Assembly (NCBI GenBank): GCA_947378965.1
Contig: CANCMG010000036.1
Span: 1 to 39,589 of the forward strand
From: Alcaligenaceae bacterium
GTDB lineage: Bacteria > Pseudomonadota > Gammaproteobacteria > Burkholderiales > Burkholderiaceae_B
Direction of reading: 5' to 3'
Length of the DNA stretch: 39,589 nt
Shown: piece by piece, positions 1 through 39,589 of the stretch
Layout of the letters: each line of letters starts with the position of its first letter
Position numbering within the stretch: position 1 is the stretch's first letter
Made by a program: the position numbers and the translations under genes
The notes under the pieces: model-generated
The model's database searches: none
Seen by the model: only the letters and a program-made list of their open reading frames with translations
What the model was told of the DNA's origin: nothing

Positions 1-39
1 AAAGCGGTTTACCAAGCATGGCGCGAGGCCTAAATCAGG

Positions 40-969
40 CTAACGCGCATCATAAGAGTGGTGATGAATGCCGTGCAAGTTAGCACGTTCAGGGCCTTGA
101 CCCCAAATTTGGGTGGCCAAAGACCAAAATGTCTCTATATTAGAGGCCACCAGTTTTTCGAAACCTAGCGCTTGCCAAGCCTGCTGCAACACGCCTAGGG
201 GGTTCGACACATCAAGGGCTTGAGCCCCATTTTGCTTAGACAATTTCAAACCTCTGGCGTCGTAGACCACCGGAACATGCAACACGCCAGGCGGGTTTAG
301 CCCCAACAGCCGAGCCAATAACTGCTGACGCGCGGTACTACTAAGTAAATCTTTTCCTCGTACGATGTGGGTGACACCTTGCTCGGCGTCATCCACCACC
401 ACCGCTAGCTGATACGACCAGATCCCATCAGCGCGCTTGAGCACAAAATCACCCACCGCGCGGGCAATCTCTTGGCTCTGTAAGCCCAGCCAACGGTCTG
501 TAAAGCTAACTGTCCCCTCTGACACACGCAGTCGCCAAGAGTACGACTGGCGTCCAACTGGTGCGCCTGAACGGCACGTGCCTGGGTAGGGACGCTCTGA
601 GTGAGCGCTTGCCTCGGGCTGGCTCAGCACTGAGTCGGCAATTTCACGCCTCGTGCAACCACAGGCGTACACCTGCCCGACGGCCAACAGCTTATCAAAC
701 GCCTGTTGATACAGACTTAAGCGTTGCGACTGGTAAGTGACCTCGCGATCCCAGTGCATGCCCAGCCCAGATAATTGCTGCAAAATCAGCTCTGCGGCAC
801 CTTGCACCGTTCTTGGCGTATCCAGGTCTTCGATTCTGACTAGCCATTGCCCCCGCTGGGCCCGCGCATCCAAAAAACTGGCCATGGCCGCCACGACCGA
901 ACCCGCGTGAAGCGGACCACTCGGGCTTGGTGCAAACCGACCAACGTAGGACGCTGCCGTGCGCAACAA
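40..969 (-). CDS. gluQ: Glutamyl-Q tRNA(Asp) synthetase
   Basis: This truncated GluRS paralogue charges the queuosine base of tRNA(Asp) with glutamate and acts in the cytoplasm. At 309 aa it has the usual family length and lacks a GluRS anticodon-binding domain. The N-terminus carries [14 protein letters not shown] (about residues 11-24), a HIGH-type motif. A zinc-site pattern follows near residues 102-132 (CGC, then a Tyr and a final Cys in YPGTC). The KMSKS-like loop reads KLSKQ near residue 242. The start is TTG at 969-967, two bases after the smg stop codon, so the genes are probably translationally coupled. No ATG in frame fits the conserved N-terminus. The identification is secure; the exact start is less so. 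Confidence 0.93.
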
Positions 970-971
970 AT

Positions 972-1430
972 TTAGTGCAAAAGCCGATCGCCATCGTCGC
1001 GCAGTAATTCTTCCAGAATCAGATGATCTACCTCTGACTCTTGGCTCCAGAGCACCATCAGCGCGATGATTTTGATTTTTTGCAAAGACACAGAACCTTC
1101 TGTGGTGGCCAACGCACGGTCGATCACGATTTCACGTAACGCGGGCGATAGCGCCTCAGTCGCTTCGAGAAAAGTGATAAAGCCAATCGCTTCAGGGTCG
1201 AGGTGTTGCTGCTCACAGTCAGCATACACACGCGAACCGCTACCGGGAGTCTGCGACAGTTCAACGCACTGTGCAGTGGTCTCAGCTAAGCCCACCAACC
1301 ATCCTAACGCGTCGTCAATATCGGTGTGCTCAAAGCCCGCCGCAGCAAGGCGCTTTGCTAACACATCCGCCGACGGACAGGCCTCGGGGGTGTAGTAGTT
1401 CTCGAACAGGTAAACCAGAATGTCAAACAT
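972..1430 (-). CDS. smg: Smg family protein (DUF494)
   Basis: This small cytoplasmic protein of 152 aa belongs to the Smg/DUF494 family, whose biochemical role is not established. The start [13 protein letters not shown] and the acidic, Leu-rich C-terminal part with LMVLWSQ and a terminal DRLLH are typical. In many proteobacteria smg sits beside dprA and topA. Here it is directly upstream of gluQ with a 2-bp gap. ATG at 1430 fits the family N-terminus. It is preceded by a 251-bp non-coding stretch, so it probably has its own promoter, although I could not pick a convincing one. Confidence 0.9.
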
Positions 1431-1567
1431 AAAGACGGGCTCCTGTTACTGGCCGGGGCAGGGGGCACCCGACCAAGTAGTTTGACTCTACGCCAAAAAC
1501 TTTGCCGCGACAAGCCCGACAATTAAATTTATTTTCAAGGACTGCCTTTTAAGCTAACTGGCGTCTT

Positions 1568-1607
1568 TCTTTGCGAAAGAAGTGCTTGTCTTTGCGAAGA
1601 AAGTGCT
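1568..1607. repeat. Pair of 19-bp direct repeats in the smg-mccA spacer
   Basis: Two near-identical 19-bp units (1568-1586 and 1589-1607) share TCTTTGCGAA and end in AGTGCT, differing at two positions. The first is part of a small dyad (TCTTTC at 1564-1569, GAAAGA at 1575-1580). The spacer 1431-1681 otherwise shows nothing I can name. The repeats lie between the mccA stop and the smg start, so a regulatory or RNA-processing role is possible but unproven. Confidence 0.4.
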
Positions 1608-1681
1608 CAATGACGGTTGACGTTTTAAGGTGATGTATCGACAGGTTCCTTTCGCCAGCCACCGACCGCACAAAGCCCTAC

Positions 1682-3787
1682 TCAGTTTAGGGTAATCAAC
1701 GCCGCACCCTCCGCCACTTGATCCCCAACACCGTAGAGCAATTCTTTTACTGTCCCCTCGGCCGGTGCTGCAATCGTATGCTCCATTTTCATCGCCTCCA
1801 TCACCAACAACGCCTGGCCGCGCTTAACCTTGTCACCCGCCGCAACATGCACGGCAATGACCTTGCCAGGCATCGGTGCAGTTAAGCCGCCCGCCGGCTC
1901 AGACTCCCCATCCGCAGCGTGCTTCAGTGGGTCTTTCAGTACAAGTGGGCTCATCGCACCCGACGAAAAAACATCAAAGCGCTCGCCACGCCGTACCACG
2001 GTGCCGGAGACCGCCAAGTGACCCAGCGTCAGTTCAATGTTCAAGGCTGGGGTGTTGTCATCCTTGGCCGTATTGTCATCCTTGCCCGTGTTGTGATTTT
2101 TGACCGCGTTGTGATTCTTGCCCGTGTTGTGATTTTGGGCCGCGTTGTAATTCTTGCCCGTGTTGCCGCTCTTGGCCAAGCGCCAACCAAACGCGTAGCG
2201 CTCGCCATCCATTTGAAGCACTTGGTCAATGCCTTGGCGCTGCAACACACAACTACGGGCGCCCTCTTGATCCGCCCAACTGAACGCACGCCGATATAAA
2301 CCATTCAAGCGCCAACCGTCTGTTCGCGCCCAGGGGTCGTCATCCGCCACGGCCGCGGTTTCACAAAGCAACAACGCAGCGACAGCAAACGCCAGTGCCT
2401 CGTGGATAGCGGGTGCGGGCGCCGGCAACAATGTCGCACGCTGCTGCTCGATCAGCCCCGTATCCAAATCACCCGCGGCAAAGGCCTGATCCGTCATGAG
2501 CCGTGTCAAAAACGCAACGTTGGTATGCACGCCCACCACCTGTGTCTGCGCCAGCGCCTGCACCATCCGTGCACGTGCCTGGTCCCGGTCTGCTCCCCAA
2601 ACAATCAGCTTGGCAATCATGGGGTCATAAAACGGCGAAATCGTGTCGCCCATGCGAACCCCGCCATCCACTCGAATATCGGCGTTGCTAAACGCCGTAT
2701 GCGGCGGCAACGCCAAGTACGCTAAGGTACCCACCGAAGGCAAAAAGTTTTTGTCTGGGTTTTCAGCATAGAGGCGAGCTTCGATCGAATGCCCGCGGCG
2801 CGTCAGTTGCGCTTGCGTCAGGGGCAAGGCTTCACCGCTTGCCACACGCAACTGCCACTCTACCAAGTCGAGCCCAGTAATCATCTCGGTCACAGGGTGT
2901 TCAACCTGCAAGCGCGTGTTCATCTCCATGAAATAAAAACGGCCGCTTGGCTCAACAATAAATTCAACGGTCCCTGCGCCCACATAGTTCACGGCACGTG
3001 CCGCGGCAACCGCAGCTTCGCCCATCGCTTGGCGGCGCTCTTCGGTCATCCCAGGCGCTGGAGCCTCTTCGATCACTTTTTGATGGCGTCGTTGGACTGA
3101 GCAATCGCGTTCAAACAAATAGACGGCGTTGCCGTGCGAGTCAGCAAACACTTGGATCTCAATGTGGCGAGGCTTTTGCACATAGCGCTCGATCAAAACA
3201 CGATCATCGTCAAAACTCGAAGCGGATTCACGCTTGCACGAAGCCAAGGCACTGGCAAAGTCGTCAGCGCTCGCGACCACCCGCATCCCTTTACCGCCAC
3301 CGCCTGCACTGGCCTTTATCATGACTGGGTAGCCGATGACATCGGCTTGCTGCTTTAAAAAATCAGGGTCTTGGTTGTCGCCGTGATACCCAGGCACTAA
3401 CGGTACCCCGGCCTTTTCCATCAAGGTCTTTGACGCAGATTTGCTTCCCATCGCGGCAATCGCTGACGCAGGCGGGCCAACAAAACTGATCCCCGCTTTT
3501 GCACACGCGCTCGCAAAATCTGCGTTCTCAGATAAAAATCCGTAGCCCGGATGAATCGCTTGCGCACCGTGTGCGAGTGCGGCCTGCAAAATCGTTTCGC
3601 TCTTTAAATAACTTTCGCGCGCCGCAGAGGCGCCAATATGCACGGCCGCGTCGCAACTGACGACATGCTTAGCACCTGCATCGGCATCCGAATACACCGC
3701 AATGGTTCGGATCCCCAAGCGGCGCGCCGTTGCAGCAACACGGCAAGCAATTTCGCCGCGATTGGCAATCAATAACGTTGTAAACAC
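1682..3787 (-). CDS. mccA: Methylcrotonyl-CoA carboxylase, biotin-carboxylase/biotin-carrier subunit
   Basis: This is the biotin-containing subunit of 3-methylcrotonyl-CoA carboxylase, which carboxylates 3-methylcrotonyl-CoA in leucine breakdown. The N-terminal biotin carboxylase domain starts FTTLLIANRGEIACRV, has the ATP loop SAGGGGKGM and the conserved RDCSVQRRHQKVIEEAPAP. The C-terminal biotinyl domain has VMEAMKMEH with the modified Lys near residue 667. I start it at GTG 3787-3785, giving 701 aa, because AAGGAG (3793-3798) stands 5 bp upstream and FTTLLIANRGE is the normal N-terminus. An upstream TTG at 3805 is less likely. Between the two domains lies an Asn/Lys/His-rich repetitive insert (about residues 537-579) encoded by an 18-bp tandem repeat. 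The partner mccB lies 21 bp upstream. An acetyl- or propionyl-CoA carboxylase subunit is less likely given the ivd-mccB context. Confidence 0.92.
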   Translation of the reverse strand: MFTTLLIANRGEIACRVAATARRLGIRTIAVYSDADAGAKHVVSCDAAVHIGASAARESYLKSETILQAALAHGAQAIHPGYGFLSENADFASACAKAGISFVGPPASAIAAMGSKSASKTLMEKAGVPLVPGYHGDNQDPDFLKQQADVIGYPVMIKASAGGGGKGMRVVASADDFASALASCKRESASSFDDDRVLIERYVQKPRHIEIQVFADSHGNAVYLFERDCSVQRRHQKVIEEAPAPGMTEERRQAMGEAAVAAARAVNYVGAGTVEFIVEPSGRFYFMEMNTRLQVEHPVTEMITGLDLVEWQLRVASGEALPLTQAQLTRRGHSIEARLYAENPDKNFLPSVGTLAYLALPPHTAFSNADIRVDGGVRMGDTISPFYDPMIAKLIVWGADRDQARARMVQALAQTQVVGVHTNVAFLTRLMTDQAFAAGDLDTGLIEQQRATLLPAPAPAIHEALAFAVAALLLCETAAVADDDPWARTDGWRLNGLYRRAFSWADQEGARSCVLQRQGIDQVLQMDGERYAFGWRLAKSGNTGKNYNAAQNHNTGKNHNAVKNHNTGKDDNTAKDDNTPALNIELTLGHLAVSGTVVRRGERFDVFSSGAMSPLVLKDPLKHAADGESEPAGGLTAPMPGKVIAVHVAAGDKVKRGQALLVMEAMKMEHTIAAPAEGTVKELLYGVGDQVAEGAALITLN
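2052..2177. repeat. 18-bp x 7 tandem repeat (minisatellite) inside mccA
   Basis: Seven 18-bp units run head to tail without gaps: 2052, 2070, 2088, 2106, 2124, 2142 and 2160 are their first bases. A typical unit is GTGTTGTGATTCTTGCCC on the plus strand. On the coding strand each unit encodes six residues of the type GK-N-H-N-T, so the tract stays in frame whatever its copy number. It lies between the biotin carboxylase and biotin carrier domains, a linker position that can tolerate length change. Confidence 0.95.
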
Positions 3788-3808
3788 AATAGCTCCTTGA
3801 TCCAACGT

Positions 3809-5416
3809 TTACATGCGAAACACGCCGAAGCGTGTGTCAGCAATCGGTGCGTTTAACGCAGCAGACAAACCAAGCGCTAAGACACGACGCGTATCTGAGG
3901 GCTGAATCACGCCGTCATCCCACAGGCGTGCGGTGGCATAGTACGGATGTCCTTCGCGCTCATATTGCTCGCGAATCGGCGTCTTAAATTCGTTTTCTTC
4001 CTCAGCCGACCATTGCGCGCCTTTCGCCTCAACGGCTTCGCGCTTAAGCGTTGCCAGCACGCTGGCCGCCTGCTCGCCGCCCATCACTGAAATGCGCGCG
4101 TTAGGCCACATCACTAACAACCGCGGCGAAAATGCTCTGCCGCACATGCCATAGTTACCAGCGCCAAACGCGCCACCGATAATAACTGTGAACTTAGGCA
4201 CTGCAACGGTCGACACAGCGGTCACCAACTTCGCGCCGTGTCGGGCAATCCCTTCGTTTTCGTATTTGCGGCCCACCATGAAGCCCGTAATATTTTGCAA
4301 AAATACCAAAGGGATTTTTCGTTGGCCACACAGCTCGATGAAGTGCGCGCCCTTTTGTGCCGACTCTGAAAACAAAATGCCGTTGTTTGCAACAATGCCA
4401 ACCGGCATCCCTTCGATATGAGCAAAGCCGGTAATGAGCGTCGTACCAAAGCGCGCTTTAAATTCTTCGAACTCAGAGCCATCGACAATGCGGGCAATGA
4501 TCTCGCGCACGTCATAAGGCTTGCGCGTGTCAACGGGCACGATGCCATTGACTTCGTTTACGTCATACGCAGGTGGCACGCTTTTTCTAAGCGCCAGCTG
4601 TACTGTTTTTTTACGATTTAACCGACTCACCGCATTGCGTGCAAGTGCCAGCGCGTGATGATCGTTAGCGGCAAGGTGATCGGCGACACCCGATAACCGT
4701 GTGTGAACATCACCACCACCAAGATCCTCGCTTGAAACAATTTCTCCGGTTGCCGCCTTCACAAGTGGTGGTCCGCCCAAAAAGATCGTGCCTTGATTGC
4801 GCACGATGATCGACTCGTCACTCATCGCCGGTACATAAGCACCACCTGCCGTACACGACCCCATGACAACGGCAATTTGCGCGATGCCTTGTGCCGACAT
4901 ATTGGCTTGGTTATAAAAGATTCGCCCGAAGTGATCACGATCCGGAAACACATCTTCTTGGCGCGGTAAGTTTGCGCCACCCGAATCCACCAAATACACA
5001 CAAGGCAAATTATTTTGTTGCGCGATCTCTTGCGCACGCAAATGTTTTTTGACGGTTAAGGGGTAATACGTGCCACCCTTCGCCGTCGCAACGTTGCACA
5101 CGATCACACACTCAACACCCGAGATACGTCCGATGCCTGTGATCAGACCTGCGCCGGGAGATTCACCGTCATACAGACCTTGCGCGGCTAGCGGCGAAAG
5201 CTCTAAGAATGGTGTTCCACGGTCAAGCAACTGCTCGACGCGATCGCGTGGCAATAACTTGCCTCGACTCACGTGCTTTTGACGTGCTTGCTCAGAACCG
5301 CCTAAGGCGGTTTGCTCTAGGTGCTTTTGTAACTCATCAATCTGCGCCTGCATCGCCAGCGCATTTTGTGCAAACTCTGGCGAACGCGTGTTAATCAGGG
5401 ATTCGATTTTTGGCAT
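3809..5416 (-). CDS. mccB: Methylcrotonyl-CoA carboxylase carboxyltransferase subunit
   Basis: This is the carboxyltransferase (beta) subunit of 3-methylcrotonyl-CoA carboxylase. It transfers CO2 from biotin on MccA to 3-methylcrotonyl-CoA, giving 3-methylglutaconyl-CoA. The 535 aa match the family length. Diagnostic stretches are [17 protein letters not shown] near the N-terminus, [31 protein letters not shown] (described here as the acyl-CoA-binding crotonase-fold region), [17 protein letters not shown] and, in the C-terminal half, [15 protein letters not shown]. The [10 protein letters not shown] segment favours methylcrotonyl- over propionyl-CoA carboxylase. The start is ATG at 5416 after a purine-rich GAGAGA. 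It sits between ivd and mccA in one transcription unit. Confidence 0.95.
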
Positions 5417-5448
5417 GTCTCTCGACCTTTGACCTTTTATGTTGTGCT

Positions 5449-6633
5449 TTATGTTGTTTCGTTAAAGAGCTCGCGCCCGATTAGCATTCGACGGATCTCG
5501 CTCGTGCCGGCACCAATTTCGTAAAGTTTGGCGTCGCGCCAATAACGGCCTAACGGATAATCATTGATGTAGCCATTGCCGCCAAAAATTTGTATCCCCT
5601 CACCCGCCATCCAAGTCGCTTTTTCAGCGCAGTACAAAATGACCGCAGCGCAGTCTTTGCGGATTTGACGGACGTGCTGCGTGCCGAGCTTGTCTAGATT
5701 TTTGCCAACCGTATAACAGTAGGCACGGCACGCCTGCTGCGTGGTGTACATGTCAGCGACTTTGCCTTGAATCAGTTGAAACTCGCCAATTGACTGGCCA
5801 AACTGCTTACGATCATGGATATAAGGGATGACCTGATCCATCACCGCCTGCATGATGCCCAGAGGGCCTGCCGCCAACACGGCACGTTCGTAATCGAGCC
5901 CGCTCATCAATACCCGTACGCCACCGTTGACTTCGCCCAACACATGGTCACCCGGGATCAAACAGTCTTCAAACAAGAGTTCGCCGGTGTGACTGCCACG
6001 CATGCCAAGTTTGTCAAGTTGTTGCGCAATACTGAAGCCGGGCATCCCTTTTTCGACTAAAAATGCCGTGACGCCCCGCGCGTTCGCCTCAGGGTCTGTT
6101 TTGGCGTACACCACCAGCGTATCCGCATCGGGGCCGTTAGTGATCCACATCTTAGTGCCGTTCAAGACATAGTCCGAGCCCTTGGGCGTGGCCCGAAGTT
6201 TCATACTCACCACATCCGAGCCGGCGCCGGGTTCGCTCATCGCAAGCGCCCCAATGTGCTCGCCCGTCAACAATTTAGGCAAATATTTTGTCTTTTGAGC
6301 TGCGCTGCCGTTGCGATGAATCTGGTTCACACACAGATTTGAGTGCGCGCCATACGACAGGCCAATCGACGCACTCGCGCGCGAGATTTCTTCCATCACG
6401 ATCATGTGCGCGAGGTAGCCCATATTGGTGCCACCATACTCTTCGCTAACGGTCATCCCCATCAGCCCGAGTTCACCCATTTTTTGCCACAAGTGCATCG
6501 GAAACTGATCCTCACGATCAGTTTGCGCGGCCAAGGGTGCGATCTCGTGCTGTGCAAAATCCTGCACCGCTTCACGCAACATATCAATGTCTTCACCCAA
6601 TTCAAAGTTCAAGCCTGGCAAGTGCACTGTCAT
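5449..6633 (-). CDS. ivd: Isovaleryl-CoA dehydrogenase
   Basis: This FAD-dependent acyl-CoA dehydrogenase oxidises isovaleryl-CoA to 3-methylcrotonyl-CoA and passes electrons to ETF. The 394 aa cover the whole fold: an N-terminal helical domain, the FAD-contact segment [34 protein letters not shown], and a C-terminal [31 protein letters not shown]. The [17 protein letters not shown]-terminus is characteristic of Ivd (LiuA). The ATG at 6633 follows AGGAG with no spacing. A GTG two codons later (6627) stands 6 bp from the same AGGAG and may be the true start. The downstream genes mccB and mccA act on its product. A LiuR-like operator lies 20 bp upstream of the ATG. Confidence 0.94.
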
Positions 6634-6653
6634 CTCCTGTCCGAATCATCTAG

Positions 6654-6669
6654 TTTACGTTTACGCAAA
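6654..6669. promoter_or_regulatory. LiuR-like (MerR family) operator between ivd and the hydrolase gene
   Basis: The sequence TTTACGTTTACGCAAA is a dyad, two arms of 7 bp around TT with one mismatch. It matches my recollection of the proteobacterial LiuR operator (TTTACGT-WW-ACGTAAA), known for controlling isovaleryl-CoA/leucine catabolism. It lies in the 93-bp divergent spacer in front of ivd-mccB-mccA. For the divergent gene, TTTACG (6660-6665) and TATGAT (6683-6688), 17 bp apart, could form a promoter that the operator overlaps. No liuR gene is present in the window. Confidence 0.65.
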
Positions 6670-6726
6670 CGTCTTTGCACATTATGATGCTCTGATCACG
6701 CCGTCAAGCCCGGAGACACAGTACAG

Positions 6727-7788
6727 ATGAACCACCTTGAGCAGCAACTGCAATATCCTTTTAACGACGCACTTCCAGGCGCGGGGGTCACCCTCGAAGT
6801 GGCGCCGGGCGTACGCTGGCTCAGAATGCCACTGCCGTTCGCGCTCGATCACATCAATCTTTGGCTCTTGCGCGACAAGATCGACGGCAAAGAGGGCTGG
6901 ACCATTGTCGATTGCGGTATCAGCAGCGACCAAACCAAAACACTTTGGGACGACATTTTTCGCACCCAGCTCGAGGGCCTACCTGTGCTGCGACTGCTCG
7001 TCACGCACATGCACCCCGATCACATCGGCCTGGCCTATTGGTTATGCGAGCGTTGGAACATCGCGATGCACATTAGCATGACCGACTACATGACCGCTCA
7101 GGCCTGGTCCGCCCGCACAGACGGCGGCGCCACAGGCGGTGAACGCGCCGCGCAACATCTGATGAGCCACGGCATGGTTGACCCAGACTCGATCCAACAA
7201 ATTCGCGAGCGCTCGTCACATTATCCTGGGCTCGTCCCCCGTGTACCGCCCGCGTTTGTCCGGATGATGAACGGTACAACATTTCGCATCAACGGCCACC
7301 TCTGGACCGCCATCGCAGGCTATGGCCACGCGCCCGAACACATGTCACTGTATTGCGACGACAAAAAGGTTTTAATTTCAGGTGACATGGTGTTACCTCG
7401 AATCTCAACCAATATCAGCGTGTTTGATTACGAACCTATGGGCAACCCACTGCCCCTCTATCTAAACTCTTTACACGCTTACGATCACCTGCCAGACGAG
7501 ACCTTAGTGTTGCCCTCGCACGGGCGCCCCTTCAAAGGCTTACACGTACGCATCGCGCAGCAACACACGCATCACGCCGACCGCTTAGCAGAGGTCTATA
7601 CCGCCTGCGCCGTACCTCAATCGACAACCGACATTTTGCCCCTGATGTTTAAGCGCAAGCTCGATCTGCACCAAACAACGTTTGCGATGGGCGAAGCGGC
7701 CGCACATTTACATGCCTTATATTATGAAAACAAACTAAACCGCGAACTCTGCGCGGATGGCATCATACGGTTTACTCAAAAAGCATAA
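6727..7788 (+). CDS. Metallo-beta-lactamase-fold hydrolase
   Basis: This 353-aa protein of the metallo-beta-lactamase superfamily is probably a cytoplasmic thioester or ester hydrolase. The metal site is visible: THMHPDH with His94, His96, Asp98 and His99, a later His in GYGHAPEHM, the bridging Asp in ISGDMVLPR, and the final His in LPSHGRPF. A C-terminal helical extension follows the fold, resembling LACTB2-type members. It is transcribed away from ivd across a 93-bp spacer with the LiuR-like operator, so a role linked to branched-chain acyl-CoA metabolism (for example removing a toxic acyl-CoA) is an inference. No signal peptide is seen. The substrate is unknown. The start ATG has GGAGA about 11 bp upstream. 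Confidence 0.85.
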   Translation: MNHLEQQLQYPFNDALPGAGVTLEVAPGVRWLRMPLPFALDHINLWLLRDKIDGKEGWTIVDCGISSDQTKTLWDDIFRTQLEGLPVLRLLVTHMHPDHIGLAYWLCERWNIAMHISMTDYMTAQAWSARTDGGATGGERAAQHLMSHGMVDPDSIQQIRERSSHYPGLVPRVPPAFVRMMNGTTFRINGHLWTAIAGYGHAPEHMSLYCDDKKVLISGDMVLPRISTNISVFDYEPMGNPLPLYLNSLHAYDHLPDETLVLPSHGRPFKGLHVRIAQQHTHHADRLAEVYTACAVPQSTTDILPLMFKRKLDLHQTTFAMGEAAAHLHALYYENKLNRELCADGIIRFTQKA

Positions 7789-7820
7789 GCCTTTGGCTTG
7801 ACCTTGACTAAGGATTTATT

Positions 7821-9008
7821 TTGACCACTCACCACCTGGATACGCGCCTCCTACATATTGGCGCCGCCGAGTTCGATCCTGAAACCGGCACGGCTCCGGT
7901 CAGTATCCCCGCAATTCGCACCAGCACCGTTCGCTTTAAAAATCTCGAGGTCCTTGACCGCGCCCTTACCAAACGTGCGGCCGGTGAGCGGGTCGTCACC
8001 TATGGCATTGCTGGGCTCGACACTCACCGCGCCCTTGAAGAGGTCTTCATGCAGCTCGAGGGTGGCAACTACTGCGTGTTAGCGCCCTCCGGCCTTTCGG
8101 CTATCAGCATCGCGTTTTTGGCTCTGCTCAGCACGGGCGACCATATGCTTGTGTCCGACTGCGTCTATGGCCCCGTGCGCACGGTAGATCAAACCTTGTT
8201 AAGCCGTCTAGGTATCACGATCACTTATTTTTCAAGCCAAGATCAAATCTCTGAACTCGTGCAACCCAACACCAAAATGATTTACGTTGAGTCGCCCGGT
8301 TCGTTGCTGTTTGAGATGCTCGATATGCCCGCGCTATCAAAGATCGCGCAGCACCATGGCTTAATTTTAGCTACCGATAACACTTGGGGTTCTGGATACA
8401 TTTATAAGCCGCTCACGCTCGGTGCCGATGTCTCGGTCGTGGCCGGTACCAAATATATTGCGGGTCACTCTGATGTCATGCTGGGTGCCATTATTGTCAA
8501 AGATGAAAAAATTGCGGCGCGTATTCACGCGACCCAATATGCTCTGGGCAACTCGCTAAGCGCAGACGACGCGTGGCTGTCGTTGCGTGGCGTCAAAACA
8601 ATGGCGGTGCGCATGGCACAGCATGCACGCAACACGCGCGAGGTCAGCGAATTTTTAGATTCTCGTCCCGAAGTTGTGCGCATCTTTGATCCCGCTTGGC
8701 ATAAAGATCCGGGGCATGCGTTGTGGCAGCGCGACTGCACCGGTGCAAACGGCATGCTCGCGATTGAGTTAAATTGCCCTGCGCTCGCCGCCAAGCCCTT
8801 TGTCGATGCGTTGACCTTGTTCGGCATTGGTTTTTCTTGGGGCGGTTTTGAAAGTCTTGTGCAGTGGGTCAACCCAGCGGTGCTTGCAAACCACGCTTAC
8901 TGGAAAGGCAAAGACAATGCCTTGATTCGCCTGCACATTGGCCTTGAATCACCACTTGATCTGATTGAAGACCTGACCCAGGCTTTTAGTAAAATTCAAA
9001 GTCGCTAA
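7821..9008 (+). CDS. metC: Cystathionine beta-lyase
   Basis: This PLP-dependent enzyme of the Cys/Met metabolism family cleaves cystathionine to homocysteine, pyruvate and ammonia in methionine synthesis. The 395 aa show VTYGIAGLDTHRALE, the cofactor segment YVESPGSLLFEM, TDNTWGSGYIYKPLTLGAD, and the PLP lysine in AGTKYIAGHSD at about residue 211. The C-terminal GFSWGGFESLVQ also fits the MetC subgroup rather than cystathionine gamma-synthase. The start is TTG at 7821 with AAGGA 6 bp upstream, an unusual but well supported start. It follows the hydrolase gene by 32 bp and may be cotranscribed. Confidence 0.92.
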   Translation: MTTHHLDTRLLHIGAAEFDPETGTAPVSIPAIRTSTVRFKNLEVLDRALTKRAAGERVVTYGIAGLDTHRALEEVFMQLEGGNYCVLAPSGLSAISIAFLALLSTGDHMLVSDCVYGPVRTVDQTLLSRLGITITYFSSQDQISELVQPNTKMIYVESPGSLLFEMLDMPALSKIAQHHGLILATDNTWGSGYIYKPLTLGADVSVVAGTKYIAGHSDVMLGAIIVKDEKIAARIHATQYALGNSLSADDAWLSLRGVKTMAVRMAQHARNTREVSEFLDSRPEVVRIFDPAWHKDPGHALWQRDCTGANGMLAIELNCPALAAKPFVDALTLFGIGFSWGGFESLVQWVNPAVLANHAYWKGKDNALIRLHIGLESPLDLIEDLTQAFSKIQSR

Positions 9009-9157
9009 CGAATCATGTGCCTGGCGGGTGCGCACGACTCGCACACGTGTCATACGTGTAACAGCGTTGTACCCGTCATGCGTTCATCATCATTGTTCAA
9101 GCCCCGCATCGCAACCCAACGGCGCGCTATGCTTAACGTTTTATAAAAGGATTTTTT

Positions 9158-9460
9158 ATGAGTTCACCTAAAGGCTACGTGTTCGTTGAACTGGTCGTGC
9201 GCGATCCAGAAAACTTCAAAAATCAATATCAAGTTCGCTCAACAGCTGCGGTCGCTGAATTCGGCGGTAAGTTTCTAGTGCGTGGCGGCGCCGTGTCAAT
9301 TAAGACTGGCCCGTCTGACGAGCGTCGCCGCGTATTGATTGAGTTTGAAACCTACGAAAAGGCGCTAGCGTGGTACGACTCGCCTCTGTCGCAAGAGGCA
9401 AAAACCTATCGCGATCAATTCGCCCACGTCATTACGTTTTATGTGATTCAAGGCGCGTAA
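9158..9460 (+). CDS. DUF1330 family small protein
   Basis: This 100-aa cytoplasmic protein of the DUF1330 (ferredoxin-like, dimeric alpha-beta barrel) family has no assigned reaction. The family pattern is clear: KGYVFVELVVRDPENFKNQY at the N-terminus, the FGGKFLVRGG centre, and RRRVLIEFETYEKALAWYDSPLSQEAKTYR at the C-terminus. ATG 9158 is preceded by AAAAGGA. The 149-bp spacer upstream contains no recognisable signal apart from an ACGTGTCAT/ACGTGTAAC repeat, so this is probably its own transcript. It converges on dsbA. Confidence 0.85.
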   Translation: MSSPKGYVFVELVVRDPENFKNQYQVRSTAAVAEFGGKFLVRGGAVSIKTGPSDERRRVLIEFETYEKALAWYDSPLSQEAKTYRDQFAHVITFYVIQGA

Positions 9461-9488
9461 CGCAGTAGCGCGTTACCCAGAAGCCTCG

Positions 9489-9502
9489 GCGTCTTAAGAC
9501 GC
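9489..9502. repeat. 14-bp perfect palindrome
   Basis: GCGTCTTAAGACGC is a perfect 14-bp palindrome, 28 bp after the DUF1330 stop, with TTTGATG immediately following. It could be a protein-binding site or a weak terminator stem. The lack of a loop and a clear U-tract argues against a standard terminator. Confidence 0.4.
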
Positions 9503-9589
9503 TTTGATGAGTGAAGTGTTGATATGCTGAGCTGTTAGTACTCCGATGTCGCCATACGCATTAAAGACGTCATTGCTAGTTTGAAAATA

Positions 9590-9617
9590 GAAATGCAGCG
9601 CCACGGCGCTGCATTTC
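9590..9617 (-). terminator. Intrinsic terminator after dsbA (possibly bidirectional)
   Basis: A 13-bp perfect inverted repeat (GAAATGCAGCGCC and GGCGCTGCATTTC, 2 bases between them) lies between the convergent DUF1330 and dsbA genes. Read on the minus strand it is followed by TATTTTC, a short U-rich tail, which suits dsbA termination 26 bp after the stop. On the plus strand no T-run follows, so use in the other direction is uncertain. Confidence 0.65.
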
Positions 9618-9642
9618 TCAATGGGACGTTGTAAAAGCTTAT

Positions 9643-10284
9643 TTATTTCGCACGAAGCTGTCTAATTAAACTGTCTGTCACGTCTATTGTTTCTTGATAG
9701 CCCCCCGCCTCTGAGGGCGAGGTTAAAAAGCGACCACCAACAGCCATTGAGGGTGTGCCCTGAACTTTATAGGCACCCACGAGTTGATCGGCGCGACCGC
9801 TTTTTGAGGCCACGCCAAAAGAGTCGTACACGCTTTCAAATTTTGCGCGGTCCACCCCTTGGGCTGCGACCCAGGCAACAATGTCAGGCTTGGTAAACAG
9901 ACGCTTTTTGTCTTCATGAATCGCGTTAAACACTTTGCCGTGTAAATCTAAGCGGTCAAGTGCCTCAAGCGAATAAAACAGTTGTTGCAACGGCTTCATG
10001 CTGGCGTTAAAGGCCACAGGCACACGCTTAACGACCACATCAGACGGAACGGTTTTCACCCATTTTTCTAACATAGGCTCAAGCACTGCACAATGAGAAC
10101 ACGCGTATGAAAAAAACTCGAGAACTTCTGTTTTGCCTGGTTCGGTAGGCTGCACCGGACTAACCTCAAGGTACCTCGCCTTGGCTGCCGCCGGCATGCC
10201 CTGCGTCAAACCGGGCGCTGAAAACAATAGCGCCATTGCCGCCATCAGTACACCGAGTGTTCGCACCAACAAAGCTGTGTTCAT
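9643..10284 (-). CDS. dsbA: Thiol:disulfide interchange protein DsbA
   Basis: This periplasmic oxidoreductase introduces disulfide bonds into exported proteins and is re-oxidised by DsbB. The 213 aa begin with a Sec signal peptide (hydrophobic segment to about residue 27). The thioredoxin-fold motif [10 protein letters not shown] places the redox pair at Cys62 and Cys65, and the cis-Pro loop reads GTPS. The dipeptide between the cysteines is Ser-His, unlike the usual Pro-His. The gene follows the SPOR-domain gene by 38 bp, an arrangement I recall from other betaproteobacteria. A hairpin terminator follows. Confidence 0.94.
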
Positions 10285-10322
10285 GTCTTGCTATCCTGAA
10301 TAATAAAACTCGTTAAACAACC

Positions 10323-11000
10323 TTACTGTCGCACAACAGCGGTTGGGATTTTTTCTTGCCCAAGTCGCGTTCGCGTCTGATTCATATCGTCAATCCGGGC
10401 AAACGGGCCAACCCTCACGCGGTTGACCTGTAAACCATTGACCTCTGCCCGCTGTATTTCAACCGGCATACCCATCAACAAAATTTTTGCACGCAAGGCC
10501 TCGGCGTCTTCGAGCACTCTGAACGAACCCACCTGCAGAAAATAAGGCCCGCTTGCCGGCGCTGTTGCACCACTAGGCGTCGTTGGCGCCGAGGCCGCAG
10601 TGGCAGGTGGAACCGGCGCTGGCTCGGGGCGCGCTGTCGTGCGGGGCTGTTGTGCCGAAGGGGTCGGCGTCAGCGTCGCGATCAACGCCCCAAGAGCATC
10701 AGGTGCAGCCGCTGGACGCGACGATGATGTCGCCGCTGTTTCGCCGGCCGGTTGGTCAGGTGAACTTGGTTCAGTCACAGGCCCCGTGCCTCGCCCACCT
10801 AAACCCGCATTCGGGTCAGGTGCGTTTCGCGGATCAACCGTACTAGTCGCCTCTGGCGAACGACTGGCCTTATCGACAAACGGCATCGGCGACTTAATGA
10901 CGTAAAAGGCCACCGCAGCCGCGGCAATCAATCCAATCAACAGCCCAGCTAACACGCCATAGAGCGTGCTGCCACCGCCAGAAGATTTTTGTTTAGCCAT
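10323..11000 (-). CDS. SPOR-domain membrane protein
   Basis: This 225-aa bitopic inner-membrane protein has a short cytoplasmic N-terminus (KQKSSGGGS), one membrane helix at about residues 14-35, a long Pro/Ala/Thr-rich periplasmic linker, and a C-terminal SPOR domain (about residues 148-225) starting GPYFLQVGSF. SPOR domains bind denuded septal peptidoglycan, so a cell-division role like that of FtsN or DedD is the natural inference. It lies 9 bp after argS and 38 bp before dsbA. In several betaproteobacteria such an argS-SPOR-dsbA order is conserved. Confidence 0.88.
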   Translation of the reverse strand: MAKQKSSGGGSTLYGVLAGLLIGLIAAAAVAFYVIKSPMPFVDKASRSPEATSTVDPRNAPDPNAGLGGRGTGPVTEPSSPDQPAGETAATSSSRPAAAPDALGALIATLTPTPSAQQPRTTARPEPAPVPPATAASAPTTPSGATAPASGPYFLQVGSFRVLEDAEALRAKILLMGMPVEIQRAEVNGLQVNRVRVGPFARIDDMNQTRTRLGQEKIPTAVVRQ

Positions 11001-11009
11001 GAAGTAATC

Positions 11010-12707
11010 TTACATCCGTTCGGGGGCAGAAACACCCAACAATGCCAGACCATTGGCAATCACTTGCCGAGTTGCATCGGCCAACCGTAACCGTGCCTGC
11101 TTTAACGCAACATCGTCCACCAAGACACGCTCGGCGTTATACCAAGCATGAAAGTCTGCCGCGCAGTCACGCAACCAAAACGCCACAAGATGCGGTGACA
11201 GATCGAGCGCTGCTTGAGACACCAATGCCGCAAACTCTGCCAAACGTTGCATCAGCGCGATTTCTGTCGGTGCCACCAACAGGGTGCTGTCTGCCGCACC
11301 CAGTTGTTGGGCGCTTAAACCCGCCTGCTGCAACATCGAACAAATTCGCGCATGGGCATACTGAATGTAATACACCGGATTTTCTTCACTTTTTGAACGT
11401 GCTAAGTCGACGTCAAACACAAACTCTGTATCGGCACGTCGCTGAATCAAAAAGAAACGTACGGCATCGCGCCCGACCCATTCAATCAGATCTTGTAGCG
11501 TGACATAACTACCAGCGCGTTTTGAGATCTTGACCTCAACACCACCGCGCATCACCTTGACCATCTTATGCAAAATATAAGCGGGATAATCGGCTGGGAT
11601 ACCTAAGGCCAGCGCCTGCAACCCGGCACGCACACGCGCAACAGTGCCATGATGATCACTGCCTTGAATATTGATGGCTCGGGTATAACCGCGTTGCCAT
11701 TTGGTGACATGGTAGGCAATGTCTGGCACAAAGTACGTGTAGCCACCCTCTGACTTACGCATCACACGGTCTTTATCGTCGCCCGTACCCAGTTCAGTCG
11801 TACGCAACCACAACGCGCCCTCGCTTTCGTAGGTGTGGCCCGACGCAACCAACTGCTGCACGGTTTGCTCAACCCGCCCCGAGGTGTAGAGCGAGCTCTC
11901 AAGATAATAATGATCAAACGCCAAACCAAAGGCTTGCAAATCAAAATCTTGCTCGCGCCTGAGATACGCCACCGCAAAACGGCGAACGTTATCTAAGTCA
12001 GCAAGATCACCGCTCGCCAACACAGGTTCACCGTCGCTCGCGCTGACGGTCGCTTTCGTCAAAAAATCTTTGGCGATGTCGGCGATGTAATCGCCCTTGT
12101 AGCCCTCAGCAGGGTAAGCCTCATCCTCAGGACTTAAGCCCTGGCCTCGCGCCTGCACGCTCAGCGCAAGGTTGTGAATCTGATTGCCCGCATCGTTATA
12201 GTAAAACTCGCGACTCACCTCAAAACCACTTGCGTCAAACAGGCGGCACAACGCATCGCCGAGTGCTGCCTGCCTAGCATGACCGACATGCAAGGGCCCG
12301 GTCGGATTAGCAGATACGAACTCAACCAACACCTTTTGCGCGTTGCGCGAGGCACGGCCAAAACTTGGACCCTGCTCAGAGATTGCTGTCAGAACAGCAA
12401 TGCGGGCCGCATGCGTTAAACGCAAATTAATAAAGCCTGGACCAGCTAACTCAGCCCCAGCAACAAGTGCAGTCGCAAGCGGGTTCGCCATCAGCGCATC
12501 GACGATCGCTTGCGCAAGCTCGCGGGGGTTACGCTTAGCAGGCTTGGCTAATTGCATCGCGACGTTTGTGGCGATGTCGCCATGCGCCGCAACCTTCGGG
12601 CGCTCTAGCAAAATGGCAGGGTTGGCCTCTGGCAAAATGCTTGCCACGGCGGCCTGCAAACAAGAAATAATGGTCTGGTGTTGCTCGGGCAGCATGGGCT
12701 TAAACAT
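11010..12707 (-). CDS. argS: Arginyl-tRNA synthetase
   Basis: This class I aminoacyl-tRNA synthetase charges tRNA(Arg). The 565 aa include the N-terminal Add1 domain, the HIGH-type motif in [15 protein letters not shown] (near residue 140), the VKISKR loop corresponding to KMSKS, and a C-terminal DALR anticodon-binding domain ([11 protein letters not shown] onward). The start ATG at 12707 is 39 bp after the RHS gene stop, so the essential gene may be partly expressed by readthrough from it or from a promoter inside that gene. Confidence 0.96.
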
Positions 12708-12746
12708 ACGACAAGTTGAAGTGTCAAATGATAGCCTGAAATGCGC

Positions 12747-15700
12747 TTAGTCCCAGTGCCAGCCCACCTCGTCGCGTAACCATTTTGTATAGCGCGGCAT
12801 GTCAACCCACCCAACAGCGTCGGGAGCCTGCGGCAAGAGCGGCGGCGTGCGAGCCAGCAACGACTCTACCTGGCGGCGTACCTCAGCACCCATTGCTGGG
12901 GCGTGATCCTGATAAGTCACCCAAAGACGGCCATCGGGCTGGTTCACTCGGCGATCCCCGCGCTGCATAGTTCGGGTAAATACCGCCCGCTCGTCATGAA
13001 CAATCGGTCGGGTCACTGAAGCTGCTTTGGGCCCTGCACCAAGCGGCACGCCCGCCGCCTTCGCCTGCCAATGCATCCAAGCCAAGGCGACCTGAGACAA
13101 GTTCCCCGGGGTCGAGCCTGGCGACGCCTCTCGTGTCAAGTAGCCGCCGCCAATATCGGCATGCGCCCCAACAAAGGCGCGTTCGACAACATTACCGCCC
13201 ACCTGCGTACCGCGCGCCGAGGTCAACGGAAACAACCACCGATGCTCATGCAAGGCCACAGCATGCGCCACCCACTTCCAGGCCGGAGCAATGGTCAAAT
13301 CAAACGCAGCGTTACCCGCACCGAGCACATTAAACTGCGCCACCGTATCAAACAGACCCATGAAGCGCAGGTCAACACAACTCGACAACGTTCCGCGCTG
13401 CGGGTGTTGTAACCAAAAGCGGCCATCACGCAGGTGCTGAGCCACCCGATTTCCAAAGTGGCGAGCAAGCGCTGCCCCGCGCGAGAACCCCACCACATCC
13501 AAAGCAAGCGCCGGCGCACCCTCTCTTTGCAACGCAACAGCATTGAGCCAGCGCTCCCACTGCTGATCCACCCGATTTCCGCCAGACCACGCCACTGCCG
13601 CATCCAAGGCCTGCCTGGCACTGCCCGTTTCAAGATCGCCCGCTGGGCCTTCGATATATTTCACCGCCCCACCCTGATACTGCCTTGCAAACAGCCAGAC
13701 ATTGGTCTGTGAAGTTGGACTGTTACCCGTTCCGTCAAACGCAAACAACAACAGCCCCAGCGGGTCAGCATAACGTCGTGGCTGTTGGTCTGCATACCCA
13801 TACTGACTGTTCCCCGGAACTGGGCCCAGTGGATCAGGTTCAAGATAGTGTCCCCAGCGAGGATCGTAAGTGCGTTGATAGTTGTCATGCCAGCCTGTGA
13901 ACCGGTCTGCCACTTGCCCCGGCAAGCGCAACGGTTGCACAAAATCTTTTCCCAAGTCGTGTTGCTGTAGCAGCAACTCACCAAGAGGGCTATAGGTAGC
14001 CTGCCAACGAATCGCCTGCCGGGCGTCGGTAAGAAACTGGGGCAGCCCCATCGCGTCGGTATGAAAAAAATAAAGATTTGCCTGTGTCGCGTCGTTGCCG
14101 TATTCAATCAAGCCGATCGGCACCTGCTGCAAGTAGATAAAGCGTCGCTTCACAACCAAGCCACGCTTGCTGTCGTAGGCTTGTGCCACCATCTTTTGCT
14201 GATCAAACAAAAACTGCGTACGCCCATGCTGATCTTCACGCCAGATTTGTTCGCCCAGCGCGTTGTGACCATAGCTGACCGCTTGACCCGCATCGCGCTG
14301 TTCGACCACACTCGTCAGTCGACGCTGTGCGTTGTAGCGCACCACAAAACCGTCAACACGTATCGGCAGCCCGGTTGCGTCACGCGCGATCGCATGACGT
14401 GCTGCCCCTGACAAACGCCATCCGTACTCGCGCGTCGACGTCTGGTTCTCAGCCGACCCCCAACTACGGTGTCGACTCAAGCGTTGCTCAACGTCATAGT
14501 CATAGCGCGTGTCCTGCGTTTGCCCGAGCAGCGTCGTGCGCTCGTGACTGAGCTTTGCGCGCGAATCGGTAACGACTTGATACCGATACAGGGGCAAGCG
14601 CGTTGCGGGTTGATACACCAGCAGCTGCTCAAGCCGTGGCGCCTGACCCTCGAGTGCCTGAGACACGACCATTTGCCTGACGGTTAACAGACCGTTGCCA
14701 TGCACAAGCCCATTTGGGCCGATCTGTACAACCTTCTGCCGACGCCCAGCGGCGTCTTCCCACTCAACCGCTTGCAAGCTTGTGTGCGACCAGCGATAGT
14801 GCAACACACCCCCTTCTGGCAATACGTGCGTTAAGCGTCGGCCCTGTGCATCATGGGTAAACGTCTCGCGATAACTCCACTCGGGGCGAAACACCTTAAA
14901 CAGGCCCGTACCCGCCGTGCGCCGAAACACCACTCGCTCACGTAAATCGCCCGCTGAATTAAAACGCCAATGTTGTGTCTCTTCAGGGTGTGCAATCGCA
15001 GCGGGGTGCAGCCCTCGCCAGGCCACGCGCATATCAATCGGCGTTGCAAAGGTTGAGCGTGCCTGTAAACGTCGGACTCTTCCAAACGAATCAAAATCCC
15101 AACGCCAAAGATCTTGCTCGCCAAAATGCCGAGCGACTAAACGCGAAACCGGCGGCGAATGTTCGCTCTGCGAAACGAATTGGTTTCGCTCGAATGCTCT
15201 CGACAACTTGTGTTGTGTCTGATATTCAAAACGCTCAGCTGCAACACCACGACTGTGCCATTGCGTTAAGTGTCCGGTCGTATCAAACCATAAGCGCAAT
15301 CCAGGCCAGCCCTTGCCATGAAAAGAAACCTGCCGGATGACATGCTCAACATCTTGTTCAATCGTAAGCCCGAGCGCCGCATCCGGCAATCCTGTTGGCA
15401 ACCCGACACCGAGTGACGTTGGTACATCCGGGGTAAAGGTCTGCACCCGACCCGCTCGATCATACTGCCAGGTATGCGTTCGAAGCACCTGCATCGTGGA
15501 GTGATTCACAAGTGAGATGCCCGTCACGGCATGCGTATGGCCAGCCTGTAAAACCTCTTCATGATGATAACGACGACCCATCCCATCAGGACGAATCACC
15601 TCGACTAGCCCGCTTGCCTCATACACATAGCGAAAAACCCCAAGCGGCGATGCAACGGCAACGAGCGTACCCCGTGCTTCGGACGTTGTCTTTTGTGACA

Positions 15701-16451
15701 ATACGAGTCTTTGTTTTGTACTTGGTTGCGCGTTCGTTGTTTGTGCTGTCAACGACACAGGTTGCTGCAGGGGCGCCGAAGCATAGATGAAATGCAAACT
15801 CTGGTTGGTGCGAATATCTGTCACTCGGTCAAGCTCACCATGCCATCTCGACGGCGCCTGATGCCGCACAATCTGCACCGCAAGCGCCGCACGACATTTA
15901 CCCTGTAATTGACCGCGTTGATTCGGCTCTACAAACGACCAGCCAATCAAGCGGCCGGGTTCGTCAAAGCGCAAGCACTTTCCAAATGGCCACTGCCACT
16001 GCCAGTTTTGACCCGTGCGCGTAATCACACCATCCTCAGGCGCTCGCCCAACACAACGCTGCGTTTGATCGCATTGAAAGGTCAACCGACTACCATCCGC
16101 CTGAAGCACTTGCAGGTGCGCGCCCATCCAATATATTCGCGTGTCATACGACCACGACCAACCTCGGCCCAACGCACCCTCTCGAGGATCCATCGCGTTG
16201 TAGTGCCTAACCAGCTCCAGGCCGGTTGCACTAACTAAACTAGGCAAGTCCGTATCGCGTTGATATTTGTTGCCATTACGTCGATCGACTGGGTTGCCAA
16301 TCCCATGATTAGGGCTGCTGCGCGCACGACCTAACGTTGCAACACCGCCCTGCTGACATGGGTTACCCAACTCTGTCACTTGGCATGACGCGCCCGCTGC
16401 CCAGACGAGTTTCGATAAAAAGAGCAATGCTCCGATCAACCAAAATCGCAT
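12747..16451 (-). CDS. Exported RHS-repeat protein with C-terminal DUF2235 lipase-like domain
   Basis: This 1234-aa protein carries a Sec-type signal peptide (residues 1 to about 20, ending VWAAGAS), then a DUF6531-like start (GNPVDRRNGNKYQRDTDLP), many YD/RHS-type repeats, and an RHS core (LYFFHTDAMGLPQFLTDA to YDPRWGHYLEPDPLG). The core ends in a perfect PxxxxDPxGL motif at residues 891-900, the known self-cleavage site of RHS proteins. Residues 901-1234 form a DUF2235 alpha/beta-hydrolase domain: FAFDGTGN, nucleophile elbow GFSRG (Ser990) and GAHADIGGGY (His1097, Asp1099). DUF2235 domains occur in Tle1-type phospholipase effectors. The likely role is an encapsulated, exported lipase toxin or self-processing enzyme. 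No VgrG, PAAR, adaptor or immunity gene is adjacent. Confidence 0.88.
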   Translation of the reverse strand: MRFWLIGALLFLSKLVWAAGASCQVTELGNPCQQGGVATLGRARSSPNHGIGNPVDRRNGNKYQRDTDLPSLVSATGLELVRHYNAMDPREGALGRGWSWSYDTRIYWMGAHLQVLQADGSRLTFQCDQTQRCVGRAPEDGVITRTGQNWQWQWPFGKCLRFDEPGRLIGWSFVEPNQRGQLQGKCRAALAVQIVRHQAPSRWHGELDRVTDIRTNQSLHFIYASAPLQQPVSLTAQTTNAQPSTKQRLVLSQKTTSEARGTLVAVASPLGVFRYVYEASGLVEVIRPDGMGRRYHHEEVLQAGHTHAVTGISLVNHSTMQVLRTHTWQYDRAGRVQTFTPDVPTSLGVGLPTGLPDAALGLTIEQDVEHVIRQVSFHGKGWPGLRLWFDTTGHLTQWHSRGVAAERFEYQTQHKLSRAFERNQFVSQSEHSPPVSRLVARHFGEQDLWRWDFDSFGRVRRLQARSTFATPIDMRVAWRGLHPAAIAHPEETQHWRFNSAGDLRERVVFRRTAGTGLFKVFRPEWSYRETFTHDAQGRRLTHVLPEGGVLHYRWSHTSLQAVEWEDAAGRRQKVVQIGPNGLVHGNGLLTVRQMVVSQALEGQAPRLEQLLVYQPATRLPLYRYQVVTDSRAKLSHERTTLLGQTQDTRYDYDVEQRLSRHRSWGSAENQTSTREYGWRLSGAARHAIARDATGLPIRVDGFVVRYNAQRRLTSVVEQRDAGQAVSYGHNALGEQIWREDQHGRTQFLFDQQKMVAQAYDSKRGLVVKRRFIYLQQVPIGLIEYGNDATQANLYFFHTDAMGLPQFLTDARQAIRWQATYSPLGELLLQQHDLGKDFVQPLRLPGQVADRFTGWHDNYQRTYDPRWGHYLEPDPLGPVPGNSQYGYADQQPRRYADPLGLLLFAFDGTGNSPTSQTNVWLFARQYQGGAVKYIEGPAGDLETGSARQALDAAVAWSGGNRVDQQWERWLNAVALQREGAPALALDVVGFSRGAALARHFGNRVAQHLRDGRFWLQHPQRGTLSSCVDLRFMGLFDTVAQFNVLGAGNAAFDLTIAPAWKWVAHAVALHEHRWLFPLTSARGTQVGGNVVERAFVGAHADIGGGYLTREASPGSTPGNLSQVALAWMHWQAKAAGVPLGAGPKAASVTRPIVHDERAVFTRTMQRGDRRVNQPDGRLWVTYQDHAPAMGAEVRRQVESLLARTPPLLPQAPDAVGWVDMPRYTKWLRDEVGWHWD

Positions 16452-16545
16452 CGGTTTTATACCTGTGACACAAAAGAGTAAGCTTGTAGCAATGAGGGTG
16501 AAAAAGCCTCAGTGCAAGACGCTTTGATCCACAAGGAAAACTACG

Positions 16546-16878
16546 ATGCTAGTCACTTTTAGTAGCAAAGCTGGCGCAGATATTTTGATGCTGTCGCAAC
16601 ACGCCAAACCGATTCTGCAGATTATGGGCAAACTCGAGGGTGCAGACTTGGCGGTCAGAGGCGTATTTATGCCCGAGCACATGGCGCAAACCATTGCTCA
16701 ACTTGAACAAGCCATTGCTATTTCGCCAACGCCCGCTGAAGAGGACGACGATGCGCCGCAAGACCCAATCGCTCGGCCAGTTGGCCTGCGCCAGCGAGCG
16801 TTTCCTTTGCTTGATCTGCTAAAGCGTGCCAAAGAAAAAGGCTACCCCGTATTATGGGAGGCTAGCTCTCCCTGGTAA
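16546..16878 (+). CDS. DUF1840 family protein
   Basis: This 110-aa cytoplasmic protein matches the DUF1840 family, common in Burkholderiales and of unknown function. It starts MLVTFSSKAGADILML, has a conserved ADLAVRGVFMPEHMAQTIAQLEQAI helix, an acidic linker (EEDDDAPQD), and the family C-terminus RAFPLLDLLKRAKEKGYPVLWEA. ATG 16546 has AAGGAAA 6-7 bp upstream. It diverges from the RHS gene over 94 bp. The 176-bp stretch after it, to 17054, shows no feature I can support. Confidence 0.87.
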   Translation: MLVTFSSKAGADILMLSQHAKPILQIMGKLEGADLAVRGVFMPEHMAQTIAQLEQAIAISPTPAEEDDDAPQDPIARPVGLRQRAFPLLDLLKRAKEKGYPVLWEASSPW

Positions 16879-17054
16879 ATTGGGCGACCCATGATGACTA
16901 GATGTTTGTGTGTGGCATTTAATTTGCCATGTACCGATATGACATATCAACACGCAATCTCTGCACGCGCAGGCTTAAGTCGTGGACAACACAGACTGAG
17001 GACGTCTAAACAACTCGCTGTCCCTCAAAACGTTGAGAGTCTCTAGGCATGCGA

Positions 17055-18215
17055 CTAAAACGCTTTTTCAAACAACACTCGAAAATCTGCGGTCGTTGTA
17101 TGGCGTGGGTTCCAGCGGTTGTAATTTGCCTGGGTACATGACTGGGCCATGTCATCAAAACAATCTTCAGTCACACCAACATCCCTAAGCCGAGGCGGGA
17201 TGCCTAAATCCAAACACATGGATTGAATCGCCTCGACCGCGGCCTGCGCAGCATCAAGCGTTGGCCAGTGCTGAACCGGTCGCCCCATCGCAGCGGCGAC
17301 GCGTGCAAATTTTTGCGGATTGGCAACCAAGTTAAAGCGCGCCACGTGCGGCAAACACAGTGCATTAGACAAACCATGTGACAAATGAAACTGGGCGCCA
17401 ATAAAACGCGCCATGCAATGCACGTTACCCAACCCCGTTTGTCCGAACGTCATCCCAGCAAGCGCCGAACCACACAACATATTTAACCCGGCTTCAAGAT
17501 TGCCTCGATTTGCGACAAACGGGCGAATATTTGACGCCAACAATTCTATGGCCTGTAAATTAATTGCATCGGTGATTAAATTTGTTTGCAACGAAAGATA
17601 AGACTCAAAGGCGTGTACAAACGCGTCAATTCCTGAATGCGCAGCAACGTGCGCCGGCACCGTACGCAGCGCCAAGGGATCCAGTATGGCAAACACGGCC
17701 GGATTCAAGGCGGCATGCCGAACCGACATCTTGAGATTTTTTTCAGTATCGGTAATCACGCACGAACCGGACACTTCAGACCCCGTGCCCGCGGTCGTTG
17801 GGATCGCGATTAACGGCAGAGGAGCAAGACTAAACTTATCGATCCCCTCGTAATCATGAATCCGCCCGCCATTGGTCGCTAAAATCCCAACCGCTTTGGC
17901 AACGTCAATCGTACTGCCGCCACCAATGGCAAGAATTGCCGTTGCTTCATGGGCCTGGCACACAGCAAACGCCTTCTGCACAGTATGCGCACTTGGATCC
18001 GGCTCAATCTCAGTAAAGACTGCGCTCTGAACTCCTGCCGCCTGTAACAAGGTTTGTATCTGCGCGTAGAAGTCGCTTTTCAACAGCGCCGCATCAAGCG
18101 CCACAAACATACGCCGACACGCCAGCTTCGCAACGATCTCACTGATTTTTTCTGATGCACCAACCCCCATATAAATTGTGGAAGGGCAAAAGAAACTTGA
18201 AAGAGTTGTTGTCAT
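17055..18215 (-). CDS. Iron-containing alcohol dehydrogenase (group III)
   Basis: This 386-aa Fe-ADH family enzyme is an NAD(P)-dependent oxidoreductase of unknown substrate. The dinucleotide motif is AIGGGSTIDVAKA and IPTTAGTGSEVSG contacts the cofactor. Metal ligands are placed as in FucO: Asp near 195 and His near 199 (GIDAFVHAFES), then two His 14 residues apart (HCMAR...SHG, about 263 and 277). The extra His usually seen in the HxxAH motif is Arg here. The ATG overlaps the stop of the upstream Bug gene by one base (TAATG), so the two are translationally coupled. Maleylacetate reductase or a hydroxyacid dehydrogenase are alternatives within the family. Confidence 0.88.
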   Translation of the reverse strand: MTTTLSSFFCPSTIYMGVGASEKISEIVAKLACRRMFVALDAALLKSDFYAQIQTLLQAAGVQSAVFTEIEPDPSAHTVQKAFAVCQAHEATAILAIGGGSTIDVAKAVGILATNGGRIHDYEGIDKFSLAPLPLIAIPTTAGTGSEVSGSCVITDTEKNLKMSVRHAALNPAVFAILDPLALRTVPAHVAAHSGIDAFVHAFESYLSLQTNLITDAINLQAIELLASNIRPFVANRGNLEAGLNMLCGSALAGMTFGQTGLGNVHCMARFIGAQFHLSHGLSNALCLPHVARFNLVANPQKFARVAAAMGRPVQHWPTLDAAQAAVEAIQSMCLDLGIPPRLRDVGVTEDCFDDMAQSCTQANYNRWNPRHTTTADFRVLFEKAF

Positions 18216-19204
18216 TATTCTGGCGTAACACCCAAGTCAATAATCAAAGGTTTCCAGCGGGCAACTTCGCTCGTTAATAGAGCACGTGCACCCTCTGGCG
18301 TTTTTTGGTCAGGCACAGGATCTTCTATGCCCGCAGCCTCAAAGCGTGCACGCAACTCTGGCGCTTGCAATGCCAATACGAGCGACTGATTTAATTTTTT
18401 TACAACGTCTGGCGGTGTGCCTTTAGGCACCAAAATCATATTCCAAATGTCATACTGTAAATCTGGAAATCCTGACTCACCTGCAGCTGGTACGTCGGGC
18501 AGCGCTGCGATACGCTTCGGTCGCAACACCACCACTCCCTTTACCAATCCTGATTTAACGTATTTCACTGCCGTGGTGGTACTCTCAACCATGTAATCGA
18601 TATGACCCGCCATCACATCATTAACGGCCTGCCCTGCGCCACGATAATTCACACCGTTAACCTTCACGCCTAGTTTGACGTTAATCAACTGGCCTCCTAG
18701 CCATGTACCAGAGCCCACACCCGCCGTCCCAAAATTCAGGCGTGGCGCGTTTTGCTTAAGATATGCAGCAAACTCATCAAGCCCACTCGCCGGAAAGTCT
18801 TTGCGGGCAGACACTACCTGCGGGGTGTCGCCGATTGAGGCAATCGGGATAAAGTCTTTAAGAACGTCGTAACTTAAATTTTTATACAACGTCGCGTTGA
18901 CCGCGAGCGTACCAACATTGCCGATCAGCATTGTGTATCCGTCACCCGGCAAGCGCGAAGCACGCGTACCACCAACTGTGCCACCGGCACCCGGCGTGTT
19001 TTCAACGATGACGGATTGACCCAAAACTTTAGATAGACTCTCTGCTACGACTCGCGCCAATACATCCGTCGCACCACCCGCGGCAAAGGGCACGATTAGC
19101 GTCAGCGCTCGATCAGGGTAAGCAGCAACAGCTAAGGTACTCAAACTCGCTAGCAAAAAGGCACATAAACTTTGTGCCGTTTTTTGTTTTAATCGCTTAA
19201 ACAT
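18215..19204 (-). CDS. Bug-family tricarboxylate-type solute-binding protein
   Basis: This periplasmic binding protein of the Bug (TctC) family has 329 aa. A Sec signal peptide ends near AVAA at residue 28, followed by YPDRALTLIVPFAAGGATDVLAR, the ligand-loop region, and ENTPGAGGTVGG. Bug proteins bind carboxylated solutes for tripartite TctABC transporters, and many in Alcaligenaceae are orphans. No tctA or tctB is adjacent here. The coupled downstream dehydrogenase suggests the solute is an alcohol, aldehyde or hydroxyacid precursor, which is inference. The gene follows the gyrB terminator closely. AGAGGAA lies 4 bp before the ATG. Confidence 0.9.
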   Translation of the reverse strand: MFKRLKQKTAQSLCAFLLASLSTLAVAAYPDRALTLIVPFAAGGATDVLARVVAESLSKVLGQSVIVENTPGAGGTVGGTRASRLPGDGYTMLIGNVGTLAVNATLYKNLSYDVLKDFIPIASIGDTPQVVSARKDFPASGLDEFAAYLKQNAPRLNFGTAGVGSGTWLGGQLINVKLGVKVNGVNYRGAGQAVNDVMAGHIDYMVESTTTAVKYVKSGLVKGVVVLRPKRIAALPDVPAAGESGFPDLQYDIWNMILVPKGTPPDVVKKLNQSLVLALQAPELRARFEAAGIEDPVPDQKTPEGARALLTSEVARWKPLIIDLGVTPE

Positions 19205-19236
19205 AAAGTTCCTCTTTTGTAATGAGTGCTTGAAAC

Positions 19237-19266
19237 AAAAAGGGCTGTATGACGCAGCCCTTTTTT
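19237..19266 (-). terminator. Intrinsic terminator of gyrB
   Basis: An 11-bp perfect stem (AAAAAGGGCTG / CAGCCCTTTTT) with a 7-base loop sits 21 bp after the gyrB stop. Read on the minus strand it ends in TTTTTGTTT, a good U-tract. It separates dnaA-dnaN-gyrB from the downstream Bug gene. On the plus strand the stem is followed by TTTTTT, so it could stop transcripts from both directions. Confidence 0.88.
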
Positions 19267-19286
19267 ACCAACACGATGATACTTAC

Positions 19287-21755
<2,469 letters not shown>

Positions 21756-22865
21756 TTAAATCCGCATGGGCATGACGACGTACTTAAAAGACTCGTCATC
21801 AGGCAAAGTAATAAGGGCTGAAGCGTTCGCGTCGGGCATGACAGACCAGCGAATCGTTTCGGCTTTGACGTTGGCTAAGAAATCTAGCAAGTAGCTGACG
21901 TTAAAACCAACGTCTAAAGCCTCGTGTGCGTAATCGACATCGATCTCTTCTTGCGCCTCTTCTTGCTCGGCATTTGTCGAAGAAATCTTTAACAGGTGTT
22001 GTCCCAATTGCAAGCGAACACTTCGGAATTTATCCGTTGTCAAAATTGCAGCGCGCTGCAAGCAGCCCTGCAAGATTTCACGCGAGACATCAAAATGCCG
22101 CGTGTAATTAGAGGGGATCACGCGATTAAAGTCTGGAAACTTGCCTTCAACTAACTTAGACACTAACTCAACATGACCAAACGAAAAGCGGATCTGGCCA
22201 GGCGCGACGTCGACAGTGACCGGTTCGTCAGAGTCATCTAACAGCCGCTGCATCTCGAGCACAGTCTTGCGTGGCACAATCACTTCGTGTTTCGCAAGCA
22301 CTCCGTCAACCGCAGTTGAGCTGTGCGCCAGACGATGCCCATCGGTTGCCACAGCTCGCAACAGGCCCGGCTCAAACACCATCAACATTCCGTTCAAGTA
22401 ATAGCGGATGTCTTGTTGTGCCATGGCAAAGTGCGCCATGTTAAACAGATGCTTGAGTGTTTTACGCGGTAGTGTCAACGAGACATCCCAGCGCTCAGGC
22501 TGCGTCATCGTCGGAAACTCTGTCGCTGCAAGCGTTTGTAGCGAAAAGCGGCTTTTACCCGTTTGAACAGCAAGTTTGCCGCCGGTGGTCGAGAGCTTGA
22601 CATCACCTGTATCGGGTAGCGCACGCAAGATGTCTAGAAGCTTGCGCGCTGCTACGGTGAGCGACTCGCTCTCTGCTCCGGTTCCAAAGTCGGCATGCGT
22701 GGTGATTTGTACCTCGAGGTCCGTCGCAATGAACGATACCCTTTCAGCTTGCTTGCGCACCAAAATATTGGCGAGAATAGGAAGCGTGTGGCGCCGTTCA
22801 ACAATCCCGGCAACCGTTGATAGCGGTTTGAGTAAAGCGTCGCGGGGGGTCTGGACAAGTTGCAT
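21756..22865 (-). CDS. dnaN: DNA polymerase III beta subunit (sliding clamp)
   Basis: DnaN is the ring-shaped dimeric clamp that tethers DNA polymerases to DNA. The 369 aa form the usual three similar domains. Recognisable segments are LPILANILV, KLLDILRALP, the second domain LFNMAHFAMAQQDIRYYLNGMLMVFE, and the C-terminus MPMRI. Length equals the family norm. The ATG at 22865 lies 3 bp after the dnaA stop, and gyrB starts 3 bp after its own stop. Confidence 0.98.
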   Translation of the reverse strand: MQLVQTPRDALLKPLSTVAGIVERRHTLPILANILVRKQAERVSFIATDLEVQITTHADFGTGAESESLTVAARKLLDILRALPDTGDVKLSTTGGKLAVQTGKSRFSLQTLAATEFPTMTQPERWDVSLTLPRKTLKHLFNMAHFAMAQQDIRYYLNGMLMVFEPGLLRAVATDGHRLAHSSTAVDGVLAKHEVIVPRKTVLEMQRLLDDSDEPVTVDVAPGQIRFSFGHVELVSKLVEGKFPDFNRVIPSNYTRHFDVSREILQGCLQRAAILTTDKFRSVRLQLGQHLLKISSTNAEQEEAQEEIDVDYAHEALDVGFNVSYLLDFLANVKAETIRWSVMPDANASALITLPDDESFKYVVMPMRI

Positions 22866-22868
22866 GGA

Positions 22869-24347
22869 TTATCCCTTTAAAGTTTGTTCAAGCACATGCA
22901 GCGTATGGTTAAAGTCTGCTTGTTTCGCACGCAAATCGGTGATCTTTCTCACCGCATGTAACACCGTGGTGTGGTCGCGACCACCAAACAGATCGCCAAT
23001 TTCTGGCAAGCTCTTTTGCGTCAGTTCTTTAGCTAGGTACATCGCAACCTGACGCGGCATCGCAATGTTGGCAGGTCGCCGCTTTGAATACATATCGGCA
23101 ACCTTCATTTTGTAATAATCTGCGACGGTTTTTTGAATGTTCTCAACCGTCACCTGCCCGCTAGACGCCGATAGCAAATCTTTTAACGCGTCTTTGCAGA
23201 TATCAACGTTGGCGACTTCACGACCATGAAAGCGCGCATACGCCACAACTTTTTTTAGCGCGCCCTCAAGCTCTCTTACGTTACTACGCAAATGTTTGGC
23301 AATAAAAAACGCAACATCTTCGGGTAGCGTCACACCCTCTTGCTCGGCCTTGCGCAACAAAATTGCAACCCGCATCTCGAGTTCGGGAGGCTCAATCGCA
23401 ACGGTGAGCCCTGAATCAAACCTCGAGATCAGGCGTGTATCAATTCCGGCGAGCTCTTTGGGATAGGTATCGCTCGTGATGATGATTTGCTTGCGCTGTG
23501 CGACCATCGCCTCAAATGCATAGAAGAACTCTTCTTGTGTTCGGTTCTTACCAGAAAAAAACTGAATATCATCGATCAAGAGCAAATCGAGTGAATGGTA
23601 GTAGCGTTTGAAATCATCAAACGCTTTGCGTTGATATGCTTTCACTACGTCTGACACATACTGGTCTGCATGAACATATCTCACACGCGCACCTTTGCCC
23701 GCCGCGAGCAACGCATTACCAATCGCATGAATCAAATGCGTTTTACCTAAGCCAACCCCGCCGTACAAAAACAACGGGTTGTACGAGGTACCGGGATTTT
23801 CGGCAACCTGTAAGGCGGCAGCCCGAGCGAGTTGATTGGCCTTGCCTGTTACAAAATTATCAAAGGTCAGTTCGATATTGAGGCGTGAGCGCTCGTCGGC
23901 CATTGACGTAACAGACAGCGCCGCCGAAACAGCACTTAAAGATCCTGCCTGCACCGCAGATTGGCCTGCTTGTGTCACCAGCGCGGCTGGTGGATTGTCA
24001 TTCTGACTAGACAGCGGCGAGTGCGTTGCGGGCTCACTTTGACTTGGGGCAACTTCATCATGTGTGTTTGTGTTTGCGCGGTGCACCCGCAGAGGTTGTG
24101 CTGGTGCGGGTAACTCGAACAATACTTGTACCGGTCGTTTGTACCAAGTTGATGCAAAGGTTTCAATTTGATGCGCAAAGTTTTTACGCACCCAGTCCAG
24201 CTTGAAGCGATTTGGCGCGGACAGCCGTAAACACGCCTGCGCTTCATCGAAGGCAAGCGGAATCAGCGGACGTATCCACGCGCTGATTTGCTGGGGAGGA
24301 AACTCCTGCTCTAGGTGCAAGACGCAGGACTGCCAAAACTGGTTCAT
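22869..24347 (-). CDS. dnaA: Chromosomal replication initiator protein DnaA
   Basis: DnaA binds DnaA boxes at oriC, melts DNA and recruits the helicase. The 492 aa show domain I (residues 1 to about 85, [20 protein letters not shown]), a variable Ser/Gln-rich domain II, the AAA+ domain III with Walker [11 protein letters not shown] near residue 197 and Walker [11 protein letters not shown] near 253, and domain IV with [15 protein letters not shown] near 453. The start is ATG at 24347. Upstream, a TAGAAT -10 and a perfect DnaA box at the -35 position suggest autoregulation. It is the first gene of the dnaA-dnaN-gyrB operon. Confidence 0.98.
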
Positions 24348-24369
24348 GTGACTCGCTAAGTAAACCCCG

Positions 24370-24398
24370 ATTCTACCCTGTCAGAGCCAAGGTTATCC
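24370..24398 (-). promoter_or_regulatory. Candidate dnaA promoter
   Basis: On the minus strand TAGAAT (24370-24375) is a good -10, 22 bp before the ATG. The -35 position 17 bp further upstream (24393-24398, GGATAA on the minus strand) falls within the DnaA box. The -35 match is weak, as expected for a regulated promoter. Confidence 0.45.
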
Positions 24399-24401
24399 AC
24401 A
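24393..24401 (+). promoter_or_regulatory. DnaA box upstream of dnaA
   Basis: A perfect TTATCCACA lies in the 178-bp dnaA-rpmH spacer, 46 bp from the dnaA ATG and overlapping the expected -35 position. It is the only perfect box in this spacer, so autorepression fits better than an origin here. Confidence 0.75.
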
Positions 24402-24440
24402 GGCGCACGGGCAATTTACCCTTAGGTTTGCCCTAACCAT

Positions 24441-24469
24441 TTGACTAAGTTCGGTTTTTTTGATGAAAT
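24441..24469 (+). promoter_or_regulatory. Candidate rpmH promoter
   Basis: TTGACT (24441-24446) and TGAAAT (24464-24469) are 17 bp apart, 56 bp before the rpmH ATG. The -35 matches the consensus in 5 of 6 bases and the -10 in 4 of 6. This is a pattern match only. Confidence 0.4.
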
Positions 24470-24525
24470 GGAGGGCTTTTCGGGATTACCCTAAACCTTT
24501 TTTGCTCTTTGTTGGGCCACTCATC

Positions 24526-24660
24526 ATGAAACGTACCTACCAGCCTTCCGTTACCCGCCGTAAGCGTACTCACGGCTTTCGCGTGCGTATGAAAACTCGC
24601 GGTGGCCGCGCAGTCATCAACGCTCGTCGTGCCAAAGGCCGTAAGCGTCTGGCCGTTTAG
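24526..24660 (+). CDS. rpmH: Ribosomal protein bL34
   Basis: This 44-aa basic protein of the large ribosomal subunit starts [14 protein letters not shown] and contains [17 protein letters not shown]. Its length equals the family norm. An in-frame ATG at 24460 would add 22 residues with no similarity to L34, so the start at 24526 is the right one. It opens the conserved rpmH-rnpA-yidD-yidC-mnmE series and diverges from dnaA. Confidence 0.97.
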
Positions 24661-24732
24661 TCAGCCAACCTAACTTATCAGCCAACTTGACTTTTGTGGG
24701 CAGTTCGCCCACTTGCGAGAGTACTAGCACTG

Positions 24733-25116
24733 ATGACTAGCGCCACGTTTCCAACGGCGGCGCGCCTGCACCGCCCCACTGAGTTCTCTGCGGCCCTTTC
24801 CGGTCGTCGGGTATCCCGTGGGGCTTATTTTGTAGTGACTGCCAAAACGGTTGCCGTGCCTGAAACACCCTGCGCAACGCCACCGGTTGCCCGCTTGGGG
24901 TTAATTATGGCAAAGCGGTTTGCGCAGCATGCCTCAACGCGCAACGCCCTTAAGCGCGTTGTTCGTGAGGCTTTTCGGTCCTGTCGCCTATCTTTGCCCC
25001 CAGCTGACTATGTTGTACGGCTGAATAAACGCATTGAGTCCGTAAGCTTAACTGCCCTGAAACGCGCAGCCCGCCAAGAAGCAGATACGCACTTCGTTAA
25101 GGCCCGTCAATGCTAA
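24733..25116 (+). CDS. rnpA: Ribonuclease P protein component
   Basis: RnpA is the protein cofactor of RNase P, which trims the 5' end of pre-tRNAs. I use ATG 24733 (127 aa), because [19 protein letters not shown] is the usual beginning. An upstream TTG at 24694 would add 13 residues outside the family pattern. The RNR motif is visible as [21 protein letters not shown]. The 3' end overlaps yidD by 7 bp, suggesting translational coupling. Confidence 0.94.
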
Positions 25117-25391
25117 AGGCTCTGCTAATCTTGCCGATTCGGGCATATAAATTTTTCTTAAGCCCTTGGTTTGGCAACAGTTGCCGGTTTACACCAACCT
25201 GCTCGAGTTATGCCATTGAGGCGATCGAGGTCTGGGGTGCGGCAAAGGGGTCGGGGCTTGCTTTATCTCGGCTGGGGCGATGCCATCCTTGGTGTCAGGG
25301 TGGATTTGACCCTGTACCGCCACAGCCCTCAAAAATAGTTTCTAAAAACACTGATTGCAGTGCACCTTCACACCGCTGTCATCTAGATTAA
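25110..25391 (+). CDS. yidD: Membrane protein insertion efficiency factor YidD
   Basis: This 93-aa protein of the YidD (DUF37) family is a small membrane-associated factor aiding YidC/Sec insertion. The core is diagnostic: [43 protein letters not shown], followed by [14 protein letters not shown]. The Cys/Pro-rich signature and amphipathic N-terminus match the family. It overlaps rnpA by 7 bp and precedes yidC by 51 bp. Confidence 0.95.
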
Positions 25392-25442
25392 CGCTAAACT
25401 GCGAGCCTTCTCTGGTTCGCTTTTTTATATATTTAGGCACGC

Positions 25443-27155
25443 ATGGATATCCGTCGCACCATTTTATTGATGATTTTTTCGTTTTCCTTGCTCATGCTAT
25501 GGAACAACTGGCAAGTTCATCAAGGAAACCCTCCTGTCTTCGGCGCACCGACTCCGACCGCTAAGCCCAAGGCCGAAACGGCCGACGCTGCAGCCGCGGC
25601 AAACAATGTCGGTGTTCCCACAGCGCCCGCGGCTGCGACCACTAGCACTGGCAACACCGTTGCCACGGTGCCAGGCTTAAGCCCTGCTGCAAGTACCGCG
25701 GCGCAAACGGTCTTATTTAAAACCGATGTGTTGGCATTGACCTTTGATCTTCAAGGTGCCCAGCTGATTCGTACAGACCTCCTGGCGTTTCCTTCTGTTG
25801 ACGACCCTTTAAAACCGTTCACCTTGTTAGAACGCGCTGCTGGCCATACCTACGTGGTTCAATCCGGTTTAACCGGCGCCTCTGCTGGCGTTGCGTTTCC
25901 TAATCACCTCGCACCGTTTGTACTAGAAACTGACGCACGCGAACTGGCTGGCAATAGCCTCGTGATTAAGTTTTCATCGACGTCTGGGGATGTCAAACTC
26001 ACGAAAACCTTCACGCTCAAGCGTGGTGACTATGCCGTTGAGGTCGCCCACCATATTGAAAATTTGTCGGCTCAAGCGATTAACCCATCGGTCTACTTAC
26101 AGATTACTCGCGATGGGTCTGATCCCGCAGGTACTAGTAGTACGCCCAGCTTCTTAAGTGGGCCTGCTAACTTCGTTGGCGCAGCAATTTACTCCGAGCA
26201 AGAGAAATTTCAAAAAGTCACATTAACTGAAGTTGAGAAACGTAAAGCAAGTTATATCAAGCAAGCAGACAATGGCTGGTTCGCGTTCATTCAACATTAC
26301 TTTGTCACGGCTTGGGTGCCTCCGCAGGGCAAGTCACGTACGTACGACATGACAGAGCTTGAAAAAAATCTGTACGCACTGCGTAGCATTGAGCCTGCCG
26401 GTACCGTTGCACCGAACAGCAGTCTGACGATGAACTCAAAGTTATGGGTGGGCCCTCAAGATCAAACCGCTCTTGAGGCATTGGCTCCCGGCCTGGAGCT
26501 AGTTGTCGATTACGGACTTCTCACCATTATCGCTAAGCCAGTCTTTGCCTTAATGACGTGGTTGTTTTCTTTGTTGGGTAACTGGGGCTGGACCATCGTT
26601 TTATTAACGGTGTTAATTAAAGCCGCGTTTTATCCTTTGTCAGCGGCAAGTTACCGCTCGATGGCAAAGATGAAAATGGTTGCACCACGCTTGCAAGCAC
26701 TCAAAGAAAAGTTTGGTGATGATCGGCAAAAACTCAACACCGCGATGATGGAGATGTATCGCACAGAAAAAATCAACCCACTCGGTGGTTGCTTACCTAT
26801 TGTGATTCAGATCCCTGTTTTCATTTCTCTTTATTACGTGCTGGGTTCTAGTGTTGAATTGCGCGGCGCGCCTTGGATTTTATGGGTACACGATCTTGCG
26901 GTGCGAGATCCATACTTTATCTTGCCCGCCATCATGATGGCCACCATGTTCTTGCAAATGCGTCTTAACCCGACACCACCTGATCCAGTACAAGCCAAGG
27001 TGATGATGTTTATGCCTTTGGTGTTTGGTGGGATGATGTTCTTTTTCCCCTCAGGCCTGGTGCTGTACTGGTGCGTGAATAATATTTTATCGATCGCGCA
27101 ACAGTGGTACATCACCAAAAAAATGGCCGCTCTTGCGACGGTACAACATCGCTAA
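25443..27155 (+). CDS. yidC: Membrane protein insertase YidC
   Basis: YidC inserts and folds inner-membrane proteins, alone or with SecYEG. The 570 aa have an N-terminal membrane helix (MDIRRTILLMIFSFSLLMLWNNW), a Thr/Ala-rich linker, the large periplasmic P1 beta domain (about residues 95-350), and the C-terminal 60KD_IMP core of several helices starting YGLLTIIAKPVFALMTWLF and including YRSMAKMKMVAPRLQALKEKFGDDRQKLNTAMMEMYRTEKINPLGGCLP. The Gram-negative architecture is complete. It lies between yidD and mnmE (12-bp gap). Confidence 0.97.
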   Translation: MDIRRTILLMIFSFSLLMLWNNWQVHQGNPPVFGAPTPTAKPKAETADAAAAANNVGVPTAPAAATTSTGNTVATVPGLSPAASTAAQTVLFKTDVLALTFDLQGAQLIRTDLLAFPSVDDPLKPFTLLERAAGHTYVVQSGLTGASAGVAFPNHLAPFVLETDARELAGNSLVIKFSSTSGDVKLTKTFTLKRGDYAVEVAHHIENLSAQAINPSVYLQITRDGSDPAGTSSTPSFLSGPANFVGAAIYSEQEKFQKVTLTEVEKRKASYIKQADNGWFAFIQHYFVTAWVPPQGKSRTYDMTELEKNLYALRSIEPAGTVAPNSSLTMNSKLWVGPQDQTALEALAPGLELVVDYGLLTIIAKPVFALMTWLFSLLGNWGWTIVLLTVLIKAAFYPLSAASYRSMAKMKMVAPRLQALKEKFGDDRQKLNTAMMEMYRTEKINPLGGCLPIVIQIPVFISLYYVLGSSVELRGAPWILWVHDLAVRDPYFILPAIMMATMFLQMRLNPTPPDPVQAKVMMFMPLVFGGMMFFFPSGLVLYWCVNNILSIAQQWYITKKMAALATVQHR

Positions 27156-27167
27156 GCTCTCGCTCGA

Positions 27168-28526
27168 ATGGGCTCTTTAAATCAGCGTCCTATCGCCGCA
27201 ATTGCCACCGCCCCCGGTAGGGGTGGTATCGGTGTCGTTCGTGTCTCTGGGCCCCATTTGGGGCCCTTTATCTATGCATTACTCGGTCGGGCTCTTGAAC
27301 CGCGCCAAGCAAGTTACTGTCGATTTCCAGATGCTGACGGCAATGCAATCGACCAAGGCATTGCACTTTATTTTGTTGCGCCGGCCTCGTACACCGGTGA
27401 GGATGTGCTTGAGTTACAAGGCCACGGTGGGCCAGCAGTCTTGCAACAATTACTGAACCGCTGTCTAACGGTTGGTGCGCCTTTTCATCTCAGCATCGCC
27501 TCACCGGGCGAATTTACTTTGCGAGCGTTTTTAAACGATAAGATAGATTTGGCTCAAGCTGAAGCCATCGCCGACTTAATTGATGCGTCGTCTGAGGCGG
27601 CTGCCCGGGCTGCCGCAGTTTCACTGACAGGGGTGTTTTCAAAACGCGTCAACACGTTGTCTGCGTCGATTGTGCAACTGCGTATGTTGGTCGAAGCCAC
27701 CCTGGATTTTCCAGAAGAAGAAATTGAGTTTCTCGAAAAATATCAAGCCCACGCAAGGCTCGAAACACTACATCGCGAGCTACTAGAAATTTTATCGGCA
27801 TCGCGCCAAGGCGTGGTGCTACGAGAAGGTTTACATGTTGTGTTGGCTGGTGAGCCCAATGTCGGCAAATCCAGTTTACTTAACGCACTGTCGGGTCAAG
27901 AACTAGCCATCGTGACCCATATTGCTGGGACAACCCGAGATAAAGTGAGCCAGGTGATTTCGCTTGATGGAGTCCCCATCACTATCACTGACACCGCCGG
28001 CCTGCGCGAGACCAATGACACTATTGAAGCTATCGGTATTGAGCGCACCTGGGCCGCAATTGAGCAGGCGGATGTCATTCTGCATTTAAGTGCTATTGAT
28101 ACCAATCATCTAACACTTGATCCAGAGATTCAAAAACGTCGTTCAGAAAAATCAATTGTTCTTCGTGTTTGCAACAAAGTTGATTTAACAAATACGCCAA
28201 TGGGCGCAGCAGACGATATGCTGTTTATCTCTGCAAAAACTGGTGAAGGGCTGGATGCCTTGCGTGCAAAACTACTTGCGCTAGCTGGCTGGAATCCTGG
28301 GCAAGAATCGCCTTGGTTAGCGCGGCAGCGGCACGTTGATGCCTTAATTGCGGCACAACAACACCTCACCCAGGCAGGTGAATACGCGTTACAAAAAGAC
28401 CTTGTCTTGGATCTTTTTGCAGAAGAACTTCGCTTGGCTCACAATCAACTCGGCCTCATCACTGGGCAAATGACTCCCGATGATTTGCTTGGCGAAATTT
28501 TTTCTCGCTTTTGCATTGGCAAATAG
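27168..28526 (+). CDS. mnmE: tRNA modification GTPase MnmE
   Basis: MnmE acts with MnmG to install the (carboxymethyl)aminomethyl group on U34 of certain tRNAs. The 452 aa show the N-terminal formyl-THF-binding domain ([21 protein letters not shown]), the helical domain, and an inserted Ras-like G domain with GEPNVGKSS near residue 228, GTTRD and DTAGLRE, with NKVD later. It ends in the catalytic CIGK with Cys449. The partner mnmG is 3.3 kb downstream. It converges on the SDR gene with 8 bp between stops and no visible terminator. Confidence 0.97.
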
Positions 28527-28534
28527 CCTTCACT

Positions 28535-29317
28535 TTATTCTATCGTCCAGCCTCCATCAACAGGCAAGATAGCACCGGTAATATCTTTTCCTGCCTCGCT
28601 AGACAAAAAAACTGCAAAACTTGCCACACTTGTCATTGCGACAAAGCGACCGGTCGGGTGTCGAGTAGAAATGTAATCTCGTTCTGCTTGTTCCATTGTG
28701 ATCCCATCACTTTTAGCTTGGATCGAAATTTTTTCAAGAATCGGCGGTGTTGGAACAGAACCAGGACACAACGCATTACAAGTGATGCCGTCTTTAGCGA
28801 CATCTATTGCTGTACTTCTTGTTAAGCCTATAAGCGCTGTTTTAGTGGTGATATAGGCGACGCGATTCGTGGTGGCCGTCTGTCCATAAACAGACGATAT
28901 ATTGATTATCCTGCCCCACTTATTTTGTTTCATTAGCGGTATTGTCAACCGCGAAGTATGAAACGCCGCTGATAAATTGACTGCTAACGCTTGATCCCAA
29001 CTTGGTGTGTCGAGACTATCAATGGCGCCAAGGTTTCTAATAACGGCGTTATTAATCAGGATATCAACACTACCAAATCGCTGTTGTGCCAGTTGAATCA
29101 GTGCCTCGATCTCAGACACTTTTGTTAAATTCGCTTGGCTATGGATAACAGAAACCCCATACATTGACTGCAATCGCTCACTGGCTTTTTGTGCCTGCGC
29201 TAAGGGCTCAAGTCCGTGCAAAATAATGTTGGCCTTTTGTTGCGCGAGTGCTTCTGCCATCGCATAGCCCAGGCCCGCAACCGAGCCAGTCACCAAAGCC
29301 GTTTTACCGTTCAGCAT
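28535..29317 (-). CDS. SDR oxidoreductase, probably 3-hydroxybutyrate dehydrogenase
   Basis: This 260-aa short-chain dehydrogenase resembles BdhA, which interconverts 3-hydroxybutyrate and acetoacetate with NAD. The cofactor motif TGSVAGLG spans residues 10-17. The catalytic residues are Ser141/142 (NISS), Tyr155 and Lys159 (YITTK). The C-terminal ITGAILPVDGGWT is typical. The pattern WDQALAVNLSAAFHTSR and CPGSVPTPPILEKIS fit the BdhA group, but several BdhA positions differ, so another hydroxyacyl substrate is possible. It lies on the minus strand amid plus-strand origin genes, next to an AT-rich spacer with DnaA boxes. Confidence 0.8.
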   Translation of the reverse strand: MLNGKTALVTGSVAGLGYAMAEALAQQKANIILHGLEPLAQAQKASERLQSMYGVSVIHSQANLTKVSEIEALIQLAQQRFGSVDILINNAVIRNLGAIDSLDTPSWDQALAVNLSAAFHTSRLTIPLMKQNKWGRIINISSVYGQTATTNRVAYITTKTALIGLTRSTAIDVAKDGITCNALCPGSVPTPPILEKISIQAKSDGITMEQAERDYISTRHPTGRFVAMTSVASFAVFLSSEAGKDITGAILPVDGGWTIE

Positions 29318-29399
29318 AACAATCCTTTATTCAAAGCAAAAAATCAGGATTCGTGTTGTTTAAACACATCAATCGATAATTAGTTACAAAAATTTTGGC

Positions 29400-29408
29400 T
29401 GTGGATAA
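29400..29408 (-). promoter_or_regulatory. DnaA box (perfect)
   Basis: TGTGGATAA, the reverse complement of TTATCCACA, lies in the AT-rich spacer after the SDR gene start. Confidence 0.7.
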
Positions 29409-29514
29409 CAAGGGCTAAGTGCCTGTGAACAAACTGTGCACGAACAACGAATAACTTGTTGGATTTAATCATGGACAAAAGTTATTCAACTTGCTCCACA
29501 AAAGCAAACAGAGG

Positions 29515-29523
29515 TTATGCACA
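29515..29523 (+). promoter_or_regulatory. DnaA box (TTATGCACA)
   Basis: It fits the relaxed consensus TTWTNCACA and lies between the two perfect boxes of this spacer. Confidence 0.6.
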
Positions 29524-29577
29524 AGTAAAAAGTTACGTAACTATTTGAAATTAAATAAAAAATTATAGTTATACCGT

Positions 29578-29586
29578 TTATCCACA
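29578..29586 (+). promoter_or_regulatory. DnaA box (perfect)
   Basis: TTATCCACA follows AGTTATACCGT and an AT-only run, the arrangement expected near an unwinding element. Confidence 0.7.
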
Positions 29587-29708
29587 GCCCTTATTATCCA
29601 TTAGTTTTTATATATAAAACAAAAGATATAGATACAACAGCAAGACTGCAACGCGATCGAATCAAAGATTTTAGAAAAAAAATTTTTCAGTATTTTCTCG
29701 TGGTTAAA

Positions 29709-30878
29709 TCAAACCTTCGCTAAACGTTCAATCGCCAAATCAAGGGTCGCAATCTGTTTGGCAAAACAAAAGCGGATGAGTTTGTGATTCGATGCGGGGG
29801 CTTCGGATGACTGATAAAAGGCTGAAACCGGAATAACAGTGACGCCATGGGTCTGAGTCAGCCAGATAGCAAAATCAGCTTCTGCTTGATCTGAAATGTC
29901 GCTGTAATCAGCAAGTAAAAAAAACGTACCTGGGCTTGGCAAAGCTTTGAAACGTGTTTGTTGTAGTCCTGCGGTGAGGTAGTCGCGCTTGGCCTGATAA
30001 AAGTCAGGCAAATTCAGATAAGTGCTTGAATCGCCGGTATAGGCTGCCAAGGCGTGTTGAAAAGGCGACGGTACCGTAAAAACCATAAATTGGTGAACTT
30101 TTCGTAGTTCGGTGGTCATGGATTTTGGTGCGCAACAGTAGCCAATCTTCCAACCCGTTGTATGGGTAGTTTTGCCAAACGAAGAGATCACGAAGCTTCT
30201 TGCTGCTAGCGCAGGTCGTGTTGATAGGCTGACGTGTTTAACACCATCAAAAATGATGTGTTCGTAGACTTCGTCTGATAGCAAAAGGAGGCCATGTTGT
30301 TCGACTAAGGCCTCGAGTTGATCAAGATCAGCAGCTGTTATCACAGCCCCGGTTGGATTATGTGGAAAGTTGACAATCAGTAATTTTGTTTTTTGGGTAA
30401 TGGCAGCAGTGACCAGGCTCCAGTCAACGCTATATACGGGATTGGTCGGGCTTGGGGCTCGCATTGGAACGCTAATCGGTGTGGCGCCCGCGAGTTTGAT
30501 GGCGGGAATGTAACAGTCGTAGCATGGCTCTAGAACGATGACTTCGTCGCCTGCTCCGACGCAAGCCAGCACACTTGCCATGATGGCTTGTGTGGCGCCG
30601 CTAGTAATCGTGATTTCTGTATCTGGATCATAGCGATGTTGATACAGGTCATTTATTTTTTGACTAATGATGTCGCGCAATTGAATGACGCCGGCCATTG
30701 CAGGATATTGATTGAAACCGCTCGCCATAGCTTCAGATACTAAGCCCAGCAATTTTGGATCAGTGTTGAAGTCAGGAAAGCCCTGCCCCAAGTTGATTGC
30801 GCGATACTCGAGCGCCATCTTGCTCATGGTAGTGAAGATGGTGGCGCCAATTTCGGGCAATTTCGAGTTTATATGCAT
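29709..30878 (-). CDS. Class I/II aminotransferase, probably methionine aminotransferase type
   Basis: This 389-aa fold-type I PLP enzyme resembles YbdL, a methionine-preferring aminotransferase. The N-terminus INLGQGFPDF is the subgroup signature. NFPHNPTG (residues 170-177) contacts PLP, SDEVYEHIIFD includes cofactor-binding Asp and Tyr, and SSFGKTTHTTGWKIGY holds the PLP Lys at 236. The C-terminal LIRFCFAK supplies the carboxylate-binding Arg. Kynurenine or aspartate specificity cannot be excluded. The gene is minus strand between two AT-rich spacers that carry DnaA boxes, so it splits the candidate origin. Confidence 0.87.
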   Translation of the reverse strand: MHINSKLPEIGATIFTTMSKMALEYRAINLGQGFPDFNTDPKLLGLVSEAMASGFNQYPAMAGVIQLRDIISQKINDLYQHRYDPDTEITITSGATQAIMASVLACVGAGDEVIVLEPCYDCYIPAIKLAGATPISVPMRAPSPTNPVYSVDWSLVTAAITQKTKLLIVNFPHNPTGAVITAADLDQLEALVEQHGLLLLSDEVYEHIIFDGVKHVSLSTRPALAARSFVISSFGKTTHTTGWKIGYCCAPKSMTTELRKVHQFMVFTVPSPFQHALAAYTGDSSTYLNLPDFYQAKRDYLTAGLQQTRFKALPSPGTFFLLADYSDISDQAEADFAIWLTQTHGVTVIPVSAFYQSSEAPASNHKLIRFCFAKQIATLDLAIERLAKV

Positions 30879-31127
30879 GATTGCTGGTCAGATGTCGTTG
30901 GGGAGCAGGTGAAACAGATATTTAAAGCCGTAATGAAGGTATTAGGTCTAAACGAGCGAAGGTCAAGATATCGCGGTGATAAGTCTGCTATCAACAGGAT
31001 ATCCACCAGTTGTACACACAATATTAACAAGTTACTCACAGAGTTATGAACAAGACTACGATTTAATAACGATGGAATGAACAACTTGTCCCTAGCTATA
31101 CAGAGATATTCAAAAGTTATACCGTAG

Positions 31128-31136
31128 TTATGCACA
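31128..31136 (+). promoter_or_regulatory. DnaA box (TTATGCACA) in module A
   Basis: It fits TTWTNCACA, follows GTTATACCGTAG, and lies 16 bp before parS 1. Confidence 0.6.
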
Positions 31137-31152
31137 GAGTTATGAAGTGCAC

Positions 31153-31168
31153 TGTTTCACGTGAAACA
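31153..31168. promoter_or_regulatory. parS: parS site 1
   Basis: TGTTTCACGTGAAACA is an exact match to the bacterial chromosomal parS palindrome bound by ParB. parB itself is encoded 4 kb away. Confidence 0.96.
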
Positions 31169-31308
31169 ATGAGTGATGCTTTTCATTAAATGTAGACGGA
31201 TCGCCTTGTTTTTTATTGTGATCGTTAATGCACAGCACGATTAATAGAAAATTTGATTAAATATGATGAAAAAATACTTTCCCTTATTTATACAAAGATA
31301 TTCATAAG

Positions 31309-31329
31309 TTATACACAAGGTTATACACA
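31309..31329 (+). promoter_or_regulatory. Pair of DnaA boxes (TTATACACA x2) in module B
   Basis: TTATACACA occurs at 31309-31317 and 31321-31329 in the same orientation with a 12-bp period, close to one helical turn. The second lies 15 bp before parS 2. Confidence 0.65.
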
Positions 31330-31344
31330 AAGTTGCGAGTTCAT

Positions 31345-31360
31345 TGTTTCACGTGAAACA
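31345..31360. promoter_or_regulatory. parS: parS site 2
   Basis: An exact TGTTTCACGTGAAACA, 192 bp after site 1, at the end of repeated module B. Confidence 0.96.
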
Positions 31361-31486
31361 GTGGCTCATATTTTAAGTAACTGTGATGGTGGATCGTCAT
31401 TTTGTTCTGTCAGATTATTAACTGTAGCAACGCCGCTTTAATGTGAAACAAGGCCGCTTTTAGCGGACGCGACAATAGCTAGGTTT

Positions 31487-31732
31487 TTATAACCAGCTGT
31501 TGTGTGCATAAAGTCGAAGCCCCTCGGTTACCACTCGCTGACGCGGGGTATTTGTTAGACATAGCCTCATTATCTTCGGCTGCCATTCTCCTCCCCGCAC
31601 TAAAGCAGCATAGACAATTGAAACGATGACCTGGTCGCTTTTGGGAGAATTGATAATGTTGGCAGTAAAATTTGCCCAAAAATATGATTCAGTTTTGATT
31701 TGTTGTTGTACACCGGCCTTTTGATCAATGTT
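31487..31732 (-). pseudogene. Unrecognised open frame without start codon, possible gene remnant
   Basis: On the minus strand an 82-codon frame runs from just after an in-frame TGA inside parS 3 to a TAA at 31487-31489. It contains protein-like segments such as VSIVYAALVRGGEWQPK and VVTEGLRLYAHNSWL, but has no ATG, GTG or TTG near its upstream end. I do not recognise the family. It may be a decayed gene 3' end or chance; it explains why this part is less AT-rich than its surroundings. Confidence 0.25.
31503..31511 (-). promoter_or_regulatory. DnaA box (TGTGCATAA, reverse)
   Basis: This is the reverse complement of TTATGCACA. It is isolated from the others and lies in the less AT-rich part of the spacer. 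Confidence 0.45.
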
Positions 31733-31744
31733 TCACGTGAAACA
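31729..31744. promoter_or_regulatory. parS: parS site 3
   Basis: An exact TGTTTCACGTGAAACA, 62 bp before the mnmG ATG and just upstream of its likely promoter. ParB bound here could affect mnmG-rsmG-parA-parB transcription. Confidence 0.96.
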
Positions 31745-31769
31745 ATCCGTCAACTTAAAGCGACAAGTC

Positions 31770-31775
31770 TATAAT
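31770..31775 (+). promoter_or_regulatory. Likely -10 element of the mnmG promoter
   Basis: A perfect TATAAT lies 31 bp before the mnmG ATG. The -35 position (about 31747-31752) has no good match and borders parS 3, so an activator-dependent or ParB-influenced promoter is possible. Confidence 0.45.
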
Positions 31776-31806
31776 CCATCCCCCAAGTCTATTAAATGTA
31801 CGAACG

Positions 31807-33711
31807 ATGAATCACCCTACCGTTTTTGATGTTCTCGTAGTTGGCGGCGGCCACGCTGGAACTGAGGCTGCGCTTGCTTCAGCAAGAAGTGGCGCAAAGA
31901 CGCTTTTGCTCACACATAATATCGAAACACTTGGGCAAATGTCGTGCAACCCTTCTATTGGAGGAATTGGTAAAGGCCATTTAGTTAAAGAAATTGATGC
32001 CCTTGGCGGGGCAATGGCGATCGCCACGGATGAGGCTGGGATTCAATTTCGAATATTGAATGCCTCAAAAGGCCCAGCAGTTCGCGCAACACGTGCTCAG
32101 GCTGATCGGGTGTTATATCGACAAGCCATTCGGACGCGGCTCGAAAATCAACCGAATCTTTGGTTATTTCAACAATCAGTCGACGACCTAATTCTTGAAG
32201 GCGATCGTGTGGTTGCTGCAGTAACCCAATCAGGAATCACTTTTCAAACAAAGGCCCTGGTACTTACTGCAGGGACCTTCCTGAATGGATTAATTCATAT
32301 TGGATTACAAAACTATTCTGCTGGTCGCGCTGGCGATCCATCAGCCTCCTCGTTAGGAGCCCGGTTACGAGAGTTAAAACTTCCGCAAGGCCGTCTAAAA
32401 ACAGGGACACCACCTCGCATTGACGGACGAACAATTAACTATTCGTTGACCACTGAGCAGCCAGGTGATCTAGATCCTGTTCCGGTCTTTTCATACTTAG
32501 GTAGCCAAGCACTTCACCCAAAGCAAGTGCCTTGCTGGGTCACTCATACCAATGCCCTGACACACGAAATCATCCGAGGTGGACTTGATCGCTCTCCGAT
32601 GTATAGCGGAGTCATTGAAGGGGTTGGCCCTCGATATTGCCCATCAATTGAAGATAAGGTTCATCGGTTTGCAGATAAAGACTCGCATCAGATTTTCCTC
32701 GAACCAGAGGGTCTGACAACACACGAAATCTATCCAAATGGGGTATCAACGAGCTTGCCTTTTGATATTCAATTGGCGTTGATACGCTCGATGAAGGGTC
32801 TTGAAAACGCCCACATTGTCCGCCCTGGGTACGCGATTGAATATGACTACTTTGACCCCAGAGAATTAAAAGCGACGCTTGAAACCAAGAGTATCCAAGG
32901 TCTGTTTTTTGCTGGACAAATTAACGGAACAACGGGTTATGAAGAGGCAGCGGCTCAAGGATTGATTGCTGGTATTAATGCCGCCCGTGCGGCTAAAAAC
33001 GAGAGCCCTTTTATTTTGCGCCGTGATCAAGCGTACATGGGTGTGTTGATCGATGACCTTATTACCAAAGGCGTCACAGAACCCTATCGCATGTTCACGT
33101 CACGCGCTGAATATCGCTTAAGTTTGCGAGAAGATAATGCCGATTGGCGCTTGACTGAAAAAGGTCGAGAGTTTGGTCTGGTTGATGATCAACGTTGGAA
33201 CGCCTTTACAAAAAAGAGAGAAACAGTTGAAAACGAGGTTGCTCGGTTGCGTGCGACATGGGTAAATCCTCGCATGCTAGACCCTGTAGTGGCCGCAAAC
33301 ACGCTTGGAAAAGAGATCGAACGCGAGTACTTACTATCAGATTTATTGAAGCGCCCTAACGTTTCTTACCAAAGCCTCGTCAACATGCCCTTGCAACAAG
33401 GTTTCGACTTACCTGCAGGACTATTGCCTGGGGATGAGGCTGAGCAGGTGCAAATCCAAATTAAGTATGAAGGCTATATTGCGCGTCAGCAAGAAGAAGT
33501 CGACCGACATCAGGCACAAGATACGCTCGAAATACCACCAGATCTTGACTTTGGTGTAGTCACAAGCTTGTCGATCGAAGTCCGCCAAAAACTGAATATC
33601 CACCGACCAGAAACCATTGGCCAAGCTTCCCGAATTTCTGGCATCACGCCCGCCGCCATCTCGTTACTCTTGATTCATCTCAAGCGCCATCAATATGGCA
33701 AAGCTGCGTAA
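31807..33711 (+). CDS. mnmG: tRNA uridine-5-carboxymethylaminomethyl modification enzyme MnmG
   Basis: MnmG (GidA) is the FAD- and NADH-using partner of MnmE in U34 modification of tRNAs. The 634 aa include the FAD motif [12 protein letters not shown] (GGGHAG at residues 13-18), the signature [36 protein letters not shown], a conserved Cys in YCPSIEDK, and [16 protein letters not shown]. The C-terminal helical domain that contacts MnmE and tRNA ends [10 protein letters not shown]. It directly follows the oriC/parS region and overlaps the annotated rsmG start by 17 bp. Confidence 0.98.
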
Positions 33712-34438
33712 AGTGAGCGCCACTGCAATGGTAACTCTAACAGCAGCTGCCGCCACCGCAATCGCAAACGCTAAGACAAGCGCCCCAGAACGTCTCGTGC
33801 ACGCGCTGGCTGAGCTGTGTCTAACTGCCACGCCTCAACAGCAAACGGCCTTGCTACGCTATCTCTCAGACCTCTTGCGCTGGAATCAAACTTACAACCT
33901 GACGGCAATTCGGGATCTCGATCAAGCGCTTGTGCATCATATTTTTGACAGCCTCTCGCTGGTCCCACCAATTCGCCAAGTGTTAGCGTCGTATCCAACC
34001 GAGGCATCTACAATCGTAGATGTTGGCTCGGGTGGCGGATTGCCCGGAGTCATTCTTGCGATCATGCTGCCAAACGTGCAGGTGACATGCGTGGATGCGG
34101 TCGAAAAGAAGACCATGTTCGTACGACAAATGGCTGGCGTCCTCGCCCTTCCAAATCTAGCAGCTCTGCATGCACGCATCGAAACGCTCGAACCTCTTCA
34201 AAGCACGATCGTGACCTCACGCGCCTTCGCGTCCCTAAAAGACTTTGCCCAGCTCGCTGGCCAGCATGTTCGCGAGGGTGGTTCTCTCTTGGCCATGAAA
34301 GGTCGAACTCCAAGCGAAGAAATCAACACACTTCATACCTTGACGTCTTGGTCTGCACACGCAGTCCAACCCTTGATCGTTCCCGAGCTTAAGAGCCAGC
34401 GTTGCCTGGTTTGGATGCAACGGAAAGGAACCCAATGA
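33695..34438 (+). CDS. rsmG: 16S rRNA (guanine527-N7)-methyltransferase RsmG
   Basis: RsmG (GidB) methylates G527 of 16S rRNA using SAM. The SAM-binding loop is [16 protein letters not shown] (about residues 108-123), preceded by the family pattern [15 protein letters not shown] and HHIFDSLSL. The 247 aa are longer than the usual 205-220, because the first 30 or so residues are an Ala-rich extension. Starts at GTG 33713 or ATG 33728 are alternatives, and none has a clear Shine-Dalgarno. It overlaps mnmG at its 5' end and parA by ATGA at its 3' end. Confidence 0.95.
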
Positions 34439-35235
34439 ACACGCCCGTCACACCAACGACTGCTCGAGTATTTTGTATCGCCAATCAAAAAGGCGGGGTT
34501 GGAAAAACCACCACCGCAATTAACTTGGCGGCTGGCCTGGCAAAGCTTAAACAGCGCGTCTTACTCATCGATCTTGACCCACAAGGTAATTCAACGATGG
34601 GCAGCGGGATTGATAAAAGTACCCTCGCCCACAACCTATATCAGGTGCTGATTAGTGAGGCTACCATTCAAGACGCGGTGGTCGCGTCTAAGAGCGGTGG
34701 TTATGACGTACTTCCGTCTAACCGCGAACTGTCGGGTGCCGAGATTGATTTAGTTGGTATGGACCACAGAGAACTACAACTGAAGCAGGCCCTCTCAAAG
34801 GTCGAGTTGCAATACGACTTCGTGTTAATTGACTGCCCTCCAACGCTCTCACTGTTGACGTTAAATGGTTTAGCTGCTGCGCACGGCGTCATCATCCCAA
34901 TGCAGTGTGAATACTTTGCGCTCGAAGGATTATCTGACCTCGTCAACACGATTAAAAGAGTTCATCGCAACATTAATCCTGATCTCAGTTTGATCGGCTT
35001 ATTGCGTGTCATGTTTGATCCCCGTGTCACCTTACAGCAGCAAGTCTCGGCTCAACTCGAAGCACATTTCGGCGACAAGGTATTCAAGACCGTCGTGCCC
35101 CGTAACGTACGACTTGCAGAGGCACCTAGTCATGGCATGCCTGGGGTCGTCTATGACCCAACGTCGCGCGGAGCACAAGCCTACATTGCATTCGGCGCTG
35201 AAGTGATTGAGCGTGTTCGTAGCGTTCAAAAATAA
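34435..35235 (+). CDS. parA: Chromosome-partitioning ATPase ParA
   Basis: ParA is the Walker-type ATPase that moves ParB-parS complexes to segregate origins. The start at ATG 34435 gives 266 aa, with AAAGGA 5 bp upstream and a 4-bp ATGA overlap with rsmG. An upstream in-frame ATG-like start at 34402 would lie inside rsmG without a ribosome site. The deviant Walker A KGGVGKTT is at residues 19-26, followed by LLIDLDPQGNST (Walker A') and VLIDCPPTLSLLT (Walker B). Its neighbour parB and the parS sites upstream complete the system. Confidence 0.96.
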   Translation: MNTPVTPTTARVFCIANQKGGVGKTTTAINLAAGLAKLKQRVLLIDLDPQGNSTMGSGIDKSTLAHNLYQVLISEATIQDAVVASKSGGYDVLPSNRELSGAEIDLVGMDHRELQLKQALSKVELQYDFVLIDCPPTLSLLTLNGLAAAHGVIIPMQCEYFALEGLSDLVNTIKRVHRNINPDLSLIGLLRVMFDPRVTLQQQVSAQLEAHFGDKVFKTVVPRNVRLAEAPSHGMPGVVYDPTSRGAQAYIAFGAEVIERVRSVQK

Positions 35236-35285
35236 AACAAATACAGGTGCACGCTACGCGCGCACAAGACTGATAAGGAAACACC

Positions 35286-36194
35286 ATGGTAACGAAGAAA
35301 CCTAAAGGCTTAGGTCGCGGCCTCGACGCATTACTTGGAGCCGACACACACACGCTAGATCAAGTCGGGCAGCCTACAACGCTTGCAAACGCACCAAGCA
35401 CCTTGCGAATAGCCCAGTTGCAAGCGGGCAAATATCAGCCGCGAACACGTATGGACGAGGGCGCACTGGCCGAGCTTGCAGACTCAATCCGCGCCCAAGG
35501 AATCATGCAGCCGATCTTGGTTCGGCCGCTTGATGCCCTCAAAGGCCAATACGAAATCATCGCAGGCGAACGGCGCTTTCGCGCCGCACAATTAGCAGGT
35601 CTTACAGAAGTGCCTGTGCTTGTTAAAGATGTTGCAGACGAACACGCTGCAGCGATGGCGCTGATTGAAAATATTCAACGTGAAGACTTAAACCCTCTAG
35701 AAGAGGCTCAAGGTGTTAAACGACTCATTGAAGAGTTTGGCTTGACTCATGAACTTGCCGCAACAGCCATTGGGCGCTCGCGCTCAGCGACCAGTAACCT
35801 GTTGAGGTTGCTCAACCTTGCGGCGCCGGTACAAACGATGTTGTTGGCCGGCGATATCGACATGGGTCATGCTCGCGCACTGCTTGCCGTCGACGCGGCA
35901 ATACAAATCCAACTCGCGAATCAAATCATCGCAAAACGCTTGTCTGTGCGCGACGCTGAGGCCTTGGTCACACGCTCAATTAAAGAACCCGTTGCGAAAG
36001 CAACTGGCAAGCAAAACAGCCAGTCACGCGATGTCACGCGCCTTGAAGACACGCTCTCTGACCAACTCGGCACAAAAGTATCACTTAAGCTTGCCAGCAA
36101 GGGTCGAGGGCAATTGATCATTGATTTTCATGGCTGGGAGCATTGCTCTTCGCTGATCGAAAAACTTAACCTCAAAGAAGACATAGACGCTTGA
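35286..36194 (+). CDS. parB: Chromosome-partitioning protein ParB
   Basis: ParB binds parS, spreads as a CTP-dependent clamp, and works with ParA. The 302 aa begin KKPKGLGRGLDALLG, the ParA-stimulating tail. The N-terminal domain has GERRFRAAQLAGL (near residue 95) and ALIENIQREDLNPLEEA, the nucleotide-binding boxes. The HTH reads LTHELAATAIGRSRSATSNLLRLL (about residues 155-178), and the C-terminal dimer domain ends in IEKLNLKEDI. It follows parA by 50 bp with AAGGAAA before the ATG. Confidence 0.97.
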   Translation: MVTKKPKGLGRGLDALLGADTHTLDQVGQPTTLANAPSTLRIAQLQAGKYQPRTRMDEGALAELADSIRAQGIMQPILVRPLDALKGQYEIIAGERRFRAAQLAGLTEVPVLVKDVADEHAAAMALIENIQREDLNPLEEAQGVKRLIEEFGLTHELAATAIGRSRSATSNLLRLLNLAAPVQTMLLAGDIDMGHARALLAVDAAIQIQLANQIIAKRLSVRDAEALVTRSIKEPVAKATGKQNSQSRDVTRLEDTLSDQLGTKVSLKLASKGRGQLIIDFHGWEHCSSLIEKLNLKEDIDA

Positions 36195-36275
36195 TACGCG
36201 TGCTGCGCACGTGCCTAAGATGCGCGTAGACAAGTACGATGCCCCCTCGACCACACTCGCCAAACGTGAGCCAAC

Positions 36276-37871
36276 ATGACACAAGCCCAATATAAACTCG
36301 TCGCTCCAGTAACCTTAAAAAGTTGGTTACATGATAAAAAAGAAATTGCTTTACTCGATGTGCGTGAGCATGGCCAGTACGGCGAAGAGCATCTTTTTTA
36401 TGTCGTATCTGCGCCCTATAGCAGGTTAGAGTTAGAGGTTCAACGACTGGTGCCACGAAAAACGGTACGACTCGTTTTGGTTGGCGATGACGCGAACGAA
36501 CTCACGGTACGCGCCGCGCATAGGCTTGCTCAGCTTGGGTATACCGACATCTATCTGTTAGATGGTGGCATCGCAAATTGGAAAAGCGCGGGCTATCAAG
36601 TGTTTGCCGGAGTCAACTTACCCAGCAAGGCGTTTGGTGAGCTAGCAGAACATGCCTTTCACACGCCACGCATTACAGCGCAAGAACTTAACGCCAAAAT
36701 TGCTGCACATGAAGATATCGTTATTCTTGACGGCAGACCGTATTCAGAATATCGAAAAATGAGCATCCCCACCGCGACGTGCTGCCCGAATGGTGAGTTG
36801 CCCCTGCGCATCGAAGAGTTAGTGTCTCGTCCTGAAACCACGATTGTGATCAATTGCGCGGGGCGCACGCGCAGCATCATTGGTGCCCAAACCTTGATCA
36901 ACCTCGGGGTAAAAAATAAAATTCTGGCACTTGAAAATGGCACCCAAGGTTGGTACCTCGCCGACTTGAAGCTTGATCACGGTGCTACAAGAAAATACCC
37001 AGAAGCCATTGATGTCAAAAAGCTAAGTGCACAACAACACCGGGCTAAAGCACTTGCCGAAAAAAATGATGTCACGTTTGTTGATGGTGCAACAGTTGCG
37101 CGTTGGTTAAGTGACACGACACGCACCACGTTTCTGTGTGATGTGCGCTCGCCCGAAGAGTTTTCTCTAAGAACAATCCCCGGGGCTCAACATACGCCTG
37201 GTGGGCAACTGGTTCAAGCAACCGACCAATTCGTCGGAGTCCGCGGTGCGCGCTTGGTGGTGTTTGATGACGAGAATGTGCGTGCGCCAGCGATGGCATC
37301 CTGGCTTGCCATGCTGGGCTGGGAGGTTGCGGTGTTGACCAATGCGTTTACCCACCAGTGGGATGCAACCCCAACACCATCTCTTGCGCAACAACACAAC
37401 GCCAACATTTGTACAACAATTTCAGCTGCGCAACTTAAACAAATCCAAACCAGTGCGACCCGCAGTATCGACGTACGTTCAAGTACAAAATATCGGCAGG
37501 CACATCTTAAAGATTTTGTGTGGTCGATCCGCTCACATCTCAAGCAATTGCCGTCACTCAAGGATGCGGTTGTTGTGTTGGTGGCAGATGATCTGGCTGT
37601 GGCGCAGCTCGCCGCACAAGAGTTGTCAGAAGCGGGCGCCTCGCAAATACACATGACAATGGATACCGTTGAGCAATGGCGAGCGGCGGGCCTTGAGGTG
37701 ATCGCTACGCCAAACTCACCAACAGACCAAGAGAGCATTGATTATTTATTTTTTGTGCACGATCGCCATGAGGGCAATCGCGCAGCGGCAATGCGTTACC
37801 TTGAGTGGGAAATCAACCTGCTCAATCAAATTGACGAGCAAGAGCGGCAAAGTTATCGCTTGCCCCACTAA
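36276..37871 (+). CDS. Four-domain rhodanese-related protein
   Basis: This 531-aa cytoplasmic protein consists of four tandem rhodanese-like domains (about residues 8-115, 130-235, 265-370 and 395-495) plus a C-terminal helical tail. Each has a recognisable LDVR/LDGR/CDVRS/IDVRS start. Only domain 2 keeps a catalytic Cys (INCAGRTRS, Cys194). In domains 1, 3 and 4 that loop is LVGDDANE, FDDENVRA and VADDLAVA. Rhodaneses transfer sulfur from thiosulfate or persulfides; the inactive copies are probably structural or regulatory. It follows parB by 81 bp and may be cotranscribed with it. The substrate is unknown. Confidence 0.86.
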   Translation: MTQAQYKLVAPVTLKSWLHDKKEIALLDVREHGQYGEEHLFYVVSAPYSRLELEVQRLVPRKTVRLVLVGDDANELTVRAAHRLAQLGYTDIYLLDGGIANWKSAGYQVFAGVNLPSKAFGELAEHAFHTPRITAQELNAKIAAHEDIVILDGRPYSEYRKMSIPTATCCPNGELPLRIEELVSRPETTIVINCAGRTRSIIGAQTLINLGVKNKILALENGTQGWYLADLKLDHGATRKYPEAIDVKKLSAQQHRAKALAEKNDVTFVDGATVARWLSDTTRTTFLCDVRSPEEFSLRTIPGAQHTPGGQLVQATDQFVGVRGARLVVFDDENVRAPAMASWLAMLGWEVAVLTNAFTHQWDATPTPSLAQQHNANICTTISAAQLKQIQTSATRSIDVRSSTKYRQAHLKDFVWSIRSHLKQLPSLKDAVVVLVADDLAVAQLAAQELSEAGASQIHMTMDTVEQWRAAGLEVIATPNSPTDQESIDYLFFVHDRHEGNRAAAMRYLEWEINLLNQIDEQERQSYRLPH

Positions 37872-37895
37872 CTTTTAAAAAACCACGAGGTGTTT

Positions 37896-38903
37896 ATGCG
37901 TCGCACTCATTATGTTGGTCTCGCCCCAAAGCGCCTGCTGGTAGGCGTGCTCGCGGCGCTATGCTTAAATACTGTAGTGGCGCAGCCACTTCTCCCTCTG
38001 GCGGATTTTCCAAAACAGCCTTTCACAATCATTTCGCCATTTCCGCCAGGCGGCGGTAACGATAGTCTCGCGCGCATCCTTGCAGCAGAGTTAGCGCCCA
38101 TTGTTGGGCAACCGGTGGTTGTCGAAAATAAAGCGGGCGCGGGGGGCAATTTAGGCACCGCGTACGCGGCTCGTGCCAAAGCCGATGGCTACACGTTGTT
38201 GATGTCTCAGACCAGCATCATTGCGGTCAATCCTGTCATGTATCAGAATGCAGGCTTTGTGCCAGAGGTAGATTTTGAACCCCTCACACAGCTGACAAAT
38301 GCGTCTGTCGTCTTCGTGGTGCGTGAACAAAGTCCTTACAAGACGCTGGCGCACTACATCACCGACGCAAAAGCTCGGCCGCAAGCCGTTAATTTTGCAA
38401 CACCTGGCAATGGCACGCTTTCTCATCTTACGACCGAACGCCTCGCCAAACAGACCAGCATTCAAGTGACACATATCCCCTACCGCGGCGCAGGCCCGGC
38501 CACTACCGACTTGTTGGGCGGCCAGGTTGACCTGCTGGTCACCTCGCCCTCGTCGGTTGAAAGCCTTGTCTCGGCGGGTAAGTTAAGGGTACTTGCGGCC
38601 ACCAATTCTGACTTAATCGGCGTATTTGCAGGCACCCCGACCCTAGAAAGCCAAGGAATCACGGGCATGCAAGTGGCCGACTGGTATGGGCTATTTGTGC
38701 AAAAAGCCACGCCAACAGACCGCGTTGAGTACCTGTTGAAGGCTGTTCAGCAGGCCATGAACACAAAAACAGCGGTCGCAAAAGTCAATCAGGGCGGATC
38801 TCAGGTAGTCGCGAGCGACCGAAAAGACTTCAGCCAAAAAGTGACAAAAGAGATCGCCGAGTGGGCTGGAGTAGTCAAGGCAGCAGGTGTCAAAGCTGAA
38901 TAA
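37896..38903 (+). CDS. Bug-family tricarboxylate-type solute-binding protein
   Basis: This second Bug (TctC-like) periplasmic binding protein has 335 aa. I start it at ATG 37896 because ACGAGG lies 5 bp upstream; a GTG at 37890 overlaps that site. A signal peptide with core LLVGVLAALCLNTVVA is followed by FPKQPFTIISPFPPGGGNDSLARILA and ENKAGAGGNLGTAYAAR, both Bug hallmarks. Later segments HIPYRGAGPATTDLLGGQVDLLV match the family. No transporter gene is adjacent. It is 18-24 bp downstream of the rhodanese gene, so probably in the same transcript. Its ligand cannot be told from sequence. Confidence 0.92.
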   Translation: MRRTHYVGLAPKRLLVGVLAALCLNTVVAQPLLPLADFPKQPFTIISPFPPGGGNDSLARILAAELAPIVGQPVVVENKAGAGGNLGTAYAARAKADGYTLLMSQTSIIAVNPVMYQNAGFVPEVDFEPLTQLTNASVVFVVREQSPYKTLAHYITDAKARPQAVNFATPGNGTLSHLTTERLAKQTSIQVTHIPYRGAGPATTDLLGGQVDLLVTSPSSVESLVSAGKLRVLAATNSDLIGVFAGTPTLESQGITGMQVADWYGLFVQKATPTDRVEYLLKAVQQAMNTKTAVAKVNQGGSQVVASDRKDFSQKVTKEIAEWAGVVKAAGVKAE

Positions 38904-38971
38904 CGCGGGTTTAGCCAAAGAATCTTAGCTATATCACGTCTTTAATGCGGACTTCTAACAAGGTTATTAAC

Positions 38972-39000
38972 TTGACAATGCGTAAAAACTCCCTCATAAT
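38972..39000 (+). promoter_or_regulatory. Sigma70-type promoter of the tRNA-tuf operon
   Basis: TTGACA (38972-38977), a 17-bp spacer and CATAAT (38995-39000) give a near-perfect promoter, 16 bp before the first tRNA. It fits the high expression needed for tRNA and EF-Tu. Confidence 0.85.
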
Positions 39001-39015
39001 CGTTGGTTCTCTTGT

Positions 39016-39102
39016 GGAGAGGTGCCCGAGTGGTTAAAGGGGGCAGACTGTAAATCTGTTGGCCTTGCGCCTACGTTGGTTCGAATCCAACCTTCTCCAC
39101 CA
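39016..39102 (+). tRNA. tRNA-Tyr (GTA)
   Basis: This 87-nt tRNA has the long variable arm of class II tRNAs. The acceptor stem GGAGAGG pairs with CTTCTCC, with one G-U pair. The anticodon loop CTGTAAA holds GTA. The T-loop reads GGTTCGAATCC, and the 3' CCA is encoded. It is the first gene of a tRNA-Tyr/Gly/Thr-tuf operon, as in many proteobacteria. Confidence 0.97.
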
Positions 39103-39141
39103 AGACTCCAGCGCGTATGGGGATGAAACAGCTCGAATCGG

Positions 39142-39215
39142 GCGGGTGTAGCTCAATGGTAGAGCAGAAGCCTTCCAAGCTTACGACGAGGGTTCGATTC
39201 CCTTCACCCGCTCCA
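39142..39215 (+). tRNA. tRNA-Gly (TCC)
   Basis: This 74-nt tRNA has acceptor arms GCGGGTG and CACCCGC fully paired, D-loop AATGGTAGA, anticodon loop CTTCCAA with TCC, a T-arm with GGTTCGATTCC, and an encoded CCA. Confidence 0.97.
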
Positions 39216-39291
39216 GCGGTTTAAGTAATGTGAAGTGTAGTAGTTAGTGAGTACAGATTAGTTTTTCGTGGGGTGCAAACCCGGCGAATGC

Positions 39292-39366
<75 letters not shown>

Positions 39367-39442
39367 GTCAGGTTTAAGAAAGCATTCGTAGTACCGTTTT
39401 TATCTCAATCTTAATAGCGTCAATCTAGGTCAGGAGCCCGTC

Positions 39443-39589
39443 ATGGCAAAAGGCAAATTCGAACGAACCAAACCACACGTCAACGTTGGCACCATTGGGC
39501 ACGTTGACCACGGTAAAACCACACTGACAGCGGCAATTACGACAGTGCTGTCGCAAAAGTTTGGTGGCGAAGCTAAAGGCTACGCACAG
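39443..39589 (+). CDS. tuf: Elongation factor Tu (5' part, cut by window end)
   Basis: The first 49 codons encode [20 protein letters not shown] and [12 protein letters not shown], the EF-Tu N-terminus with P-loop [10 protein letters not shown]-Tu delivers aminoacyl-tRNA to the ribosome. ATG 39443 has CAGGAG 6 bp upstream. The gene continues past the window. It follows tRNA-Thr by 76 bp in a tRNA-tuf operon driven by the promoter at 38972. Confidence 0.98.

What the first reader, a model, noticed from the sequence alone, without database searches (positions are those of the whole stretch)
31096..31363. Duplicated 76-bp module that fuses DnaA-box sequence to a parS site
Two equal-length units, 192 bp apart, each hold a TATACARAGATATTC start, one or two TTATNCACA boxes and a perfect parS at the same offset. 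About three quarters of the bases agree by eye, and the similarity extends about 15 bp further upstream. Initiator and centromere sites usually occupy separate blocks; a repeated composite suggests the spacing between DnaA and ParB sites is under selection, or a recent duplication of an origin element. Direct coupling of initiation and segregation is the speculative part.
Basis: partly seen in the sequence, partly recalled or inferred. Interest (0 to 1): 0.72.

Follow-up and report, generated by a model that had tools for sequence, protein, structure and literature searches.

The report
DnaA-box arrays fused to chromosome centromere
Near the replication origin of this betaproteobacterium, the DNA sites that mark the chromosome for segregation sit directly behind rows of evenly spaced sites for the replication starter DnaA, a pairing kept in most close relatives, which suggests that starting DNA copying and moving the copies apart may be wired together here.

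Summary
In detail: two 76-bp units, 192 bp apart, each with a perfect parS and TTATNCACA boxes, agreeing at 52 of 76 bases ungapped. The shared "start" is itself degenerate DnaA boxes; each unit is a row of co-oriented boxes about 11 bp apart ending at parS, preceded by a six-box row at 30988-31052. The origin core is elsewhere: a conserved AT-rich oriC at 29318-29708, across one aminotransferase gene. In 35 genomes with parS upstream of mnmG, near-exact boxes within 110 bp upstream of the distal parS number 81 pointing to it and 2 pointing away; downstream 16 and 1. Exact composites occur in 16 of 32 genus and 47 of 268 family genomes, but 1 of 399 of the order, the window itself. Last-box-to-parS distance is 24-26 bp in the seven closest genomes, 9-66 bp genus-wide: adjacency and orientation are conserved, exact spacing only locally. 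The window's duplication is not recent. Best reading: a second DnaA platform of a split origin with the centromere embedded in it. DnaA binding and coupling are inferred. New variant of a known kind (Caulobacter DnaA at parS).

The parts
29318..29708 (.). oriC core: DnaA boxes at 29400(-), 29424(-, 1 mismatch), 29515(+), 29578(+), followed at about 29590-29620 by CTTATTATCCATTAGTTTTTATATATAAAA, a probable unwinding element
   Evidence: 19-row alignment with conserved boxes and TTATATAT; GC 0.304 against 0.521 for the window; function inferred
29709..30878 (-). methionine aminotransferase-like gene that separates the oriC core from the array/parS region
   Evidence: NCBIfam NF006569, 565 bits
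30988..31052 (+). upstream DnaA-box row: six co-oriented degenerate boxes at 30988, 30999, 31010, 31021, 31032, 31044 (11-12 bp apart)
   Evidence: 7-8 of 9 positions each
31096..31171 (+). composite unit 1: boxes at 31096, 31106, 31117, 31128 (exact), 31140, then parS
   Evidence: boxes at 31117 and 31140 match only 6 of 9
31153..31168 (.). perfect parS in unit 1
31288..31363 (+). composite unit 2: boxes at 31288, 31298, 31309 (exact), 31321 (exact), then parS
   Evidence: the only exact tandem box pair in the genome
31345..31360 (.). perfect parS in unit 2
31729..31744 (.). mnmG-proximal perfect parS without a box row
   Evidence: a parS 77-83 bp before mnmG recurs in many genus members
31807..33711 (+). 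mnmG (gidA)
   Evidence: TIGR00136, 891 bits
33695..34438 (+). rsmG (gidB), overlaps mnmG
   Evidence: TIGR00138
34402..35235 (+). parA-like ATPase gene, overlaps rsmG
   Evidence: best NCBIfam match ParA_partition, 106 bits, below its cut-off of 180
35286..36194 (+). parB
   Evidence: TIGR00180 parB_part, 191 bits, above cut-off
22869..24347 (-). dnaA, with the canonical GGRDHTT motif in the DNA-binding domain
   Evidence: Pfam Bac_DnaA and Bac_DnaA_C, translation

Best explanation
The region 30980-31363 is a second DnaA assembly platform of the chromosomal origin, split from the oriC core by one gene, and the centromere is embedded in it. Rows of co-oriented, helically phased, mostly weak DnaA boxes, each anchored by one or two strong boxes, end 9-66 bp before a parS. 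Shown: the sequence architecture, its conservation, orientation and position beside oriC and upstream of mnmG-rsmG-parA-parB. Inferred: DnaA-ATP polymerises along the rows towards parS, where ParB loads; the two assemblies touch or compete, so that initiator activity and centromere activity (ParB loading, or ParA-DnaA contact) are coupled. The direction of control is open; I think it likelier that rising DnaA-ATP licenses or releases the centromere, as reviewed for Caulobacter, than that ParB gates initiation.
For: Sequence: exact boxes, 0.44 expected per strand over 35 regions, number 49 co-oriented and 1 opposed, present in 30 of 35 genomes. Near-exact boxes within 110 bp: 81 upstream towards parS, 2 upstream away, 16 and 1 downstream. 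Spacings peak at 10-12 bp and its multiples. The exact box-parS composite occurs in 16 of 32 genus and 47 of 268 family genomes, 14 of 43 genera, 0 matches for the reversed-pattern control; with the box turned round it occurs in 1 of 32 genus genomes. 12 of 12 family loci fetched have mnmG just downstream. Exact tandem box pairs in 32 genus genomes occur 5 times, in 4 genomes, all upstream of mnmG (the reversed control matched once). The array copies amplify together with parS: three tandem copies in G010, two on one contig of G019. The oriC core with an AT-rich element lies on the other side of a gene, as in split origins (PMC4285127, passages). DnaA carries the usual box-reading motif.
Against: No binding, footprint or genetic data. 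Spacing to parS is not fixed genus-wide. The mnmG-proximal parS has a near box in only 12 of 28 genus genomes. G035 has boxes near mnmG but no parS there; its one pattern match lies inside mnmG, so boxes can stand without parS. Genera such as g4 and g6 have parS and no exact composite, so the pairing is dispensable in the family. Three of 35 genomes, including G017 of the same genus, lack near boxes. In Bacillus subtilis, ParA control of DnaA does not need parS near oriC (PMC7614844, abstract). The 35 genomes are related, so counts are not independent events.
Confidence: 0.5

Rival explanations
1. The rows are an operator: DnaA and ParB jointly control transcription of mnmG-rsmG-parA-parB (and perhaps of the divergent aminotransferase gene), without a direct role in origin or centromere mechanics.
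For: The region lies between two divergent genes and directly upstream of overlapping mnmG, rsmG and parA genes followed by parB. In Vibrio cholerae chromosome II, RctB and ParB2 act on parAB2 transcription at rctA/parS2 (PMC6399470, passages).
Against: The rows lie 114-679 bp from the mnmG start codon in 27 genus genomes, and go with the distal parS rather than the mnmG-proximal one (26 against 12 of 28); this test is partly built in, as boxes were sought within 70 bp of parS. The promoter scan found 2 sites where 3.2 are expected, so it says nothing.
Confidence: 0.22
2. The rows are ordinary extra DnaA boxes of a long or split oriC; parS lies next to them only because both gather at the origin, with no working link.
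For: The rows resemble origin arrays and lie 1.3-1.8 kb from the oriC core; split origins up to about 2 kb with a spacer gene are known (PMC4285127, passages). G035 keeps boxes there without parS.
Against: Near boxes pile up on one side of parS and in one orientation (81, 2, 16, 1), and units duplicate as box row plus parS. Adjacency is kept where a further ORF of 346-387 aa lies between (7 of 20 genus loci).
Confidence: 0.18
3. A DnaA titration or reactivation site (datA- or DARS-like) that happens to lie near parS.
For: Many weak and some strong boxes in clusters; copy number varies between sister species.
Against: Such sites (recalled from E. coli) lie away from the origin and need not point one way or end at parS; here rows sit 1.3-1.8 kb from oriC and end at parS.
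Confidence: 0.06
4. A decaying relic or a chance likeness of AT-rich DNA.
For: Many boxes are degenerate and the region is AT-rich (GC 0.353).
Against: Shuffles that keep dinucleotides give 0.44 exact boxes per strand against 49; Markov copies give no row above 3; strand bias cannot come from AT content.
Confidence: 0.04

Closest known systems
DnaA at the Caulobacter crescentus centromere (Mera et al. 2014, seen only through the reviews PMC6399470 and PMC4468827, passages)
   Same: DnaA-binding sequence lies within the parS region close to the origin; the initiator is thought to act at the centromere.
   Different: There parS is about 8 kb from Cori and binding is proven. Here parS lies 1.6-1.8 kb from the oriC core, boxes form phased rows of 4-6 that end at parS and amplify with it, and binding is not tested.
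Vibrio cholerae chromosome II rctA/parS2 (PMC6399470, passages)
   Same: Initiator sites and a parS locus interlaced beside the origin and upstream of par genes.
   Different: The initiator there is RctB with its own sites and ParB2 counteracts inhibition; here the sites are DnaA boxes of a DnaA-type chromosome.
Bipartite chromosomal origins (B. subtilis, Helicobacter pylori; PMC4285127, passages)
   Same: Two clusters of DnaA boxes separated by a gene, one with the AT-rich element; boxes of a cluster share one orientation.
   Different: The spacer gene is an aminotransferase, not dnaA, and the second cluster carries the centromere.
Ordinary chromosomal parS clusters near mnmG/parAB in Burkholderiales
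   Same: parS within 400 bp of mnmG in 62 of 96 other loci examined.
   Different: Only 3 of those 62 (two Advenella, one Pusillimonas) have an exact box within 110 bp upstream of parS, 4 with one mismatch.

Membership tests
Chromosomal ParABS centromere | 16-bp parS palindrome near the origin | tested here: met
   Three perfect sites, parS upstream of mnmG in 28 of 32 genus genomes; in the other 4 the mnmG start or its upstream DNA is not assembled or not found
Chromosomal ParABS centromere | parA and parB genes nearby | tested here: met
   (the ParA-like match is below its family cut-off)
Chromosomal ParABS centromere | ParB binds and loads at these sites | not testable with these tools
   needs ChIP or in vitro loading
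Bipartite oriC | two DnaA-box clusters separated by a gene | tested here: met
Bipartite oriC | AT-rich unwinding element beside one cluster | tested here: met
   conserved TTATATAT motif and GC 0.304 by sequence only
Bipartite oriC | both clusters needed for initiation and brought together by DnaA | not testable with these tools
   needs minichromosome tests or electron microscopy
Bipartite oriC | replication starts here (GC-skew turn) | tested here: inconclusive
   cumulative skew falls to -2.50 by 29 kb and rises at 30-31 kb, but reaches -2.51 again at 38-39 kb; whole genome not available as a file
Caulobacter-type DnaA-bound centromere | DnaA box within the parS region | tested here: met
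Caulobacter-type DnaA-bound centromere | DnaA binding at parS is needed for segregation | not testable with these tools
   needs mutants and imaging
V. cholerae rctA/parS2 | RctB initiator and its 12-mer and 39-mer sites | not tested
   no search for rctB was made; the sites found are DnaA boxes

The most novel reading that the evidence does not exclude
A true origin-centromere composite: the second half of a split oriC and the centromere are one element, in which a DnaA filament grows along phased boxes into the ParB loading site, and which evolves by tandem gain and loss of whole row-plus-parS units.
Probability: 0.33. Interest if true: 0.82.

Novelty: new variant of a known kind. Interest (0 to 1): 0.62.

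Why it matters
How bacteria tie the start of replication to the start of segregation is an open question; physical initiator-centromere contact is well argued for Caulobacter and for one Vibrio chromosome. Here a natural series of related genomes carries one, two or three row-plus-parS units, different spacings, or none, next to a clearly separable oriC core. That makes the coupling idea directly testable by footprinting and by moving the rows away from parS. It would also add a Betaproteobacterial split origin.

Tried and rejected
Fixed box-to-parS spacing across the genus: rejected (9-66 bp). Recent duplication in the window: rejected. parS 3 lying exactly 2 x 192 bp from parS 2 as a sign of a three-unit lattice: not pursued; the mnmG-proximal parS keeps its distance to mnmG in many relatives while the others move, so coincidence is likelier. 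The region as oriC core: rejected in favour of 29318-29708. The promoter scan was uninformative. DNA search for mnmG in plasmids found nothing. Naming the genus failed: the one scan of named genomes returned a capped list in which a single locus, a MAG contig of an uncultured beta proteobacterium (L055), has the same upstream pattern of parS and boxes as G017 of the window's genus. That the family is the Alcaligenaceae is my inference from the shared oriC core of named Advenella and Pusillimonas contigs.

Rows dropped or limited: G035 was left out of the 35-genome counts (no parS upstream of mnmG); G020 (53 bp upstream), G009 (mnmG start missing), G027 and G029 (no mnmG match) could not enter. 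G019, G011 and G001 have short upstream stretches (608, 528, 275 bp). One search read ten minus-strand loci the wrong way round and also two family loci; one search mended this. The regions and the 110- and 70-bp limits were chosen after seeing the sequences. The reversed-pattern control matched once (G010) and once on each strand in G005 and G016. In the phylum sample two more genomes (G924, G992) have the composite, with no mnmG in the 3 kb fetched.

Papers: Mera 2014 and Livny 2007 are not held. Searches for earlier reports of DnaA boxes beside parS in Betaproteobacteria or near mnmG gave listings in which I saw none; the library is open-access papers only.

Full report
What is there. The window carries dnaA, dnaN and gyrB on the minus strand, an rnpA-yidD-yidC-mnmE block on the plus strand, an SDR gene (minus), an intergenic stretch, a methionine aminotransferase-like gene (minus, 29709-30878), the region of the finding, and then mnmG, rsmG, a parA-like gene and parB on the plus strand. 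Identity is 52 of 76 ungapped and 75% with gaps. The exact boxes sit 25 bp (unit 1) and 36 and 24 bp (unit 2) before parS, so only parS and the unit start are in register.

Anatomy. Scoring every position against TTATNCACA shows that the units are rows of boxes: 31096, 31106, 31117, 31128, 31140 in unit 1 and 31288, 31298, 31309, 31321 in unit 2, all in one orientation and 10-12 bp apart, most of them degenerate. Six more lie at 30988-31052, 11-12 bp apart. In 500 first-order Markov copies of 30879-31806 the longest row was 3, in 15 copies. The exact tandem pair at 31309-31329 is the only one in the genome.

The origin core is next door. The intergenic stretch 29318-29708 holds two opposed and two co-oriented boxes and the motif CTTATTATCCATTAG...TTATATATAAA. 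Nineteen sequences, 16 from the genus and three named (two Advenella, one Pusillimonas), align there with conserved boxes and TTATATAT; single rows deviate (L154 lacks the last box, L140 has a changed first box). First opposed box to last co-oriented box is 178 bp in many rows, 154 in some and 180 in Advenella alkanexedens and Pusillimonas. So the finding's region is a second cluster of DnaA boxes on the far side of one gene. In 7 of 20 genus loci a further plus-strand ORF of 346-387 aa lies between that ORF and mnmG, and the boxes stay beside parS and mnmG. The GC-skew turn agrees only weakly.

Conservation. Upstream of mnmG in 35 genomes (28 of the genus, four other family members, three named), exact boxes number 49 co-oriented with mnmG and 1 opposed, where shuffles give 0.44 per strand; with one mismatch 138 and 7, where shuffles give 10.9. 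Thirty of 35 have at least one exact co-oriented box. Within 110 bp of the most distal parS, near-exact boxes number 81 upstream pointing to parS, 2 upstream pointing away, 16 downstream co-oriented, 1 downstream opposed; 32, 2, 10 and 1 genomes of 35 hold them. Box-to-box distances peak at 11 bp in the ten nearest genomes and at 12 bp in the others, with repeats near 22 and 33 bp. The exact composite TTATNCACA-N5-35-parS occurs in 16 of 32 genus genomes and 47 of 268 family genomes, 14 of 43 genera; in the 12 loci fetched of these, mnmG starts just downstream on the same strand. With the box turned round it occurs in 1 of 32 genus genomes. In an even draw of 399 genomes of the order, 13 of them of the family, only the window matches; in 398 of the phylum, the window and two others, not beside mnmG in the fetched 3 kb. 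Among 96 other mnmG loci, 62 have parS within 400 bp, but 3 have an exact box within 110 bp upstream of it, all Advenella or Pusillimonas. The trait is thus a lineage feature, not general, and many family genera lack the exact form.

Is the spacing under selection? In 10 units of the seven closest genomes the last box begins 24-26 bp before parS, although the spacer sequences agree at only 38% between genomes. Beyond them the distance ranges from 9 to 66 bp in 27 genomes (limit of the search 70 bp). So orientation and adjacency are conserved, exact spacing only within the nearest clade, where common descent is an alternative to selection.

Duplication. The window's units are as unlike each other (75%) as they are unlike units of sister species (up to 78-79%), so their duplication is old or has drifted. 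G010 holds three tandem units of 148 bp period, 84-93% alike. G019 shows two units on one contig end and one more row with a broken parS on another contig, the contig ends sharing an exact stretch of 137 bp. Row and parS therefore tend to be copied together.

Mechanism. I take the rows as a DnaA platform because the motif, the shared orientation and the helical phasing are those of origin arrays, and because the encoded DnaA has the usual GGRDHTT motif. Reviews describe weak boxes arrayed behind strong anchor boxes that fill with DnaA-ATP (PMC6399470, PMC4285127; passages), and split origins with two box clusters, one with the unwinding element, around a spacer gene. In Caulobacter DnaA is reported to bind at parS and to allow segregation before replication (PMC6399470, PMC4468827; passages). 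I therefore propose a split origin with the centromere in its second half. What is shown is sequence and conservation; binding, filament growth and the coupling are inferred. Against a strict need for proximity stands the B. subtilis work in which ParA control of DnaA did not need parS near oriC (PMC7614844, abstract), and inside the family the genera without the composite. The main rival is joint DnaA-ParB control of the mnmG-rsmG-parA-parB genes, for which V. cholerae rctA/parS2 is a precedent.

Standing. Known in kind, new in form: DnaA sites at a centromere have been reported, but phased rows that end at parS and multiply with it, next to a separable oriC core, did not appear in the listings of my searches.

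Noticed in passing
12747-16451 (-): 1234-aa RHS-repeat protein with an N-terminal DUF6531 and a C-terminal Tle1-like phospholipase domain, the look of a type VI secretion effector.
   Followed up: no
31437-31451: TTTAATGTGAAACAA, a half-degenerate parS-like sequence 90 bp after the second parS copy.
   Followed up: no
37890-38903 (+): 337-aa ORF downstream of parB and a rhodanese-like gene without an NCBIfam match at E 0.001.
   Followed up: no
L156 (G019 contig C167, 21392-21719) and L006: Two contigs of G019 end inside the repeated row-plus-parS region and share an exact 137-bp stretch; the assembly probably broke at the tandem repeats.
   Followed up: partly
L157 (G003 contig C260, 6739): A TGTTCCACGTGGAACA site away from the mnmG contig, the only such genus match outside the mnmG region besides the second G019 contig.
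   Followed up: no
L172 and L173 (G924, G992): Two genomes of the window's class but another order have an exact box-parS composite with no mnmG in the 3 kb fetched; independent origin not examined.
   Followed up: partly
L038 (G035): Family member with boxes 130 and 260 bp before mnmG but no parS there; its one pattern match lies inside mnmG.
   Followed up: partly
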